Shown in pieces: positions 1 to 64,000 of a stretch of 64,000 nt of DNA (positions are counted from its first letter, which is position 1; the number at the start of each line of letters is the position of its first letter). Origin of the DNA: Humidesulfovibrio sp. (GTDB lineage Bacteria; Desulfobacterota; Desulfovibrionia; Desulfovibrionales; Desulfovibrionaceae); the NCBI GenBank assembly GCA_031292175.1, contig JARLHQ010000032.1, forward strand, positions 62,001-126,000. The letters are read 5' to 3'. Both the position numbers and the translations under genes were made by a program. A model generated the notes under the pieces. That model was not told the origin of the DNA. It made no database searches and was given only the letters and a program-made list of their open reading frames with translations.

Positions 1-849
1 GCCGGTGAACGCGCCCTTCTGGTGGCCGAAAAGTTCGCTCTCCACCAGCTCGGAGGGCAGGGCCGCGCAGTTGAGCTTGATGAGCGGCTTGTCCGCCCGG
101 GGGCTGCCGATGTGGATGGCCTCGGCGAGCAGCTCCTTGCCCGTGCCGGACTCACCGCGCAAGAGCACGGTCGCCCTGCTGGGGGCAACCTGCCTGGCTT
201 GGCGCAGCACCACGCGCATGCTCTTGCTCGCGGCCACGAAGTTCGTGGGCGGCGGCGCGTCGAGGCCCGGCGAAATCATGCCCTGGGCCATGAGGTGCTT
301 GTGCAGGGCCATTTCTTCCTGCAACTGGGCCACCTGATTGGCGATGAGGTCGGCCACGACCTCCAGGAATTCGCGCTGCCGCTCCAACTCCGCATCGGGC
401 ATGATGGACAGGTCGGCGGAGAGGGTGCCCAGGATTTCCGCCGCGCCGTGCCGCGCAATGACCACCGGCACGCAGACGAAGGCCGAGGAGGCGAGTTCCT
501 CGGGCGAGCGTCCAAAGGCCTTGTTCAGGAACTCGGTGTTCTCCGAGAGCTTGGGGATGATGATGGCCTTTCCCGTCTCGTACACTTGGCCCACCACGCC
601 CTTGCCGGGGGTGTACGTGGCGGGGATGGAGCGCGTGGGGCTGTGCGCCAGCGAGAGCCGGAGGCTCTCGGCCTCCGGGTCCATGATGGCCAGAAACACG
701 CGCAGATAGCCCATCTGCTTCGACAAGACCTTGAGCAGCCCTCCCAGGCTCTCCTCCAGCGGCGCGCCGGGGGCGAGTTCGCGCAGGATGCTGCGCAGAG
801 CGGTCAGGCTGCCTTCAGGTGCGCAAGTGTGGGCCTCGGTTTTCGCCAT
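1..849 (-). CDS. NifA-like sigma-54-dependent activator, C-terminus cut by window edge
   Basis: The 283 visible codons start at 849 after an AAGGA ribosome site and run off the window at position 1. Residues about 15-170 look like a GAF sensor domain. A sigma-54 AAA+ domain follows, with Walker A GESGTGKE; the visible part ends inside the sigma-54 contact loop, at GAFTG. The rest of the AAA+ domain and the expected Fis-type DNA-binding domain lie outside the window. It is the last visible gene of the iorAB transcription unit, 26 bp after iorB, so it may control indolepyruvate oxidoreductase or a downstream pathway. The GAF ligand cannot be read from the sequence. Confidence 0.88.
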
Positions 850-875
850 TGAAGAATCCTTGTGAGCCGCTTCCG

Positions 876-1463
876 TTAGGCCGGGCAGGCGGCGCCGAGT
901 TCCAGCGCCTTCAGGTTGATCTCGGCCACCTTGGGCTTCATGGTGGCGCGGATGGTGGCCGCGATGACGTCCTTGCCGAAGGGCAGGGCGCCCAGGGCGC
1001 ACAGCGCGCCAAGCAGCGCAATGTTGCCGCTCTGCACGGCGCCGGCCTGAACACCCAGGCTGCGCACGGGCAGGAAGCAGGCGTTGCCGCAACAGGCCGT
1101 CACCTTGGCGCGGATATCCGCAACCGAGGGGGCGGTCTCCTTGCCCGTGGCCACGGAGGGCGGGGGCAGGGCTTCGGAGCTGGAAAGCACGAGGCCGCCG
1201 GGCTTGAGGTAGGGCAGGGCGCGCAGAGTCTCCAGCGGCTCGAAGCCGAGCAGGATGTCCGCCTCGCCCAGGCCGATCTTGGGGCTCTTGCAGCCGATGA
1301 GCAGGGTGGACTCCACCACGCCGCCGCGCTGGGCCATGCCGTGGATTTCGCCGGAGGTGACGGGCAGGCCCACGGAAAGAGCCGCCCGCGCGAGCAGGGT
1401 CGTGGCGGTAAGGGTGCCCTGGCCGCCCACACCGGTCATGAAGATGCGCAGCTTGGAGCTCAT
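876..1463 (-). CDS. iorB: indolepyruvate:ferredoxin oxidoreductase, beta subunit
   Basis: This 195-residue protein has the pyruvate-ferredoxin oxidoreductase gamma-type fold signature near its N-terminus ([18 protein letters not shown]) and the [11 protein letters not shown] segment typical of IorB. With IorA it oxidatively decarboxylates aryl-pyruvates, made by transamination of aromatic amino acids, to aryl-acetyl-CoA and reduces ferredoxin in the cytoplasm. The start is placed at 1463 because the ATG overlaps the iorA stop as ATGA, indicating translational coupling. A longer reading from 1529 would lie inside iorA and lacks family similarity. Confidence 0.93.
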
Positions 1464-3349
1464 TTGGCGTCTCCCTTGCGGGCCTTGATGTTTTTGCAGA
1501 TCTGCAGGCAGAGCATGCAGCCGGAACACAGCAGCGGATCAATGGCCATCTTGCCGTCCTCAACATAGAAGGCCGGGCAGGCCAGGGTGTTCAGGCAGTC
1601 GCCGCAGGAGCCGTCCTGGGCCGAGGCCGCGCAGTCCCCGGCGACGTAAGCCACCTGGTTGCGCTTCTGACCGTAGGCGCGGCGGGCGAAGAGCGGACAG
1701 GGCTCCTCGGCGATGAGCACGCGCACGCCGGAGAGATCCTTCAATTCCTCTATGGCCGCCAGGGTGGCCTTCTGGTTCAGCGGGTTGACCTTGCGGATCT
1801 GGGTGATGCCGATGCCGCGCACGAGGGGTTCGATGTCCACGCGCACGGGGTTGTCGCCCAGGTTGGTCTTGTCCACGCCGGGATTGGGCTGGTGGCCGGT
1901 CATGGCCGTGGTGCGGTTGTCCAGGATGACCACAAGGATGTCGTGGCGGTTGAACACCGCGTTCACCAGGCCGGTGATGCCGGAATGGAAGAAGGTGGAG
2001 TCGCCGATGAAGCCGACCACCGTCTGGCCCGCAGCCTTGGCCGCGCCGCAGCCGGCGGAGATGCTCGAGCCCATGCACAGCAGGAAGTCCGCGGCCTTGA
2101 GCGGCGGCAGCAGACCCAGGGTGTAGCAGCCGATGTCGGACGAGTAGACCGCCGTGTCGCCAAAGACCTTGCGCACGGCCACGTACGTGGCGCGGTGCGG
2201 GCACCCGGCGCAGAGGTTGGGCGGCCTGTTCGGAAGGGCGGCGGGCAGGGCCACTTCGGAGGCGTCCCCGCAGGCGCACGCCTGCTTTTTGGGCTCGGGC
2301 AGGCCGAGTGCCGCGCGCAGGGCCGTCTGCACCAGGGCCACGTCGTATTCACCGAAGCGCGGCAGGGGGCCGGGCGTCTTGCCTAAAATGTTCAGGGTGA
2401 GGCCGAGGCGCTGCGCCAGGGCGCGGATCTCGGTCTCCAGCACCGGCTCCAGCTCCTCGATGACGAGCAGGGTGCCGAGCCCTTGCATGAAGCTCGCGAG
2501 GAGCTTTTCCGGCAGGGGATAGGTGAAGCCCAGGTCGAGCGTCTTGACCTTGCCGAGGAGGCCGGTCTCGTCCAGCGCGTCGGAGAGATACGCCCGGCTG
2601 ATGCCCGAGGCGACGACGCCGACCGTTCCCGCGCCGGAAACGACGTTGAAGGGCGAGCTCTCGGCGCGTTCGCGCAGGGCCTCGATGCGTTCCAGTAGGC
2701 GCAGGTGCATGGGACGCGCAAAGGCCGGAATGGGCACAAAGCGCGAGGGGTTCTTCTGGAACCCTGCTGGTTTGGAGAGCACGGTCGGTTCGCCCAGGAT
2801 CACCGGGCCGCGCAAGTGGTTCACGCGGGTGGTGGTGCGTAGCAATGCGGGCGCGCCAAGCTCGCGCGAAAGGCCGAGCGCTGCGCAGGTCATATCCTTG
2901 GCCTCTTGCGCCGAGCTGGGCTCGAAGCAGGGCATGCCCGCCAGGCGTGCGTAGATGCGGTTGTCCTGCTCGTTCTGGCTGGAGTGGCAGCCGGGATCGT
3001 CGGCCGAGAGCAACACCAGACCGCCGGGGCTGCCTATGTAGGTCAGGGTGAGCAGGGGGTCGGCGGCCACGTTGACGCCCACGTGCTTCATGGTCACCAT
3101 GCTGAGCGCCCCTGCCAGGGTGGCGCCTCCCGCGACTTCAAGCGCGACCTTCTCGTTCACGGAGTACTCGAAGGTGTATGCGGCCTCGGGCGAGAGGCGG
3201 AAGAACGTGTCCGGCACCTCGGAGGACGGCGTGCCGGGATAGCAGGTGATAAACTGGATGCCGGCCTCAATGGCGCCGCGCACTATGGCCTCGTTGCCGA
3301 GGAACAGGTGCGTCTCGCCGGGAGCGCCAGCCAAGAGGGGATGCGCCAT
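1460..3349 (-). CDS. iorA: indolepyruvate:ferredoxin oxidoreductase, alpha subunit
   Basis: The 629-residue length is normal for IorA. It has an N-terminal pyrimidine domain ([14 protein letters not shown], then [12 protein letters not shown]), a central TPP-binding domain ([34 protein letters not shown]) and a C-terminal bacterial ferredoxin-like region with two cysteine clusters, including [11 protein letters not shown], expected to carry 4Fe-4S centres. It catalyses the TPP-dependent, CoA-dependent oxidation of indolepyruvate and related aryl-pyruvates. It is transcribed just after the TPR gene (14 bp gap) and overlaps iorB by 4 bp. An AAGGAAG ribosome site precedes the ATG. Confidence 0.95.
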
Positions 3350-3363
3350 GCGGGGAGCTTCCT

Positions 3364-4059
3364 TTAGCTATTGCTTTTGAGCTGGTTGGCTTTGAACTCG
3401 AAGTAGGCCTTGCCCGCGCTCGCATTGCCCTTGCCTGCAAGCTCGGTGTAGGCGTCGCTGGCGACCTTGTTGTTGCCGGCGGCTTCGGCGGCCACGGCGA
3501 TCTGGCGGGTGACTGCGGACTTGTAAGCTTCGGGGGCCTTGGCCTTGAGGGCCTGCAGCAGGGTCAGGGCGTCCTGAGCCTTGCCCTGGAGCATGAGGCT
3601 CCTGGCGTGGCCGATGCCCGCGACGGTCTTCATGTCGGTGGAGGAGGAGCCCTCAAGGTCGGTCCAGGCGGCGGTGGCCTTGTCATACTGCTTGGCGACC
3701 ATGGCGGCGGCGGCCAGCTCCAGCTCGGCCGTGGGCTTGAGGCTCGACGGCGCGTCCTTGAGGAAGCCTTCCAGGGCCTCCACGCGGGCATTGGGCTCGG
3801 TCTTCTGGATCAGGATGACGCCCAGGACGTCGGCGGCCTTGGCCGCGCTGTGCGCGCGGTAGCGGCTCACGCCCTCGTAGGCGGCCACGCCCAGGATGAT
3901 GGCGATGCAGCCGACGATGATGGCCTTCAGGTTGTCGGTCAGAAATTCGAACAAGCGCTCCGAGGTGTTGGGCACGACTTTTTTGATCTGTTCGAGCTGT
4001 TCGGCGACGGCGGGATTAAACGGGGTGTGGTCCTGGCCTTGCGGCGTATTCTCGTCCAT
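3364..4059 (-). CDS. membrane-anchored TPR-like protein (YfgM-like)
   Basis: The 231-residue protein has a soluble N-terminal stretch of about 45 residues, one membrane segment at about residues 48-66 (AIIVGCIAIILGVAAYEGVS) and an extracytoplasmic alpha-helical region with degenerate tetratricopeptide repeats rich in Ala and Lys. This is the architecture of YfgM/TPR_21 proteins, which act near the secretion machinery and BAM pathway, but sequence identity looks low and the role here is unproven. The start at 4059 has an AAGGAG site. It is the first gene of the unit with iorAB, although no functional link is obvious. Confidence 0.75.
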   Translation of the reverse strand: MDENTPQGQDHTPFNPAVAEQLEQIKKVVPNTSERLFEFLTDNLKAIIVGCIAIILGVAAYEGVSRYRAHSAAKAADVLGVILIQKTEPNARVEALEGFLKDAPSSLKPTAELELAAAAMVAKQYDKATAAWTDLEGSSSTDMKTVAGIGHARSLMLQGKAQDALTLLQALKAKAPEAYKSAVTRQIAVAAEAAGNNKVASDAYTELAGKGNASAGKAYFEFKANQLKSNS

Positions 4060-4121
4060 GCGGGGAAACTCCTTGCGAGGCAGTGGTTGGGCGTTTGTGC
4101 CCAGTGCGTTCGGACCAGGGA

Positions 4122-4150
4122 TGTTTACTCAAAAATGTCAATCAGGTCAA
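4122..4150 (-). promoter_or_regulatory. candidate sigma-70 promoter for the TPR-iorAB unit
   Basis: On the minus strand TTGACC (4150-4145) is followed by a 17-bp spacer and TAAACA (4127-4122), about 60 bp ahead of the ATG at 4059. The -35 box fits well and the -10 box is weak, so this is a prediction only. Confidence 0.35.
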
Positions 4151-4343
4151 AGGACATTCACGCGTTTCACGCAAATATCTTAACTGACACCGCAAATTCC
4201 TGAAAACCTGGGGAAAAATCTGACAAAAATGCGGAACGGGCAAGGAACGATTCCTGGCTCGTTGACTTGGCAAGGGTTCGAGGGTAGCAATTTTGGGGCT
4301 TTGCGGCAATAACGCTGGCCGAACATGTAGCACGAGGGGATTT

Positions 4344-5609
4344 ATGGACATCGCCGCACAGATGCGCTTGATCGCCCAGGGCGCGCGCGCCGCTTCCCGC
4401 AAGCTGGCCGCGGCCGAGGGCAGCCTCAGGCAGCAGGCCCTGCTGAACCTGGCCGCCCTTTTGGCCGACCGGGCAGAGCACGTCAAGTCCGCCAACGCGC
4501 GCGACGTGGATGCCGCCAGTGCTCGCGGGCTGGATCAGGCCCGGCTCGACCGGCTCACCATCACGGACAAGGTGCTTTCTGGCATGATCCAGGGGTGCCG
4601 CGAGGTGGCGGCCATGAGCGATCCCGTGGGCGAGATCCTTTCCATGCACAAGCGCCCCAATGGGATGCTCGTGGGCCGCATGCGCGTGCCGCTGGGCGTT
4701 GTGGCCATGATCTTCGAATCGCGCCCAAACGCCGCCGTGGACGCCGCCGTGCTGTGCATCAAAAGCGGTAACGCCGCCATTTTGCGCGGTGGCAGCGAAG
4801 CCTTCCACTCCATCGCCGCCTTGACGGGCATTGTCCACGAGGCGCTTGAGCAAGCGGGGCTCCCCGCCCAGTGCGTGCAGGTGCCGCCCACCACGGACCG
4901 TGCGGCCGTGGCCGCGCTTTTGAAGCTTGACGAGTTCATCGACGTGGTCATCCCGCGCGGCGGCGAGGGGCTCATCCGCGCCGTGGTGGAGCAGGCCTCA
5001 ATGCCCGTGCTGAAGCACTACAAGGGCGTGTGTCACACCTTTGTGGACAAGAGCGCCGATCTGGACCGCGCCGTGGATATTGTGCTGAACGCCAAGACCC
5101 AGCGCCCCGGCACCTGCAATTCCCTCGAATGCCTGCTGGTGCACCAGGACGCGGCCGCCAGCTTCCTGCCCGCCGTGGCCAAGGCCCTCGGCGCCGCTGG
5201 AGTGCTCTGCAAATGCTGCCCGCGCTCTCTGCCGCTCGTGGCGCCGCATGCTCCCTCCGAGCCAGCTGTGGAGGCCGACTGGGGCCATGAGTTTCTCGCC
5301 CTCACCCTGGCGGTGAAGGTCGTGGCGGACCTGGATGAGGGGTTGGAGCACATCGCCCGTCACGGCTCCAACCACACCGAGGCCATTTTGACCAACGACC
5401 ACGCGAATGCCATGCGCTTCACGCGCGAGGCCGACGCCAGCATGGTGGCGGTGAACGCTAGCACGCGGCTCAACGACGGCGGCGAGCTGGGCCTGGGCGC
5501 GGAGATCGGCATCTCCACCACCAAGCTGCACGCTTACGGGCCCATGGGCATCTTGGAACTCACCAGCGCCAAGTTCGTGGTGCTGGGCCAGGGGCAGATC
5601 CGGCAATAG
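4344..5609 (+). CDS. proA: glutamate-5-semialdehyde dehydrogenase (gamma-glutamyl phosphate reductase)
   Basis: This 421-residue protein reduces gamma-glutamyl phosphate to glutamate-5-semialdehyde with NADPH, the second step of proline synthesis. It is a full-length aldehyde-dehydrogenase-fold enzyme with FESRPNAAVDAA in the cofactor domain, the catalytic cysteine in RPGTCNSLE and a C-terminal TTKLHAYGPMG motif. The ATG at 4344 is chosen because GAGGGGA lies 4-10 bases upstream and the family begins there; an earlier in-frame ATG at 4293 has no ribosome site. It is followed by nadD, the usual proA-nadD neighbourhood of many bacteria; proB is not in the window. Confidence 0.96.
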   Translation: MDIAAQMRLIAQGARAASRKLAAAEGSLRQQALLNLAALLADRAEHVKSANARDVDAASARGLDQARLDRLTITDKVLSGMIQGCREVAAMSDPVGEILSMHKRPNGMLVGRMRVPLGVVAMIFESRPNAAVDAAVLCIKSGNAAILRGGSEAFHSIAALTGIVHEALEQAGLPAQCVQVPPTTDRAAVAALLKLDEFIDVVIPRGGEGLIRAVVEQASMPVLKHYKGVCHTFVDKSADLDRAVDIVLNAKTQRPGTCNSLECLLVHQDAAASFLPAVAKALGAAGVLCKCCPRSLPLVAPHAPSEPAVEADWGHEFLALTLAVKVVADLDEGLEHIARHGSNHTEAILTNDHANAMRFTREADASMVAVNASTRLNDGGELGLGAEIGISTTKLHAYGPMGILELTSAKFVVLGQGQIRQ

Positions 5610-5690
5610 TTTTGAAGCGCATCCTTCCGGTTTCTGCCCGCCGGAGAACGCACGCGCACGCTACGGGCAGCAAGGCGAAAGGTTCTCCCG

Positions 5691-6359
5691 GTGACCAGGA
5701 TCGGCATTCTCGGAGGCAGCTTCAATCCCATTCACGCGGGCCACATGCGCATGGCCGTAGAGGTGCGCGAGGCCCTTGGCCTGGAGCGCGTGCTGCTCAT
5801 GCCCGCGGGCGAGCCTCCGCACAAACCCGGCGAAGGGATGCTGCCCTTCGCTCACCGCTTGCGGCTGGTGGAATTGGCAGTGCGCGGCGTGAGCGGGCTT
5901 TCGGCCAGCGGTTTCGAGGGCACCCGCGCCGGCCTGTCCTACACCGTGGACACCCTGACCGCCATGCGCGAAAAGATGCCCGGCGACGAATTCACTTTCA
6001 TCCTCGGCAGTGAGGCCTTTATGGCCCTGCCCTCCTGGCGACGGGGACTTGAGCTGCCGCACTTGGCCAGCCTGGCCGTGGTGCTGCGCAAAGGAACGGA
6101 CGCCCGGACCCTTCTTGACTTCGCCGAGGCCACTTGGCCGGGCATGGAGCGCGTGGTTGAGGGCCAGTTGCGTTTTGCTATGGGCAACAGCCTGTTCGTC
6201 GTGCCCATGCCTGTGTTCGAAGTCAGCTCCACGGACATCCGCGAACGCTGGCGCCAACGGCGCAGCTTGGCCATGCTGGTGCCATCCGCCGCGGAGGAGA
6301 TCGTTGAACGCGGCGGCACGGCCTATGAACAGGCCTGGGGGCGGCGCATCGAGCCCTGA
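5691..6359 (+). CDS. nadD: nicotinate-nucleotide adenylyltransferase
   Basis: The 222-residue enzyme transfers AMP from ATP to nicotinic acid mononucleotide, giving deamido-NAD in NAD synthesis. It shows the nucleotidyltransferase motif GGSFNPIHAGHMR at residues 8-20 and the C-terminal VSSTDIRER that carries the ISSTxIR-type signature. The start is GTG at 5691. It lies 81 bp downstream of proA on the same strand, matching the common proBA-nadD gene order. No clear terminator separates the two genes. Downstream, a GC-rich hairpin at about 6392-6414 lacks a T tract. Confidence 0.94.
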   Translation: MTRIGILGGSFNPIHAGHMRMAVEVREALGLERVLLMPAGEPPHKPGEGMLPFAHRLRLVELAVRGVSGLSASGFEGTRAGLSYTVDTLTAMREKMPGDEFTFILGSEAFMALPSWRRGLELPHLASLAVVLRKGTDARTLLDFAEATWPGMERVVEGQLRFAMGNSLFVVPMPVFEVSSTDIRERWRQRRSLAMLVPSAAEEIVERGGTAYEQAWGRRIEP

Positions 6360-6510
6360 ACCGGGTCCGCGCCCACACCCCTGTCCTGGCGGCGGGCGCA
6401 AAGCGCCGCCTGCCGTGGCCCGCAGATTCTTACGCTGTTGCCTTGCTCCGCTGGCAGGTGCGCATCCACCGCGAATTCTTCCATATTCTTGCGCAGGGTA
6501 CCTTGACCGC

Positions 6511-6539
6511 TTGACGCGGGCCGGGCCAACGAATAGATT
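6511..6539 (+). promoter_or_regulatory. candidate sigma-70 promoter for the TetR gene
   Basis: TTGACG (6511-6516), a 17-bp spacer and TAGATT (6534-6539) lie about 30 bp before the ATG at 6570. The following ATTGCCCAGTCAAT is a partial dyad and could be an autoregulatory operator, but this is weak. Confidence 0.5.
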
Positions 6540-6569
6540 GCCCAGTCAATAACGCCAGCAGGAGCCGCC

Positions 6570-7325
6570 ATGCCGAAAACGAAGCAGCCGGGCGCTTTCG
6601 CGCCGCAGCGCCGACGCGCGCGTGATGCGGAGCGCACCAGGATGGTCATCCTCCAGGCCGCGCGTGAGGTGTTCATCCGGGGCGACTACCATCAGGCCTC
6701 CCTGAGCGACATCGCGCGCCGCGCCGGAGTCACCCAAAGTCTCATCCACCACCATTTCGGTTCCAAAAAGGGTCTCTACATCAGCACGATGCACGCCTAT
6801 CTGGCGGAGCTGGACGAGGACCTGAAGGGCATCGTCCAGCCCAGCATCAACGCTTCGGAGGATGGGCCGGCGTTCATCGCCTCGGCCATGCGCGGCTATT
6901 TCCGGTTTCTGGCGGGCAATGAGCAGTGCGTGCGCCTGTACCGCATCCTGGACCTCTCCCTGCACAACGATCCGGACCTCGTTGCGGGCCTTGGCGAACT
7001 GGACGAGGAGGGACGCGAGATGAGCTCGTTGCATCTCATGCGCGCGGCCCTGGACAGGCTTTCGCTCATGAAGGAGCGCGGCCAGCTGCGTGAGGGGGTC
7101 GAACCCCTGCCGCTGCTCTCCGCCATAATCTGCGCCGTGGAGCACTGGTTCACCTCTTCCCAGCGGCTGAACCATCGGCTGTCCCAGGCCGCGGGCGCGT
7201 GCGGCCCGCAGGGCGGCCTGGCGGCGGAGGACTTCTTGCGCACGGTCATCGATGTGTTCATCCAGGGGGCGCTTGCTCCGGGGGTGCCGTGGGACGACCA
7301 TGCGACCGGGAAAGTCGTGTCATGA
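6570..7325 (+). CDS. TetR/AcrR family transcriptional regulator
   Basis: The 251-residue protein has an N-terminal TetR helix-turn-helix at about residues 22-68 (ILQAAREVFIRGDYHQASLS, then DIARRAGVTQSLIHHHFGSK) and a variable C-terminal ligand-binding region. A basic N-terminal extension of about 20 residues precedes the domain. AGGAG lies upstream of the ATG. It is convergent with the flavoprotein gene; its last 6 bp overlap that gene's 3' end, so it is unlikely to share a promoter with it. The ligand and targets are not evident; it may only regulate itself or distant genes. Confidence 0.9.
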   Translation: MPKTKQPGAFAPQRRRARDAERTRMVILQAAREVFIRGDYHQASLSDIARRAGVTQSLIHHHFGSKKGLYISTMHAYLAELDEDLKGIVQPSINASEDGPAFIASAMRGYFRFLAGNEQCVRLYRILDLSLHNDPDLVAGLGELDEEGREMSSLHLMRAALDRLSLMKERGQLREGVEPLPLLSAIICAVEHWFTSSQRLNHRLSQAAGACGPQGGLAAEDFLRTVIDVFIQGALAPGVPWDDHATGKVVS

Positions 7326-8696
7326 ACCGGGGTACGCCCCCAGCACGGCCAGGGCCGAAAGAGCCAGCAGACGCTGCCGTGCCGAGGCTGCGCTTTCCGC
7401 CGCGTCCGTAAGCCAGGCCAGGAACGCCGACGCCGGGACCGTCCCTGACAGGCCATGGCGGTCCATGCCCTGACGCAGGCGCCGCAGGAAGGTGGCGTCT
7501 CCGGTCCGGGAGCCGCTCAGAGACCCGGGCACATCCGCCATTTCGAGGCGTTGGGAAATTTCCCGGCCAGCTGTTTTTCCATCGTCCACCTCCCGCGCCG
7601 CCGCCCGGCCCGCGCGGGCGCCGAACACCAGCGCCGAAAGCACCATGCCTCCGCCCAGGCGGTTGGCCCCATGCATCCCCCCCGCGCATTCGCCGCAGGC
7701 ATATAGGCCAGGCACGTTCGTGCGCCCCTGCGCGTCGATCAGGGCGCCGCCGTTGCCCGCGTGGGCCGCCAGCACCAGGGGCTCCAGACCCGGAACCCGC
7801 ACCAGCCCCTTTGCGTCGCGCCGGGAGAGCAGCTCCTGGTCCAGTGCGGCGTCCGGCAGGCCGCTAGCCATGGGGCAGTGCCCGCGCCGCGCCGCGGCCA
7901 GCCGGGCGAGGGGCTCCGGCCATGGCAGATCGCCAGGGTTCACGAAGGCGTAGTCCCGCGCGCGCAGCCAGAAGAATTGCAGATAACGCGTGTTGACGAG
8001 CCGCGCCCCGGCACTGGCCAGCAGGCCGTATGCGAAGCCGCTGCCGCCCGGTCCGCAGAGGCGGTGGGCAAAAAGCGGGGCCGGACCGCCCAGGGCGGCG
8101 ATGGTCGCGCGCGCACGGATATCGAGGGTTTCGCCGCCGCGCAGGGATTGGAGCCGCGCGCCGCGCACCCGGCCGTCCTGGCGCGGCAGGTCCAAGGCCT
8201 CGAAGCCGTGCAGAAGCTCCACGCCCAGGGCGCGCGTCTTGGCCAAGAAGGCTGCGTGGGCGTGGGCCAGACCGTCAAAGATGACCGCGCGTGGCGTGGT
8301 GCTGAAGCAGCCGGGAAAGCGGGGCACGGAACCGTCCGGCGCGCGGCGGAAGGCCAAGCCCAGAGCCAGCAAGTCTACAAGGCGGGCCGGGGCATCCTCC
8401 GCCAGGGCGCGCGCGAGCTCAGGCAGAACCATTCCGGGCGCGGCCAGGCGCAGAACCTCGGCCACGAAGGCCTCGGCCTCGTGTTCTTGTGGGACTTGCA
8501 GACCCAGGGCGTTGTTGCGGTTGGCGAAGGAGGAGCCGGAAGGAGCGCGGCGCGGGCTGACCAGAAGCACGCGCAGGCGCGGATCGGTCTCTTTGACGGC
8601 CCAGGCGGCGCGCATACCCGCGAGCCCGGCGCCCAGCACCAGGACATCGCAGTGAAGGACGGCGCGGTTCAGGTCCGCAGTGGCGGCAGGGGGCAC
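7320..8696 (-). CDS. FAD-dependent oxidoreductase of the SdhA/FrdA/NadB type
   Basis: The 458-residue protein carries an FAD-binding N-terminus (VLVLGAGLAGMRAA, residues about 18-31), the SSFANRNNALGL loop typical of succinate dehydrogenase/fumarate reductase/L-aspartate oxidase flavoproteins, and the C-terminal signature NVPGLYACGECAGGMHGANR then LGGGMVLSALVFG. It begins with GTG at 8696 behind AAGGAGG. It is shorter than SdhA or NadB and has lost much of the capping and helical tail regions, so the substrate is unknown. It is the last gene of a minus-strand run after a TPR gene (24 bp gap). L-aspartate oxidase is an alternative but not favoured. Confidence 0.82.
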   Translation of the reverse strand: MPPAATADLNRAVLHCDVLVLGAGLAGMRAAWAVKETDPRLRVLLVSPRRAPSGSSFANRNNALGLQVPQEHEAEAFVAEVLRLAAPGMVLPELARALAEDAPARLVDLLALGLAFRRAPDGSVPRFPGCFSTTPRAVIFDGLAHAHAAFLAKTRALGVELLHGFEALDLPRQDGRVRGARLQSLRGGETLDIRARATIAALGGPAPLFAHRLCGPGGSGFAYGLLASAGARLVNTRYLQFFWLRARDYAFVNPGDLPWPEPLARLAAARRGHCPMASGLPDAALDQELLSRRDAKGLVRVPGLEPLVLAAHAGNGGALIDAQGRTNVPGLYACGECAGGMHGANRLGGGMVLSALVFGARAGRAAAREVDDGKTAGREISQRLEMADVPGSLSGSRTGDATFLRRLRQGMDRHGLSGTVPASAFLAWLTDAAESAASARQRLLALSALAVLGAYPGS

Positions 8697-8720
8697 GGCG
8701 GCCTCCTTGGACGGCTTTTG

Positions 8721-9524
8721 TTACGCGCCGAGCTTCTTCTTGGCGAAGGCCAGAAGCTTTTGGGCTTCGACGAAATTTGGGTTGATGCCCACGGCCTTTT
8801 GCGCGGCCTGGGCCATTTTGTCCCACTTCTGCCAGTCGTAGTAGAGCCGCCCCAGGTTGAAGAACAGGTACTCGTCGGCCTGAGTGATGGCCAGGGCGCG
8901 CAGGTAGTAGTTCTCGGCGCTGGAGAAGTCCTGCATCTTGCGCAGCACGATGCCGATGCGGTTGTACAGGTACAGGGACTCCGGCGAGTCGTTGATGGCC
9001 TGGGTCAGATGGCTCAGGGCGTCCTGGTTCAGGCCCGCCTTGTGGTAGCGGTCAGCGATGTCGGCCCGGAGTTCCGCGTCGCCCGCGAACTCGGTGGTGA
9101 GCTTGTCGAACACCTGCCGGGCCTGTTCGAATTCCTTCTGGTCCAGGTGCAGCTGCCCGCGCGCCAGATCTTCCTGCTTGCGCGCGGCCATGGCCACCAT
9201 GTCCTTCTGGGCGTTTTCGTTAACGTCCTCCTGCAGAACCTTGCGCATCTCGAAGATCTCCTCAAGGAGTTTCTTCTCCTCGCCGGGGGCGTAGTGCAGC
9301 ACCAAGGGGTAGACTTTGCGCAACTCCTTGTGGTTGTTCAAGGCGTAGACCGTGCCCTCGATCATCTGCGCGAACTCCTCGCGCTCGTTCTTCATGAGCT
9401 GTGCGGAGAGCATGATGATGATGGCGTCGTTCAGGGCCTGGGCGGCGGCCATGTACTTTCCCAACTTAAGGCTGGCGTTGATGCCCGTGAGCTTTTGACG
9501 CGCCTTGGTGAGTTCACCTGACAT
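8721..9524 (-). CDS. cytoplasmic tetratricopeptide repeat protein
   Basis: The 267-residue protein has no signal peptide. Its N-terminal half is helical and charged, and its C-terminal half (about residues 120-255) contains at least four TPR-like units, for example ARGQLHLDQKEFEQARQVFD and LYNRIGIVLRKMQDFSSAEN. TPR arrays are protein-binding scaffolds; no partner can be named. It sits 36 bp after carA and 24 bp before the flavoprotein gene, as part of the ddl-waaA-kdsB-carA run. A protein of this type in this position is unlikely to take part in pyrimidine synthesis directly. Confidence 0.85.
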   Translation of the reverse strand: MSGELTKARQKLTGINASLKLGKYMAAAQALNDAIIIMLSAQLMKNEREEFAQMIEGTVYALNNHKELRKVYPLVLHYAPGEEKKLLEEIFEMRKVLQEDVNENAQKDMVAMAARKQEDLARGQLHLDQKEFEQARQVFDKLTTEFAGDAELRADIADRYHKAGLNQDALSHLTQAINDSPESLYLYNRIGIVLRKMQDFSSAENYYLRALAITQADEYLFFNLGRLYYDWQKWDKMAQAAQKAVGINPNFVEAQKLLAFAKKKLGA

Positions 9525-9560
9525 GGTTGGCTCCTGCCCCGCCTTTCGCGGGCGTGCTGG

Positions 9561-10682
9561 CTATTTGCCCGTGGCCTGGCGCACCAGGTCGCGGAAACGG
9601 CGGAAGAAATACGCGCTGTCGTGGGGGCCCGGCGCGGCCTCGGGGTGGAACTGGATGGCGATGAGCGGCTTGTCTTTGTGGGCAAAGCCCTCGAGCGTGT
9701 TGTCGTTCAGGTTGCGGTGCGTCACCTTGAGTTCGGGCAGGTGGTCGATGTCCACGCAGAAGCCATGGTTCTGGGAGGAGATCTCGATCTTGCCGGATTC
9801 CACGTCCATCACCGGGTGGTTGCAGCCGTGGTGGCCGAACTTGAGCTTGTAGGTCCGCCCGCCAAGGGCCAGGCCCATGATCTGGTGCCCCAGGCAAATG
9901 CCCGCCACAGGGTACTTGTCGGCAAAGACCTTCGTGGCCTCAATGGCGTTTTGGACCACGGCCGGGTCGCCGGGGCCGTTCGACAGGAACACGGCGTCCG
10001 GGCCAAGCTTGGTCACCTGCTCGTGGGTGAAGGAGCTGGGCACGACAAGCATGTCGAAGCCCTGCTCGGCGAGCAGGCGCAGGATGTTCCACTTGATGCC
10101 GAAGTCGTACACCACAACCTTGGGGCCGGTGCCCGCCCAGGCGAAGCCGTTCTTCAGATCCACGTCGCGGGTCGTTGTGCCGGTCCAGACGTAGGGATCC
10201 TTCGCGCTCACCTTGTCGGCCAGGTTCAGGCCTTCCATGCTGGGCAGGGACTTCGCTTTCGCCACCAGCGCCTCGGGCGAGCCCTCGGTGGAGATGACGC
10301 CCCGCATGGCGCCGTTGATGCGCAGATGCCGGGTCAGCGCGCGGGTGTCGATGCCTTCGATGCCCATGACTCCGGCTTTTTTCAGGTATTCCGGCAGGGA
10401 CATGGTGGCGCGCCAGTTGGAGGGCTCCTTGCAGCACTCCTTGACGATGAAGGCCTCGACGCCGACCTTGTGGGACTCCACATCCTCGGCGTTGACCCCG
10501 TAGTTGCCGATGAGCGGGTAGGTCATGGAGACCATCTGGCCCACGTAGGAGGGATCGGTGAGGATCTCCTGATATCCAGTCATGCCGGTGTTGAAAATGG
10601 CTTCCCCGCCGGTTTCGCCGGGGCCGGTGAACGAGGCGCCCTCGAACCAGGTGCCATCTTCAAGGGCCAGAATCGCTTTCAT
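9561..10682 (-). CDS. carA: carbamoyl-phosphate synthase, small (glutaminase) subunit
   Basis: The 373-residue enzyme hydrolyses glutamine and passes ammonia to CarB for carbamoyl phosphate, feeding pyrimidines and arginine. It has the N-terminal CarA domain ([29 protein letters not shown]) and a class I glutamine amidotransferase domain with nucleophile Cys in [11 protein letters not shown] and the His-Glu pair in [13 protein letters not shown]. The start at 10682 overlaps the kdsB stop as ATGA; a longer upstream reading lies inside kdsB. carB is not adjacent, so the two subunits are encoded apart, and carA is embedded in a lipopolysaccharide/cell-wall gene run. Confidence 0.96.
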
Positions 10683-11461
10683 ATTGCTTGCTCCCGCAGG
10701 ATGTTTTCGATGTGCGCGATGTCTTCCGGGCGGTCCACACCATGACATTTGTGGCTGGTTATGACCACATGAATGGCGATGGAGTTTTCCAGAAGCCGCA
10801 GTTGTTCCAGCTTTTCCGTGCGTTCCAGACGGCCGACCGGCAGCGCCGCAAAGCGCTCCAGGGTGGCCATGCGGAAGGCGTACAGGCCCAGGTGCAAGAG
10901 TGGTCCGGCCACGTCCGCGTCCGTTTCGGCGTCCGCATCCCGGCAAAACGGGATGCCCGCCCTGGAAAAATATAGCGCCCGTCCCAAGGCGTCCAGCACC
11001 ACCTTCACCCGGTCCGGGCTTGCGGCTTCGGCGCGAGTCATCGGCGTGGCCAGGGTGGCCGCCCGCACCTGCGCACCATCGGCGTCGGCAAAGGGCGCCA
11101 GCAGTTCCTCCAGCATGGCCGGGTCCAGCGCGGGCTCGTCGCCCTGCACGTTCACCACCACGGCGTCGGCCTCCGCGCCCAGCAGGCGCGCGGCCTCAAG
11201 CACACGGTCCGTGCCGCTGGCATGGTCGCGCGCGGTCATGACGGCGGGCACGCCCCAGGCCTTGGCCGCGTCCAGGATGCGCTGGTCGTCCGTGGCCAGG
11301 ACCACTTTGCTGAAGAGCGGGCATTTTGCCGCCCGCTGGTGCACGCGCACGCACATGGGCACGCCCAAAATATCCACCAGCGGTTTGCCGGGAAAACGCG
11401 AAGAGTCATACCGTGCCGGGATGATTGCATAACAGGGAGGCAGGGACTTCATGCGTTTCAT
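10679..11461 (-). CDS. kdsB: 3-deoxy-manno-octulosonate cytidylyltransferase (CMP-Kdo synthetase)
   Basis: The 260-residue enzyme activates Kdo with CTP for lipopolysaccharide inner-core assembly. It shows the nucleotidyltransferase N-terminus [16 protein letters not shown], the [16 protein letters not shown] motif and a C-terminal [12 protein letters not shown]. Two starts are possible, 11461 and 11452; GGAG lies only 2 bases from the first and 11 from the second, so neither is decisive. It is 15 bp downstream of waaA and overlaps carA by 4 bp. Together with waaA it marks a Gram-negative outer membrane with Kdo-containing lipid A. Confidence 0.95.
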
Positions 11462-11476
11462 TACTCCGCTGGGTGT

Positions 11477-12784
11477 TTACCCGCAATTTAGGCATTCGGC
11501 AACAGCCTGGCAAGCGGCCTCCCCGCCGCCCCGGCGCGACGCGGCGTAGATTTCCGCCTTTTCGCGCACGGTCTGCCGGTCCGGGGCGTCCGAGGCCAGG
11601 GCCGAAAGCGTGTCCAGCACGCCCTGCCAGCCGGTCTCGCGGCGCACGATGCCGGTGCTGAAAATTTCCTCGCCCACCCAGGCGAAGTTGGACCAGAAGG
11701 GGCCGATGACCGGCACCACGCCGTGGGCCAGCGGCTCCAGGAAGTTCTGCCCGCCCAGGTCGGCCAGGCTGCCGCCCAGAAAGCAGGCCCGCGCCAGGCC
11801 GAAGGCCGCGCCCAGCTCGCCGAAGGCGTCCCACACAATGACCGAGCCGGGCCGGGCCATCTCGCCCCCGCTCCGCCGGGCGAAAGGCACGCCCGCATCT
11901 TCAAGCTGCCCGCACCAGGCGGGCGCGCGCTCCATGTGCCGGGGAAAGAGCCCGATGACCGCGCTGGGCTGACGTTGGAGCAGGCCCCGGACGATGGACA
12001 GGACCGCGTCCTCCTCCTGTTTGCGCACGCTGCCCAGGACGAGGAAGGGCGCACCTTCCGGCAGGAGTGCCGCGATCTCGGCCTTGGGCGGCGCGGGCGT
12101 GAAGCTCAGGCGGTCGAACTTGATGTTGTGCATGACGCCCACGCGGGAGTCTGGGAAAAGTGTCGTGAAGCGCCGGGTGTCGGCCTCGGACACCGCCAGC
12201 ACGCGCGCGGGGGAGAACGCCCGCCAGAAGCCGGGCAGGCGCAGGTAGCCCGCGAGGCTTTTTTCGGTCATGCGGGCGTTGAGCACCAGGGCGGGCACGC
12301 CCCGCTTGCGGCAGGCGGCCAGGAGCCCCGGCCAGATCTCCGTCTCCAGCAGCACCACCGCCTTGGGCGCGACGGCGGTGAGCGCCTGATCCATGCGCCC
12401 CGGCAGGTCGAAGGGCACATAGGCGGGCACGAGGTCGAGGCGCGGGGCCAAGGCCTCGCGCGCCTGGGCCAGCACGCCCAGACCCTGGCTGGTGAAGGTG
12501 GTGACGAGGACCGTGAGCGGTCTGGCGCAGCCGGACAGTTCCGGCAGGCGGGAAAGCAGCTCCCAGGCCAGATAGGCCTCCCCGCCGGAGGCCGCCTGGA
12601 TCCAGAGGTCGGCCTTGGGCGGCGGCCCGGCTGACAGGGTTCGGGCCTCCCAGCCCTCGCGCAGACGCTTGTTGCGCTTGAGAGCGGGCAGGGCCGCGCG
12701 CCACGCCAGGCCGTAAATCCCGAGCATCAGGCGTGCGCCAAGCGGCAGCGGTCTGGCCGCGTCAGTCTTGGAGGCCGTGCTCAC
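11477..12784 (-). CDS. waaA: 3-deoxy-D-manno-octulosonic acid transferase
   Basis: The 435-residue inner-membrane GT30 enzyme transfers Kdo from CMP-Kdo to lipid A precursor. A membrane segment lies near the N-terminus (LMLGIYGLAWRAALPAL, residues about 19-35). The N-terminal glycosyltransferase half contains DLWIQAASGGEAYLAWELL, and the C-terminal half contains FLVLGSVRKQEEDAVL and CFLGGSLADLGGQNFLEPLA, which match KdtA. The start codon is GTG at 12784 and overlaps the ddl stop as GTGA, so translation is probably coupled. Its substrate is made by the next gene, kdsB. Confidence 0.95.
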   Translation of the reverse strand: MSTASKTDAARPLPLGARLMLGIYGLAWRAALPALKRNKRLREGWEARTLSAGPPPKADLWIQAASGGEAYLAWELLSRLPELSGCARPLTVLVTTFTSQGLGVLAQAREALAPRLDLVPAYVPFDLPGRMDQALTAVAPKAVVLLETEIWPGLLAACRKRGVPALVLNARMTEKSLAGYLRLPGFWRAFSPARVLAVSEADTRRFTTLFPDSRVGVMHNIKFDRLSFTPAPPKAEIAALLPEGAPFLVLGSVRKQEEDAVLSIVRGLLQRQPSAVIGLFPRHMERAPAWCGQLEDAGVPFARRSGGEMARPGSVIVWDAFGELGAAFGLARACFLGGSLADLGGQNFLEPLAHGVVPVIGPFWSNFAWVGEEIFSTGIVRRETGWQGVLDTLSALASDAPDRQTVREKAEIYAASRRGGGEAACQAVAECLNCG

Positions 12785-13710
12785 GCGCCGCCCTTGCGGG
12801 GGTGGGTTTCAAGGCCCAGGCGCACCAGTTCGGCCACCAGGGCGTCGAAGTCCAGACCGACGACGGCAGCGGCCCGGGGCAGGAGGCTTGTGGCCGTCAT
12901 GCCCGGCAGGGTGTTGGTCTCCAAAATAAAGGGGGTGCCCTTTGCGTCGATCATGAAGTCCGAGCGGCTGTACCCCGCGATGCCAAGCGCCTTGTGCGCG
13001 GCGAGGGACATGGCCTGCACCTCGGCCGTGAGCGCCGCGTCCACGGGCGCGGGGCAGATCTCCTCGGCGCCGTCCTTGTCGTACTTGTTGGCGTAGTCGA
13101 AGAACACGGTGCCGGGCCGGGGCCGGATCATGATCGGGGGCAGGGCCGCCTCGCCCAGCACTGCGCATGTCAGTTCGCACCCGCCGGACACGCAGGACTC
13201 CACCAGGGCCGCCTCGCCCAGGACGTAGACCTTCTGAAGCGCCGCCTCGAAATCCTCGCCCTCGTCCACGCGGCTCATGCCCACGCTGGAGCCGCCCGCG
13301 TTGGGCTTAACGAACAGCGGACGGGGGAGTTTGAGCGTGTGCTTTTCGCCGGGGATGTGCGCGAAGAGCTGCCAGTTCGGGGTGCGCAGGCCGTTTTTCG
13401 CATACACGGCCTTGGTTGCGGCCTTGTTCAGGGCCAGAAACGAGGCCTTGGGCCCCGCTCCCTGGTACGGGCAGTCCGCCTCCTCCAGCAGGGCCTGGAT
13501 AAGTCCGTCCTCGCCGGGAGAGCCGTGCAGGTTCAGAAAAGCGAAGTCCGCTTCCTTGGCGAGGGGGATGATCTCTGCGAAATCGAAGGCCGGGTCGAGG
13601 AAACGCACCTCATGGCCCAGGCGGGTCAGGGCCGCGGAGATGCCGGTTGCGCCGGACAGGGACACGGCGCGTTCAGTCGACCAGCCGCCCGCGATTAAAA
13701 TCATGCGCAT
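12781..13710 (-). CDS. ddl: D-alanine--D-alanine ligase
   Basis: The 309-residue ATP-grasp enzyme joins two D-alanines for peptidoglycan precursor synthesis. N-terminal ILIAGGWSTERAVSLSG, the ATP-grasp segment RPLFVKPNAGGSSVGMSRV and the Mg-binding C-terminal FILETNTLPGMTATSLLP are all present. The start at 13710 is favoured because AAGGA lies 5 bases upstream; a second in-frame ATG is at 13704. The gene overlaps the end of the upstream HD-domain gene by 38 bp. Ddl is normally found with mur genes; here it heads the Kdo genes. Confidence 0.94.
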   Translation of the reverse strand: MRMILIAGGWSTERAVSLSGATGISAALTRLGHEVRFLDPAFDFAEIIPLAKEADFAFLNLHGSPGEDGLIQALLEEADCPYQGAGPKASFLALNKAATKAVYAKNGLRTPNWQLFAHIPGEKHTLKLPRPLFVKPNAGGSSVGMSRVDEGEDFEAALQKVYVLGEAALVESCVSGGCELTCAVLGEAALPPIMIRPRPGTVFFDYANKYDKDGAEEICPAPVDAALTAEVQAMSLAAHKALGIAGYSRSDFMIDAKGTPFILETNTLPGMTATSLLPRAAAVVGLDFDALVAELVRLGLETHPRKGGA

Positions 13711-14320
13711 TGAGGTCCTTCTCCAGAAGCCGGCCAAAGGCGTCTTCGATGTCCTTGGCCTGCCGGTTGGTGCTGTGGATGCGTTCGCGAATCTCCGGGG
13801 TCTTGCCGTAGCGCTCTACCAGATCGCCGAAGCGTTGCTCAATGGGCACGATCTGGTCGTGGGCCACGCGCTTGTCGCCATAGAGCACGGTGAGCGGGGT
13901 GAAGAAGCGGCGTAGGTCCACCTCAAACGGCCAGTACACGTGGTGGATAACGCCCTGGGCCAGCAATGGGTTGCCCGTGAGGGCCATGGCCCAGGCGCCT
14001 CCGAGCTGGCTGTGGTTGCCGCCGTGGCGGATGCAGTAAATCTTCGCCAGGTCGTGCAGCAGGGCCGAGGCGCGCACGGTGTCGACGCAGACAGGCAGCC
14101 CCATTTTGAGGCCGGCCTCGGCCACCTGACAGGCCACCTGGGCCACCTTGCGGCTGTGGGCGCGGATGTGTTCCGGCATGTCGAATCGGTCCCACAGAGC
14201 CACGCAGCGGGCCTCGGAGGGGATCCGCCAGGTCTGCCCGCGCTCCGCACCGACAACCGGAGGCTGGGGCAGGGAGGGCCACAAGGGGGACATGGGGATT
14301 TTCGGGCGCGTGGATTGCAT
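13673..14320 (-). CDS. HD-domain phosphohydrolase
   Basis: The 215-residue protein has an HD superfamily metal-binding domain: His in HIRAHSRKVAQVA, the HD pair in ALLHDLAKIYCIRHGGNHSQ, then downstream His/Asp residues in VIHHVYWPFEVD. HD proteins of this compact type hydrolyse phosphomonoesters or phosphodiesters of nucleotides. The substrate is unknown. The start is taken at 14320 because the conserved domain begins about 50 residues later and weak AAGG precedes it; a longer reading to 14398 would add an unconserved Arg-rich lead. It is the first gene of the seven-gene minus-strand run. Confidence 0.82.
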   Translation of the reverse strand: MQSTRPKIPMSPLWPSLPQPPVVGAERGQTWRIPSEARCVALWDRFDMPEHIRAHSRKVAQVACQVAEAGLKMGLPVCVDTVRASALLHDLAKIYCIRHGGNHSQLGGAWAMALTGNPLLAQGVIHHVYWPFEVDLRRFFTPLTVLYGDKRVAHDQIVPIEQRFGDLVERYGKTPEIRERIHSTNRQAKDIEDAFGRLLEKDLNAHDFNRGRLVD

Positions 14321-14461
14321 GGGCCGCCTTGGTCTTACGCTTGGGCAAAATGTTTTTTGTCGTCGCGGCGAACCGCCGCAGCCAGCCAAGACTAGCAAGA
14401 GCGCGGTGAAAAATAAAGCGCGCGCTGAAATGTTTCGGAGCTGAGCACCGTGAAATTACCC

Positions 14462-14490
14462 TTGAAATTTTTTTCGCCAGCGGCTACGGA
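14462..14490 (+). promoter_or_regulatory. tentative promoter upstream of dsrC
   Basis: TTGAAA (14462-14467), a 17-bp spacer and TACGGA (14485-14490) lie about 100 bp ahead of dsrC. The -10 box is poor. A small hairpin (CGGGCT at 14516, AGCCCG at 14525) lies in the inferred leader. Confidence 0.3.
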
Positions 14491-14587
14491 TGGGTGTGAA
14501 AATTGAAAGATGCAACGGGCTGCTAGCCCGATGCGGCTGTCAGTGGCCCTTGGCATAGCGTGCAATCTACACCGAGGAGGAACCGAA

Positions 14588-14905
14588 ATGGCTTTTCTCG
14601 AGTACAAAGGCAAAAAGTTTGAAGTGGACGAGGACGGCTTCCTGTTGAAGTTTGAAGAGTGGAACCCTGAATGGGTTGAGTACATCAAGGAGAGCGAGGG
14701 CATTCCCGTCATCACCGAGAACCACCAGAAAGTCATCGACTTCCTGCAGGACTACTACAAAAAGAACGGCATCGCTCCCATGGTGCGCATCCTGTCCAAG
14801 GTGACCGGATACAAGCTGAAGGAGATCTACGAGCTGTTCCCCTCCGGCCCCGGCAAAGGCGCCTGCAAAATGGCCGGCCTGCCCAAGCCCACCGGCTGCG
14901 TGTAG
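14588..14905 (+). CDS. dsrC: DsrC/TusE-family sulfur carrier protein
   Basis: The 105-residue protein matches DsrC: N-terminal EYKGKKFEVDEDGFL, central helices, and a flexible C-terminal arm GPGKGACKMAGLPKPTGCV with both redox cysteines, C93 and the penultimate C104. In sulfate and sulfite reducers DsrC accepts the sulfite-level sulfur from DsrAB as a trisulfide between these cysteines. The presence of C93 as well as C104 favours true DsrC over TusE, which has only the last cysteine. GAGGAGG precedes the ATG. It is followed at once by a strong terminator, so it is probably monocistronic, as in Desulfovibrio. Confidence 0.94.
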   Translation: MAFLEYKGKKFEVDEDGFLLKFEEWNPEWVEYIKESEGIPVITENHQKVIDFLQDYYKKNGIAPMVRILSKVTGYKLKEIYELFPSGPGKGACKMAGLPKPTGCV

Positions 14906-14928
14906 TCTCTGTTTCAATAGCGGCCCCG

Positions 14929-14966
14929 AAGGGGCGGCGGCTTCCGGCCTGCCGCCCCTTTTCTTA
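14929..14966 (+). terminator. rho-independent terminator of dsrC
   Basis: Perfect arms AAGGGGCGGC (14929-14938) and GCCGCCCCTT (14951-14960) are followed by a T-rich tract, 24 bp after the dsrC stop. Confidence 0.85.
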
Positions 14967-14984
14967 TTCTCCCGGGAGGCAGCC

Positions 14985-15497
14985 GTGAAAATCCTGTTCA
15001 TCACCCTGGCCCGGGCGGGCCGCTGGGCCAATCGGCTTCTCTTTGCTGAAATGGCCAAGCTGACGCCCGAGCAGTGGACACAAAAAAGCGCCGTGAACTT
15101 CGGCAGCATCCAGGGCATCGCCAACCATCTCGTCCTGGGCGACAGACTCTGGCTCCAGCGCTTTACCGGCGAGGGCGAACCGCTCAAAACCGTGGACGCC
15201 GTGCCATACCCTGGCCTGGATGCGCTCCTCCCCCAGCGCCAGGCCGAGGACGAGCGCATCATCGCCTTCGCTTCGGCCTTGGACCCGGCCCAGTTGGACA
15301 CCGTTTTGCGCTACACCCGCAGGGGAGAGGCCCAGGCCATGCCCTATGCCCTCTGCGTGGCGCATTTCTTCAACCACCAGACGCACCACCGGGGCCAGCT
15401 GCACGCGCTTTTGGGCGTGCATGGCATCAAGTGCCCGGACATTGACCTTCTGTATTACCCGCCCGCGGCAAAGCTCCTTGCGCCGGACGCGGCCTAG
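14985..15497 (+). CDS. DinB-family metal-binding four-helix protein
   Basis: The 170-residue protein resembles DinB/YfiT-like proteins, which bind a metal through three histidines. Candidate ligands are H118-type residues: His in GIANHLVLGDRLWLQRF and the two His in the C-terminal CVAHFFNHQTHHRGQLHALL, a hallmark of this family. The start is GTG at 14985, behind GGGAGG. Members are thiol-dependent transferases or have no known role; DinB of Bacillus is damage-inducible. The gene lies after the dsrC terminator and 158 bp before hypD, so it may be transcribed alone. Confidence 0.87.
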   Translation: MKILFITLARAGRWANRLLFAEMAKLTPEQWTQKSAVNFGSIQGIANHLVLGDRLWLQRFTGEGEPLKTVDAVPYPGLDALLPQRQAEDERIIAFASALDPAQLDTVLRYTRRGEAQAMPYALCVAHFFNHQTHHRGQLHALLGVHGIKCPDIDLLYYPPAAKLLAPDAA

Positions 15498-15654
15498 GCG
15501 CGCAGCGCCGCATCCCAGCGTCCCCGTTGCGTGACACGCGCGCGCGCCGCGCCGGGCATGGACTCGGGGCTGCTCCCGGTGTATGGGTTTTTGGCCGGGG
15601 CGCACCAATCTCTTTGACAAAGTCCCGGTCAGACCGCTCGTAAGGAAGGTAGCC

Positions 15655-16761
15655 GTGAGCCTCGAAATCCTCGACCAGTTCCACGATCCCGCTTTGTGCA
15701 GAAGCGTTCTGGACCGCCTCTGTGCCACATTGACCGGCCCCCTGCGTTTCATGGAGGTTTGCGGCACGCACACCGTGGCCATCTTCCGCAGTGGCCTGCG
15801 CTCCCTTTTGCCGAAGGAGATTGTGCATCTTTCCGGGCCGGGCTGTCCGGTCTGCGTGACGCACGAGGCTGAGATCAACGCCTTCCTCGATCTGGCGGAG
15901 AAGCCCGGCGTCATCATCGCCACCTTTGGTGACCTCATGCGCGTGCCCGGCAGCCGGGGCCGCACCCTGAAGGCCGCCCAGGCCGACGGCGCACGCGTCA
16001 GCGTGGTTTATTCCCCGCCCGACGCCATCAAGCTGGCTGCGGAGAACCCGGACGCCAAGGTGGTGTTCCTGGGCGTGGGCTTCGAAACCACCGCCCCCGG
16101 CGTGGCCGCCAGCCTCATGATGGCCAAAGCCCAGGGCGTGTCCAACTACCGCGTGCTCTCGTTCCACAAGCTGGTGCCGCCCGCCTTGGAGGCCCTGCTC
16201 GCCGACGCCGACCCGGCCCCAGGCCAGGGCATCGACGCCTTCATCATGCCCGGCCACGTGTCGGCCATCATCGGTGTCGAACCCTACCGTGTGGTGGGCG
16301 AGCGCTACGGCAAGGCCGCGGCCGTGGCCGGGTTCGAGCCGCTGGACATTCTGCAGGCCTTGTTGTTTTTGGCCGAGTGCCAGCGTGACGGCACGCCCAA
16401 GGTGGCCAACCTGTATCGCCGCGTGGTGCGCGACGAGGGCAACGCCAAGGCGCGCGCCGTCATGGCCCAGGCCTTCACCTCGGCCGACGCCCTGTGGCGC
16501 GGCATCGGACTCATTCCCGGCTCGGGCCTGGAGATCGCGCCCGAGTTCGCGGCCTTTGACGCCAAACGCGACTTCGCAATCGAGATCAAGGACTGCCCGC
16601 CGCTGCCGGGCTGCAAATGTGGCGAGGTGCTGAAGGGCCGCCTCGCGCCGAATCTCTGCCCGCTGTTCGGCAAGGCCTGCACCCCTGCCAAGCCCGTGGG
16701 CCCGTGCATGGTCTCCACTGAGGGTTCCTGCGCGGCCTACTACAAATACCAGGTGGATTAA
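15655..16761 (+). CDS. hypD: hydrogenase maturation protein HypD
   Basis: The 368-residue iron-sulfur protein acts with HypC as the scaffold on which the Fe(CN)2CO unit of [NiFe]-hydrogenase is built. The HypD signatures MEVCGTHTVAIFRSGLRSLL and HLSGPGCPVCVT are present. The C-terminal cysteines (CKCGEVLKG, CPLFGKACTP, GPCMVSTEGSCAAYY) bind the 4Fe-4S cluster. GTG at 15655 is the start because AAGGAAGG precedes it. It is 4 bp upstream of hypE. hypA, B, C and F are not in the window. Confidence 0.96.
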   Translation: MSLEILDQFHDPALCRSVLDRLCATLTGPLRFMEVCGTHTVAIFRSGLRSLLPKEIVHLSGPGCPVCVTHEAEINAFLDLAEKPGVIIATFGDLMRVPGSRGRTLKAAQADGARVSVVYSPPDAIKLAAENPDAKVVFLGVGFETTAPGVAASLMMAKAQGVSNYRVLSFHKLVPPALEALLADADPAPGQGIDAFIMPGHVSAIIGVEPYRVVGERYGKAAAVAGFEPLDILQALLFLAECQRDGTPKVANLYRRVVRDEGNAKARAVMAQAFTSADALWRGIGLIPGSGLEIAPEFAAFDAKRDFAIEIKDCPPLPGCKCGEVLKGRLAPNLCPLFGKACTPAKPVGPCMVSTEGSCAAYYKYQVD

Positions 16762-16765
16762 GCTG

Positions 16766-17782
<1,017 letters not shown>

Positions 17783-17805
17783 ACGTTCCCCCCAGGGAGG
17801 GGTGG

Positions 17806-17994
17806 CGCGTGGGCTTCCAGGCGAAATTTGTACGCGGCAACCTCGTGGCCGAGGTTGCCGCGCCTGGCGGGTTTCTCACAGCGGCTTTTCGGCTGCATGC
17901 CCGTGCCGCCGGAGCGGGATTACCAGGGCGCGTCACCTGGTGCTACGTCACCGACCCGGAGGGCAACGTTCTCGAACTGCAAGCCTGGTCCTAA
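17806..17994 (+). pseudogene. remnant of a VOC/glyoxalase-family protein
   Basis: About 190 bp after hypE encode a fragment ending in VTWCYVTDPEGNVLELQAWS, which is the characteristic C-terminus of vicinal-oxygen-chelate proteins with its metal-ligand Glu. Upstream residues similar to a VOC domain appear in another frame (GFSQRLFGCMPVPPERDYQG), suggesting at least one frameshift, and the first half of a normal 120-140-residue domain is missing. A GTG at 17809 opens the last frame, giving a 61-residue product at most. I read this as a decayed gene; expression as a tiny protein is less likely. Confidence 0.5.
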
Positions 17995-18027
17995 GCTCCA
18001 GACCGGGGAACCATCGCAGGAGGCCTT

Positions 18028-19230
18028 ATGGACACCTGCATCTTCAAGAAGGACTCGCCCTTTATTGTCGCCTTGCTGGCCTCGGCCGAGGTGGCCCATT
18101 CCGAACGCCTGGACGCCCAGACGGACCGCGCGGCCGCGCTGCTGGCCGATGCGGACCAGCTTTCGCAGCTGTGCGTAGCCTGCTTCTGGGCCAGCCTGGA
18201 GGTGGAGGAGGGCCGCGAGGTGCGCGGCACCGTCACCATCTGCTCGCCGGATTCGGTGCGCATGGCGCGCGTTTTCACCCATCCCGTGCCCGTCAGTGTG
18301 CCCAACCTCGTGGCGCTTCTCACCGCCTCGCCCCGCACCCCCCTGGCCGTGCATGGCGGCCCGGAGGGGCTCTCCATCTGGGGCATGCTGGACGCCGAGC
18401 CGGAGGGGCTCTTGCGTCTGCGCCTCTCGGGCAACGGCATCCTGCTCGCCTCGCGCGAGCGCCGGGTGCTGGCGCTCCTGAACCAGGGCGTTGTGTCCAT
18501 CCCCGTGGCGGCGGACGAAACCTCCCTGGCGCAATTGGTGGCGCGCACCCTTGGCAAGGAGCGCTTCCTGGAACAGCACGGCAACGCACCCGCGCGGTTC
18601 ATCCGCGTGGTCGCCACCATGCTGCGCCACGGACACGGGGGCGCCCTTGTGCTTGTGCCGCCCGAGGACTCTTCCTGGCGCGCGGGCGTGAGTTTCCGGT
18701 TCTGCTTCGACGAGGAGAGCGGCAGGCTGCTGCAGCACAGTGTGCATGATTTCGAAACCGGCATGGACGAGACCCTGCGCGGTTATGAGGACCTGGTGTC
18801 CGGGCGCGCCAGCTGCACCTCGCTCACCGGCCTGCGCGAGCAATACGATGCCGTGAACTACCTGCGGACCTTGAGCGAGTCTTTGTTCCGTCGGGTAGGC
18901 GATCTTGGGCTTATCGACGGGGCGGTGGTCATGGATATGGACCTGATGCTGCACGGCTTCGGGGCCAAGCTGCTCTTCGGGCCGGAGGAATTCGCCGTGA
19001 CCACGCTGAACGCCGTGACGGGCCGTGTGCGCGAGCATGTGCCGCTCTCGGAACTCGGGGGCATGCGGCACCAGTCGGCGGCGCGCTTTGTCCAGGCCAA
19101 CCGCGAAACCGACGTGTTCGTGGTCTCGCAGGACGGCCGCCTGTCCATGATGTCCTGGTCCGAGCGCACGCAGACCGTGGCCGTGGTGCAGAACATGGAG
19201 CACTTCATCTGGGAGTACCGGACGTTCTAG
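18028..19230 (+). CDS. DAC-related (diadenylate cyclase-like) sensor protein, DACNV type
   Basis: This 400-residue cytoplasmic protein has no transmembrane segment. Its C-terminal third matches the diadenylate cyclase (DisA_N) fold: IDGAVVMDMDLMLHGFGAKL at about 296-315 aligns with the DGA motif, and GGMRHQSAARF at about 344-354 followed by ETDVFVVSQDGRLSM aligns with the RHR motif region. The second Arg of RHR is Gln here, so cyclase activity is doubtful. The N-terminal 250 residues look like a separate regulatory region. The family is known as probable sensor domain DACNV. AGGAGG precedes the ATG. It stands alone, 33 bp after the VOC remnant. Confidence 0.68.
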   Translation: MDTCIFKKDSPFIVALLASAEVAHSERLDAQTDRAAALLADADQLSQLCVACFWASLEVEEGREVRGTVTICSPDSVRMARVFTHPVPVSVPNLVALLTASPRTPLAVHGGPEGLSIWGMLDAEPEGLLRLRLSGNGILLASRERRVLALLNQGVVSIPVAADETSLAQLVARTLGKERFLEQHGNAPARFIRVVATMLRHGHGGALVLVPPEDSSWRAGVSFRFCFDEESGRLLQHSVHDFETGMDETLRGYEDLVSGRASCTSLTGLREQYDAVNYLRTLSESLFRRVGDLGLIDGAVVMDMDLMLHGFGAKLLFGPEEFAVTTLNAVTGRVREHVPLSELGGMRHQSAARFVQANRETDVFVVSQDGRLSMMSWSERTQTVAVVQNMEHFIWEYRTF

Positions 19231-19546
19231 GGGAGCGGAAGCGTAAGAACGCGACCACCCGGCGGACAGCTAAGCTGGAGGGCGGCAGCCGTGCTTTTGC
19301 TGTGGAACGCCGGATGATGAGAATGGTCCTCCAGAATTTGCGCTGACGGATCGTTTCGCTGTTCCCCCCCCTCTTCTCGGCACGACGAACTTCCCGGCCC
19401 TCTTCCGAGGCGCGGGATTGCTATTTCCGGAGTTCATTGCGCCCTGTGGAGGCTGAACGTGCGGGAAAATACGCCCTGTAGTGATGACAGCATCAAACGA
19501 AGCGTGTATGGTTATAGGAGTTGGATAAGGTAACGCAGAGGGCCGC
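19231..19546 (+). other. intergenic gap of 316 bp before the hybrid kinase
   Basis: No gene, repeat or RNA was recognised. The downstream end holds the candidate promoter at 19484-19512. A 92-codon open frame on the other strand has no ribosome site and no recognisable family. Confidence 0.6.
19484..19512 (+). promoter_or_regulatory. candidate sigma-70 promoter of the hybrid kinase
   Basis: ATGACA (19484-19489), a 17-bp spacer and TATGGT (19507-19512) lie 34 bp ahead of the ATG at 19547. Confidence 0.4.
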
Positions 19547-22500
19547 ATGACGACCGTGCAAAACTCCCTTGCGAAGTCATTTTACCGTATTGTCGGCATC
19601 TTCTTGCTTGCATGCCTTGTCCCTGCGGCTTTTGTCCGGGCGGACACCTCCGCGCAGCAGCCTTCGCCTCACGGGAAAAAGCACACCGTTCTGATCCTGA
19701 ACTCCCACCAGCAAGGCTTGCCTATCCCGGACGGCGTCATCATGGGTTTGCTCAACGAGCTGAAAAGCCATCAGATCAGTGTCGATGACCTGTTTGTCGA
19801 GCACCTCGACCTGCTCCGGGTAACCACTCCCGAACACAAGGTCCAGCTCGTCTCCGGGTTGCGCGAGAAGCTGACCGGCCGCCGGGTGGATTTGATCATC
19901 ACGGTGACCAAGCCCGCGTTGGACTTTCTTGAGCACGAGGGCAAGGACTTATTTTCCCACGCGCCGGTGCTCGCCACCATCGTCCCCTCTGATTTCAGAT
20001 GGCAAGGCCCGCCCCGCGACGTGGCGATCCTGCCCTGGCGTTTGGATTGCGCCGGAACCTTGCAAGATGCCCTGGCCTTGTTTCCCCGGACGCGTCGTGT
20101 CGTTGTTGTTGCTGGTGCCGAGGACCAGTTCCTGCCGTTTTTGGCCGAGGCCAAGGCGGATATGCGCGCCTGGAGGGGCAAGCTCACGTTCGAGTACACG
20201 GATGACCGCTCCTATGAGGAGATGCTCCAGCGGATCCGCTCCCTCCCTCCGAACACCATCATCATCTGCGCGCCCTACTTCGCAGACAGGACGGGCAGAT
20301 CCTTCATCCCGGCGGAGGTCGTGGCCCGGATCGCCAGGGAGGCCAACGCACCTGTCTTCGCCCTGCTCGACGCCCACGTTGGAACTGGGGCCATCGGTGG
20401 CAACGTGCTCAAGACGTTTGACATTGGCACGTTGGCGGGACGTTTTGTCGTGAGTTTCCTTGCCGGACAGGCCCATATTTCCGGGCAGACGGTGCTTGGC
20501 GCTCCCCCTTACGTGCCCCTGTTTGATTGGCGGCAGCTTAAGCGCTGGAAGTACGATCCCGGAGTGCTGCCCGTGGACAGCGTGTTTCTGAACCGACCCT
20601 CGACGTTATGGGGACAGTACAAGGCCGCGGTCATCGGTTCGGCCGTCGTCACCTCGGTGCTGGTGGCTCTGGTCTTGGCGCTGGTCCTTCAGAATCACCG
20701 CCGGAAACTGGCTGAAGAAGCGGTGCGGTTGAGCGAAAAACGCTACCGCAACATCGTGGAGACGGCCAGCGAGGGCATCTGGATGGTCGATGCCGCGCAA
20801 CGGACCACGTACGTGAACAAGGTCATGGCCGAAATGCTGGGCCAGAGTCCAGAGGGCATGCTGGGCCAGATGCCGACGGCGTACATCTTTCCCGAAGACC
20901 TTGTCGACTATGCGGACAAGGCCGCGCGCCGCCAGGGGGGCGAGAATCAGGTCTTTGAACGGCGCTTCAGGCACCGCGACGGGCACGTGGTTTGGGGCCT
21001 CGTCTCAGCAAAATTGCTCAGCGATAATCAGGTCGGTGGTGCGGCCTCCCTGGTGATGGTGGCGGACATCAGCAAACGGAAGCTCCAGGAAGACGCCCTC
21101 AAGAGAAGTGAACAGGAATTTCGTTTGCTGGCCGAGGCCATGCCGCAGATTGTCTGGGTTTGCTCCCCGGATGGATTGAACACATATTTCAACCAGCAAT
21201 GGGTGGATTATACCGGGCTGACGCTGGAGGAAAGCTACGGCGATGGCTGGAACAAGCCCTTTCACCCGGACGACCAGCAACAGGCTTGGGGTGCCTGGAA
21301 AAATGCGGTCAGGAGCAACGGCGCCTATGCGATCGAATGCCGCCTGCGCCGTAAGGATGGCGTCTATTCCTGGTGGCTGATCCGCGGCGTGCCGGTGATT
21401 GATGAGCAGGGCGGAATTCTCAAGTGGTTCGGGACGTGCACCGACATCGACCGACTGAAGAGCACCGAGGAATCGTTGATCCAGGCCAGAAACGCCGCCG
21501 AGGCCGCCAACCGCACCAAATCGCAGTTTTTGGCCAACATGAGCCATGAGATCCGCACGCCTCTGAATGGCGTGCTCGGGATGCTCAACCTCATCAAGAC
21601 CAGCGAGGTCTCCGGTGAGGTGGACGTCTACGCCGAGATGGCCATCCGGGCAGGAAAAAGGCTGACGAGCCTGCTTGGCGACATCCTCGACCTGTCGCGC
21701 ATTGAGGCGGGACGCCTGCCCGTGGTGCGGCTGCCGTTCGCCTTGGCGGACATTATCGTTGCCCTGACCGATACGTTCTCTCCCTCGAACTTCAGCAAGA
21801 GGCTGTCTTTTACCATCAACGTGGACCCTGACGTCCCCACGCGCCTCGTCGGCGACGAGATCCGGGTCCGGCAGATTCTTTTCAACCTCATTGGCAACGC
21901 CATGAAGTTCACCGAGCTCGGCGAAGTACGGCTGGAACTCTCTCTGCTGCCGTTTCATCCCCCCGGCATGTCCCGGCTGCTGTTCATCATCAGCGACACG
22001 GGTGGCGGCATTCCCGATGACCAGATGGACCAGATCTTCCACCCCTTCGTTCAGGTCGAGGGGACCTTCACCCGGTCGCATCAGGGCGCTGGCCTGGGGC
22101 TGGCCATCGCCAAGTACCTCGTCGACGCCATGGGGGGAACGATAACCTTCGAGAGCGTGGTGAATCAGGGCACTACCGTGTACCTCATGCTCCCCTTCGG
22201 TCTCGCCGAGGATTCCCCGGCCGCACCAGGGCCACAGCTCGGCCAGGATGACCAGGCGGCAGCCTCGCGCCTGCTTCTGGTCGAGGATGATGAGATCAGC
22301 CGTCTCAGCGCCCGTGTGGCCCTGGAAAAAATGGGGCATCAGGTCGTCACCGCCAACCACGGCGAGGAAGCCTTGGAGGCGCTGCGGTCCGGCAGGTACG
22401 ACTGCGTGCTGATGGACGTCCAGATGGATGTCATGGACGGTCTGGAGGCCACGCGGCGGATCAGAAGCGGCGCCTCTGGCGTCCTGGATGCGCATGTCCC

Positions 22501-22657
22501 GGTCATCGCCATGACGGCCTACGCCATGACGGGGGATCGGGAGCGGTTCCTGGACGCCGGCATGGACGACTATGTGGCCAAGCCGGTGCAGGCGGAGGAA
22601 CTTGAAAAGGCGCTGGTGCGTGTGTTGGGCAAGCGGAGCGGGTCCACCAAAATATAA
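19547..22657 (+). CDS. hybrid sensor histidine kinase with periplasmic ABC-substrate-like domain
   Basis: The 1036-residue protein has an N-terminal signal/anchor (residues 14-32), a periplasmic region of about 310 residues resembling an ABC-transporter substrate-binding (type 1) fold (TVLILNSHQQGLPIPDGVIM), and a membrane helix at about 358-380. Two PAS domains follow (about 395-510 and 518-640), then HisKA with phospho-acceptor H667 in ANMSHEIRTPLNG, HATPase (about 775-890; DTGGGIPDD, GAGLGLAIAKYLV) and a C-terminal receiver with D957 in VLMDVQMDVMDG. It should sense a small periplasmic ligand. No output regulator or Hpt protein is adjacent, so the partner is unknown. Its end is convergent with the next gene. 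Confidence 0.92.
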   Translation: MTTVQNSLAKSFYRIVGIFLLACLVPAAFVRADTSAQQPSPHGKKHTVLILNSHQQGLPIPDGVIMGLLNELKSHQISVDDLFVEHLDLLRVTTPEHKVQLVSGLREKLTGRRVDLIITVTKPALDFLEHEGKDLFSHAPVLATIVPSDFRWQGPPRDVAILPWRLDCAGTLQDALALFPRTRRVVVVAGAEDQFLPFLAEAKADMRAWRGKLTFEYTDDRSYEEMLQRIRSLPPNTIIICAPYFADRTGRSFIPAEVVARIAREANAPVFALLDAHVGTGAIGGNVLKTFDIGTLAGRFVVSFLAGQAHISGQTVLGAPPYVPLFDWRQLKRWKYDPGVLPVDSVFLNRPSTLWGQYKAAVIGSAVVTSVLVALVLALVLQNHRRKLAEEAVRLSEKRYRNIVETASEGIWMVDAAQRTTYVNKVMAEMLGQSPEGMLGQMPTAYIFPEDLVDYADKAARRQGGENQVFERRFRHRDGHVVWGLVSAKLLSDNQVGGAASLVMVADISKRKLQEDALKRSEQEFRLLAEAMPQIVWVCSPDGLNTYFNQQWVDYTGLTLEESYGDGWNKPFHPDDQQQAWGAWKNAVRSNGAYAIECRLRRKDGVYSWWLIRGVPVIDEQGGILKWFGTCTDIDRLKSTEESLIQARNAAEAANRTKSQFLANMSHEIRTPLNGVLGMLNLIKTSEVSGEVDVYAEMAIRAGKRLTSLLGDILDLSRIEAGRLPVVRLPFALADIIVALTDTFSPSNFSKRLSFTINVDPDVPTRLVGDEIRVRQILFNLIGNAMKFTELGEVRLELSLLPFHPPGMSRLLFIISDTGGGIPDDQMDQIFHPFVQVEGTFTRSHQGAGLGLAIAKYLVDAMGGTITFESVVNQGTTVYLMLPFGLAEDSPAAPGPQLGQDDQAAASRLLLVEDDEISRLSARVALEKMGHQVVTANHGEEALEALRSGRYDCVLMDVQMDVMDGLEATRRIRSGASGVLDAHVPVIAMTAYAMTGDRERFLDAGMDDYVAKPVQAEELEKALVRVLGKRSGSTKI

Positions 22658-22708
22658 CCACGGAGAAGCCGTCCTTTTGGCATCCTCCTGGGGCATGCGC
22701 TCTTCCCC

Positions 22709-23785
22709 TCAGCCCACCGCCACGCAGTCTTTTCCCGCCTGATAGCCCTGGCCCGCCAGCCAGGCCATGATTTCCGCCCGCGCCCCACGTGAACCGACGT
22801 TGACGAGCAGGAATGGCAAGCCGCCGGGCCAGGCTTCGAGCGCGGCCGGAGCATAGGGCGGCACGGCCTCGCGGCCCAGCACGGGCGCGCCGTGCACCGT
22901 CTGGCCGATCTTCCTCGGGTCGATGTCGATGTAGGCCTGAATATTGAGGCCCAGCGCCACGAGCGGCGCGAGGCGTTGGCGGCTCACCCGCCCGGCCCCC
23001 CATATCCGCACGTCCGGATGGCGTGGATTGTGCGCCGCGAGCCAGTCCCACAGGTACCCGGCCTTGGTCCGCGCGAACGCTTGCGGGCTGTACGCCTCAT
23101 GCGTGCGCGAGAGCCGCGTGGGCGGGTCGTTCCAGACAATGACCTCTTGCGGCGCCTTGGCCATGCGCGCGCCCAGGCTCAGCCAGCGCAGCCACATCTC
23201 GTAGTCCTCGGGAAAGGCGGCCGCTCCCGCCGTGGCGCCGGTGTTGGGCCGCGCGCCGCCGAAGCGCTCGAACGCGGCGCGCCGGAACATGACGGACGGG
23301 TTGGCGAGCGGCGCCTCCACAAAGCGGTTTACGGCGATGGCCTCGGGCGTCACCAGGGTGTTGATCCAATCCACATAGTGCGCGTAGCCCGCGCAGGCGC
23401 GCCGGTCGCCGCCGAAGCGCACCAGCCCGGACACGAGGTCGAGCCCCGGCTCGGCGTCGAGCAGCGCCGCTTGAGCGGCCAGGCGGCCGGGCAGGGCGAT
23501 GTCGTCGGCGTCCATGCGGGCGATGAGTTGGGCGCGGCAGGCGGCGACGGCGGCGTTCCCGGCCAGGGCCACGCCCTGGTGCGGCAGGCGGATGGGGCGC
23601 AGGCGCTGGTCGCGTGCCGCAAAGGCGCACAGCACGTCCCAGGTCGTGTCCGTGCTGCCGTCGTCCACGGCGACGATCTCAATGTCCGCGAGGGTCTGGC
23701 CGAGCAGGCTCGTGAGCGCGCCGGGCAGCGTCTGGCCCGCGTTGAAGCAGGGCAGGGCGACGCTGACTTTTGGCGCTGCGGGCAC
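22709..23785 (-). CDS. family 2 glycosyltransferase with C-terminal Rossmann-like extension
   Basis: The 358-residue cytoplasmic protein has a GT-A domain in its N-terminal 230 residues (VSVALPCFNAGQTLPGAL, VAVDDGSTDTTW, the DxD region ARMDADDIALPGRL). A second region from about residue 255 (VRIWGAGRVSRQRLAPLV, then YIDIDPRKIG) looks like a nucleotide-binding fold also seen fused to some glycosyltransferases. The start is GTG at 23785, 3 bp after the TtuA-like gene's stop. The donor and acceptor sugars cannot be predicted; it may act in lipopolysaccharide or flagellin glycan synthesis. Confidence 0.85.
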   Translation of the reverse strand: MPAAPKVSVALPCFNAGQTLPGALTSLLGQTLADIEIVAVDDGSTDTTWDVLCAFAARDQRLRPIRLPHQGVALAGNAAVAACRAQLIARMDADDIALPGRLAAQAALLDAEPGLDLVSGLVRFGGDRRACAGYAHYVDWINTLVTPEAIAVNRFVEAPLANPSVMFRRAAFERFGGARPNTGATAGAAAFPEDYEMWLRWLSLGARMAKAPQEVIVWNDPPTRLSRTHEAYSPQAFARTKAGYLWDWLAAHNPRHPDVRIWGAGRVSRQRLAPLVALGLNIQAYIDIDPRKIGQTVHGAPVLGREAVPPYAPAALEAWPGGLPFLLVNVGSRGARAEIMAWLAGQGYQAGKDCVAVG

Positions 23786-23788
23786 GGC

Positions 23789-24715
23789 TTAGTCTCTGTC
23801 GGGATCGGCGGCGCGGCGCTCGGAAACGGCGATGGCCAGCCTGCATACGCCGCACAGACCGGTCGAGGTGGGCGAGCCGCATTTTTCGCACGGGGCCAGG
23901 GGCGCTCCCGTTTCCTTCTCCACCTGGGCGAAGGCTGGCCGCCCGCGCTTCAGGAAGCCGTCGTAAAAGGCGATCTTGGAGCCGGGGCTCTTGTATTCCA
24001 GGTCCGCCCACAGGCGCTTGTGCCCGGTGAAGCTGGCCCCGCCGCTGTACGGGCAGGGCGCGGTGTGGATCTCGATGCCGTTCAGAAAGGCGTAGCAGGC
24101 GGTCTCGAACTCCGAGAGCCGGTACAGGGGCTTGATCTTGCGTGCAAAGCCGCTTTCGGCGTTCAGACAGGGGCCCTGGTCGGACAGGTAGCCCGCATCC
24201 CAGCGCAGCGTGTTGGCGAAAAGCCGCGCCACCTCGTCGTCCAGGTTGTGGCCCGTGGCCAGCACCTCGAAGCCTTCCTCGAGCGCCACGCGGTTGAACC
24301 AGTGGCGTTTGATCTTGCCGCAGGCCGAGCACACCGGGCGGTTGATGTACCTCTTCACGTCCGGAATGGGCAGGCCTTCCTTCTCAAGCTCCACCACGCG
24401 CAGCGTGAGGCCGTGGGCGGCGCAGAAGCCCTCCACCTTGGCTCGCGCGGCGCTGGAGGACTTGGGGATGCCCAGGTCCACGTGCAGGCCGGTGACGTCA
24501 TAACCCAGGCGCGAGAGCTCAAGCATCAGGCCAAGGGAGTCTTTGCCGCCGGAAAGGGCAACGAGCACGCGCTCGCCGGGATTGATGAGGCCGTGGCGGC
24601 GGATGGCCTTCTCCACCTGGCCGGTGAAGTAGACGGAAAAACAGTCGCGGCAAAAGGCGGTGTTGTGGCTCGGCAGGGCGACTTCGGCCGGGGTCTTACA
24701 TTTGCGGCATTTCAT
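23789..24715 (-). CDS. TtuA/Ncs6-family tRNA 2-thiolation enzyme
   Basis: The 308-residue protein has an N-terminal zinc finger (CRKCKTPA, then FCRDCF), a PP-loop SGGKDSLGLMLE at about 54-65 for ATP adenylation of the tRNA, and a C-terminal zinc finger (CEKCGSPTSTGLCGVC). Cysteines in VCSACG and APCPYSGG match the three ligands of the 4Fe-4S cluster in TtuA. This architecture belongs to the TtuA/Ncs6 branch rather than TtcA, which lacks the zinc fingers. It probably thiolates uridine in tRNA (U54 or U34) using sulfur from a small carrier; such a carrier-like gene lies directly upstream. Confidence 0.88.
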   Translation of the reverse strand: MKCRKCKTPAEVALPSHNTAFCRDCFSVYFTGQVEKAIRRHGLINPGERVLVALSGGKDSLGLMLELSRLGYDVTGLHVDLGIPKSSSAARAKVEGFCAAHGLTLRVVELEKEGLPIPDVKRYINRPVCSACGKIKRHWFNRVALEEGFEVLATGHNLDDEVARLFANTLRWDAGYLSDQGPCLNAESGFARKIKPLYRLSEFETACYAFLNGIEIHTAPCPYSGGASFTGHKRLWADLEYKSPGSKIAFYDGFLKRGRPAFAQVEKETGAPLAPCEKCGSPTSTGLCGVCRLAIAVSERRAADPDRD

Positions 24716-24724
24716 AGCGGGTTC

Positions 24725-24922
24725 CTATCCTGTGCTCATGACCTTGCGGATGCGGATCATGTCGCCGTCGTTCAGGCGGCAGTCCGGGGTCAGCAGTTCC
24801 GCTCCGCGTATGACCAGGGCGTCGTTCACGCGCAGGCCCAGGCGCTTTTGCAGCATGAGCACGGTGTTGTGGCGCTCAAAGGCATGGGTCTCGTTGTCCG
24901 GCTCCACAAAAACGGTGATCAT
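24725..24922 (-). CDS. MoaD/ThiS-like small sulfur carrier (TtuB-like) ending in a single Gly
   Basis: The 65-residue protein has the ubiquitin-like MoaD/ThiS pattern: MITVFVEPDN, a central helix, then LLTPDCRLNDGDMIRIRKV. It sits 9 bp upstream of the TtuA-like gene, as TtuB often does, so it is the likely sulfur donor for tRNA thiolation. Unlike classical carriers, which end in Gly-Gly, this one ends in Ser-Thr-Gly, so activation by an E1-like enzyme would need to tolerate Thr at the penultimate position. AAGGAG precedes the ATG by 10 bases. The stop is TAG directly after the Gly codon. Confidence 0.8.
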   Translation of the reverse strand: MITVFVEPDNETHAFERHNTVLMLQKRLGLRVNDALVIRGAELLTPDCRLNDGDMIRIRKVMSTG

Positions 24923-25025
24923 GGGGCGGTCTCCTTGAATCGTTGGTGGGCAACAGGTGCCTGCACGCGGGGCGGGTTGTCAAGGTCGAGCGCGGCCGAC
25001 AAGCCCGCCTGGTGGAACAATTGTG

Positions 25026-25053
25026 TTGACCGAAGCGAAAATCGGGATATACA
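25026..25053 (+). promoter_or_regulatory. candidate sigma-70 promoter of the lone receiver gene
   Basis: TTGACC (25026-25031), a 16-bp spacer and TATACA (25048-25053) lie 43 bp before the ATG at 25097. Confidence 0.5.
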
Positions 25054-25096
25054 GTTCAAAGTAAGAAAAGCCCTTCCCCCCCAGAGGAGCACCTGT

Positions 25097-25465
25097 ATGG
25101 ATAGGCCGAAGATTCTTGTTGTGGATGATGAAAAGCACATCCGCATGTTGTACCAGGAAGAGCTCGAGGACGAGGGCTATGAAGTGGCTACCTCGAACGG
25201 AGAAGAACCAATACTGGAGCTGCTCTCCCGTGAGGAGCCGCAGGTGGTGATCCTGGACATCCGCCTGGGGCCGGAGCGTTCCGGCCTCGACCTGCTGCAG
25301 ATCATCCGTGCCCGCAACGCGCAGGTGCCGGTGATCCTTTCCACTGCGTACGACAGCTTCCAGCATGACCTGAAAAGCATCGCGGCTGACTATTACGTGG
25401 TCAAGTCCGTGGACCTGTCGGAGCTGAAGGGCAAGGTGCGCCAAGCCCTGCAGCGCAAGGCCTAG
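25097..25465 (+). CDS. single-domain response regulator
   Basis: The 122-residue protein is a stand-alone receiver: acidic pair in LVVDDEKHIR, phospho-acceptor Asp in VVILDIRLG, Thr in VILSTAYDS and Lys in DYYVVKSVDL, where Ser replaces the usual Pro after the Lys. There is no output domain, so it probably works as a CheY- or Spo0F-like relay. The gene is transcribed from its own promoter and its 3' end overlaps the convergent glycosyltransferase by 4 bp. No kinase is adjacent. An AGAGGAG ribosome site precedes the ATG. Confidence 0.9.
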   Translation: MDRPKILVVDDEKHIRMLYQEELEDEGYEVATSNGEEPILELLSREEPQVVILDIRLGPERSGLDLLQIIRARNAQVPVILSTAYDSFQHDLKSIAADYYVVKSVDLSELKGKVRQALQRKA

Positions 25466-26187
25466 CGGTTCTTTTCGCGTATCTCGTAGCCGAAGTGGCG
25501 GTCCTGCAGCCAGCGCACGCCCAAAAGGTCGCGCACGCCCGCAACGGCCCGCTCCCAATTCCCATATTTGCTCAGGCCCATGTGGCGCTCACGGTGGTTC
25601 ACGGGCATCTCGGCCACGGTGGCTCCCTCCAGTTTCATGAGGGTGGGCAGGTAGCGGTGCATGCCCTTGAAGCGCGGAATGCGCACCAGCATGTCGCGGC
25701 GCATGACCTTGAGTGAGCAGCCCGTGTCGCGCACCGATTCCCGCGTGATGCGGTTGCGGATGGCGTTGGCGATTTTGGAGGCGTAGCGCTTGCTCAAGGT
25801 GTCCTGGCGTTTTCTGCGCCAGCCGATGGCCATGTCAACGCCCAAATCGAACAGGGCAAGCATGGCCGGGATATCGGCGGGGTCGTTCTGCAGGTCGGCG
25901 TCCAGCGTCACCACGATGGGGTGGAAGGCCTCGTCGAATCCGGCGCAAAAGGCGGCGGACTGGCCACGGTTGCGCGTGAAGGCGAGGTAGCGCACCTCGG
26001 CGTTGGCTTCCGCCAGGCCTTTCAGCACGGCAAGGCTTTTGTCGGTGCTGCCGTCGTCCACGAAGACCACCTCCCACGTGCGCGCAAGCGGGCGCATAAC
26101 GCGGGCGATCTCGTCGAAGAGCCGTGGAAGGTTTTCTTCCTCGTTGTACACCGGGATGACAATGGAGACGTTCTGGATGTTTGCCAT
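25462..26187 (-). CDS. family 2 glycosyltransferase, dolichyl/undecaprenyl-phosphate sugar transferase type
   Basis: The 241-residue protein matches DPM1-like polyprenyl-phosphate glycosyltransferases: VSIVIPVYNEEENLPRLFDE at the N-terminus, VFVDDGSTDKSL, the DxD-type VTLDADLQNDP, the RNRITRESVRDTGCSLKVMR segment and a C-terminal NHRERHMGLSKYG. There is no C-terminal membrane domain, unlike ArnC. It likely loads a sugar from a nucleotide sugar onto undecaprenyl phosphate at the inner membrane for glycan modification. Its promoter region is shared with the divergent tRNA gene. Confidence 0.88.
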   Translation of the reverse strand: MANIQNVSIVIPVYNEEENLPRLFDEIARVMRPLARTWEVVFVDDGSTDKSLAVLKGLAEANAEVRYLAFTRNRGQSAAFCAGFDEAFHPIVVTLDADLQNDPADIPAMLALFDLGVDMAIGWRRKRQDTLSKRYASKIANAIRNRITRESVRDTGCSLKVMRRDMLVRIPRFKGMHRYLPTLMKLEGATVAEMPVNHRERHMGLSKYGNWERAVAGVRDLLGVRWLQDRHFGYEIREKNR

Positions 26188-26228
26188 GCGCGGGGTATAG
26201 GAAATTTCCGCGTCGGTGTAAATAAGCG

Positions 26229-26257
26229 TTGACAGGGCGAGGTGGGGGGACTACATA
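26229..26257 (+). promoter_or_regulatory. promoter of the initiator tRNA gene
   Basis: A perfect -35 TTGACA (26229-26234), a 17-bp spacer and TACATA (26252-26257) precede the tRNA start at 26294 by about 36 bp. Confidence 0.6.
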
Positions 26258-26293
26258 CCCCTTCTCGACGCGGGGAACGCCGCTCGAAAGTGT

Positions 26294-26370
<77 letters not shown>

Positions 26371-26383
26371 ATTTTCCCTTAGT

Positions 26384-26426
26384 CAGACAGCCGCTTAGGA
26401 AATACCTAAGCGGCTGTCTGCGTTTT
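26384..26426 (+). terminator. rho-independent terminator of tRNA-fMet
   Basis: A perfect 16-bp inverted repeat (26384-26399 and 26405-26420, loop of 5) is followed by CGTTTT, 14 bp after the tRNA. Confidence 0.85.
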
Positions 26427-26603
26427 GGTCCAGCGCCAGCGGAGGATGTCCTTGTTGGCAATACTGGACGGATGTTTTCATATGTCAAACTTGGCATACA
26501 TAAGATGGATTTCGGTATCGCTATTGTAATTTGCAAGTAATCTTCCTAATTACGCCTATTGCACCGCGTGCCATTGGGCGTGTTGCAGAATACTTATGCC
26601 CTG

Positions 26604-26631
26604 TTGCTTTTTTCTGGAATGCATATATATT
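26604..26631 (+). promoter_or_regulatory. candidate promoter of the HDOD/EAL gene
   Basis: TTGCTT (26604-26609), a 16-bp spacer and TATATT (26626-26631) sit about 97 bp before the ATG at 26728. Confidence 0.4.
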
Positions 26632-26727
26632 GAACACTAGGGCAAGAGTCCTGAGACGCATCGGATAACAATTCCTTCAGGTTCGGGCGCAATGTTCCAC
26701 AGTGTGGCAAGCGCCCCGGAGGTCGAG

Positions 26728-27996
26728 ATGACGTCTGATCGGAAGACATGCGAAGACGGCTTTGTGATGACGCGCCAGCCCGTGTTCGACCGGCGGCTCC
26801 AGCCTTGGGGGACGGCCATGTGCTTTGCGCAGTCCGCCGCGGAAGAGCCTTTGTTCGGCGACGAGACAACGGCGAGCATCCTGCTGGAGGCGTACCTGCC
26901 GCAACGCAACCCTGTCCGCGAACCGACCATCGTCTACTTCCCCGCTCCGGCCATTCTGGACGGCATGCCCCGCCTCCTGTGGCCACAGGACCTGCTGGTG
27001 GAGGTGGACGGGACCGCGGGCGGGACGCCGAGGCTCACGGAGGCTGTGGCGGAGATGAAGAAGGCGGGCTATGGCATCGCCGTGAATGGTTTCCATAATA
27101 ATGGGATCGAGTCGGCGTTGCTTCGGCTTGCGGATGTCATCATCGTCGACGCCGCCCAGGCGGGGGGGGAGGGCGTTCGGCTTGATCTGCCGGACCTCGT
27201 CAAGGCCGCGCAGCAGACAGGAGCCAAGGCCCTGGTCAGCGGTCTGGACGATTGGGAGACCATGCTCCACGCCCGCGAGGCCAACGCCGACATGTTTCAA
27301 GGGTTTTTCTTCAACCGCATGAACCTGCGGCCCAGCACCAAGAGCATCACCGCCAGCCAGCTTTCCCGCCTGCGCCTGCTCGAATGCATGGCTAAGCCCG
27401 ACCCGGACTTCAAGACCCTGGTGCGGGTGGTCGAGGCCGATGCGGCCCTGGTCTACCGGCTTCTTGTGTTTATCAATTCCGCAGGCTTCGGTTTGGGGCG
27501 CAAGGTGGACTCCATCCAGCAGGCCGTTGTTCTGGCCGGGTGGAAGCCCTTGCAGAAGTGGCTGGAGATCATCCTTCTCTCCGACCTCTCGCCCACGCCC
27601 CGCCACCAGGAGCTTTGCTACTACGCCGCGCAGCGCGCTGGCTTTTTGCGGCGCGTGGCCAAGGCCGCCGGAAAGGACGGGCTGGTGCCTGGACTTTCCC
27701 TTCTCGGTCTGCTCTCCTACCTGGAGGCCATCCTGGAGATGCCCCCGGTCCAGGCCTTGGCGGACGTGCCGCTGGCGGACGACATCCGGCTGGCCCTGTG
27801 CGGGCGGCGGAGCCCGTTTTCGCCTTGGCTGGCTCTGGTGCGGGCCATGGAAAAGGCCGAGTGGGACGCCGCCACGCGGCTGGGCCAGAGCATCAAGCTG
27901 TGCATGGCCGACTTGTCCCGTTGCTACCGTGAATCCTTTGTCGAGGCCGACAGCCTGTTCCGGGCCATGTCTTCGCCCGTGCCCGCCGCGGCTTAG
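26728..27996 (+). CDS. degenerate EAL plus HDOD domain signalling protein (YuxH-like)
   Basis: The 422-residue protein starts with an EAL-type domain (about residues 15-200) in which the catalytic EAL is replaced by EVD in LLVEVDG and the other metal ligands are not recognisable, so c-di-GMP hydrolysis is unlikely. An HDOD domain follows (about 215-400; [40 protein letters not shown]). YuxH-type EAL-HDOD proteins regulate motility or c-di-GMP responses by binding. The start at 26728 is preferred because GGAGG lies 5 bases upstream; an ATG at 26692 has no such site. Confidence 0.85.
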
Positions 27997-28118
27997 CCGT
28001 CCGCAATCCACCCGCTTCCAGGGGGCTTGCGGTCTTCCGTCCGCATGGCTACCATCCCCTCGTCTTGGCGGAGCACTTTCCGCCTGCCCCAACCACGCCA
28101 GACGAAAAGGAGCGCCCC

Positions 28119-29018
28119 ATGTCCGCAATCCTTCCCGTGAACAAGAACACCCGCATCGGCTGGATCGGCACCGGCGTCATGGGCCTTTCCATGTGCGGGC
28201 ATCTGATGGACGCGGGCTACCCGGCCACCGTGCACAACCGCACCCGCGCCAAAGCGGAGCCGCTTCTGGTCAGGGGCGCCACTTGGGCCGCCAGCCCGCG
28301 CGCCGTGGCCGAGGCTTCGGATGTGGTCTTCACCATCGTGGGCTACCCGGAGGACGTGCGCCGCGTGTATCTGGCCGAGGACGGGGTGCTGGCCGGGCTC
28401 GGCGCTGGCCGGATCGCCGTGGACATGACCACCACGAGCCCCAGCCTCGCGGCGGAAATCTTCGAGGCCGCGCGCAAGAAGAGCGCGCACACGCTGGACG
28501 CCCCGGTTTCGGGCGGCGACGTGGGCGCGAAAAACGCCGCGTTGTCCATCATGGTCGGCGGTGAGGCCGAGGCTTTCGAGGCCGTCCGGCCGTTGTTCGA
28601 GCGCATGGGCCGCATCATCGCGCACCAGGGCGCGGCCGGGGCCGGGCAACACACCAAGATGTGCAACCAGATCGTCATCGCCGGGACCATGATCGGCGTG
28701 TGCGAGAGCCTGCTGTACGCCACGCGCGCCGGGCTCGACCCGCAGGGTATGCTTGGGTCCATCACCAAGGGCGCGGCGGGTTGCTGGACGCTCGACAACC
28801 TGGCCCCGCGCATCCTGAAGGGCGATTTCGCGCCCGGCTTCATGATCGACCACTTTGTGAAGGACATGGGCATCGCGCTTGAGGAGTCCCGGCGCATGGG
28901 CCTCACGCTGCCGGGTCTGGAACTGGTGCACGGCTTGTACGTCGAGGCGGCCACGGCCGGCCACGGCCGCGACGGCACCCAGGCCCTGTTCCTGGCGCTC
29001 AAGAAGCTCTCGGCCTAG
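28119..29018 (+). CDS. NAD-binding beta-hydroxyacid dehydrogenase (3-hydroxyisobutyrate/tartronate-semialdehyde type)
   Basis: The 299-residue enzyme has an N-terminal Rossmann domain ([21 protein letters not shown]), the substrate-binding [20 protein letters not shown] and the catalytic Lys in [10 protein letters not shown], all typical of the beta-hydroxyacid dehydrogenase family. It probably oxidises or reduces a short beta-hydroxyacid such as 3-hydroxyisobutyrate, tartronate semialdehyde or gamma-hydroxybutyrate; the substrate cannot be told. AAAAGGAG precedes the ATG. It appears monocistronic, ending in a shared terminator with the convergent carbonic anhydrase gene. Confidence 0.9.
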
Positions 29019-29041
29019 AAAACTCCACGCCCCGCACAACA

Positions 29042-29067
29042 AAAAACGCCCGGTTTCGGGCGTTTTT
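29042..29067. terminator. bidirectional terminator between dehydrogenase and carbonic anhydrase
   Basis: AAAAACGCCCG (29042-29052), a 4-base loop and CGGGCGTTTTT (29057-29067) form a symmetrical hairpin with A and T tails, suitable for both converging genes. Confidence 0.88.
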
Positions 29068-29089
29068 CATTTCCTGCGGGCGTGCGCCG

Positions 29090-29740
29090 CTACACCTTGG
29101 TCTCGCAGCGGGGCACGAGCAGTTCGAAGGTGCCCGTCTCCGGCAGGTAGCTCAAGAGCTCGCCCTTGCGCATGTCGAAGTACCAGCCGTGCAGGTACAC
29201 GCTGCCCTGCATCACGCGCTCCCACAGCCAGGGGAAGGTAAGCAGGTTCTCCAGGGAGACGAGCACGGAGGCCTGTTCGCAGGCACGCTGGCGCAGGGGC
29301 GCGTCCTTGTGCGTCAGCTTGTCCGAGACCTCGCGCAGGGCGGGTTCGGCGATGGCTACCCAGGGCGCGATGAATTCACCCAGCCCGTCGCGATCCGGGG
29401 CCATGAGGGCCTGGATGCCGCCGCAGCAGGAATGCCCCAGCACGATGACGTGCTCCACCGCGAGTACCTTCACCGCGTATTCCAGCGCGGCGCTGACGCC
29501 GTGGTGGCCGGGCCCGGTTTCGTAGGGCGGCACCAGGTTGGCCACGTTGCGCACCACGAAGATGTCGCCCGGCTCCACTCCAAGGAGAATCGCCGGGTCC
29601 ACGCGGGAGTCGGAACAGGCGATGACCAGCACCTTGGGGTTCTGGGCCTGGCTCAAGTCGGAGAAAAGCTGATTGTCCTCACAGAAATAGGTGCGCTGAA
29701 AGATCTTAAAGCCGGAAAGGAAGCGGGCGATGTCCTTCAT
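29090..29740 (-). CDS. beta-class carbonic anhydrase
   Basis: The 216-residue zinc enzyme interconverts CO2 and bicarbonate. Zinc ligands are C42 in ACSDSRVDP (with the conserved D44/R46 pair), and H103 and C106 in LGHSCCGG. The conserved FVVRNVANLV segment at about 61-70 is present. It lacks a signal peptide, so it is cytoplasmic. It is transcribed alone on the minus strand, between the bidirectional terminator and the chemoreceptor terminator. It may supply bicarbonate for carboxylations such as the CarAB reaction; that link is inference. Confidence 0.95.
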   Translation of the reverse strand: MKDIARFLSGFKIFQRTYFCEDNQLFSDLSQAQNPKVLVIACSDSRVDPAILLGVEPGDIFVVRNVANLVPPYETGPGHHGVSAALEYAVKVLAVEHVIVLGHSCCGGIQALMAPDRDGLGEFIAPWVAIAEPALREVSDKLTHKDAPLRQRACEQASVLVSLENLLTFPWLWERVMQGSVYLHGWYFDMRKGELLSYLPETGTFELLVPRCETKV

Positions 29741-29825
29741 AAACGGAAAGCTCCATACTTTACAGGCTGCCGGGGAGGCCAGTCTAAGGCGGATGCGGCT
29801 GGTTCACAAGACCGGCGGCGCCGGG

Positions 29826-29862
29826 CCGAAAAAAAGGCGGTCCCCCGGAAGGAACCGCCTTT
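29826..29862 (-). terminator. terminator of the chemoreceptor gene
   Basis: Arms AAAGGCGGT (29833-29841) and ACCGCCTTT (29854-29862) form a hairpin; on the minus strand it is followed by a run of T, 22 bp after the chemoreceptor stop. Confidence 0.85.
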
Positions 29863-29883
29863 GTTGTTCAACGTCGTTTGGGG

Positions 29884-31995
29884 TTAGTGGGGCGTTCCGG
29901 CGTCGCGGCGCAGTTCGGTGATGAGGTTCTGCAACACGCTGGCCTGTCTGGCGAGTTCCTCAACGGCCTTGGCGGCCTCGCTCATGGCCTGGGAAGTCTC
30001 ATTGGCGATGGTGCTCACCTGCTCAATGGAGTGGTTGATCTCCTCGCTGGCGGCGGACTGCTCCTCGCTCGCCGTGGCGATGGAGCGCACCTGGTCGGAG
30101 GCGGACTCCACGAGGTGCACGATCTCCTTCAAGGCCTGGCCGGACTGGTCGGCCAGCTCCGTGGCCTCGGTGATGAGCCGGACCGAGGTGTCCACGCCCT
30201 CCACATTGGCCCTGGTGCTGTGCTGGATCACGCTGATGGCGTCGCCGACCTCCTTGGTGGCTTGCATGGTCTTTTCCGCCAGCTTGCGCACTTCGTCGGC
30301 CACGACGGCGAACCCGCGTCCGGCGTCGCCCGCGCGGGCGGCCTCGATGGCGGCGTTGAGCGCCAGGAGGTTCGTCTGGTCGGCGATGTCGGTGATGACG
30401 GTCATGATCCGCCCGATGTCCTCGGCTTGGCTGCCCAGGGTGGTCATGTCGGCCTTGAGCTTGCCGGTCTGGCTCTCCACGTTGTTCATGCCGGACATGA
30501 CGCGGTTCACGATGTCGGAGCCGTCTTGGGCGCGCTTGCGCGCGGACTCGGACGTCTCCGCCGCCTGGGAGGCGTTCTTGGCCACCTCAAGCACGGTGGC
30601 GTTCATCTCTTCCATGGCCGTGGCCGTCTCGGTGACGCGCATGGCCTGACGGTCCGCGCCCTTGCTCGACTCGCCGATCTGGGCCGAGAGCTGCGCCGAG
30701 GCGGAGGACACGACACCCACGATGGATTCAAGCTTGCCCGCTGCGGCCAGCATGCCCTCGCTCCTCGCGAGTTCGGCGTTCTTGCGGGCCTCGTCCGCCT
30801 CAGCCGTGGCGCGTTCCGCGGCGCGGGCCTTCTCCTCGGCCTCCTGGGTTTTGGCGTGGATGTCCTTGATGTTCTGCTCCAGCACCCCGGCCGTGGTGTT
30901 CAGGGCATCGTAGATGCTGCCGATCTCGTCCTGGCGTTCGTGCCGGATGCGGTGGGTGTACACGCCCTTGGCGATGCCGCTGACGAAGGACGAGACTTCG
31001 TTGAGGGGCCTGAGGATGAAGTTGTTGGCCACCAGCCATACGGCGAGGGCCATGATGACAAGGCTGATGAGGCCCACGGCGATGAGCAGATACATGGTGT
31101 TCATCACGGGGGCGTTGATCTCAGACCTTTCCATGAACCCCAAGAGCTTCCACTTTGTATTTGGCGAGGTGTAGACCACGCCCAGATAGTCCTTGCCATC
31201 GAAGCTGAACGCGCGGCTGCCCGAGTCCATCTTAAACAGGGCGTCCAGGTAGTTGGCGTCGGAAAGTTCGGAAACATTCTTGAAGTTGTGTTCCGGGTGG
31301 CGGGAGTCGGCCAGGACCACGCCGTCGTCCTCCACGAGCACGAGATAGCCGGTCTTGCCCAGCTTCACGGACTTGACCAATTCGGTGAGGTTCTTGAGCG
31401 AAATGTCGATGGCCATGACGCCGATGACTTGGCCATCGCGAAGCACTGCGCGCGCGGCGGTGGTCACGGCCTCGCCCGTGGTCGACATGTAGGCCTTGGA
31501 AAGCTGCGGGCTGTCGGCCTTCGGCTTGGCTTCGATGTACCAGGGGCGCTTGCGCGGGTCATAGCCCGGCGGCATGTCCGAGTTCTCCAGCGCGCTGACG
31601 AAGCTGCCCTGCTCATTGCCCAGGTACACCTCCACGTAGGCCGGGTGTGTGTTCTGCATGGAGATGAAGAAGTCCACGAGCTTGCGGCCCATGGTGTCAC
31701 CTGACTGCACCTTGGCTGAAGTCTTCGCCGTGGTGGTCAGATGGTTTGTGGTCACTTCATCCATGCGCTGGGCCATGGGATTTTTTGCCATCATGTCGGC
31801 GTTCTGTAGACATTCATTTAGGAAAAGGGTGATGGCGTAGTCGACCTGCTTGATCTCACCCGTGGCGGAACGCAGATACGATTCGCGCGACTGCTGGCTG
31901 AAATTGTAGGCGACGATAAGCAAAATTCCCGTGAGGATCACGGCGATAACTGAAACCAAGCCAAAGATGAGACGTGTCTTGATGGAGCGTGGCAT
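29884..31995 (-). CDS. methyl-accepting chemotaxis protein with periplasmic Cache domain
   Basis: The 703-residue receptor has a membrane helix at residues 9-30, a periplasmic dCache-like domain of about 265 residues (with [20 protein letters not shown], a typical small-ligand Cache motif), a second helix at about 298-325, HAMP, a coiled linker rich in Ala/Glu, and a cytoplasmic signalling domain with the conserved hairpin [20 protein letters not shown]. It should steer flagellar motility through CheA/CheW. There is no C-terminal CheR-binding pentapeptide. GGAGG precedes the ATG. No che gene is nearby. Confidence 0.95.
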
Positions 31996-32604
31996 GGTAC
32001 CTCCCGCGCAGGCTGATCGGGCTTCCGTCTCAATGTGAGCGTCCCCGACTCTCTCTTTCGAACCGCGCGCGCGTTTCCTTAGAGAGAATTCCGTGAATCC
32101 ACAAAAATAGTAAATGTAAAATAATTAAACTCTTGTCCTGCCAGAGTGGGGTCTCTTGTCAGGGCTGGTCGCGTTTGTCTGCTGTTTTAAACGGTCCGCG
32201 CATTTCGCGCACCGGTGGGGTAGTCACACCATACACCTATGGAGGTGAAGAACGCAATATGTCTGGTGCAAACATTGGGAAATTCTGCTGCCGCGTGAAG
32301 GCGCGTCGCGGGAGTTTGCCGTCATTTCGTGATCCGCTGATTTTTCAAAACACCGGCGAATCAAGACCGCCTGTGGCCGTGCTGTCCGCACTGGGGCTGA
32401 AAATGAAGGAATTCTCAGTGCGCAGTGGCTTGCGGGGGGCGAGAGGTTGAGACTGGGGGGGCAATATTTCGGAGGTGCTGCCGGGCGGGGCGGTGCGTGG
32501 AATTGTTAAATTGGCATTTGGGATGGGCGCTGAGCAAAGGCGCTCGTCTTGGCGTTCAGACGGGCATGGGCAATGGACCAGGAGGGAGTGGGGAACCGCG
32601 CAGG
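31996..32604. other. gap of 609 bp with no recognised gene
   Basis: The stretch is less GC-rich than its neighbours near the chemoreceptor start (about 32090-32130). A 64-codon plus-strand frame begins at ATG 32259 with GGAGG 13 bases upstream, but its product matches nothing I recognise and the spacing is poor. The region should include the chemoreceptor promoter (minus strand). No repeat or RNA was recognised. Confidence 0.6.
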
Positions 32605-33843
32605 CTACTGTAGGTTTTCCGCAGCGGCGCGGCCGATGCGTCCCGGCACCTCCAGTACGCTGGCCGCGGCGTCGAGCACGAAGGCCCCGGCCTTGCGCAG
32701 GGGGTTGCGCTTGGGTTCCAGGACCTTTTGCAGCGTCGCCGCCGCGCCCACGAAACGGTCGTGGTTCAGGCTGTCCGTGGCGGACATGCTAGAGATGTCG
32801 ATGAGCTGGAACTTCTCGGCCTGGGCCAGGGCCTGGATGCGCGGGTCGCGGGCGTCGAGGCTGCCCACGCGTTCGCGGCCGCCGCCCAGCTGGTCGGAGA
32901 GCGAAAGCGCGCGGTCGTCGGGCGAGGCCAGCACGGTGAGCGGCGGCGTGAGCGGCCCGATGACCTCCATCTGGCTGCGGAACACATCAAGGTCGATATC
33001 CGGCGCGGCCAGAATCACGGAGCCCAGACGGTCAAGCGCGTGGTCGTGGCCGCTCAGGCGCAACTGGCGCAACGCCTCCATGGTAAGCCAGCAGCCCATG
33101 CTGTGGGCCGCCAGATTGATATCGCCCAGGCGCGGATCCTGGGTCAGCCAAGTCAGGAAGGCCGTCAGCTGGTCGCGGGAAAAGGCGGCCGCGTCCTTGT
33201 CCGCCACGTACCCGGAAAGGGTGCCGTCCGAGGGCCAGGAGAAGAGCACGGCGTGGCCGGGGTTGGGGTTGTCCGCAACGAGCTGGGCCATGCGGTACAG
33301 GGCCTCGGGGAAGCTGGTGTTGTATCCGTGCACGAAGATGACCACGGGGGGCTTGGCTGGACCGGTTTCTGGCGTTGCCGCCTGGGACGCTTCAGGGATC
33401 GCCTTTGGTCCCTGGTCCTGCTCCTGGTCCTGCTCCCGCTCCAGCTCGGGCGCAGGCGCGGTCTGGTTGCCGCTGTCCGCCAAGTTGTCCATGAACTGCT
33501 CCGGGGACAGGGCGGCGAAGGAAAGCGTGGCGAAGCTGGCGCTCGGGTCCTTCTGGCCGGGCCGGGGCCATTCGATGTTCGCCGGCTTGTGGTTTGCGGG
33601 AATGCCGATGACGTAACGCGCCAGGTGGAGCTCCTTGGAGCGCCCGGAGCAGAAGGACTCGCAGTACTTGGGGTCAGGCTCGCGCGTGGTGGCGACGAAG
33701 ATGGTGATCTGGTGCGGATAGGCCTCAGACGCAGTGACCGGGACGAGCACGGCCGAAGTTGGCCGCGCCGCGCAGCCGCCAAGGATCAGGGCCAGGGCGA
33801 AAATCGCCGCCGAGGCAAGTGTGTGTCGGGAAAAACGGTTCAT
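32605..33843 (-). CDS. lipoprotein alpha/beta hydrolase of the DUF900 type
   Basis: The 412-residue protein begins with a lipoprotein signal ending in LGGC (C24), so it is probably anchored in the periplasm or outer membrane. A linker rich in Glu, Gln and Asp (about residues 133-152) precedes the hydrolase domain, which has VIFVHGYNTSFPEALYRM and nucleophile Ser in LAAHSMGCWLTMEALRQL, then an Asp and a late His (LNHDRFVG). DUF900 hydrolases are uncharacterised. The start at 33843 is chosen because the lipobox fits; a longer reading to 33924 has no signal. It follows the RND genes by 108 bp and may be co-transcribed. Confidence 0.83.
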   Translation of the reverse strand: MNRFSRHTLASAAIFALALILGGCAARPTSAVLVPVTASEAYPHQITIFVATTREPDPKYCESFCSGRSKELHLARYVIGIPANHKPANIEWPRPGQKDPSASFATLSFAALSPEQFMDNLADSGNQTAPAPELEREQDQEQDQGPKAIPEASQAATPETGPAKPPVVIFVHGYNTSFPEALYRMAQLVADNPNPGHAVLFSWPSDGTLSGYVADKDAAAFSRDQLTAFLTWLTQDPRLGDINLAAHSMGCWLTMEALRQLRLSGHDHALDRLGSVILAAPDIDLDVFRSQMEVIGPLTPPLTVLASPDDRALSLSDQLGGGRERVGSLDARDPRIQALAQAEKFQLIDISSMSATDSLNHDRFVGAAATLQKVLEPKRNPLRKAGAFVLDAAASVLEVPGRIGRAAAENLQ

Positions 33844-33951
33844 CTGAGACACTCCGTTCTGACGCGCGGACGGGCCGCCCCCCCCCCGCGGCGCCTTCAT
33901 GGGCCAAAGTTCCGCCAAAGGCAAGCGTCTCCGCCAGACGGTCCGGCCAGG

Positions 33952-36900
33952 CTAGCTCTGCGTCGATTCCGCCTGCTTGCCGCGCCGCTTCACCCACAGG
34001 CGCATGCGCTCCATGTACAGGTAGACCACGGGCGTGGTGTAGAGCGTCATGGCCTGGCTGAACACAAGCCCGCCGATGATGGTGATGCCGAGCGGCCGCC
34101 GCAGCTCCGAGCCCACACCTTGGCCCAGGGCCAGGGGCAGCGCGCCGAGCAGCGCGGCCATGGTGGTCATCATGATGGGCCGGAAGCGCAGCAGGCAGGC
34201 CTTGGTGATGGCCGCCTCAGGGGCCAGTCCCTCGCCCCGCTCGGCCGCGATGGCGAAATCCACCATCATGATGCCGTTCTTCTTCACGATGCCGATCAGA
34301 AGGATGATGCCGATGATGGCGATGACCGAAAGGTCCGTGCGCGTGGCCAAGAGCGCCAGAACCGCGCCCACGCCCGCCGAGGGCAGAGTGGAGAGGATAG
34401 TCACCGGGTGCACCAGGCTCTCGTAGAGCACGCCCAGAACGATGTACACGCTGATGAGCGCGGCCAGGATGAGCAAGGGTTGGTTGGAGAGCGCGGCCTC
34501 GAAGGCTTGCGCCGTGCCCTGGAAGCTGCCCCGGATGCTGGCGGGCAGCCGCATCTCGCGTGAGGCCTCGTTGATGGCCTTCACCGCGTCGCCCAGGGCC
34601 ACGCCCGGGGCCAGGTTGAAGGAGAGCGTCACCGAGGGGAACTGGCTCTGGTGGTTCACGGCCAGGGCGGTGGCGTTGGTGGTGTATCGGGTGAACACGG
34701 AGAGTGGCGCCTGCGAGCCGTCGGGCAGGGGCACGTAGATGTCCTTCAGGCCGTCCGGACCAAGCAGGTGACCCGGCTCGGCCTCCATGACCACGTGGTA
34801 CTGGTTGAGCGGCGTGTAGGTGATGGACACCTGGCGCTGGCCGAACGCGTCGTACAGGATGTTGTCGATGGTCTGGGGTGTCACGCCCATGCGCGAAGCC
34901 GTGTTCCTGTCGATCTCCAGGGTGGACATGAGGCCGCGGTCCAGCTGGTCGCTGTTCACGTCGACAATCTGTGGCAGGGTGCGCATCTTGTCCAGAAGGC
35001 GGGGCGACCAAAAGTTCAGGTCGTTCACGCTCTCCGCCTGCAGGGTGTACTGGTACAGCGCGCTTGAGACACGCCCGCCCACGCGCAGGTCCTGTACCGG
35101 CTGGAGATACGTCGGAGCGCTGGCCACTTGGCTCAGCTTCTTGCGCAGGCGGGCCATGACTTGCTCGGCGTTGATGCCGCGTTTCTCAAAAGGGGCCAGG
35201 GTGGCGAAGATGCGCGCGCTGTTTGGGCTGGAGCTGGGGCCGCCCGTGCCGCCGATGAACCCGGTGACATAGTCCACGTCCGGGTCTTGCTTGATGATCT
35301 TCATGACCTGCTTAAGCGTCTTCTCCATGGTCTGGAACGAGACGTCCTGCGCGGCCTGGATGTTGCCGGTAAGCCGTCCCGTATCCTGCTGCGGGAAGAA
35401 GCCCTTGGGGATGAGCATGTAAAGGTAGACGTTCAGCACCAGGGTTGCGATGGCCACGCACAGGGTGATGCGTTTATGGCGCAGGGCCACGCGCAGGGAA
35501 GAGGCGTAGAACGCCGCGATGGTGTTGAACACCCGTTCGCTGCCCCGGCTGAACCAGCCCTGGTGCTCGTTGCCGTGCGGGCGCAGAAGCCCCGCGCACA
35601 TCATGGGCGTGGTGGTGAGCGAGAGCAGCATGGACACGAAGATCGCGGCGGAGAGCGTGACGGCGAACTCGCGGAAGAGGCGGCCGACCATGCCGCCCAT
35701 GAGCAGGATGGGCAGGAACACCGCCACCAGCGAGATGCTCATGGACACCACGGTGAAGGAGATCTCCTTGGCCCCGGCGAAGGCCGCCTCAAGCGGCTGC
35801 ATTCCGCTTTCGATGTGCCGGGTGATGTTCTCCAGCACCACGATGGCGTCGTCCACCACGAAGCCCGTGGCGATGGTGAGCGCCATGAGTGAAAGGTTGT
35901 CCAGCGAATAGCCGCAGAGGAACATGACGGCGAAGGTGCCCACAAGCGAGACCACCGTGGCCACGGCGGGAATGACCGTGGCCCGGAAGGTGCGCAGGAA
36001 CACGAACACCACCAGGATCACCAGCAGGCACGAGAGGATGAGGCTCAGCTCCACATCATGCAGAGAGCCCCGGATGGGCGGTGAGCGGTCCACCACCGCG
36101 TTGAGCTTCATGCCGCCGGGGAGCCCGGCTTCCAGCTGGGGCATGAGCGCGCGGATGCTGTCCACGGTATCGATGATGTTCGCGCCGGGTTGGCGAAAGA
36201 TCACGAGCAGGACGGCCGGGTTGCCGTTGACGAAGCCCGCGGCGCGCACGTCCTCCAGGCTTTCGGTGACCTGGGCCACGTCGCGCAGATGCACCGCCGC
36301 GCCAGAGTGGTAGCTGAGCACGAGCGGTTCGTATTCCGTGGCCGTTGGCTTCAGCTGGTCGTTGGTTCGAACCTGCCAGGCGCGGTCTCCCTGCGAAACC
36401 TGGCCGTTGGGGCGGTTGACGTTGGTCTTGGCGAGCACGCCGCGCACGTCTTCAAAACTCAGGCCATAGCGGCTCACGGCGGTGGGGTTGAGCTCCACGC
36501 GCACGGCGGGCAGCGAGCCTCCGCCCACGAAAACCTGCCCCACACCGCTCATCTGGGCGATTCTTTGCTGCAGCATGGTGGCGGCGATGTCGTACAGCTG
36601 GGCGCGCGTGTGCTTTTCGGAGGTGAGCGCCAGGATAAGGATGGGCGCGTCCGCCGGATTGATTTTGCGGTAGTTCGGATTGGCGGGCATGTTCGAGGGC
36701 AGAAAGCCGCGCGCGGCGTTGATGGCCGCCTGCACGTCGCGCGCCGCGCCGTTGATGTCGCGGTCCAGGTCGAACTGCAGGGTGATGCTGGTGGAGCCGC
36801 GCGAGCTGGTGCTCGTCATCTCCGTTACGCCAGCAATGCGCCCGAACTGGCGCTCCAGGGGCGCGGCCACGGAGGTGGCCATGGTCTCCGGGTCCGCTCC

Positions 36901-37056
36901 GGGCAGCGCGCCGGAGACGGAGATGGTGGGGAAGTCCACCTGCGGCAGCGGCGAAACGGGTAAAAGCCGGAAGGCGATGGCTCCGGCCAGGGCGATGGCC
37001 AGGGTCAACAGTGTGGTGGCCACGGGCCGCCGGATGAAAGGCGCGGAAAGGCTCAT
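33952..37056 (-). CDS. RND efflux pump subunit, MdtC-like
   Basis: The 1034-residue inner-membrane protein belongs to the AcrB/MdtC hydrophobe-amphiphile RND family: 12 membrane helices, two large periplasmic loops, N-terminal [19 protein letters not shown], the TM4 region [18 protein letters not shown] with its paired acidic residues, and C-terminal [15 protein letters not shown]. It overlaps the partner pump gene by 4 bp (ATGA), as in the mdtBC pair of enterobacteria, so the two probably form a heterotrimer. No outer-membrane factor is encoded nearby; a TolC-like channel must come from elsewhere. Substrates are unknown. Confidence 0.93.
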
Positions 37057-40000
37057 GGCTTGTCCGTGGGCTCGCTGTCGGCCGGAGGGGTGGTGTCCAG
37101 AAGCTTGCCGGAAGCGTATTCCGGCTCGTCCGGGGTGATCTCTCCCGCCGCGCCGCGGCCCAGCACCCGCCGCGCCAGACGGTCGAAGGCCAGGTAGATC
37201 ACCGGCGTGGTGTAGAGCGTCAGCACCTGGCTGATGACCAGGCCGCCGATGATGGACACGCCGAGCGGGCGCCGGAGCTCCGAGCCCACACCGGTGCCGA
37301 GCGCCATGGGCAACGCGCCCAGAAGCGCGGCCATGGTCGTCATCATGATGGGCCGGAAGCGCAGCAGGCTGGCCTGGTAGATGGCGTCGCGCGGAGGCAG
37401 TTTGTGCACGCGCTCGGCCTCAAGGGCGAAGTCCACCATCATGATGCCGTTTTTCTTCACGATGCCGATCAGAAGGATGATGCCGATGACTGCGATGACC
37501 GTGAGCTCCATGCGGCAGATCATGAGGGCCAGCACCGCGCCCACGCCCGCCGAGGGCAGGGTGGAGAGGATGGTCACCGGGTGGATGTAGCTCTCGTACA
37601 TGACGCCGAGCACGATGTAGACCGTGATGAGCGCGGCCAGGATGAGCAGGGGCTCATTCTGCAGCGAGGCCATGAAGGCCTGCGCCGTGCCCTGGAAGCT
37701 GCCCACGGTGCTTTCCGGCAGGCCGACCCCTTTGGCGGCCTGATGCACGGCGTCCACCGCGTTGCCCAGGGCCACGCCCGGCGCGAGGTTGAAGGAGGCC
37801 GTGACCGAGGGAAACTGCCCCTGGCGCGAGATGACAAGCTGGCCCGTGGCTTCATGCACGCTCACCAGCGAGGAGAGCGGCACGCTCTTGCCGTCCGAGC
37901 TCTTGAGATAGATGGCGTTCAGCGCCTCCGGCCCGTCCAGCGAGCCCATGGGCGCGGCGAGCACCACGCGGTACTGGTTCAGCTCCGTGAAGATGGTGGA
38001 GACGAAGCGTTGCCCGAAGGCGTCATACAGGGCGTCGTCGATGGCCTGGGGGGTGATGCCCAGGCGCGCCGCCGTGGCCCGGTCGATGTCCACCTGGAGG
38101 CGCAGGCCGTTGTCCTGCTGGTCGGTGCTCACATCGCTGAGTTCCGGGCGCGCGCGCAGGGCGTTCACGAAGCGTGGGGCCCATTTGGCCAGGGTGGCCG
38201 GATTGGCGTCCTCCAAGGTGTACTGGTACTGGGTGCGGGTGCTGCGCGCATCCACGGTCAGGTCCTGGGCGGGCTGCATGTAGAGGACGTTGCCGCCGAA
38301 GGAGGCGAGGTGCGCCGACAGGCGGCGGATGACGTCCTGGGCGCTTTCGCTGCGCTCAGCCAGGGGCTTCAGCGTGATCTGGATGCGCCCGGCGTTGAGG
38401 GAGACGTTCTGGCCGTCGATGCCGATGAAGGACGAGAGGCTCTCCACCGCCGGATCCTGCAAAATTTCCTTGACCAGGGCTTGCTGGCGCACGGCCATGG
38501 CCTGGAAAGAGACGGACGGCGGAGCCTCGGACACGCCCAGGATGAGCCCGGTGTCCTGCACTGGGAAAAAGCCCTTGGGCACGATGATGTACAGCACCAC
38601 GGTCAGCACAAGGGTGGCCACGGCCACGGCCAGGGTGGCGTTCTGGTGGCGCAGCACGATTTCGAGCGTCGTGGCGTAGCCCTGGGCCATGCGGTCGAAC
38701 TGGCGCTGGACCCAGGCCGCCAGCCCCCGGGTGGGCAGCTTTTCCTTCGGCACATGCTTCAAAAGCCGCGCGCACATCATGGGCGTGAGCGTCAGGGAGA
38801 CCACCGCGGAGATGAGGATGGTGACGCCAAGCGTGATGGCGAACTCGCGGAAAAGCCTGCCCACAACGTCGCCCATGAACAGAAGCGGGATGAGCACGGC
38901 GATGAGCGAGATCGTGAGCGAAAGGATGGTGAAGGCGATCTGCTTGGAGCCCTTGAGGGCGGCGATGAAGGGCTTTTCGCCCTCCTCCACGTAGCGCGAG
39001 ACGTTTTCGATCATGACGATGGCGTCGTCCACCACGAAGCCCGTGGAGATGGTCAACGCCATGAGTGAGAGGTTGTTCAGACTGAAGCCCGCCAGATACA
39101 TGACGCCGAAGGTGCCCACAAGGGACACCGGCACGGCCACGCTGGGGATGGCCGTGGCGGGCAGGTTGCGCAGAAACAGGAAAATGACGAGCACCACGAG
39201 CGCCACGGCGAGCATGAGCTCGTGCTGCACGTCGCGCACGCTGGCGCGGATGGTCATGGTGCGGTCGGAAAGCACGCGGACCTTCACCGTGGCGGGCAGG
39301 GCCGACTCCAGCTGGGGCAGCAGGCGCTTCACGCGGTCCACCACTTCAATGACGTTGGCGCCGGGCTGGCGCTGGATGTTTACGATGATGGCCGGATCGT
39401 TGTTCATCCAGGCGGCTTGGCGCACGTCCTCCGGCCCATCGACCACGTCGGCCACGTCGGTCAAAAACACGGGCGCGCCATTCTTCCACGTCACGATGAG
39501 CTTGCGGTAGTCCTCGCTGGAGTAGAGCTGGTCGTTGGCCCCGATGATGGCGGCTTGGCGCGGCCCGTCGAAGCCGCCCTTGGCCTGGTCCACGTTGGCA
39601 GCGGCAATGGCCGTGCGCAGGTCCTCCAGGGTGAGGCCCAGGGCGGCCAGGGCGCGCGGGTTGGCGTGCACGCGCACGGCCGGGCGCTGGCCGCCGCTGA
39701 TGCTCACCAGACCCACGCCCGGCAGCTGGGAAATTTTCTGGGCCAGGCGCGTGTCGGCCAGGTCCTCGACCTTGTAGAGCGGCAGTTGCTTCGAGGTCAG
39801 GGCCAGGGTCAGGATGGGCGCGTCGGCCGGATTGACCTTGCTGTACACTGGCGGGCTTGGCAGGTCCTTGGGCAGATAGGAGTAGCCCGCGTTGATGGCC
39901 GCCTGGACCTGCTGCTCGGCCACGTCCAGGCCGATCTCCAGCGAGAACTGGAGCAGGATCACGGAGCAGCCGTCGGAGCTGGTGGAGGTCATCTGCGAGA

Positions 40001-40229
40001 GGCCGGGCATCTGCCCGAACTGGCGCTCCAGCGGAGCGGTGACGCTGGTCGCCATGACGTCCGGGCTCGCGCCCGGATAAAAGGTGCGCACCTGGATGGT
40101 GGGGTAGTCCACCTGGGGCAGCGCGGCCACGGGCAGCTGCTTGTAGGCCACCAGCCCCGCCAGCACGATGGCCACCATCAGGAGCGAGGTGGCGACCGGT
40201 CGCCGGATGAACGGCTCGCAGATGTTCAT
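37053..40229 (-). CDS. RND efflux pump subunit, MdtB-like
   Basis: The 1058-residue protein is the second pump subunit: N-terminal [39 protein letters not shown] in the proton-relay region, and [19 protein letters not shown] in the C-terminal half. It is a near-duplicate of the MdtC-like protein in overall plan but clearly diverged. It overlaps both its neighbours by 4 bp: the adaptor gene upstream (ATGA at 40229) and the partner pump downstream (37053). A C-terminal Glu/Asp/Thr-rich tail of about 30 residues is cytoplasmic. Confidence 0.93.
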
Positions 40230-41731
40230 GGCTGGGCCTGGGGCTGGCTCCCCGCCTGGACGTCCTGCGCCTGGGCGGGCGCGGCGTCTGGCGTGTGGTC
40301 GGGTTTGGAATGCGGATCCGGCGGCGCGGCCTGCGCCTGACGCGCGGGTTTCGTATCGGCCTTGGCCTTGGGCTGGGGAACGGGCTTGGGGTCAACCGGT
40401 GTGGCTGCTGCTGCGGCCTTGTGCGCTTCGGGCTTGGAGGCGGCAGGCTTGGCCTCGGCCGTCGCCTTGGGGGCCGGGACGGCCGCCGGCAGAGCGGCGT
40501 TCGGCCGTGTTGCGTTCTGCTGGCCGTCGGGCTGAGCTGTCGGCTGGTCGCCGGATTTGTCGGCGGGTTTGGCGCGAGGGGTCTTGATCTCGACCTTCGC
40601 GCCATCGCTCAGGCGGTCCGCCCCGTCCACAACGACCTTCTCGCCCAGGTTTAGGCCGGAAAAGATGACGTTTTCACCGTCGCTGCTTTCGCCCACGCTC
40701 ACGGAGCGGGCCTGGGCCACGCCCTCGGGCGAGACCACATAGAGATAGGCGCCCTGCTGGCCGCGCTGCACGGCGCTCGCGGGCACAACGATGGCATCCT
40801 TCAGAACTTCGAGCAGCAGCTTGGCGTTGACGAACTGGTTGGGATAGAGTTCGCCCTTGGCATTGGCGAAGGTGGCCTTGAGCTTCACCGTGCCGGTGCT
40901 GGTGTCGATCTGGTTGTCCAGGCTGGCCAGCTCGCCTTCCGCGAGCTTCCTGGTCTGTTCGCGGTCATAGGCGTCCACGCGCAGCTTTCCGCCCGCGCGG
41001 AGCTTCTCCAGCACCTTGGGCAGCTGGTCCTCGGGCAGGGTGAACACGACGTTGATCGGTGCAATCTGGTTCACAATGAGCAAACCGTTTGTGTCGCTGG
41101 CGTGCACCATGTTGCCGGGATCAACCTGGCGCAGGCCCACTTGGCCGGAAACCGGAGCGGTGATGCGGCTGTATGTGATCTGCAGCCGCGCGCTGTCCAC
41201 GGTGGCCTTGTCCGTGGCCACGGTGCCCTCGTACTGCTTCACCAGGGAGAACTGGGTGTCATATTGCTGGCGCGCGATGGCGCCCTGGGCCATGAGCTCC
41301 GCATAACGCTTGAGGTCCGCGCGGGTGTTTTCGAGGAGCGCCGTGTCGCGCCGCAGTTGGCCTTCGGCCTGGGCGAGCTGCACCTGGAAGGGCCTGGGGT
41401 CGATGACCAGCAGCAGGTCCCCGGCCTTGACCATCTGGCCCTCGCGGAAGAGCACCTGCATGAGCTGGCCATCCACGCGGCTTTTCACGGTCACGGTGTT
41501 CAGCGGGGTCACGGTGCCCAGGCTGGAGAGGAAGACCTCCACATCCTTGGCTTTGGCCTCGGCCACCACCACGGGCTGGGGGCGATTCTTGCTGTTGGCG
41601 GACTGTTTGGCTGTGGAGGCGGCCTTGTACCAATAGGCACCGACGGCTGTGGCCAGGCAGATGGCGGCCAGCAACAAGAAGAGCCGTTTCGTTTTGCGGC
41701 GCGATTCGGAAAGTGGGGCGGTTTCACTCAT
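40226..41731 (-). CDS. RND periplasmic adaptor, MdtA-like, with a long Ala/Pro/Lys tail
   Basis: The 501-residue membrane-fusion protein has an N-terminal membrane anchor ([18 protein letters not shown], about residues 17-34), lipoyl/barrel-sandwich halves ([20 protein letters not shown] and [19 protein letters not shown]), a helical hairpin and a beta-barrel domain. The first 370 residues are a normal MdtA. An extra region of about 120 residues follows, rich in Pro, Ala, Lys and Gln, with no fold I recognise. The start at 41731 is preferred over 41806 because AGGATA precedes it and the membrane helix then begins correctly. It is the first gene of the RND operon. Confidence 0.9.
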
Positions 41732-42117
41732 TGCTGTATCCTGTGGCGGTTGTCTGCGCGCCCGGGTGGGCATGGCCCGCTGGAAATTTCCTGTCTTGTC
41801 GAACAAAACTCTACGAGTTCAGGTAAATGCAATATGCGTACCTGCTCGCTTGCGCTGTGGCGGTTTCGGGCTTTGTGGCGCCCGGGGCAACTCCCGCGCG
41901 CTCGGAATTGTTCCTTGGGAAAATATTTACCAGGGCGGATTCTTCGGCGCAAGTGGAAAACAAGGCCGAGTCCCGGGGGAGATTTTTGCTTAAAGGGCTA
42001 TTCACTACGGATAGTTAAATGTAACTTGCTGTCAAGCCATACAAAATGACAACAGGGGTTGACGAAAATAGCCGCGACGCTTATTTGTTGCAAAATGAAA
42101 ATGTTTTTGGGAGGAAT
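41732..42117. promoter_or_regulatory. divergent regulatory region between the RND operon and the MarR gene
   Basis: The 386 bp separate two oppositely transcribed efflux units. A candidate promoter for marR is TTGACG (42059-42064), 17-bp spacer, TATTTG (42082-42087). A partial dyad ATTTGTTGCAAAAT at about 42083-42096 overlaps it and could be a MarR operator. No gene was accepted in this stretch. Confidence 0.45.
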
Positions 42118-42675
42118 ATGTCGCCTCAAACAGCACAAGATTGCGCCGAGAGGTTGCTGATCCTGGCCCCACGGCTCATGCAGACGTTGCGCGTGGAGAT
42201 GCGCGCCAACCGCCCGCCTGAACTCACCGTGCCGCAGTTCCGCACCCTGGCCTTCTATGAAGCCCACGCAGGTGCGGCCCTTTCCGATGCGGCGGAGCAC
42301 CTGGGGCTGGGCGCGCCCTCCGCGTCCAAAGTGGTGGAGAGCCTTGTGGCGCGCGGGCTGCTTGTGCGCGGCGTAAGCGCCAGTGACCGCAGGCGCGTGG
42401 TCATCGCCCTCACCAATGCGGGCGAGCAGGTCCTGGTCTCGTCGCGCAGCGAGGCCACCGAGGTCTTCGCCCGTCGGTTCAAGCGCCTTTCCGAGTTGGA
42501 GCTGTCTGTGCTCTTCGCCGTGCTCGGAACCTTGCAATCGGTCATGGGCAGTGACGGCCCTGAGATGGGCGGCCCTGAAGTGGGCGGTTCTGGGGTACGT
42601 GGCGTCGCGGCGGACAGCCCGGCTTCGGGCCTCCCGGAGACAAGCGATCGGGAAAAGGGCGCGGCGCGGCGCTAG
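42118..42675 (+). CDS. MarR-family transcriptional regulator
   Basis: The 185-residue protein has a winged helix-turn-helix at about residues 45-105 (LSDAAEHLGLGAPSASKVVE, then the wing SASDRRRVVIALT), typical of MarR. A Gly/Ser-rich tail of about 40 residues follows the dimerisation helix. The start at 42118 is chosen for its GGGAGGA site; an ATG at 42046 is upstream of the likely promoter. It lies between the MdtABC-like operon (divergent) and the EmrAB-like genes (same strand), so it probably represses one or both and releases them on binding a small phenolic or hydrophobic ligand. Confidence 0.88.
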   Translation: MSPQTAQDCAERLLILAPRLMQTLRVEMRANRPPELTVPQFRTLAFYEAHAGAALSDAAEHLGLGAPSASKVVESLVARGLLVRGVSASDRRRVVIALTNAGEQVLVSSRSEATEVFARRFKRLSELELSVLFAVLGTLQSVMGSDGPEMGGPEVGGSGVRGVAADSPASGLPETSDREKGAARR

Positions 42676-42831
42676 CTGTTCTTCCCCCAAGGGACCTCCC
42701 GGGCTCCCGCTGGACCTTGGCGTATGATGCGTATAAAAGCCTCGCACACGCATACCGTGGCCGCGACCCACTGCCCCGTGACTTTTTCCCCGGAGCGCTT
42801 GACCAGCCCCGGATTATTCCTTGAGGACCAT

Positions 42832-43851
42832 ATGGCTGAATCAGATCAGAACCAGAGCGGACAGGCGCCGGCCGCAAACGGCCTCGCCCGCCGCAGAAAG
42901 ATTTTCGCCGTCCTGGCGGGAGCGCTCGCCGTGGCCGCGCTGGGCTACTTCCTTCACGCGCGCAGCCGCGTGAGCACCGACGACGCCCAGGTGGACGGGC
43001 ACATCTACACCATTTCCCCGCGCGTCCCCGGCTATGTCACAGAGGTCCTGGTGAAGGACAACGAACTGGTGGAGAAAGACCAGCCGTTGCTGCGCCTCGA
43101 CCCGGTGGAATACGAGGTGGCCCTGGCCGATGCTGTCGCTGGCCTGTCCAGCCTTGAGGAGGACTCGGCCTCGGCCGGGCAGGACGTGCAGTCGGCTCAG
43201 TCCGAGTCCGCCCTGGCCCAGCTGGACCTGAACCGCAACCGCGAGCTTCTGAAATCCCAGTCCGTTTCCCAGTCCGCCTTCGACCAGGCCAAGACCAAGG
43301 CGGACACGGCCCGGGCCAAGCTCCTGGCCGCCCAGGCCAAGCTTGAGGCCATCGGCAGCGGCAAGGCCAGCACCAAGTCGAGCAAGATCCTGGCCCAGAA
43401 GGCCAAGGTGCGGCAGGCCTCACTGAACCTGGAGTACACCACCATTCTGGCTCCGGCGCGCGGCTATGTGACGCGCAAGGCCGTGGAGCGCGGCTACATG
43501 GTCTCCAGGGGGCAGCCCATCATGACCATTGTGCCCCTTGATCCGGGCGAGGTCTGGATCACGGCCAATTTCAAGGAAACCCAGCTGACCAACGTGCGGC
43601 CCGGGCAGAAGGTGGACATTGAGGTGGACGCCTATCCCGGCGTGGACCTGAAGGGCACGGTGGATTCCGTCATGGCTGGCTCCGGCGCGAGCTTCTCGCT
43701 GTTCCCGCCGGAAAACGCCGCGGGCAACTATGTGAAGGTGGTGCAGCGCGTGCCGGTGAAGATCACGATCGACACGAAGGGCGCCAAGGACGGGGATATC
43801 CCGCCCCTGCGCGTGGGCATGAGCGCCTACCCGACCATCCACATCCGTTAG
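42832..43851 (+). CDS. EmrA/HlyD-family membrane-fusion protein
   Basis: The 339-residue periplasmic adaptor has a short cytoplasmic N-terminus, one membrane helix (about residues 22-40; IFAVLAGALAVAALGYFL), the barrel-sandwich halves (VSTDDAQVDGHIYTISPRVP and YTTILAPARGYVTRKAVERG) and a long helical hairpin rich in Ala, Gln and Lys. It links an MFS pump to an outer-membrane channel. The start at 42832 is favoured (GAGGACC ahead of the ATG). It is 14 bp upstream of its pump gene, forming an EmrAB-like pair. Confidence 0.91.
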   Translation: MAESDQNQSGQAPAANGLARRRKIFAVLAGALAVAALGYFLHARSRVSTDDAQVDGHIYTISPRVPGYVTEVLVKDNELVEKDQPLLRLDPVEYEVALADAVAGLSSLEEDSASAGQDVQSAQSESALAQLDLNRNRELLKSQSVSQSAFDQAKTKADTARAKLLAAQAKLEAIGSGKASTKSSKILAQKAKVRQASLNLEYTTILAPARGYVTRKAVERGYMVSRGQPIMTIVPLDPGEVWITANFKETQLTNVRPGQKVDIEVDAYPGVDLKGTVDSVMAGSGASFSLFPPENAAGNYVKVVQRVPVKITIDTKGAKDGDIPPLRVGMSAYPTIHIR

Positions 43852-43865
43852 CCGGACGGGAGCCG

Positions 43866-45446
43866 ATGGCTTTACTCAAACCGCCGGGCGAGCAGCCCCT
43901 GGTGAACAAGTGGATCATCACCCTCGCGGTGATGATCCCCACGCTCATCGAGATTCTGGACACCAGCGTGGCCAACGTGGCGCTGAACCACATCCAGGGC
44001 AGCCTCTCCGCCGGACAGGAGGAGGTCACCTGGGTGCTCACCTCGTACCTGGTGGCCAACGCCGTGGTCATCCCCATGAGCGGCTGGCTGGCGCGCGTGC
44101 TGGGCAGAAAACGCTATCTCATGGCCTCGCTCGTGATGTTCACCGCAAGCTCACTTTTGTGCGGCGCGGCCGTCAGCCTGCCGGAGCTCATCTTTTTCCG
44201 GATACTGCAGGGCATCGGCGGCGGCGGGCTGCAGCCCATGAGCCAGGCCATATTGCTGGAGACCTTCCCCGCGCGTCAACGCGGCCTGGCCATGAGCATC
44301 TTCGGTATGGGCGTGGTGCTGGGGCCCATCCTGGGTCCGCTTCTGGGCGGCTACCTCACGGACAATTTCACCTGGCGTTGGATCTTCTACATCAACCTGC
44401 CCATAGGCATCCTGGCGCTCTACATGGTGCAGAGCTTCGTTTTCGATCCGCACTACATGGAGCGCAGCGAGAAGGGCGAGAAGATCGACACCGTGGGCTT
44501 GGCCCTGCTCTGCCTGGGCATCGGCTGCCTGCAGATAGTGTTGGACAAGGGGCAGACCGACGACTGGTTCAGCTCGAACTTGATCCTGGGGCTGGCCCTT
44601 GTCTCCGCCGTTTCCCTGGTGACGCTGGTCTTTTGGGAGCTCTGCCACGAGCGGCCCATAGTGGACCTGCGCATCTTTAAAAATGTCAGTTTCGCCACTG
44701 GCAATGCAGTGATGTTTCTCGGGTTTTTTGCATTCTTCGGGTCCATCGTGCTTTTGCCGATGTTCCTGCAGGGGCTTATGGGCTATACCGCCTTTCTGGC
44801 CGGGCTGGTGCTTGGCCCGGGCGGTGGCGTGGCGCTTTTCGCCATGCCCGTGGTGGGCAAGCTCACCGAGCGCGTGGACAGCCGCCTGCTGCTGGGCACC
44901 GGGCTCCTCGTCAACGCCCTGGCCCTGTGGATCATGAGCGGCTTCAACCTGCACATCGATTTCACCACCGCCGTGAGCGCACGATTGCTGCAAGGGCTTG
45001 GGATGCCGCTCTTCTTCGTTTCCCTGACGTACCTGACCTATGCCACGGTGCCTCGCGAGCAGATGAATAATGCCGCCGCCATCTTCAATCTGCTGCGCAA
45101 CCTCGGCGGCTCCTTCGGCGTCGCCTTCGTGACCACGCTTTTGGCGCGGCGCTCGCAGCACCACCAGAGCCATCTGATCCAGCACCTGAATGACCTTTCG
45201 CCCAATTACACCTACCACGTGAACACCCTGACCCAGGTGCTTGATTGGAAACTCGGCTCGCTTTCCGATAATGCGCTGCTCGCCAAGGGGCTCATCTACC
45301 AACAGATGCAGGCCGAGGCCACGGCCCTGGCCTTCAACGACACCTTCTACATCCAGGCCCTGCTCTTTCTCGTGCTTCTGTTGAGCCTGGTGTTTCTGCG
45401 CCAGCCGCCCCACGGGAGCAAGCTGTCTCCGCCGCCGGGACACTAA
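43866..45446 (+). CDS. EmrB-like DHA2 family MFS drug exporter
   Basis: The 526-residue inner-membrane protein has 14 predicted helices. Motif A-like GWLARVLGRKRYLM follows helix 2, and the motif C region GMGVVLGPILGPLLGGYLTD lies in helix 5, typical of proton-coupled drug antiporters of the DHA2 family. With the preceding EmrA-like adaptor it should export hydrophobic compounds. The N-terminal sequence DTSVANVALNHIQG is the characteristic helix 1 motif. The gene ends in a strong shared terminator with the catalase gene. Confidence 0.93.
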   Translation: MALLKPPGEQPLVNKWIITLAVMIPTLIEILDTSVANVALNHIQGSLSAGQEEVTWVLTSYLVANAVVIPMSGWLARVLGRKRYLMASLVMFTASSLLCGAAVSLPELIFFRILQGIGGGGLQPMSQAILLETFPARQRGLAMSIFGMGVVLGPILGPLLGGYLTDNFTWRWIFYINLPIGILALYMVQSFVFDPHYMERSEKGEKIDTVGLALLCLGIGCLQIVLDKGQTDDWFSSNLILGLALVSAVSLVTLVFWELCHERPIVDLRIFKNVSFATGNAVMFLGFFAFFGSIVLLPMFLQGLMGYTAFLAGLVLGPGGGVALFAMPVVGKLTERVDSRLLLGTGLLVNALALWIMSGFNLHIDFTTAVSARLLQGLGMPLFFVSLTYLTYATVPREQMNNAAAIFNLLRNLGGSFGVAFVTTLLARRSQHHQSHLIQHLNDLSPNYTYHVNTLTQVLDWKLGSLSDNALLAKGLIYQQMQAEATALAFNDTFYIQALLFLVLLLSLVFLRQPPHGSKLSPPPGH

Positions 45447-45485
45447 GCCGGACCGCCGGTTTTCCCGCGTTTGCGCGCGCCGATG

Positions 45486-45526
45486 AAAGAGGGCTTGCGG
45501 ATCACTCCGCAAGCCCTCTTTCTTTT
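45486..45526. terminator. bidirectional terminator between EmrB-like gene and catalase
   Basis: Perfect 16-bp arms (45486-45501 and 45506-45521) with a 4-base loop are followed by TCTTTT. It lies between the converging stops. Confidence 0.9.
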
Positions 45527-45552
45527 GGCTCTGAAGGAACCGAGGATCTCCC

Positions 45553-47058
45553 CTAGGGCGCAGTGGCCCGGGCGCGGTCCGGTTGGCTCATGCCCGCCAG
45601 CTGCCGCACTTCCTGCGTGTCCAGGCCCAGGCCTTGGGCCACGCTGGCGCCGTAGTCCGGGTGGGCCTTGTAGAACAGCGCGGTCTGGCGCAACTGGATG
45701 CGCTTCTGAGCCATGCCCAGGTGCTCCACGATGTTGCCCACGAGGTGCTCGCGGTCGGTTTCGGTCATGACCTTGGCATACAGCGCGCCGGACTGCTCGA
45801 AGTCATCGTTCACGTGGCTGTATGATGTGCGCGCAGCCGCGCCTTCCACGGGGAAGGGCGGCTCGGCCGCCGCCAGATCCGGCTCCGACCCGCCGAAGCT
45901 GTTGGGCCAGTAATTGGGGCCCGCGCCGCCGCCATCCACGCGCATGGAACCATCGCGCTGATAGTTCCGTTCCGGGGCGTTGCGGGCCTGGTTGACCGGG
46001 ATCAGGTGATAGTTCGGTCCAAGCCGGTGCAGGTGGGTGTCGTGGTAGGAAAAGACGCGGGACTGGAGCATTTTGTCCGGCGAGATGCCGATGCCCGGGA
46101 CGAGGTTGCTGGGGTTGAAGGCGGCCTGTTCGACCTCGGCGAAGTAGTTCACCGGGTTGCGGTCGAGCACCAGGCGGCCGATCTTGATGGGCGGCACGTC
46201 CGCGTGGGGCCAGACCTTGGTGATGTCCATGATGTCATAGCGGTACTTGAGCCCCTCGTCGTAGGGCATGATCTGCATCTCAAGCGTCCAAGAGGGAGGG
46301 TTCCCGGCCGCGATGGTCCGGAACAGGTCGCGGGTGGCGTGGTCCGGGTCCGCGCCTCTGAGCGCCAGGGCCTCCTGGCGGGTCAGGTTCCTGATGCCCT
46401 GGTCGGTCTTGAAATGATACTGGACCCAGAAGATCTCGCCCGCGTCGTTGTACCACTTGTATGTGTGGCTGGAGTAGCCGTTCATGTTGCGGAGGGTGGC
46501 CGGGGTGCCGCGGTCGGAGAACAGGATCGTCACCTGGTGCAGCGACTCCGGCGTCAGGGACAGGAAGTCCCAGAACATGTCCGGATCCTTGCAGTTGGTG
46601 GCCGGGTTGCGCTTCTGCGTGTGGATGAAGTCCGGAAACTTCAGGGGATCACGGATGAAGAATACCGGGGTGTTGTTGCCCACGAGGTCGTAGTTGCCGT
46701 CCTCGGTGTAGAACTTCAGCGCGAAGCCGCGCGGGTCGCGTTCGGCATCGGCTGACCCCTTCTCCCCGCCCACGGTGGAGAAGCGGGCGAACACCTCGGT
46801 CCGTTTGCCGACCGTGTTCAGGAACTTGGCTTTGGTCCAGCGGGTCACGTCGGCGGTGACTTCGAAATAGCCGTGCGCGCCCGCCCCCTTGGCGTGGACC
46901 ACGCGCTCGGGGATGCGTTCGCGGTCGAAATGGGCCAGCTTTTCCAGCAAATGGGTGTCCTGCATAAGCAGGGGGCCGCGGCGGCCTGCGGTCAGGCTGT
47001 TTTGGTCGTCGGCCACAGGGGCCCCGAAAGCCGTGGTGAAGCTTTTTTTCTTGGCCAT
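45553..47058 (-). CDS. katA: heme catalase, small-subunit monofunctional (clade 3 type)
   Basis: The 501-residue enzyme disproportionates hydrogen peroxide. The catalytic His is in [15 protein letters not shown], the Asn in [12 protein letters not shown], and the proximal heme Tyr in [17 protein letters not shown]. Its length fits a clade 3 small-subunit catalase. The start at 47058 follows GAGG and begins [20 protein letters not shown], a typical catalase N-terminus; a longer reading to 47094 is unlikely. It has no signal peptide and is cytoplasmic. For an anaerobe it marks defence against oxygen exposure. It is separated from its neighbours by its own promoter region and terminator. Confidence 0.96.
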
Positions 47059-47132
47059 GGCTACCTCATTGGGCGTTGCTCGGCCGAACCACAACCCGGC
47101 CGGGGGCTGGTCAGAGGATTCCGACTTGTTAA

Positions 47133-47161
47133 GGCATATACGGGGGGCTTCTTTTGGGCAA
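47133..47161 (-). promoter_or_regulatory. tentative catalase promoter
   Basis: On the minus strand TTGCCC (47161-47156), a 17-bp spacer and TATGCC (47138-47133) lie 75 bp before the ATG. No PerR or OxyR box was recognised. Confidence 0.3.
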
Positions 47162-47317
47162 GGAGATTTACGGCGTGGCTGGAACGTGCGCGTGGCGGGC
47201 CGAGGACTCCTGCCGCGGTTGGGCCGGGGCGTCGTGGCCCGGGGCTCGAAACAGGCCGAACTCCAGAAGCACGGTCTGGTTGCGCTGGCCCGTGTTTCAC
47301 CTCATCCAGGCCAGGGC

Positions 47318-48541
47318 CTACGCGCCATTGACCGCACCGGCCGCCTTCTTGAGGCGCGGGGCGAGAATTACGGCTGCCGCCACGGCTGCCAGGGCCACGG
47401 CTCCGCCCAGCCGGAAGGGCGCGGACGGGCTGACGTGGTCCCACAAGAGGCCCGCCACCACGCTGCTTGCCAGGGCCGTGAAGCCCAGGCTCATGTGGAA
47501 CACGCCGAGCGCCGTCCCCTTGCGCAGCGCTGGAACATGTCCGCTGATCAGCGCCTTGCCCACACCCTCGGTGAGGCCCATGGACAGGCCGTAGAGCGGG
47601 AACAGCCACCAGACGCTCTGCCCATCCGAGACGGAGAAGCCAAAGTACACGGCGGAATACACTGCCCACCCGGTGATGAGCATGCGCCAGCGCCCGATGC
47701 GGTCGCTCAGGACGCCCAGCGGATAGGCGGACGCGGCGTAGGTCAGGTTGAACAGCAGGTAGCCCAGGATGACCTGGGTATCGTTCCAACCCAGGTTCTT
47801 GGCCCGCAGGAGAAGCAGCGTGTCGCTGGAATTGGCGAAGGCGAAGAGCATCAGCAGGTTCAGGGTGAGCCAGTAGGCCGGAGAAAAACCCATCAGACCG
47901 CTGGCGGGAGCCGGCGCCCGCGGCGCATCCTCCACCGGGGAAGCGGGACATCCCTGAACGTCCGCCCCCTCCCGGCGCAACTCCCGCAACCGGAAGGTCA
48001 GCCACACAGCGGCCAGACCAGGAACGCCAGCAATCAGGAAAATGAGCCGGTACCCACCCGGCAGATACTTGAGCAGCAGCAGTGCGAACAACACGCCGAC
48101 AATGGCCCCGCTCGTGTCCATCATGCGGTGGAAGCCAAAGGCCCGGCCTGCGATTGTGCCGTCCACGGCGTCCGCGATCATGGCGTCGCGGGCCGTGGTG
48201 CGCAGGCCCTTGCCCAGGCGGTCCACGACACGGGCCAGGAACACCATGGGCCACGCATAGGCCAGGGCCATGAGGGGCTTGGACAGGGCCGCCAACCCGT
48301 ATCCCAGGCGGATGTAGGGGACACGTCGGCCGACCTTGTCGCTGTGCCAGCCCGAGAGTCCCTTCATGATGCTGACGATGGCCTCGGCCACGCCTTCGAT
48401 GAGGCCGAGGACCGCCACGGGCGCGCCGAGCGCCGCCGTGAGGAACAACGGAACCACAGGGTAGACCATCTCCGAGGCGATGTCGGTGAAGAAGCTGATC
48501 CAGCCCAGGTGGCGGACGGGCTTGGGAAGTTGTTGCGGCAT
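47318..48541 (-). CDS. MFS transporter
   Basis: The 407-residue membrane protein has about 12 helices, with motif A GWHSDKVGRRVPY in the first half and PLGVLSDRIGRWRML in the second. A central cytoplasmic loop of about 35 residues separates the halves. The N-terminus (HLGWISFFTDIASEMVYPVV) resembles an MFS branch often annotated as tetracycline- or multidrug-resistance-like, but the substrate is not predictable. GGAGG precedes the ATG. It is 259 bp upstream of catalase on the same strand, so it is probably an independent unit. Confidence 0.88.
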   Translation of the reverse strand: MPQQLPKPVRHLGWISFFTDIASEMVYPVVPLFLTAALGAPVAVLGLIEGVAEAIVSIMKGLSGWHSDKVGRRVPYIRLGYGLAALSKPLMALAYAWPMVFLARVVDRLGKGLRTTARDAMIADAVDGTIAGRAFGFHRMMDTSGAIVGVLFALLLLKYLPGGYRLIFLIAGVPGLAAVWLTFRLRELRREGADVQGCPASPVEDAPRAPAPASGLMGFSPAYWLTLNLLMLFAFANSSDTLLLLRAKNLGWNDTQVILGYLLFNLTYAASAYPLGVLSDRIGRWRMLITGWAVYSAVYFGFSVSDGQSVWWLFPLYGLSMGLTEGVGKALISGHVPALRKGTALGVFHMSLGFTALASSVVAGLLWDHVSPSAPFRLGGAVALAAVAAAVILAPRLKKAAGAVNGA

Positions 48542-48663
48542 GCCGTGCCTCCTGCTCCCTGTTTGGACCAGAAGTCTCTGCTTGGCAATGGATCTAGTTT
48601 ATGGGGACGTTACACGTGGATTGCGTGGCGCGGGTGGAAAAGGCAGGACTGGCGTTGGGCATG

Positions 48664-48699
48664 AAAAAGGCCCCGGAACTTTTGTCCCGGGGCCTTTTT
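48664..48699 (-). terminator. terminator after the DUF3300-DUF2950 genes
   Basis: Perfect 13-bp arms (48664-48676 and 48687-48699) start with A5 and end in T5, 20 bp past the DUF2950 stop. It may also act on plus-strand transcripts. Confidence 0.87.
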
Positions 48700-48718
48700 C
48701 ATCTTTATGGGGGGATGG

Positions 48719-49693
48719 TTAAGGCAGCTTCCAGGTGGCGTCCGGGTCATACAGGCGCATCCGTGCGGCGATCCGCGCGGTGTCCGGCCCCAGGTCCTTG
48801 GCGCGGACGATGCCATTGTGGTTCACCAGAAAGGTCTGAATGCCAGTCTTGCCATAGTGGGCCGGGAAAGCCAGCAGGGCAAAGCCCTTGGTCATGTGCC
48901 CATTGGCGACATACTCCCTGGCTCCCTCGGATGCGGCCGGTCCCTGCGCGAAGAGGATGCGGTAAAAATAGCCGTGGTAGGGCTGCTGCTTTTTTGCCGG
49001 AACGCCCTCGGCCTGTGCGAAGGCCAGCAACGGACCAAGCGGGCTTTCCGGCGCGCCCTGGGCCGTGGGCCAATACAGGCCGTCCTGTTTGCCGGGATGG
49101 CTGATGAAGCGCCGGGCGTATTCGGGCGTTCCGTCGATGAGCTTGTGCGTTAGGGCATACTCGCGCTGGGCCGTGACAAAGGCGCGGCAAACCTCCAGCA
49201 CATCCAGCTCATGTCGGCCGATGCGGCGGTTGAGGATTTCTTGTTCACCGGCGCGGGCATCAAAACGCCACTGGCCGTCCTGGTTCACCAGCGGAATGGG
49301 CATGGGCCATTTGCGATCCCCGACCACCAGGAGCATGGAGCCGTCGGCGCGCTGTTCCAAGCTGTGGGAGTGCTCAAAGGAGGCGACGAATTTTTCCCTG
49401 TTTTTCTTGTCTGCGGCGGGGTCGCCGGAGTGCAGGAGCTTGCCAGCCTCGGGGCCGAGCACGCGTAGCAGGGCTCCCGTGTCGCCGTCCCGGTTGGCTT
49501 GAATGAGGGCGTCCACGGCCTTCTCAGGAGTCTCAAAGGTCTGCTGCGCCACGGCGGCCTGTGCGGTCGGACCGGCGGCGAGAGCCGGAATGGGGCTGGC
49601 GACATGGATCGTTACGCACAGCGCGGCCAGAATCGCCGCAACGGGCGCGCGGCGCAGCAGGGCGCGAAGCGTTGGATGTGTCTGTGTCAGCAT
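48719..49693 (-). CDS. exported DUF2950 family protein
   Basis: The 324-residue protein has an N-terminal signal peptide (hydrophobic AAILAALCVTIHVASPIPALAA, about residues 18-39), so it is periplasmic. The mature part matches DUF2950: QQTFETPEKAVDALIQANRD, then GDRKWPMPIPLVNQDGQWRF and a long conserved C-terminal half with PYHGYFYRILFAQGP and FALLAFPAHYGKTGIQTFLV. The start at 49693 is behind GAGGAC; an earlier reading runs into DUF3300. The gene is paired with DUF3300 (37 bp gap), as in many proteobacteria. The family function is unknown. Confidence 0.88.
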   Translation of the reverse strand: MLTQTHPTLRALLRRAPVAAILAALCVTIHVASPIPALAAGPTAQAAVAQQTFETPEKAVDALIQANRDGDTGALLRVLGPEAGKLLHSGDPAADKKNREKFVASFEHSHSLEQRADGSMLLVVGDRKWPMPIPLVNQDGQWRFDARAGEQEILNRRIGRHELDVLEVCRAFVTAQREYALTHKLIDGTPEYARRFISHPGKQDGLYWPTAQGAPESPLGPLLAFAQAEGVPAKKQQPYHGYFYRILFAQGPAASEGAREYVANGHMTKGFALLAFPAHYGKTGIQTFLVNHNGIVRAKDLGPDTARIAARMRLYDPDATWKLP

Positions 49694-49730
49694 GGTGTCC
49701 TCGTTTGCGTCTTCAATGCATTCCATAGGT

Positions 49731-51083
49731 TCACCGACGGTCAGAGGGACGGTTGTTGCCCGGGGCTTCCTGTTGGGGCGCCCGCGAAGGCTGCTGCCTG
49801 CGGCTCGCCTCGCCCTGGGCGGCATGTCCCCGTGCATCTGCGCCGTGCTGGTACGATTCGAACAGCGGCGCCACTGGGCGCTGCGCCTGCTGCGGCGCTT
49901 GCTGGAACGGACGCTGCTGCTGTGGAGCTGGGCGCTGCGGTGTCTGCTGCTGCGGCGGCTGCTGCGGACGCTGCTGCGTGGATTGGCGTTGCGGCTGTGC
50001 GGCCTGCTGTTGCATCGGATGCTGGCCCTGCGGCTGCCACTGCTCCTGTGGACGCTGCCCCTGCTGCGGTTGTCCCTGCTGGGGGCGGGTCTGGACCGCA
50101 GGCCGCACTGGCGCGCCGAAATGGCTCTGCTGCTGCCCTGGCCGCATGGCCGCGGGCCGCTCGGACAGAGGCGGTGATCCGGCGGCAAAACCTCTGAAGT
50201 TACGGCGCGACTCATCCGAAGCGTGTTGATACGCTGCTCGTACCGCTAGGCTGTGGTAGGGCACGCCCAGGCGGTGGGCCGGGTCGTGCCGCCAGAAGCC
50301 GGAGGCCGGCGGTGGCCTGTCGAAGTTGATACGGCGGTAGTGCGCGTTGTCGATGACGATGACGCGGTGGCGCCAGTCCCAGCGTTCCCAGCCCCAGAAT
50401 GGAGCCAGGACGGGCCGACCAACGCTGAAACTGAAGGGGCCTGCCCGGAAGAAAAGCGCGAACATCGGCTGGAAGACCACCGGCGGATAGGCGGGATAGC
50501 GCCAGGGGCCATAGACCGCCACAGGATCATAATAGGGCACGTACACGATGCGCGGGTCGGCGGGCTCAATGAGAATGTCCTGGGGCTCCACCACCACGGT
50601 CTGCTGTAGCGTGGAGCGCAGGGTTCCCGCTCCCTGGGCTTGGCGTCGCAGCTGCTGCACCGAGTCCATGACCTCGTTCTGCTCGGCCATGAAGGCGTCG
50701 CCAAGTTGCTCAGTCCATTGCAGGTCGTTGTCCATCATTCTCAGGACCTGGGGGAACGGCACCAGGGACTTGACGCTTGGGTCCCAGGGCTGCTGCCCCA
50801 GGGCGCTGTCCAGATTGGCCCCGCGAAGGGCTGCGTTGCCGGGATCCTGGAGCCAGCGGTCCGCCTGGACCACCTCCAGCGGATAGGTGGCGGCCATAAG
50901 AATCTGGGCCACCAAGGCGTCGGGATACAGGGCGATGGGGGCGAGCATTTGGTCAAGCTGCGCCGTTGAATAGGACGGCGCACCGCTGGGCTGGTCCTGT
51001 TGGGCATCGGCCAAGGCCGGGATGCTGAGCAGCAGAATCATCGCGGCGATTATCGCCCGGGGCCAGAGAGGGATTGAACGCAT
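49731..51083 (-). CDS. exported DUF3300 family protein with a Gln-rich tail
   Basis: The 450-residue protein has a signal peptide (AIIAAMILLLSIPALADA, about residues 10-27). The DUF3300 domain follows (about 35-220), with PIALYPDALVAQILMAATYP, LEVVQADRWLQDP and TVVVEPQDILIEPADPRIVY. From about residue 290 the chain is low-complexity, mainly Gln, Pro, Arg and Ala repeats. The start at 51083 is chosen because it gives a clean signal peptide; an ATG at 51113 adds 10 residues. It leads the DUF2950 gene, and the two probably form one envelope-associated system of unknown role. Confidence 0.85.
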   Translation of the reverse strand: MRSIPLWPRAIIAAMILLLSIPALADAQQDQPSGAPSYSTAQLDQMLAPIALYPDALVAQILMAATYPLEVVQADRWLQDPGNAALRGANLDSALGQQPWDPSVKSLVPFPQVLRMMDNDLQWTEQLGDAFMAEQNEVMDSVQQLRRQAQGAGTLRSTLQQTVVVEPQDILIEPADPRIVYVPYYDPVAVYGPWRYPAYPPVVFQPMFALFFRAGPFSFSVGRPVLAPFWGWERWDWRHRVIVIDNAHYRRINFDRPPPASGFWRHDPAHRLGVPYHSLAVRAAYQHASDESRRNFRGFAAGSPPLSERPAAMRPGQQQSHFGAPVRPAVQTRPQQGQPQQGQRPQEQWQPQGQHPMQQQAAQPQRQSTQQRPQQPPQQQTPQRPAPQQQRPFQQAPQQAQRPVAPLFESYQHGADARGHAAQGEASRRQQPSRAPQQEAPGNNRPSDRR

Positions 51084-51448
51084 AGGCGGCACCTGCCTTG
51101 TCCGGATGTGCACCGCCGCCTCTCGGGCGCGCGGAATCGCTCAGCAATCGCTACGCTTTTGGTGCCGGTTGTCAATTGGTGCTGGTATGGGTTGAGCGGC
51201 GGACCCGGCGGGCATGGCTGCCGTAGCCCCCCGCACGGCTCGCAGAGGACCACTCCTCAAGGGGCTGACGCGTGCCCCCGCGCGCAGTAAGGAGCGGGCC
51301 TGGAAATGAGAACTCCAGGCGATGGCGGACAAAATGAAGCGTCGCCCGGGGCAAATGTAAACGTCGCGCTACATGATGTAGCGCAACGATGGAGTGCGGC
51401 AACGAAAAAAGGCTTGCGAATCGCTTCGCAAGCCCTTGATCTATCGAG
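51084..51448. other. gap of 365 bp between DUF3300 and tRNA-Ala
   Basis: It contains the tRNA terminator and, just before it, a palindrome GCGCTACAT-G-ATGTAGCGC (51365-51383). The upstream part should hold the DUF3300 promoter (minus strand). No gene was accepted. Confidence 0.55.
51404..51434 (-). terminator. terminator of tRNA-Ala
   Basis: GGCTTGCGAA (51410-51419) and TTCGCAAGCC (51424-51433) form a hairpin followed on the minus strand by six T, 15 bp after the CCA end. Confidence 0.85.
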
Positions 51449-51524
<76 letters not shown>

Positions 51525-51657
51525 ACGGCGTTGGGACCAACTCTTTAGCCGTTGGCCGGGTCTCCTGTCAAGACAAGAAACTGCAGGCTTTGCCGATGCA
51601 GTGAATTTAATTCGGCGACCGCTCCGGCGTGCCTGCCCCACCGGTCGATGAGGCGCG

Positions 51658-52587
51658 TCACGCCTTGCTTCCGGCTGGCCCCGGTCCGCTCTCCGCGTTC
51701 AGCTGCACCGCCGGGTGCGCCTCCCGGGCCAGGGCCAGCCAGGCCTGCGCGGCGTGGGAAAGGTAGCCGCCCTTGCGCCAGAGCAGGGCCATGTGCCACA
51801 CGGTGTCCGGCTCATTCAGGGGGACGAAGTGCAGGCCGGGCTGCTGGCGCTGCTCGGCCATGAGCCGGGGCAGAAGCGCGATGCCGAGCCCGGCCTTGAC
51901 CAGACCGACGATGAAGTCGATCTGCCCGCTGCGGGCGGCGACAGATGGCTGAAAGCCGTGGCGCGCGCAGCTGTCCATGATGATCTTGTTGAGCAGAAAG
52001 CCCTCGTCGAACAGGATGAACGGTTCGCTGGCCAGGTCCAGAATGCGCAGGCTGGAGCGTCCGGCCAGGGGGTGGCCGCTTGGCAGCAGGGCCACCAGAG
52101 GCTCGGCGCGCACGTCCTGCCACTCGAACTCCTCGGACACGGGCGTGAGCGAGGCCGCCAGGTCCACCTCGCCCGCGCGCAAAAGCTCCTCCAGGCGCTT
52201 GCTGCCATGCTCCACCAGGCTGATTTCCACGCCGGGGTAGCGGCTGCGGAACAGGGCGAAGATGGGCGCAAAGAGCACGCTGCTGCCGAACAGCGGCAGG
52301 CCAAGCCGCAGCAGCCCGCGCCGCAGGCCGCGCAGCTCGTCCAGTTCGGCCAGCATGTCCTCGCTCTCGGTCAGGATGCTCAGGGCGCGGCGGTAGATGA
52401 CGCGCCCGGCGTCCGTGAGCTGGCTCTTGTGGCCCACGCGGTCCAGAAGAGGCACGCCGAGCTCGTCCTCCAGCTGGCGCACGGCCTTGCTCACGTTGGG
52501 CTGGGTGGTGAAGAGCACCTTGGCTGCCTGGGAGAAGCCGCCCCGGCGCACCACCTCCACCAGGGCATGCAGATTGCGCAGTTCCAT
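51658..52587 (-). CDS. LysR-family regulator divergent from lrgAB
   Basis: The 309-residue protein has an N-terminal helix-turn-helix (LHALVEVVRRGGFSQAAKVL, then TTQPNVSKAVRQLEDELGVP, residues 6-45) and a two-lobe effector domain. It is divergent from the lrgA/lrgB genes with 105 bp between the starts, the arrangement of CidR-type regulators, so it probably controls them. A perfect LysR-type dyad lies 5 bp upstream of its ATG and overlaps its weak ribosome site, suggesting autorepression. The effector is unknown. Confidence 0.9.
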   Translation of the reverse strand: MELRNLHALVEVVRRGGFSQAAKVLFTTQPNVSKAVRQLEDELGVPLLDRVGHKSQLTDAGRVIYRRALSILTESEDMLAELDELRGLRRGLLRLGLPLFGSSVLFAPIFALFRSRYPGVEISLVEHGSKRLEELLRAGEVDLAASLTPVSEEFEWQDVRAEPLVALLPSGHPLAGRSSLRILDLASEPFILFDEGFLLNKIIMDSCARHGFQPSVAARSGQIDFIVGLVKAGLGIALLPRLMAEQRQQPGLHFVPLNEPDTVWHMALLWRKGGYLSHAAQAWLALAREAHPAVQLNAESGPGPAGSKA

Positions 52588-52591
52588 GTCT

Positions 52592-52606
52592 ATTCCATAT
52601 TGGAAT
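52592..52606. promoter_or_regulatory. LysR-type operator between the LysR gene and lrgA
   Basis: ATTCCA-TAT-TGGAAT is a perfect 6-bp dyad with a 3-base centre and contains the T-N11-A pattern of LysR sites. It lies in the divergent intergenic region, next to the LysR start. Confidence 0.6.
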
Positions 52607-52692
52607 GATTTCTATGCTGTCAATTCATTTTACAGGGGGTGCGACCGGCCTTAGATGGGAGGTGCGCGCAAGAAAACGCGCAAGGAGTTCCC

Positions 52693-53109
52693 ATGTATCC
52701 GCGCAAGCTTTTGCTTTCATTCCGTTTGGCCTTGCGCCGCAGCCGTCTGCTCCAGGGCGGGGCGCTGGTCTTGTTTTGGGCCCTGGGCGAGGCGCTGGTG
52801 CGGACCACGCATCTGCCCGTGCCGGGCGGCATCATCGGCCTGGCCCTGGTGCTGCTCCTGTTCGCCAGCGGGCGGCTCAGGACCATCAGCCTGCGCCGGG
52901 GAGCCGACTGGCTTCTGGCCGAGATGTTGCTCTTTTTTGTGCCCGCGGTGCTGGCCGTGCTGGACCACCGCGAGTTCCTGGGACTGCTTGGCCTGAAGCT
53001 CCTGGCCGTGGTGCTGGCCGGGACCCTGCTTGTCATGGGTGGCACGGGCCTCGCCGTGGATCTGTGCTGTCGTCTGAGCCCGAGGCCGGTGCGCCATGAC
53101 GACAACTAG
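52693..53109 (+). CDS. CidA/LrgA-family membrane protein
   Basis: The 138-residue protein has about four membrane helices and matches CidA/LrgA holin-like proteins (LPVPGGIIGLALVLLLFASG, then LLFFVPAVLAV). AAGGAG precedes the ATG at 52693. It overlaps lrgB by 14 bp. In Gram-positive bacteria CidAB/LrgAB influence murein hydrolase release and act as pyruvate or glycolate transporters in related systems; in this organism a transport role under LysR control is a reasonable inference. Confidence 0.9.
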   Translation: MYPRKLLLSFRLALRRSRLLQGGALVLFWALGEALVRTTHLPVPGGIIGLALVLLLFASGRLRTISLRRGADWLLAEMLLFFVPAVLAVLDHREFLGLLGLKLLAVVLAGTLLVMGGTGLAVDLCCRLSPRPVRHDDN

Positions 53110-53800
53110 CCTGGCGCCGCTTCTCGTGGGCCTGTTCTGGTCCGCCGCCACCATCGCGCTCTATTGCGGCGCGCGCTGGGTGAACCGCAGACGGCCGCGC
53201 TGGTGGTCCTCCCCGCTGACCCTGGCGCCGCTTCTGCTCATCGGTCTGGCCCTGGTGCTGCACGTGGGCTACAGCGAGTACATCCGGGGCACGCACTGGC
53301 TGGTGACCATGCTCGGGCCGGTCACCGTGGCCTTTGCTCTGCCCATCTTCGAGCAGCGGGCGGTCATCCGCCGCCACTGGCCCGTGCTTCTGGCGGGCGT
53401 GGTGACGGGCAACGCCATCGCCATGCTCACGGCCTGGGGCCTCGCCACGGAGCTGCATCTCTCCGGCGTGGTGCGGCTGAGCCTTTTGCCGCGTTCGGTG
53501 AGCACGCCCTTCGCCATGACCGTGTCCGGGGACATCGGCGGCGTGCCGGACCTGACGGCGGTGTTCGTGGTGCTGACGGGCATCTGTGGCGCGATGCTGG
53601 GTGAGCTCCTGCTGGCTTGGCTGCCTCTACGCTCGCCCTTGGCGCGTGGCGCGCTCTTTGGCATGGGGGCGCACGGCGCGGGCGTTGCCCAGGCCCGGCG
53701 CATGGGCCAGGAGGAAGGCGCCATCGCGAGCCTGGTGATGATCCTGGCGGGTTTGAGCAACGTGCTGGCCGCGCCGCTTCTGGCCATGGTCCTGCGCTGA
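53096..53800 (+). CDS. LrgB-family membrane protein
   Basis: The 234-residue protein has about six membrane helices and the LrgB/CidB signatures: LGPVTVAFALPIFEQR, then LPRSVSTPFAMTVSGDIGG and the C-terminal GMGAHGAGVAQARRMGQEEG. It is translated after an overlap of 14 bp with the LrgA-like gene and surely works with it. The stop is 15 bp from the convergent AAA+ gene, with no obvious terminator between them. Confidence 0.93.
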   Translation: MTTTSLAPLLVGLFWSAATIALYCGARWVNRRRPRWWSSPLTLAPLLLIGLALVLHVGYSEYIRGTHWLVTMLGPVTVAFALPIFEQRAVIRRHWPVLLAGVVTGNAIAMLTAWGLATELHLSGVVRLSLLPRSVSTPFAMTVSGDIGGVPDLTAVFVVLTGICGAMLGELLLAWLPLRSPLARGALFGMGAHGAGVAQARRMGQEEGAIASLVMILAGLSNVLAAPLLAMVLR

Positions 53801-53815
53801 GGCGGGAAAATGGCC

Positions 53816-54688
53816 CTAGGCCTTCTTTTTCCGTCCGCCTGCGCGCTTGGCTGTGTTGCCCACGGGCGGGCGCACGCAGCAGGCCTTGTCCGCGCCGGTG
53901 ACGCGCCAGCGCCAGGGCAGACCGCCAGCCTCCAGGGCCATCAAGGACTCCAGCTCGCGCACATTGCCGGGGAAGGCGTGGTTCGCCAAACGGCCGGCCA
54001 GGCTTTCCAGGCTCTTGAGCGAGGCCGTGCGCGAGGTCTTGAGCCGGGAGAAGTAGGCCACCAGCGCGGGGATGTCCTCCTTGCGCTCGCGCAGGGGCGG
54101 CACATGGATGTGCCGGAAGCGCTCCAGGAATTCCGGCAGCAGCGCTCCGGGCGCAAGCAGCAGCCTGCGGGGGGTATTGGTGGTGCAGATGAACTGGCGC
54201 GGCCCGATGTCGCCGCTTCCTGCGGCCTGCTCGTCCCAGAGGGCCATCAGTCTTTGCTGCACGGCGGTCGGCAGATCGCCCATCTCTTCCAGCACGAGTG
54301 TGCCGCCCGAGGCCTCCTCGATCAGCGCGCGTGGCGTGCCCTCGTCCGGGGAAGGGCTGTCTGGGCCGAAGATCCGCTCCAGCAGCATCCGCGCGTCCAG
54401 CCCGGCCGTGAGGTGCGAGACAAAGGGCGCGTACGGGTCGCCACTGGCGTGGATGAAGCGGCTGAGCAGGCTCTTGCCCACGCCCGTCTCCCCGGTGAGC
54501 AGCACCGGCGCGGGCGCGTCGGCCAGGACCCGGCACAGGGCGACGATGGCGCGCATGGTCTCGTGGCAGACCACGAGGGCCAGGTGGTCCTCCAGGGGGA
54601 TGATCTCGCGCTGCGTGAACCAATCCGGCAGACTGGAGAGCGGATCGTTTTCCTCGGGTGGAATTTGGGATTCGGGCGTGTCTTTCAT
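53816..54688 (-). CDS. AAA+ protein related to sigma-54 activators but lacking the GAFTGA loop
   Basis: The 290-residue protein keeps the sigma-54 interaction ATPase framework: Walker A GETGVGKS (66-73), [13 protein letters not shown] in the Walker B position (usual LDEIG), a sensor region FICTTNTP, and PGNVREL (240-246). The GAFTGA loop is absent; [12 protein letters not shown] (106-117) stands there. There is no receiver, GAF or Fis domain; the C-terminus is basic (GGRKKKA). It cannot be expected to open sigma-54 promoters. No ribosome site precedes the ATG. It lies 181 bp downstream of the response regulator on the same strand. Confidence 0.82.
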
Positions 54689-54700
54689 GGTGTCGTGGTA

Positions 54701-54715
54701 ACACGATGCGTGCCA
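54701..54715 (-). promoter_or_regulatory. possible sigma-54 promoter before the AAA+ gene
   Basis: On the minus strand TGGCACG (54715-54709), a 4-bp spacer and GTGT resemble the -24/-12 consensus, with the -12 C replaced by T. It is only about 13 bp from the ATG, which would make the message nearly leaderless, so the call is weak. Confidence 0.3.
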
Positions 54716-54832
54716 GCCAGGCTACGGGGTGCTCCGTTCCGGGGCTGTTCTCTCAACGCATCGTCCTTGTTGTGGAAGAAATTTCAGGCCAGGCGGCGGC
54801 GCGGGGCGGGGCGCGCTTGAACCAGAAATTTC

Positions 54833-54849
54833 TGTTCCGTTTTGAAACA
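54833..54849. promoter_or_regulatory. 17-bp dyad, candidate binding site of the sigma-54 response regulator
   Basis: TGTTCCG-TTT-TGAAACA is an imperfect inverted repeat just downstream of the response-regulator gene and about 150 bp ahead of the AAA+ gene. Read on the minus strand it matches the two dyads at 57705 and 57740. Confidence 0.45.
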
Positions 54850-54869
54850 GCGGGCCAGAGCCGCTTGCC

Positions 54870-56213
54870 TTAGTCGAGATTGAACTGCTTGAGTTTGCGC
54901 CATAAAGTGGTCCGGGGCACGTCGAGAATCTGCGCGGCCAGGCTCTTGTTGTGGCCCGTGGACTTGAGCACGCGGGCGATGTGCTGGCGCTCAAGTTCCT
55001 CCAGGCTTACCAGGGGCTCGCCGCCCGCCGCGCCGCCCGCCGCCTGCTGGAGCTCCGGGGGCAGATCCTCCACGGAGAACACCTCCGAGTCGCACAGGGC
55101 CACGCCGCGCTCCACGATGTTCTCCAGTTCGCGCACGTTGCCCGGGCACTCGTAGCGCGTCAGTATCTGCAGGGCCTGTGGGCTCACCTCGCGCACGGTC
55201 TTGTGAAAGAGCAGGCTGTACTTGTCGATGAAATGCCGCACGAGCAGGGGAATATCCTCCCTGCGCTCGGCGAGCGACGGCAGGACGATGCTCACCACGT
55301 TCAGCCGGTAGAACAGATCCCCTCGGAACACGCCGTCGGCGATGTCCTGTTTCAGGTCGCGGTTGGTGGCGGCTATGACCCGGATGTCCAGGTCCACGGG
55401 CCGCGTGCCGCCCACGCGCAAAATGCGCCGCTCCTGGATCACATGCAGGAGCTTGACCTGCATGGAGGGCGGCATCTCCCCGATTTCGTCCAGAAACACC
55501 GTGCCGCCTCCGGCGGATTCCAAAAGCCCCACGCGCGTGGCCGCGGCCCCGGTAAATGCGCCCTTCTCGTAGCCGAACAGCTCGCTGGCGATGAGTTCTT
55601 CCGTGAAACCGCCGCAGTTGAAGGACACGAAGGTCTGGTTTTTGCGCGAAGAAAGTTTGTGGATGGCCCTGGCCACCAGGGCCTTGCCCGTGCCGCTGGG
55701 ACCCTGGATGAGCACGTTGCAGTTCACCGGCGCGACCTTGCGCACCAGTTCAAACACCCCGCGCATGGGCGCGCTGGCCCCGATCATGGACTCCAGGCCC
55801 GTCTCCTCGCGCAGGGCCTGACGCAGCTGGCGGTTGGCCCGGCCCAGGGCCACCTTGTCGCACGCGCCCTTCACCAGGTTGCGTATTTCGGCCAGGCGCA
55901 CTGGCTTGGCCACGAAGTGGTACGCGCCGAGCTTGATGGCCTCAATGGCCGGTTCCAGGCTGCTGAACCCGGTGACCAGCACCACCTCCGTATCGACGCC
56001 CTGGGCCTTGACCCGCTTGAGGGCGGAAAGCCCGTCCATGCCGGGCAGGCGCAAATCGAGGAGCACTGCGTCGAAGGGCGCTTCGCTCTGGCGCTTCAGA
56101 AAGGATTCCGCGTCGCCGAAGGTCTCCACCTCGTAGCCGTCGCGCGAGAAGATCTCGCCCAGGCGCTTGCGGGCGGCGGATTCGTCGTCCACCACGGCGA
56201 GCCTACCCGGCAT
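54870..56213 (-). CDS. sigma-54-dependent response regulator (NtrC family)
   Basis: The 447-residue protein has a receiver (D9/D10, phospho-acceptor D53 in LLDLRLPGMDG, T81, K103), a complete AAA+ activator domain (Walker A GPSGTGKA at 170-177, GAFTGA at 217-222, Walker B VFLDEIGEMP) and a C-terminal Fis-type helix-turn-helix (HIARVLKSTGHNKSLAAQIL, then DVPRTTLWRKLK). The start at 56213 overlaps the kinase gene by 11 bp, so the two form a pair. It should activate sigma-54 promoters after phosphorylation. The three 17-bp dyads beside these genes are candidate sites. Confidence 0.95.
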   Translation of the reverse strand: MPGRLAVVDDESAARKRLGEIFSRDGYEVETFGDAESFLKRQSEAPFDAVLLDLRLPGMDGLSALKRVKAQGVDTEVVLVTGFSSLEPAIEAIKLGAYHFVAKPVRLAEIRNLVKGACDKVALGRANRQLRQALREETGLESMIGASAPMRGVFELVRKVAPVNCNVLIQGPSGTGKALVARAIHKLSSRKNQTFVSFNCGGFTEELIASELFGYEKGAFTGAAATRVGLLESAGGGTVFLDEIGEMPPSMQVKLLHVIQERRILRVGGTRPVDLDIRVIAATNRDLKQDIADGVFRGDLFYRLNVVSIVLPSLAERREDIPLLVRHFIDKYSLLFHKTVREVSPQALQILTRYECPGNVRELENIVERGVALCDSEVFSVEDLPPELQQAAGGAAGGEPLVSLEELERQHIARVLKSTGHNKSLAAQILDVPRTTLWRKLKQFNLD

Positions 56214-57663
56214 GGCCGATATTCTCATGGGGCTCCGGGCTGGCCGGAGCTTTGGGCAAAAAGACATGGAAGGACGTGCCCTTGCCCGGCTCGCTCTCCA
56301 CCTCGATGCGCCCGCTGTGGCGTTTGACGAGGGAGTAGGTGACAGCCAGGCCCAGCCCCGTGCCCTTGCCCACCTCCTTGGTGGTGTAGAAGGGCTCGAA
56401 GATGTGCGGCAGATTCTCCGGGGCGATGCCGATGCCGGTGTCGCGCACAGTCAGGCGCACGAATTCCCCGGCTTCGCGGGCGGAGACCTCGATGGTCCCT
56501 CCAGCCGGGGTGGCGGCGATGGCGTTCTGCAACAGGTTCACGAAGACCTGCTGCAGATGCCGCAGATTGCCGGAAATGAGCGCCAGGTCGTGCGGCACGT
56601 CCTCGCGCATCTTGAGGTCGGCGATGAGCAGCTGGTTCCTCACGAGGGCCAGCGTGCTCTTCAGCACCACGTCTGGCGCCAGCGCGCTGAATCCGGCCTT
56701 CTCCGTGCGCGAGAAGTCCAGCAGATTGCGCACGATCTCCCCGGCCCGCTCGGCCTGGCTCAAAATGTCCGTCACAACCTCGCGCCCCTCGTCGTCCAGG
56801 GACTCATCGTGCGTCTCCAACAGACTTTCAGCGGAGATCATGATATTGTTGATGGGGTTGTTGATCTCGTGCGCGATGCCCGCGGTGAGCGTGCCCAGGG
56901 CGGCGATCTTGCGCGCCTGGAGCAGGTTCTCCTGGTTGGCGGTGAGTTCAAGGGCCATGCGGTTCAGCGCGTCCAAAAGCCCCGCCACCTCCTCGATGTG
57001 GTGGCGGCCCTCGTTGTCCACGGGGCTGAAGTCGCCCTTGGCCACGCGCGCTGTAATCTGGCCGATCATGCCCAGGGGCTTGAGCAGGCTGTTGGCGATG
57101 ACCGTGATCAATATGGCCATGAACACAAGGAATATGCCCAGGTAGGCGAAGGGCAGGAGCGAAACATGGAAGATGGTCTTGTGGATGCGCGCGCGTTTGG
57201 TGGCGCTCAGTTTCTCGGCCATATCCACCAGCCGCTTGCCCGTGCCGCGCACGGACTCCCGTTCCGGCGACTTGGCCTCGCTGATGGCCGCGAACTCGCG
57301 CCGGTACTGGGCCAGCGTCTGCCGGAAGTCTTCCAGCGTTGCCGGGCCCGACACCCGGGCGATGTCTCCGGCCAGGCCGGTGACGGCCACGTCGGCCTTG
57401 TCCAGATAGTTCATGCCCTCGCGCTGGCTTTCCACTCCGCCATAGATGAGCAGGTTCTTTTCGAAACGGCGGGCTTCCAGTATGGAGTTGAACAGATCGT
57501 CGTAGCGTTCGGAGAGGTTCAGGCGTTCGCGCACGGCGGCCAAGGTCAGGACGTTCAGCAGCGTGAGGCCGCAGGCCACCAGGAAGGCCACCAGGAAGAG
57601 CGTGAGGATCTTGCCCTTGATGGAGTTGAAAGAAATCCTGAAGCGCTGCGCGGTGCCCGCCAT
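56203..57663 (-). CDS. membrane sensor histidine kinase
   Basis: The 486-residue kinase has helices at about 18-42 and 168-192 enclosing an all-helical periplasmic domain of about 125 residues, then HAMP (about 193-245), HisKA with H265 in TLTAGIAHEINNPINN, and HATPase (DTGIGIAPENL, GTGLGLAVTYSLV). The helical sensor resembles four-helix-bundle ligand domains. The HENNP-type box is typical of NtrB-like kinases for sigma-54 regulators. It is divergent from the TauE operon, with 413 bp between the starts. Confidence 0.94.
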   Translation of the reverse strand: MAGTAQRFRISFNSIKGKILTLFLVAFLVACGLTLLNVLTLAAVRERLNLSERYDDLFNSILEARRFEKNLLIYGGVESQREGMNYLDKADVAVTGLAGDIARVSGPATLEDFRQTLAQYRREFAAISEAKSPERESVRGTGKRLVDMAEKLSATKRARIHKTIFHVSLLPFAYLGIFLVFMAILITVIANSLLKPLGMIGQITARVAKGDFSPVDNEGRHHIEEVAGLLDALNRMALELTANQENLLQARKIAALGTLTAGIAHEINNPINNIMISAESLLETHDESLDDEGREVVTDILSQAERAGEIVRNLLDFSRTEKAGFSALAPDVVLKSTLALVRNQLLIADLKMREDVPHDLALISGNLRHLQQVFVNLLQNAIAATPAGGTIEVSAREAGEFVRLTVRDTGIGIAPENLPHIFEPFYTTKEVGKGTGLGLAVTYSLVKRHSGRIEVESEPGKGTSFHVFLPKAPASPEPHENIGHAG

Positions 57664-57704
57664 CGGCCTTCTCCTTTGCGTCGAAGCGGGTGTACCCTAA
57701 AATA

Positions 57705-57721
57705 TGTTTCATTTTGGCACA
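57705..57721. promoter_or_regulatory. 17-bp dyad, candidate regulator site 1
   Basis: TGTTTCATTTTGGCACA lies 42 bp upstream of the kinase start. It forms a partial dyad (TGTTTCA/TGGCACA) and recurs 35 bp away. Confidence 0.5.
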
Positions 57722-57739
57722 AGGGCTTTTCCGGCCACC

Positions 57740-57756
57740 TGTTTCATTTCGGGACA
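57740..57756. promoter_or_regulatory. 17-bp dyad, candidate regulator site 2
   Basis: TGTTTCATTTCGGGACA repeats site 1 with 14 of 17 bases identical, and its first base is 35 bp downstream of that of site 1. The tandem arrangement is typical of enhancer sites for NtrC-type activators. Confidence 0.5.
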
Positions 57757-58076
57757 GATGGCTTCGTGAAGGATTTTCAGCGTTGCGATTAGTGTAGTTG
57801 TTTTAATGGATTGCCGCGTTGTGACCCAACGGCCCCTGATTTGCTTTAGAGGCCGTGGGAGCGCGAAGGAAGCCCGCCGGTGGCGGACCAGACCGCGCTC
57901 CATTGTCTGGTGCATGCGCAAAGCGGCTTACGGGAGTGTCCCCGGAAGCGGTTTGACGCAGGGCGCAAACACGACTTTGCCGTTGGCGCGGGCCAGCGGC
58001 GGGCAAGCGGGGTAGGGAGCGCGGGGCCAAGGGCCAGTCGCACGGCGCGGCACCCACTACCCAGGAAGGATCGGAC

Positions 58077-59018
58077 ATGAGCATACCCATGGAACTGTAT
58101 CTGCCCATCGCGGGCAACAGCATCAACATCGTGGCCGTCTTCGGCCTGGGAGGGGTCGTTGGCCTGCTCTCGGGCATCTTCGGCGTCGGCGGCGGATTTT
58201 TGATGACCCCGCTGCTCATCATGATGGGCATTCCGCCCACCGTGGCCGCGGCGAGCGACTCGAACCAGATCGTTGGCGCATCCACCTCGGGTACGCTGGC
58301 GCATCTGCGTCTGGGCAACGTGGACGTGAAGATGGGCATCCTGCTGCTGGTGGGCGGTGTGGTCGGAGGAACCGCGGGCGTCGAGATCATCAAGCTGCTG
58401 CGGGCCATGGGCAATGCGGACTTCCTGATCAATGTCACCTACGTGCTGATGCTGGGCCTGGTGGGTGGCTACATGTTCGTGGAGAGCCTGCAGGCCATGC
58501 GCAAAGCCAAGGCCCCGGCGAAGCAGGAGCCGGAACGCCACGTCAAGTCCAGCGCCTTCGGCCGTCTGGTGGGCCTCCTGCCCTGGCAGATGGACTTCGT
58601 GCGCTCCGGCGTGCGCATGTCGCCGCTGCTGCCGCTGGTGCTGGGCGTCCTGGTGGGCATCCTGTCCGCGATCATGGGCGTGGGCGGCGGCTTCATCATG
58701 GTTCCGGTGATGGTGTACCTGCTGCGCATGCCCATGCACGTGGTGGTGGGCACCAGCCTGTTCCAGATTCTTTTCACCTGCATCAACGTCACGGTGATGC
58801 AGGCCAGCTCCAACCACACGGTCGACTTCGTGCTGGCGCTGATCCTGCTCGTGGGCTCGTCCCTGGGCGCGCAGATCGGGGCCATCCTGGGCCGGAAACT
58901 CGGCGGCGAACAGCTTAAGATTCTGCTGGCCTCCCTGGTTCTTGTGGTTATGTTCAAGATTCTCTACGAACTGCTTGCCACGCCGAATGTGCTGCTGGCT
59001 TACATCGGAGGTCACTAG
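58077..59018 (+). CDS. TauE/SafE-family anion exporter
   Basis: The 313-residue membrane protein has about eight helices in two repeats, each with the family GVGGGF motif (GIFGVGGGFLMTPLLIMMGI and IMGVGGGFIMVPVMVYLLRM). A cytoplasmic loop of about 35 residues (AMRKAKAPAKQEPERHVKSS) separates them. TauE/SafE proteins export sulfite, sulfoacetate or other organosulfur anions, which suits a sulfite-handling organism. AAGGA precedes the ATG. It leads an operon with the TIGR02186 gene, which overlaps its end closely (1-bp gap). Confidence 0.92.
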   Translation: MSIPMELYLPIAGNSINIVAVFGLGGVVGLLSGIFGVGGGFLMTPLLIMMGIPPTVAAASDSNQIVGASTSGTLAHLRLGNVDVKMGILLLVGGVVGGTAGVEIIKLLRAMGNADFLINVTYVLMLGLVGGYMFVESLQAMRKAKAPAKQEPERHVKSSAFGRLVGLLPWQMDFVRSGVRMSPLLPLVLGVLVGILSAIMGVGGGFIMVPVMVYLLRMPMHVVVGTSLFQILFTCINVTVMQASSNHTVDFVLALILLVGSSLGAQIGAILGRKLGGEQLKILLASLVLVVMFKILYELLATPNVLLAYIGGH

Positions 59019-59019
59019 C

Positions 59020-59769
59020 ATGAAGCGCGTCCTCACCCTGTTCCTGTTCCTGCTGCTGGCCCTGCCGTGTGCGTCCCCGGCCGCAAGCCTGGACTTTGGC
59101 ATGGCCCCCGGCGTCATCACCATCAGCACCTTCTACAATGGCACGAACGTGACCGTTTCGGGCGCGGTGCCCGATGGCGCCCAGGTCGTGGTGCGCTTCT
59201 CCGGCGTGCCGGAGAAGGTGGCCATGAAGCAGAAGGGCAAGGCCTTTGGGCTGTTGTGGATGAACATGAACACGCTGCACTTTTCTGGCGTGCCCAAGGT
59301 CTTCCTGGTGGAGTCCTCGGCCCCGCTTAAGGATCTGGGCGTCGCCGGTCCCAGCATCGGCCTCACCGGGCTGATGGACAAGATCGGCATCGAGCCCGAC
59401 ACGGCCGACCGGAGCATGCTCCTGCCTGAGCTGGTGAAGCTCAAGAAGAGCGAGGGCCTGTACCGTGAGGGGAACAGCGCCGTGACCCTGGGCGACAAGT
59501 CTGGCGAGCTGCGCCAGTTCACCGCCAAGATGGCCATACCCTCCCGCCTGTCTCCGGGCAGCTACGCCCTGGAGGTCTTCGCCGTGAAGGATGGCGTCAT
59601 CCTGGCCCAGGCCTCCCAGCCGCTGGATGCCAAGATGACCGGCATTCCTGCCCTTATGGCTGATCTGGCCTTCAACCACGCGGTGTGGTACGGCATCCTG
59701 GCCTCGGTCATCGCCATCATGGCTGGTCTTGGCATCGGACTCGTGTTCCAGAGCAAGGGAGCGCATTAG
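59020..59769 (+). CDS. TIGR02186 family membrane protein
   Basis: The 249-residue protein has a signal peptide (LTLFLFLLLALPCASPAASL), a periplasmic beta-rich domain (about 22-215) and one C-terminal membrane helix (about 223-243; VWYGILASVIAIMAGLGIGL). It matches TIGR02186/Alph_Pro_TM, which is often found next to TauE/SafE genes, as here. It probably assists or modulates the exporter from the periplasmic side. Its function is not established. Confidence 0.83.
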   Translation: MKRVLTLFLFLLLALPCASPAASLDFGMAPGVITISTFYNGTNVTVSGAVPDGAQVVVRFSGVPEKVAMKQKGKAFGLLWMNMNTLHFSGVPKVFLVESSAPLKDLGVAGPSIGLTGLMDKIGIEPDTADRSMLLPELVKLKKSEGLYREGNSAVTLGDKSGELRQFTAKMAIPSRLSPGSYALEVFAVKDGVILAQASQPLDAKMTGIPALMADLAFNHAVWYGILASVIAIMAGLGIGLVFQSKGAH

Positions 59770-59775
59770 CACGTT

Positions 59776-62352
59776 ATGGCATTGACGCGGTTCACAGACA
59801 TATTCGCTTGGGTATGGCGCAGGTTGCAGGGCAAGCCCCCTGTGCCTTTCTCCGCGCTTTATAAGAAGTTCAAGGGCATCCTGGAGCGGCACAACACCAT
59901 CCTGGAGCTCATTGGCGACATGGGCGACAAGCTCGGCGGCGACTATGTCTTTGACCGGCAATATATCCTCGACTCCTGCGAGAGGCTTGGCGATCAGGTC
60001 TTCAAGCTCATCAGCGACCTGAACCTGCTGTGCCAGGGCAAGAACGTGGCCCTGTTCACGGCGTTCGAACGCATCCAGTTCCGCGTGCGCGAGGAGCTGG
60101 CCGGACGCCGGGTCCTTTCGCGCACGGATCATATCCTGCCCCTGTCCGAACTGACGCACGACCTGGCGGACGAGGGCGGCAACAAGATGACCAGCCTGGG
60201 CGACATCAAGAACATCTTGGGCTTTAACACCCCGGACGGCTTCGTCGTCACCGCCGGGGCCTATTTCGAGGCCATGCAACGCGCCGGGCTGCGCAAGCCC
60301 GTTGCCGAGACCATCCGCGCCCTGTGCGCAAGCGGTGGGCAGGATTTGGCCGAGCAGGCCCGCGCCCTGCGCCAGTCCATCATGGACATGCCGCTGCCCC
60401 GGGAGCTTTGCCGGGCTGTGGAGCAGGCCGCCCGGGGGCTTGCGGGTGACAAGCCGCTCTTCCTGGCCGTGCGCTCCAGCGCCTGGGACGAGGACAGCGA
60501 ATCGAGCTTCGCGGGCATGTACGAGACCGTGCTCGGCGTGGCGCCGGCGGACATCCTGCCCGCCTACCGCCGGGTGCTGGCCAGTCTGTTCTGCGAGGAG
60601 GCCCTGCGCTACCGCCTGCACCATGAGCTCTGCGCCGAGGAACCGGCCATGGCCGTGGGCGTGATGCCCATGGTGGACGCGCTGGTGAGCGGCGGACTCT
60701 ACACCTACGCGCCGCTCCAGGAGCAGGACCAGGCCATGGTGGTCAGCGCGGCCTGGGGGCTGGGAAAGCCCATCGTGGATGGCACCGCCGAGACCGACAC
60801 GTACATCCTGCGGCGCGAACCGCCGCACGAACTGCTCTCCTCGGACATCGCGGACAAGTCGACGCGCCTGGTGCTCGACGCAAGCGGGGGCACCCGCACC
60901 GAGGCCGTGCCCGAGGCCGAGCGCGCCACGCCCTGCCTCTCCGCCGCGCAGCTGACCCTGCTGGCCAAGACGGCCATGGCCCTGGAGCATTTTTTCAAGC
61001 GTCCCCTGGACGTGGAGTGGGCCATCACGCCGGAGGGCGGACTGGTGGTGCTCCAAGCCCGTCCCCTGTCCATCCGGCCCAACGCCTGCGCGCAGACCGT
61101 GGACGCGTCCGAGGCCGTCAAGGGCGTGCCCGTGCTGATCTCCGGCCGGGGCGTCACGGCCATGGGCGGGGTGTCCGCCGGGCCCGTGCACCTGATGACC
61201 GAGGGCGAGGACTTGGCCGACTTCCCGTATGGGGCCATCCTCGTGTCCCGCCACTCCTCGCCGCGCTACGCCAAGGTCATGCCCAAGTGCCGGGGCATCA
61301 TCACGGACGTGGGCTCGGCCACGGGGCACATGGCGACCATCGCCCGCGAACTGCGCGTGCCCACGCTGGTGCAGACGGGCAGCGCCACGCGCACCCTGCG
61401 CGAGGGCCAGGAGATCACCCTCGACGCCGACCACCAGGTGGTCTACGAGGGCGTGGTGGACGCCCTGTGCCGCTTCGAACTGGTGCGCGAGGACGTGTTT
61501 GAGGAATCCTGGGAGTACCGCACGCTGAAGCGCGTGCTCAAGCACATCAGCCCGCTCACTCTGCTCGACCCCAAGAGCGATGCCTTTGCGCCGGAATCGT
61601 GCCGGACCTTTCACGACATCGCCCGCTACGTGCACCAGCGCGCTGTGGACAAGCTGGGCTCCCTCGCTGAGACGCACCGGGAACTGCGCGACAGCGCCCC
61701 GCGCAGGCTCGTCACCAAGTTGCCGCTGGGTCTTACGGTGATTGATGTGGAGGGCGGCCTGGACCCGGCCGCGGGTGAGGACGCGAACGAGTCCGACATC
61801 CGCTGCCGTCCGCTCAAAGCGCTCATGGAGGGTATGAACGTCTCCGGCATGTGGGAGACCAGCCCTGTGGCCGTGGACATGGGCAGCTTCATGTCGAGCG
61901 TCACCAAGACCTTCGGGGCCGAGGCCTCCCACCCCTCGCGCATGGGGCGCAACCTGGCGGTCATCTCCCGTGAGTACTTGAACCTCCACCTGCGCCTGGG
62001 GTATCATTTCACCGTGGTTGACGCTTTCCTGGGCGGCTCGGTGAACGACAACTCCATCGCCTTCCGGTTCATGGGCGGGGTGACGGACCTCTCCCGCCGC
62101 TCCCGCCGGGCCAGCCTGGTGGCGGGCATCCTGGAACAGTTCGATTTTATGGTGGAGATCAAGGGCGACATGGTCACGGGGCGCATCAAGAAGCACCCCA
62201 CCAGAACCATGCTGGAGAAGATGTTCATGCTGGGCTGCCTCATCGGTTACACCCGCCAACTGGACGCCAAGCTTGACTCCGAGGGCGCCGTCGCGCTCTA
62301 CATGGACCTATTTCTGCAACGCATCACAGCACTAAGGGAGACGCGAGAATGA
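59776..62352 (+). CDS. PEP-synthase-like ATP-grasp and phosphohistidine swivel protein with a novel C-terminal domain
   Basis: The 858-residue cytoplasmic protein begins with a helical region (1-145; LGGDYVFD at 53-60). An ATP-grasp domain follows (about 147-432; AVRSSAWDEDSESSFAGMYE at 231-250, VEWAITPEGGLVVLQARPL at 413-431), then a swivelling domain (about 455-560; TDVGSATGHMATIARELRVP at 510-529, with H518 as likely phospho-acceptor; the usual GGxTSH is GSATGH). Where PEP synthase has its PEP/pyruvate barrel, residues 565-858 form a region I do not recognise. ATP-dependent phosphorylation of H518 is plausible; the final acceptor is unknown. The next receiver gene overlaps its stop. Confidence 0.85.
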   Translation: MALTRFTDIFAWVWRRLQGKPPVPFSALYKKFKGILERHNTILELIGDMGDKLGGDYVFDRQYILDSCERLGDQVFKLISDLNLLCQGKNVALFTAFERIQFRVREELAGRRVLSRTDHILPLSELTHDLADEGGNKMTSLGDIKNILGFNTPDGFVVTAGAYFEAMQRAGLRKPVAETIRALCASGGQDLAEQARALRQSIMDMPLPRELCRAVEQAARGLAGDKPLFLAVRSSAWDEDSESSFAGMYETVLGVAPADILPAYRRVLASLFCEEALRYRLHHELCAEEPAMAVGVMPMVDALVSGGLYTYAPLQEQDQAMVVSAAWGLGKPIVDGTAETDTYILRREPPHELLSSDIADKSTRLVLDASGGTRTEAVPEAERATPCLSAAQLTLLAKTAMALEHFFKRPLDVEWAITPEGGLVVLQARPLSIRPNACAQTVDASEAVKGVPVLISGRGVTAMGGVSAGPVHLMTEGEDLADFPYGAILVSRHSSPRYAKVMPKCRGIITDVGSATGHMATIARELRVPTLVQTGSATRTLREGQEITLDADHQVVYEGVVDALCRFELVREDVFEESWEYRTLKRVLKHISPLTLLDPKSDAFAPESCRTFHDIARYVHQRAVDKLGSLAETHRELRDSAPRRLVTKLPLGLTVIDVEGGLDPAAGEDANESDIRCRPLKALMEGMNVSGMWETSPVAVDMGSFMSSVTKTFGAEASHPSRMGRNLAVISREYLNLHLRLGYHFTVVDAFLGGSVNDNSIAFRFMGGVTDLSRRSRRASLVAGILEQFDFMVEIKGDMVTGRIKKHPTRTMLEKMFMLGCLIGYTRQLDAKLDSEGAVALYMDLFLQRITALRETRE

Positions 62353-62795
62353 CACCCGACGCCATCGAGACCCCGGGCAACGTTCCGGAAGAAGCTCCGG
62401 GCGGTGAGGCGGCAAAGCGCAAGACCAGCATCCTGGTGCTCGATGATGAGCCCATCGTGTGTAAGCGGCTCAAGCCTTTCTTCCAAAAGGCGGGTTATGA
62501 GGTGGAGGCCTTCAATCAGCCCTTTGAGGCCCTGGCGCGCATCGAGGCGCGCCGTTTCGACGTGGTCATCACCGATCTCAAGATGGAGGGTCTGGACGGG
62601 CTGTCCTTCCTGGGCAAGGTGAAGGCCCTGCACCCGGACACGGACGTCATCCTCATCACCGGGTTCGCCACCATGGAGACCGCCCGGCAGTCCTTCCGCA
62701 AGGGCGTGTTCGACTGCGTGGCCAAGCCCTTCAAGCTGGCGGAACTCCTGGACGGTGTGCGCCGCATCGAAAAGGAGCGGGGGCTCGTCCCCTAG
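62349..62795 (+). CDS. single-domain response regulator in the TauE/PEP-synthase-like operon
   Basis: The 148-residue protein has a 25-residue acidic, proline-rich lead and a receiver domain with D32/D33, phospho-acceptor D76 (VVITDLKMEG), T104 (ILITGFATM) and K126 (VAKPF). It has no output domain. Its ATG overlaps the stop of the PEP-synthase-like gene as ATGA, so the two are translationally coupled, and the second paralogue starts 8 bp later. The divergent kinase is a candidate phosphodonor; the phosphohistidine of the neighbouring enzyme is another. Confidence 0.9.
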   Translation: MTPDAIETPGNVPEEAPGGEAAKRKTSILVLDDEPIVCKRLKPFFQKAGYEVEAFNQPFEALARIEARRFDVVITDLKMEGLDGLSFLGKVKALHPDTDVILITGFATMETARQSFRKGVFDCVAKPFKLAELLDGVRRIEKERGLVP

Positions 62796-62803
62796 CCGCG
62801 CGC

Positions 62804-64000
62804 ATGGCGGACGCTGGAGCCAGAACCTTGCTGGAAAGCGGCATGGAGCCGGGTGGCGTCCGGTTTCTTTTTCGCACCTTCAAACGCATCCTCGGACTGA
62901 ACACCCTGGCCCTGGAGCGCATGGCCCAAATGGACCGGGCGCTTGGCGGCGAATACGTCTTCGACAAATCCTTTCTTGAAAGCTCCGTGCGCGACATATG
63001 CCGCCTGACGCACCTGGTGGCCTACCACCTGAACGGCATGGCGGACGAGGCCCACGTTGCGCTCTACGACGCCTCCCTGGCGGTGAAGGACGCCCTGGAG
63101 GACATCCTTGCCGGCGGCATGGGCAGTTTGTCCGGGCGCCGGGTGCTGCCGTTTTCGGAGATCGGATGGGAGCTGGAGCCCCTGGTGGGGCTGGCCAACG
63201 TTGGCTTGGCCGTGCTGGGCCGCAAGATGGGCCTGCCCGCGCCGGACGGCTTCGCGGTGACGGTGACGGGGATGCGTGAGCTGGTCCAGTCCCAGGAGGC
63301 CGAGGAGGCCCGTGCCGAGGTGCTCCACGCCGTGGCGGAGCTGTTCGCGCGGCTGGGCGGCTCCCGGCGGTTGGAAATTTCTTTTGTCTCCGCCGGGCCG
63401 GAGGGAGCGGGCAAGATCCTGGCCGAAGCCGGTGCTGAGACGGCCGAGGACGCCCTGCGGGCCATCGCGCGCTTCGCTAAGGAGCATGCCGCTGCGGGCC
63501 CGCTGGCCGCCTGCGTGCGCCCGCGCCTCACGGGCGTGGTGCAGGGCACGCTGCAAACCTTGGCGCACGACCCGAGTCTGCCTCCGGCCATGCTGGCCGT
63601 GGCCGAGCCTCCCGGCGCGGTCCGGGACTCCGCGTCCGCGGGAGATGCTCAAGGCCGGGACGCCCTGGCGGACCGGTACTGGCTTTCGCGCACCGCGCCG
63701 CACATCCCCCTGCGCACCCGCCTGGCGGAAAAACAGCTGGCCGCTCCGTTGCCCGGCGGCGCGCCCCTCGACCTCTCGCGCGGGCGCATGCTGCGCGGCT
63801 CGGCCTGGCTCTTGCCGGAGCAGGCCGCGCTGTTGGCCCGGCTGGGGCTGGCGGCGGAGCGCGCCCTGGACAGCCCCTGTCTGCTCTCCTGGGCGCTCAC
63901 GGCGGAGGGGGATTTCCTGCTCACCGGCCTGGAGCCTGCGGAAACGGCCTATCCCGACTGGGCGGAAGACATGTGCGACGTGGAATCCGGCTGCCCCGGC
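62804..64000 (+). CDS. degenerate paralogue of the PEP-synthase-like protein, cut by window edge
   Basis: The 399 visible residues match the preceding 858-residue protein: FKRILGLNTLALERMAQMDR and LGGEYVFDKSFL (47-58) align with its N-terminus, GRRVLPFSEI with GRRVLSRTDHI, and PAPDGFAVT with TPDGFVVT. The ATP-grasp motif AVRSSA is lost; EISFVSAGPEGAG (191-203) stands in its place. The second Arg and nearby acidic residues are gone, so this copy probably cannot bind ATP normally. The swivelling domain lies beyond the window, so His loss cannot be tested here. It begins 8 bp after the receiver gene. Confidence 0.82.
   Translation, partial: MADAGARTLLESGMEPGGVRFLFRTFKRILGLNTLALERMAQMDRALGGEYVFDKSFLESSVRDICRLTHLVAYHLNGMADEAHVALYDASLAVKDALEDILAGGMGSLSGRRVLPFSEIGWELEPLVGLANVGLAVLGRKMGLPAPDGFAVTVTGMRELVQSQEAEEARAEVLHAVAELFARLGGSRRLEISFVSAGPEGAGKILAEAGAETAEDALRAIARFAKEHAAAGPLAACVRPRLTGVVQGTLQTLAHDPSLPPAMLAVAEPPGAVRDSASAGDAQGRDALADRYWLSRTAPHIPLRTRLAEKQLAAPLPGGAPLDLSRGRMLRGSAWLLPEQAALLARLGLAAERALDSPCLLSWALTAEGDFLLTGLEPAETAYPDWAEDMCDVESGCPG

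Follow-up and report, generated by a model that had tools for sequence, protein, structure and literature searches.

A PEP-synthase-like (PPS) protein encoded between a TauE/SafE-family anion transporter and a single-domain receiver raises the question of what such an enzyme does beside a permease. The locus lies at the end of the window, which is the whole 64,000-nucleotide stretch of Humidesulfovibrio sp. DNA that was analyzed (contig JARLHQ010000032.1, positions 62,001 to 126,000). Our preferred answer, held tentatively and with slightly less than even confidence, is that the operon encodes a PEP-synthase-derived His phosphotransfer unit that would control or power TauE-mediated sulfur-anion transport in dissimilatory sulfur reducers. 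No published description of the operon was found in literature searches, the nearest being the "nitrate cluster" of Korte et al. (PMC4001038). The terms "TIGR02186" and "PF09608" gave no match in the literature searched, and word searches found neither TauE nor PEP-synthase in the papers on D. vulgaris response regulators and on the sigma-54 regulome, and no TauE or phosphoenolpyruvate in the D. vulgaris mutant-library paper.

Organization and conservation of the operon

ORF and Pfam analysis confirmed a regulatory pair on the minus strand, divergent from the TauE operon. It consists of a membrane sensor histidine kinase (HK) of 486 aa (56203..57663; HisKA and HATPase_c, with a HAMP match under its cut-off) and an NtrC-type response regulator of 465 aa (54870..56267; receiver, sigma-54 AAA+ and Fis HTH) with a likely internal start near 56213. 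On the plus strand, the operon starts with the transporter TauE (58077..59018, 313 aa; PF01925, E 3.5e-47, 161.5 bits against a cut-off of 32.6), followed by the membrane partner Alph_Pro_TM (59020..59769, about 249 aa; PF09608, E 3.2e-44, 151.8 bits against a cut-off of 24.5), whose ATG at 59020 was set by counting in the reading frame. The latter, in which a signal peptide and a C-terminal transmembrane segment were recognized by eye, had been taken for a TIGR02186 protein; the PF09608 assignment is clear, while TIGR02186 itself stayed below threshold in NCBIfam (72.5 of 255.25 bits). Next come PPS1 (59776..62352, 858 aa), with a helical N-terminal domain, ATP-grasp, swivel and a new C-terminal domain, the receiver (62349..62795, 148 aa, phospho-acceptor Asp76; ORF and Pfam) and PPS2, of which the 5' part (62804..64000) lies in the window and the full gene of 835 aa extends to window coordinate 65311. 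The tight spacing reported earlier was reproduced, with gaps of 1, 6, -4 (ATGA) and 8 bp from TauE through PPS2. The cluster is thus confirmed as real and larger than first described, since the first-pass annotation began it at 56203 and omitted most of the NtrC gene, and its gene list, correct in naming a second paralogue, stopped short of a third, PPS3 (883 aa), which lies outside the window after PPS2 with a 4-bp overlap.

A genome scan with the PPS1 C-terminal domain yielded 416 relatives, and the loci of the best 80 were compared, with L011, L056, L057 and L059 excluded from profile building. The order TauE, Alph_Pro_TM, PPS1, receiver was kept in 80/80; 7 loci lack TauE, 4 lack Alph_Pro_TM and 1 lacks the receiver, in every case at a contig end, and no separation of the genes was seen in the relatives examined. 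Receiver Asp76 and Lys126 were invariant in all 80 sequences compared, and pairwise distances among the module proteins were correlated (0.58-0.92). Taken with the kept order, the invariant receiver residues strongly support the proposal that the genes form one functional unit. PPS2 and PPS3 were present in 31/80 and 25/80 of these best loci, some of which are cut, so PPS2 is no general requirement. At the chosen threshold, NtrC was detected in 53/80 loci and HK in 52/80.

A candidate sigma-54 -24/-12 promoter, CGGCCCCTGATTTGCT, was located by pattern match at 57830..57845 (+). Its significance on its own was rejected, as the pattern occurs in the window at chance level (25 matches against 40 expected), and only its recurrence in relatives counts: the element was found 5' of TauE in 45/71 leaders, window included, compared with 1.2 expected from single-base shuffles with a relaxed pattern. 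Two TGT-N11-ACA sequences, at 57705..57721 (+) and 57740..57756 (+), are candidate NtrC enhancer sites; the first recurs as the same 17-mer 5' of TauE in the near relative L064, and the second stands under the same caveat. Across the 71 leaders this motif was no commoner than in shuffles (8 versus 6.9), and therefore only the near-relative match backs the sites. The regulatory kinase PF03618 had no match in the 81%-complete genome.

Catalytic domains and the replaced third domain of PPS proteins

PPS1 was found to contain PPDK_N at residues 135-440 (PF01326, E 3.3e-72) and a mobile His domain at 484-553 (PF00391, E 1.9e-19), and shares ATP-grasp and swivel His with PEP synthase (PpsA; 2ols, 9dae, 8a8e), being 29% identical to 2ols over the ATP-grasp. 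All of K137, R233, E414, Q427 and R429, whose catalytic roles we take over from PPDK/RPH, are present, and H518 aligns to the motif His (T-S/C-H) of PEP synthases with solved structures. Among 84 module-type PPS1 proteins, Arg233, Glu414 and Gln427 were kept in 84/84 and His518 in 83/84; the exception, L138, lacks both His518 and Lys137, and PPS5 of the window's genome also lacks the swivel His. Unlike PpsA, PPS1 has no PF02896 barrel and carries an extra N-terminal helical domain and a new C-terminal domain. It scored under the NCBIfam equivalog cut-offs of PEP synthase (TIGR01418, 289.1 of 739.75 bits; NF005057, 300.5 of 598 bits) and under that of rifampin phosphotransferase (NF041857, 194.6 of 999 bits).

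In place of the barrel, about 290 residues (approximately 565-858) follow the swivel domain. The first-pass annotation was right that the barrel is missing, but it is this domain which replaces it, and the receiver is an extra component. No Pfam family was matched beyond residue 553 of PPS1, and PF02896 matched neither PPS1 nor any of 86 PPS C-termini; the one PF02896 match that the 81%-complete genome gave lies elsewhere (C3:49933). A PEP/pyruvate barrel was rejected on this ground and because the AlphaFold2 model is not a barrel, which answers the concern that the domain might be that known fold. A Pfam relative was also rejected, as across the 86 members nine families drew one or two weak hits each (best E 0.0037). 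Sequence searches of the PDB returned noise only (5cwv, E 0.37; 6cfz, E 0.48), and the Foldseek matches were all too weak to use (2plg at rank 1, 4h5b at 5, ExsC (3kxy) at 21 and SchA (4g6t) at 41), 2plg and 4h5b being presumably YbjN/secretion-chaperone-like folds.

The tree of PPS proteins started from 219 proteins longer than 690 aa, of which 202 remained once duplicates were taken out and 121, plus the window's, after filtering by identity and coverage. PPS2 formed one clade (support 0.976) and has lost its ATP site: among 27 PPS2 proteins, Lys137 and Gln427 occurred in 0/27 and at most 3 of the 6 ATP-site residues were retained in any one protein, whereas swivel His518 and Glu525 were kept in 27/27. 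Identity in PPS2 was 55% over the swivel versus 33% over the ATP-grasp part, compared with 58% versus 43% in PPS1 and 48% versus 49% in PPS3, whose active site is intact as in PPS1.

Distribution of PPS and comparison with known systems

Among the matches listed, the PPS family occurred in 78/198 Desulfobacterota genomes, with 1 to 12 matches in each positive genome, several with their own TauE/receiver set, and dsrA was found in 73 of the 78, the other five being at most 80% complete. At 40 paralogous PPS loci, TauE was located in the stretch around PPS in 22, and in 19 a receiver lay no further than 300 bp from PPS; 1.2 TauE would be expected in these 676 kb from a background of 153 per 86.4 Mb in 24 PPS-bearing genomes, among the matches listed. 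PPS was associated with TauE of at least three kinds, distinguished by query proteins rather than by tree. Ten of the 40 loci had neither TauE in the stretch nor a receiver or HK within 2.5 kb. At ten stand-alone PPS loci whose neighbors were read by eye, no common partner was noticed.

The nitrate cluster (DVU0251-DVU0245 and Dde_0597-0605) comprises TauE, HK, a single receiver and a protein with PPDK_N and mobile domains, together with a phosphatase and a PtxB-like binding protein (PMC4001038). The first four are clustered as at the window's locus; the nitrate cluster differs in its PtxB-like protein and phosphatase and has no Alph_Pro_TM listed, whereas the window's locus encodes an NtrC regulator and three PPS paralogues. 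The PtxB-HK-receiver-PPS-phosphatase order, lacking in the window's operon, was found separately in the same genome (L010). DVU0246 was assigned to the PPS family from its annotated domains and its place in the gene order. Isolated D. vulgaris mutants with insertions in DVU0246 (PPS), DVU0247 (receiver), DVU0250 and DVU0251 (TauE) grew equally with and without 100 mM nitrate, the phosphatase mutant (DVU0245) was not nitrate resistant, and pooled and isolated results conflict for DVU0250 and DVU0248 (PMC4001038). In G20, nitrate also brought gains to the HK and phosphatase mutants (2.34 and 2.08, the latter in the pool), and mutants grew mildly more poorly on thiosulfate (unpublished data cited in PMC4001038). 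Polar effects on DVU0246 may arise from transposon insertions upstream of that gene.

These phenotypes bear on the direction of transport. Sulfur-anion export, as first suggested, is doubtful because nitrate resistance on loss of TauE, receiver or PPS and the thiosulfate growth in G20 fit uptake better; by analogy with this cluster of like content, uptake of a thiosulfate- or sulfite-like anion is more likely. The window's TauE shares PF01925 with TauE/SafE sulfite/organosulfonate exporters, and PMC5840216 describes TSUP proteins as abundant in sulfate reducers, with functions not predictable from sequence.

Proposed phosphotransfer and alternative explanations

In the preferred phosphotransfer reading, HK and the NtrC regulator would turn on the sigma-54 promoter of TauE-Alph_Pro_TM-PPS1-receiver-PPS2-PPS3. 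ATP would load the swivel His of PPS1 and PPS3 as in PEP synthase, and the phosphoryl group would pass not to pyruvate but to receiver Asp76 and/or PPS2 as an ATP-site-dead carrier, with the new C-terminal domain as a putative docking site for a partner. The phosphorylation state may then gate or power sulfur-oxyanion transport by the TauE/Alph_Pro_TM permease. Transfer from His518 to protein partners is plausible, because the PPS1 active site is intact and PPS2 combines a dead ATP site with an invariant swivel His. As in His-Asp-His phosphorelays (HK-receiver-HPt), the operon puts a receiver between ATP-competent and ATP-site-dead His proteins, although neither HisKA nor HPt was detected in PPS1 or PPS2; the swivel domain is also common to PTS enzyme I. 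The stronger proposal, that swivel His, receiver Asp and ATP-site-dead His carrier constitute undescribed parallel relays in sulfate reducers, each gating or powering one TauE-type sulfur-anion permease, seems to us somewhat unlikely.

Rifampin phosphotransferase and the HpeHI, CreHI and phenylphosphate synthase dikinases have the same two catalytic domains as PPS1 with another acceptor domain; in RPH the swivel motif lies near the C-terminal end, whereas about 295 residues follow the swivel domain in PPS1, and the third domains differ. We know of no receiver or TauE partner for these enzymes. Because the relatives with a swapped third domain for which descriptions were found phosphorylate small molecules, according to PMC12167813, the PPS1 C-terminal domain could bind a small substrate. 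PPS1 and PPS3 would then be small-molecule dikinases, the receiver an HK-phosphorylated allosteric switch and PPS2 a subunit that, as in split dikinases, receives its charge from a partner's ATP-grasp domain, with a substrate perhaps moved by TauE or yielding the anion on breakdown. This account is possible but less probable: no recurring substrate-pathway genes were found beside the module in searches with module-protein profiles, or by eye at the ten stand-alone loci, the recurring neighbors are the transporter, receivers, HKs and regulators, and the multiplicity of PPS per genome, several with their own TauE/receiver, looks like signalling.

Direct phosphorylation of TauE/Alph_Pro_TM by PPS as ATP-dependent protein kinases, regulated by receiver and HK without a His-to-Asp relay, would make a PTS-like gated or energized transporter. 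The frequent proximity of TauE to PPS, the dual-specificity phosphatase behind PPS in the nitrate-type locus and the one phenotype common to PPS, receiver and TauE mutants (PMC4001038) speak for it, but Pfam detected no PTS-like acceptor domain in TauE or Alph_Pro_TM, and the DVU0245 mutant was not resistant, while the corresponding G20 mutant did gain in the pool; we judge it improbable. Mere co-transcription of a sulfur-anion exporter with metabolic PEP-synthase relatives is highly unlikely. A shared operon alone is no proof of interaction, and the ten paralogous loci without TauE, receiver or HK nearby would suit such co-regulation; however, the order kept in all of the best 80 loci, the association with several kinds of TauE, the missing pyruvate barrel and the shared mutant phenotype stand against it.

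The movement of sulfite, thiosulfate and related anions in sulfate reducers, and its regulation, are poorly known, and the cluster looks like an undescribed means to switch or drive sulfur-compound transport. A PPS-permease link would help to explain a nitrate-resistance locus relevant to oil-field souring control, and phosphorylation of receivers by the swivel His, if true, would be a new kinase type in two-component signalling. An enzyme family almost confined, in this phylum sample, to dsrA-bearing genomes and repeatedly found beside permeases offers a testable handle on these processes.

Gene content and conservation of the operon

Gene calls on the window, which corresponds to bases 62001-126000 of contig C20, agreed with the gene list of the first-pass annotation, and Pfam concurred. 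TauE (PF01925), Alph_Pro_TM (PF09608), the PEP-synthase-like protein PPS1 (PPDK_N plus mobile domain) and a single-domain receiver were recovered, and on the divergent side a HisKA-HATPase kinase (HK), whose HAMP match was under its cut-off, adjoins an NtrC-type regulator. A 290-aa ORF lying just downstream of the NtrC gene (window:53816-54688, minus strand) resembles, by eye, a sigma-54 AAA+ fragment. The DNA beyond the window end encodes PPS2 (835 aa) and, directly after it with a 4-bp overlap, PPS3 (883 aa). Matches to the PPS C-terminal domain were located at six places in this 2.6-Mb, 81%-complete genome.

Species-representative genomes were scanned with the C-terminal domain of PPS1, giving 416 stretches with relatives, and the best 80 loci of the 416 were analyzed using module gene profiles made from earlier relatives; the counts apply to these PPS1-like loci, not to all 416. 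The order TauE, Alph_Pro_TM, PPS1, receiver was conserved in 80 of 80, and TauE, Alph_Pro_TM and the receiver were absent from 7, 4 and 1 loci respectively, with a contig end in every case; PPS2 was present in 31 loci and PPS3 in 25. At stricter score thresholds, TauE was retained in 70 of the 80 loci, Alph_Pro_TM in 74, PPS1 in 78, the receiver in 79, HK in 52 and NtrC in 53. According to record titles, the taxa include Desulfovibrio, Desulfobulbus, Desulfosarcina, Syntrophobacteraceae and Desulfofervidaceae. Both Asp76, the phospho-acceptor, and Lys126 of the receiver were invariant in all 80 sequences compared, namely those from 79 loci and the one in the window. Correlations between the pairwise distances of module proteins range from 0.58 to 0.92, which is consistent with inheritance of the module as a unit and is also predicted by plain vertical descent. 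We consider it highly probable that the operon genes form one unit.

Of 71 leaders preceding TauE, the window's among them, 45 contain a relaxed sigma-54 -24/-12 pattern; single-base shuffling predicts 1.2. In 34 of 46 leaders from module loci of relatives (L063-L142; e.g. L082, L066 and L068), the sigma-54 element and TauE are separated by an ORF of about 140 aa, and the two examples tested matched PF00582 (Usp). This ORF is absent from the leader in the window, where the HK and TauE starts are 413 bp apart.

Active sites of the PEP-synthase-like proteins

A total of 202 distinct PPS proteins, left after duplicates were removed from 219 over 690 aa, were aligned, and residues were numbered as in PPS1. 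In the PPS1 class (148 sequences, other full-length paralogues included), each ATP-site residue was conserved in 145 to 148 proteins and His518 in 146; among the 84 module-type PPS1 proteins His518 was found in 83. All eight residues checked were conserved in all 27 PPS3 proteins. The ATP site of the 27 PPS2 proteins retained Lys137 and Gln427 in none, Glu414 in 1, Glu239 in 3, Arg233 in 4 and Arg429 in 9, with at most three of the six residues in any one protein, and His518 and Glu525 were present in 27 of 27. Identities for the ATP-grasp part, swivel domain and C-terminal domain were 33% (76% of columns filled), 55% and 50% in PPS2, 43%, 58% and 55% in PPS1, and 49%, 48% and 55% in PPS3, respectively. 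In a tree of 122 sequences, from which the ATP-grasp columns were excluded, module PPS1 (support 1.0), PPS2 (0.976) and PPS3 (1.0) formed clean clades.

Since PPS2 lacks the ATP site and keeps the phospho-acceptor His, another protein should charge it, and this combination is the best argument that the sequences provide for protein-to-protein phosphotransfer. Counting against that argument are family members that could not be phosphorylated on the swivel His: the module PPS1 of locus L138 (L138:8345-10906), in which both His518 and Lys137 are replaced, and PPS5 of the window's genome, where the alignment shows no His and where Lys and Arg are lost as well. Control or powering of TauE by protein-to-protein phosphotransfer is put forward as a tentative reading, and the main rival, in which the PPS proteins act as small-molecule dikinases, is possible but rather doubtful. 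At L138, PPS2 and PPS3 are encoded upstream of TauE.

Paralogous loci and co-occurrence with dsrA

A further 40 PPS loci, one per genome, were picked among the matches listed and constitute a non-random sample. TauE occurred within the retrieved stretch in 22 of the 40, versus about 1.2 expected by chance in the 676 kb of these stretches; the expectation derives from 153 matches in 86.4 Mb (24 PPS-bearing genomes among those listed) and covers TauE alone; receivers and HKs are common in these genomes. Nineteen loci have a receiver no more than 300 bp from a PPS, 20 have an HK no more than 2.5 kb away, and four (L144, L147, L148 and L181) have Alph_Pro_TM next to TauE; ten loci lack TauE in the stretch and also any receiver or HK up to 2.5 kb away. 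The TauE proteins associated with PPS are of at least three kinds, a distinction drawn from the query proteins used rather than from a tree. In seven loci (L169, L170, L171, L174, L185, L187 and L190) the PPS adjoins a sigma-54 activator of 870-930 aa, divergent from a further TauE kind; the one activator tested (L169) had a dCache match under its cut-off. The 198 Desulfobacterota genomes surveyed contain 38 Alph_Pro_TM genes, and the start of at least 29 of these is no further than 4.5 kb from a PPS C-terminal domain. The paralogous locus L012 of the window's genome (L012:4371-9208) comprises a receiver, TauE, a 242-aa membrane-like protein and PPS5 (735 aa), the last having the C-terminal domain, no mobile-domain match and lost active-site residues. 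The 242-aa protein had no Pfam match, and its relatives repeatedly adjoin TauE.

Among 198 Desulfobacterota genomes, the PPS C-terminal domain was found in 78, dsrA (TIGR02064) in 100 and both in 73 (Fisher P 5e-25, uncorrected for relatedness of the genomes). Completeness is 62 to 80% in the five genomes that were positive for PPS and negative for dsrA, and all 31 taxonomic families with PPS in this sample contain a dsrA-positive genome, as judged by reading two lists against each other. The PPS family was absent from 27 of the 100 dsrA-positive genomes and is therefore not required by dsr. Several of these PPS-less genomes have a dsrA match with an internal stop and a second match directly beside it; their dsrA apparently belongs to a different dsr lineage.

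The nitrate cluster and the direction of transport

Passages of Korte et al. (PMC4001038) describe a cluster in D. alaskensis G20 and D. vulgaris that affects nitrate sensitivity and consists of TauE, a hypothetical protein, PtxB, HK, receiver, a PPS-like protein and a phosphatase. Near the end of C20, the window's genome carries PtxB-HK-receiver-PPS4-dual-specificity phosphatase (L010:6431-13332), the same order as in the published cluster from PtxB to the phosphatase; any TauE gene there would fall past the contig end. On this gene order we take DVU0246, the PPS-like protein of the D. vulgaris cluster, to be a probable member of the PPS family. In D. vulgaris, DVU0247 is the receiver and DVU0251 is TauE.

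According to the same passages, isolated D. vulgaris insertions in the PPS, receiver, hypothetical and TauE genes gave equal growth whether or not 100 mM nitrate was present, nitrate inhibited the phosphatase mutant, and in preliminary data any advantage of the HK pseudogene mutant was small or absent (PMC4001038). Pool scores in D. vulgaris were -5.82 for DVU0250 and 1.43 for DVU0248, and mutants in the HK and phosphatase genes also gained in the pooled G20 experiment (2.34 and 2.08) (PMC4001038). The nitrate phenotypes are not uniform across pools and isolates, and insertions upstream of the PPS gene may have polar effects. If the D. vulgaris HK is truly a pseudogene, there is a hint that receiver phosphate may come from elsewhere, possibly from the PPS; the G20 HK result speaks against this being general. 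Thiosulfate growth of G20 cluster mutants was mildly sick in unpublished data cited there, and a leaky thiosulfate transporter was suggested by the authors (PMC4001038). The first-pass annotation had TauE working in the direction of export; taken together, the nitrate and thiosulfate data of the published cluster fit uptake better.
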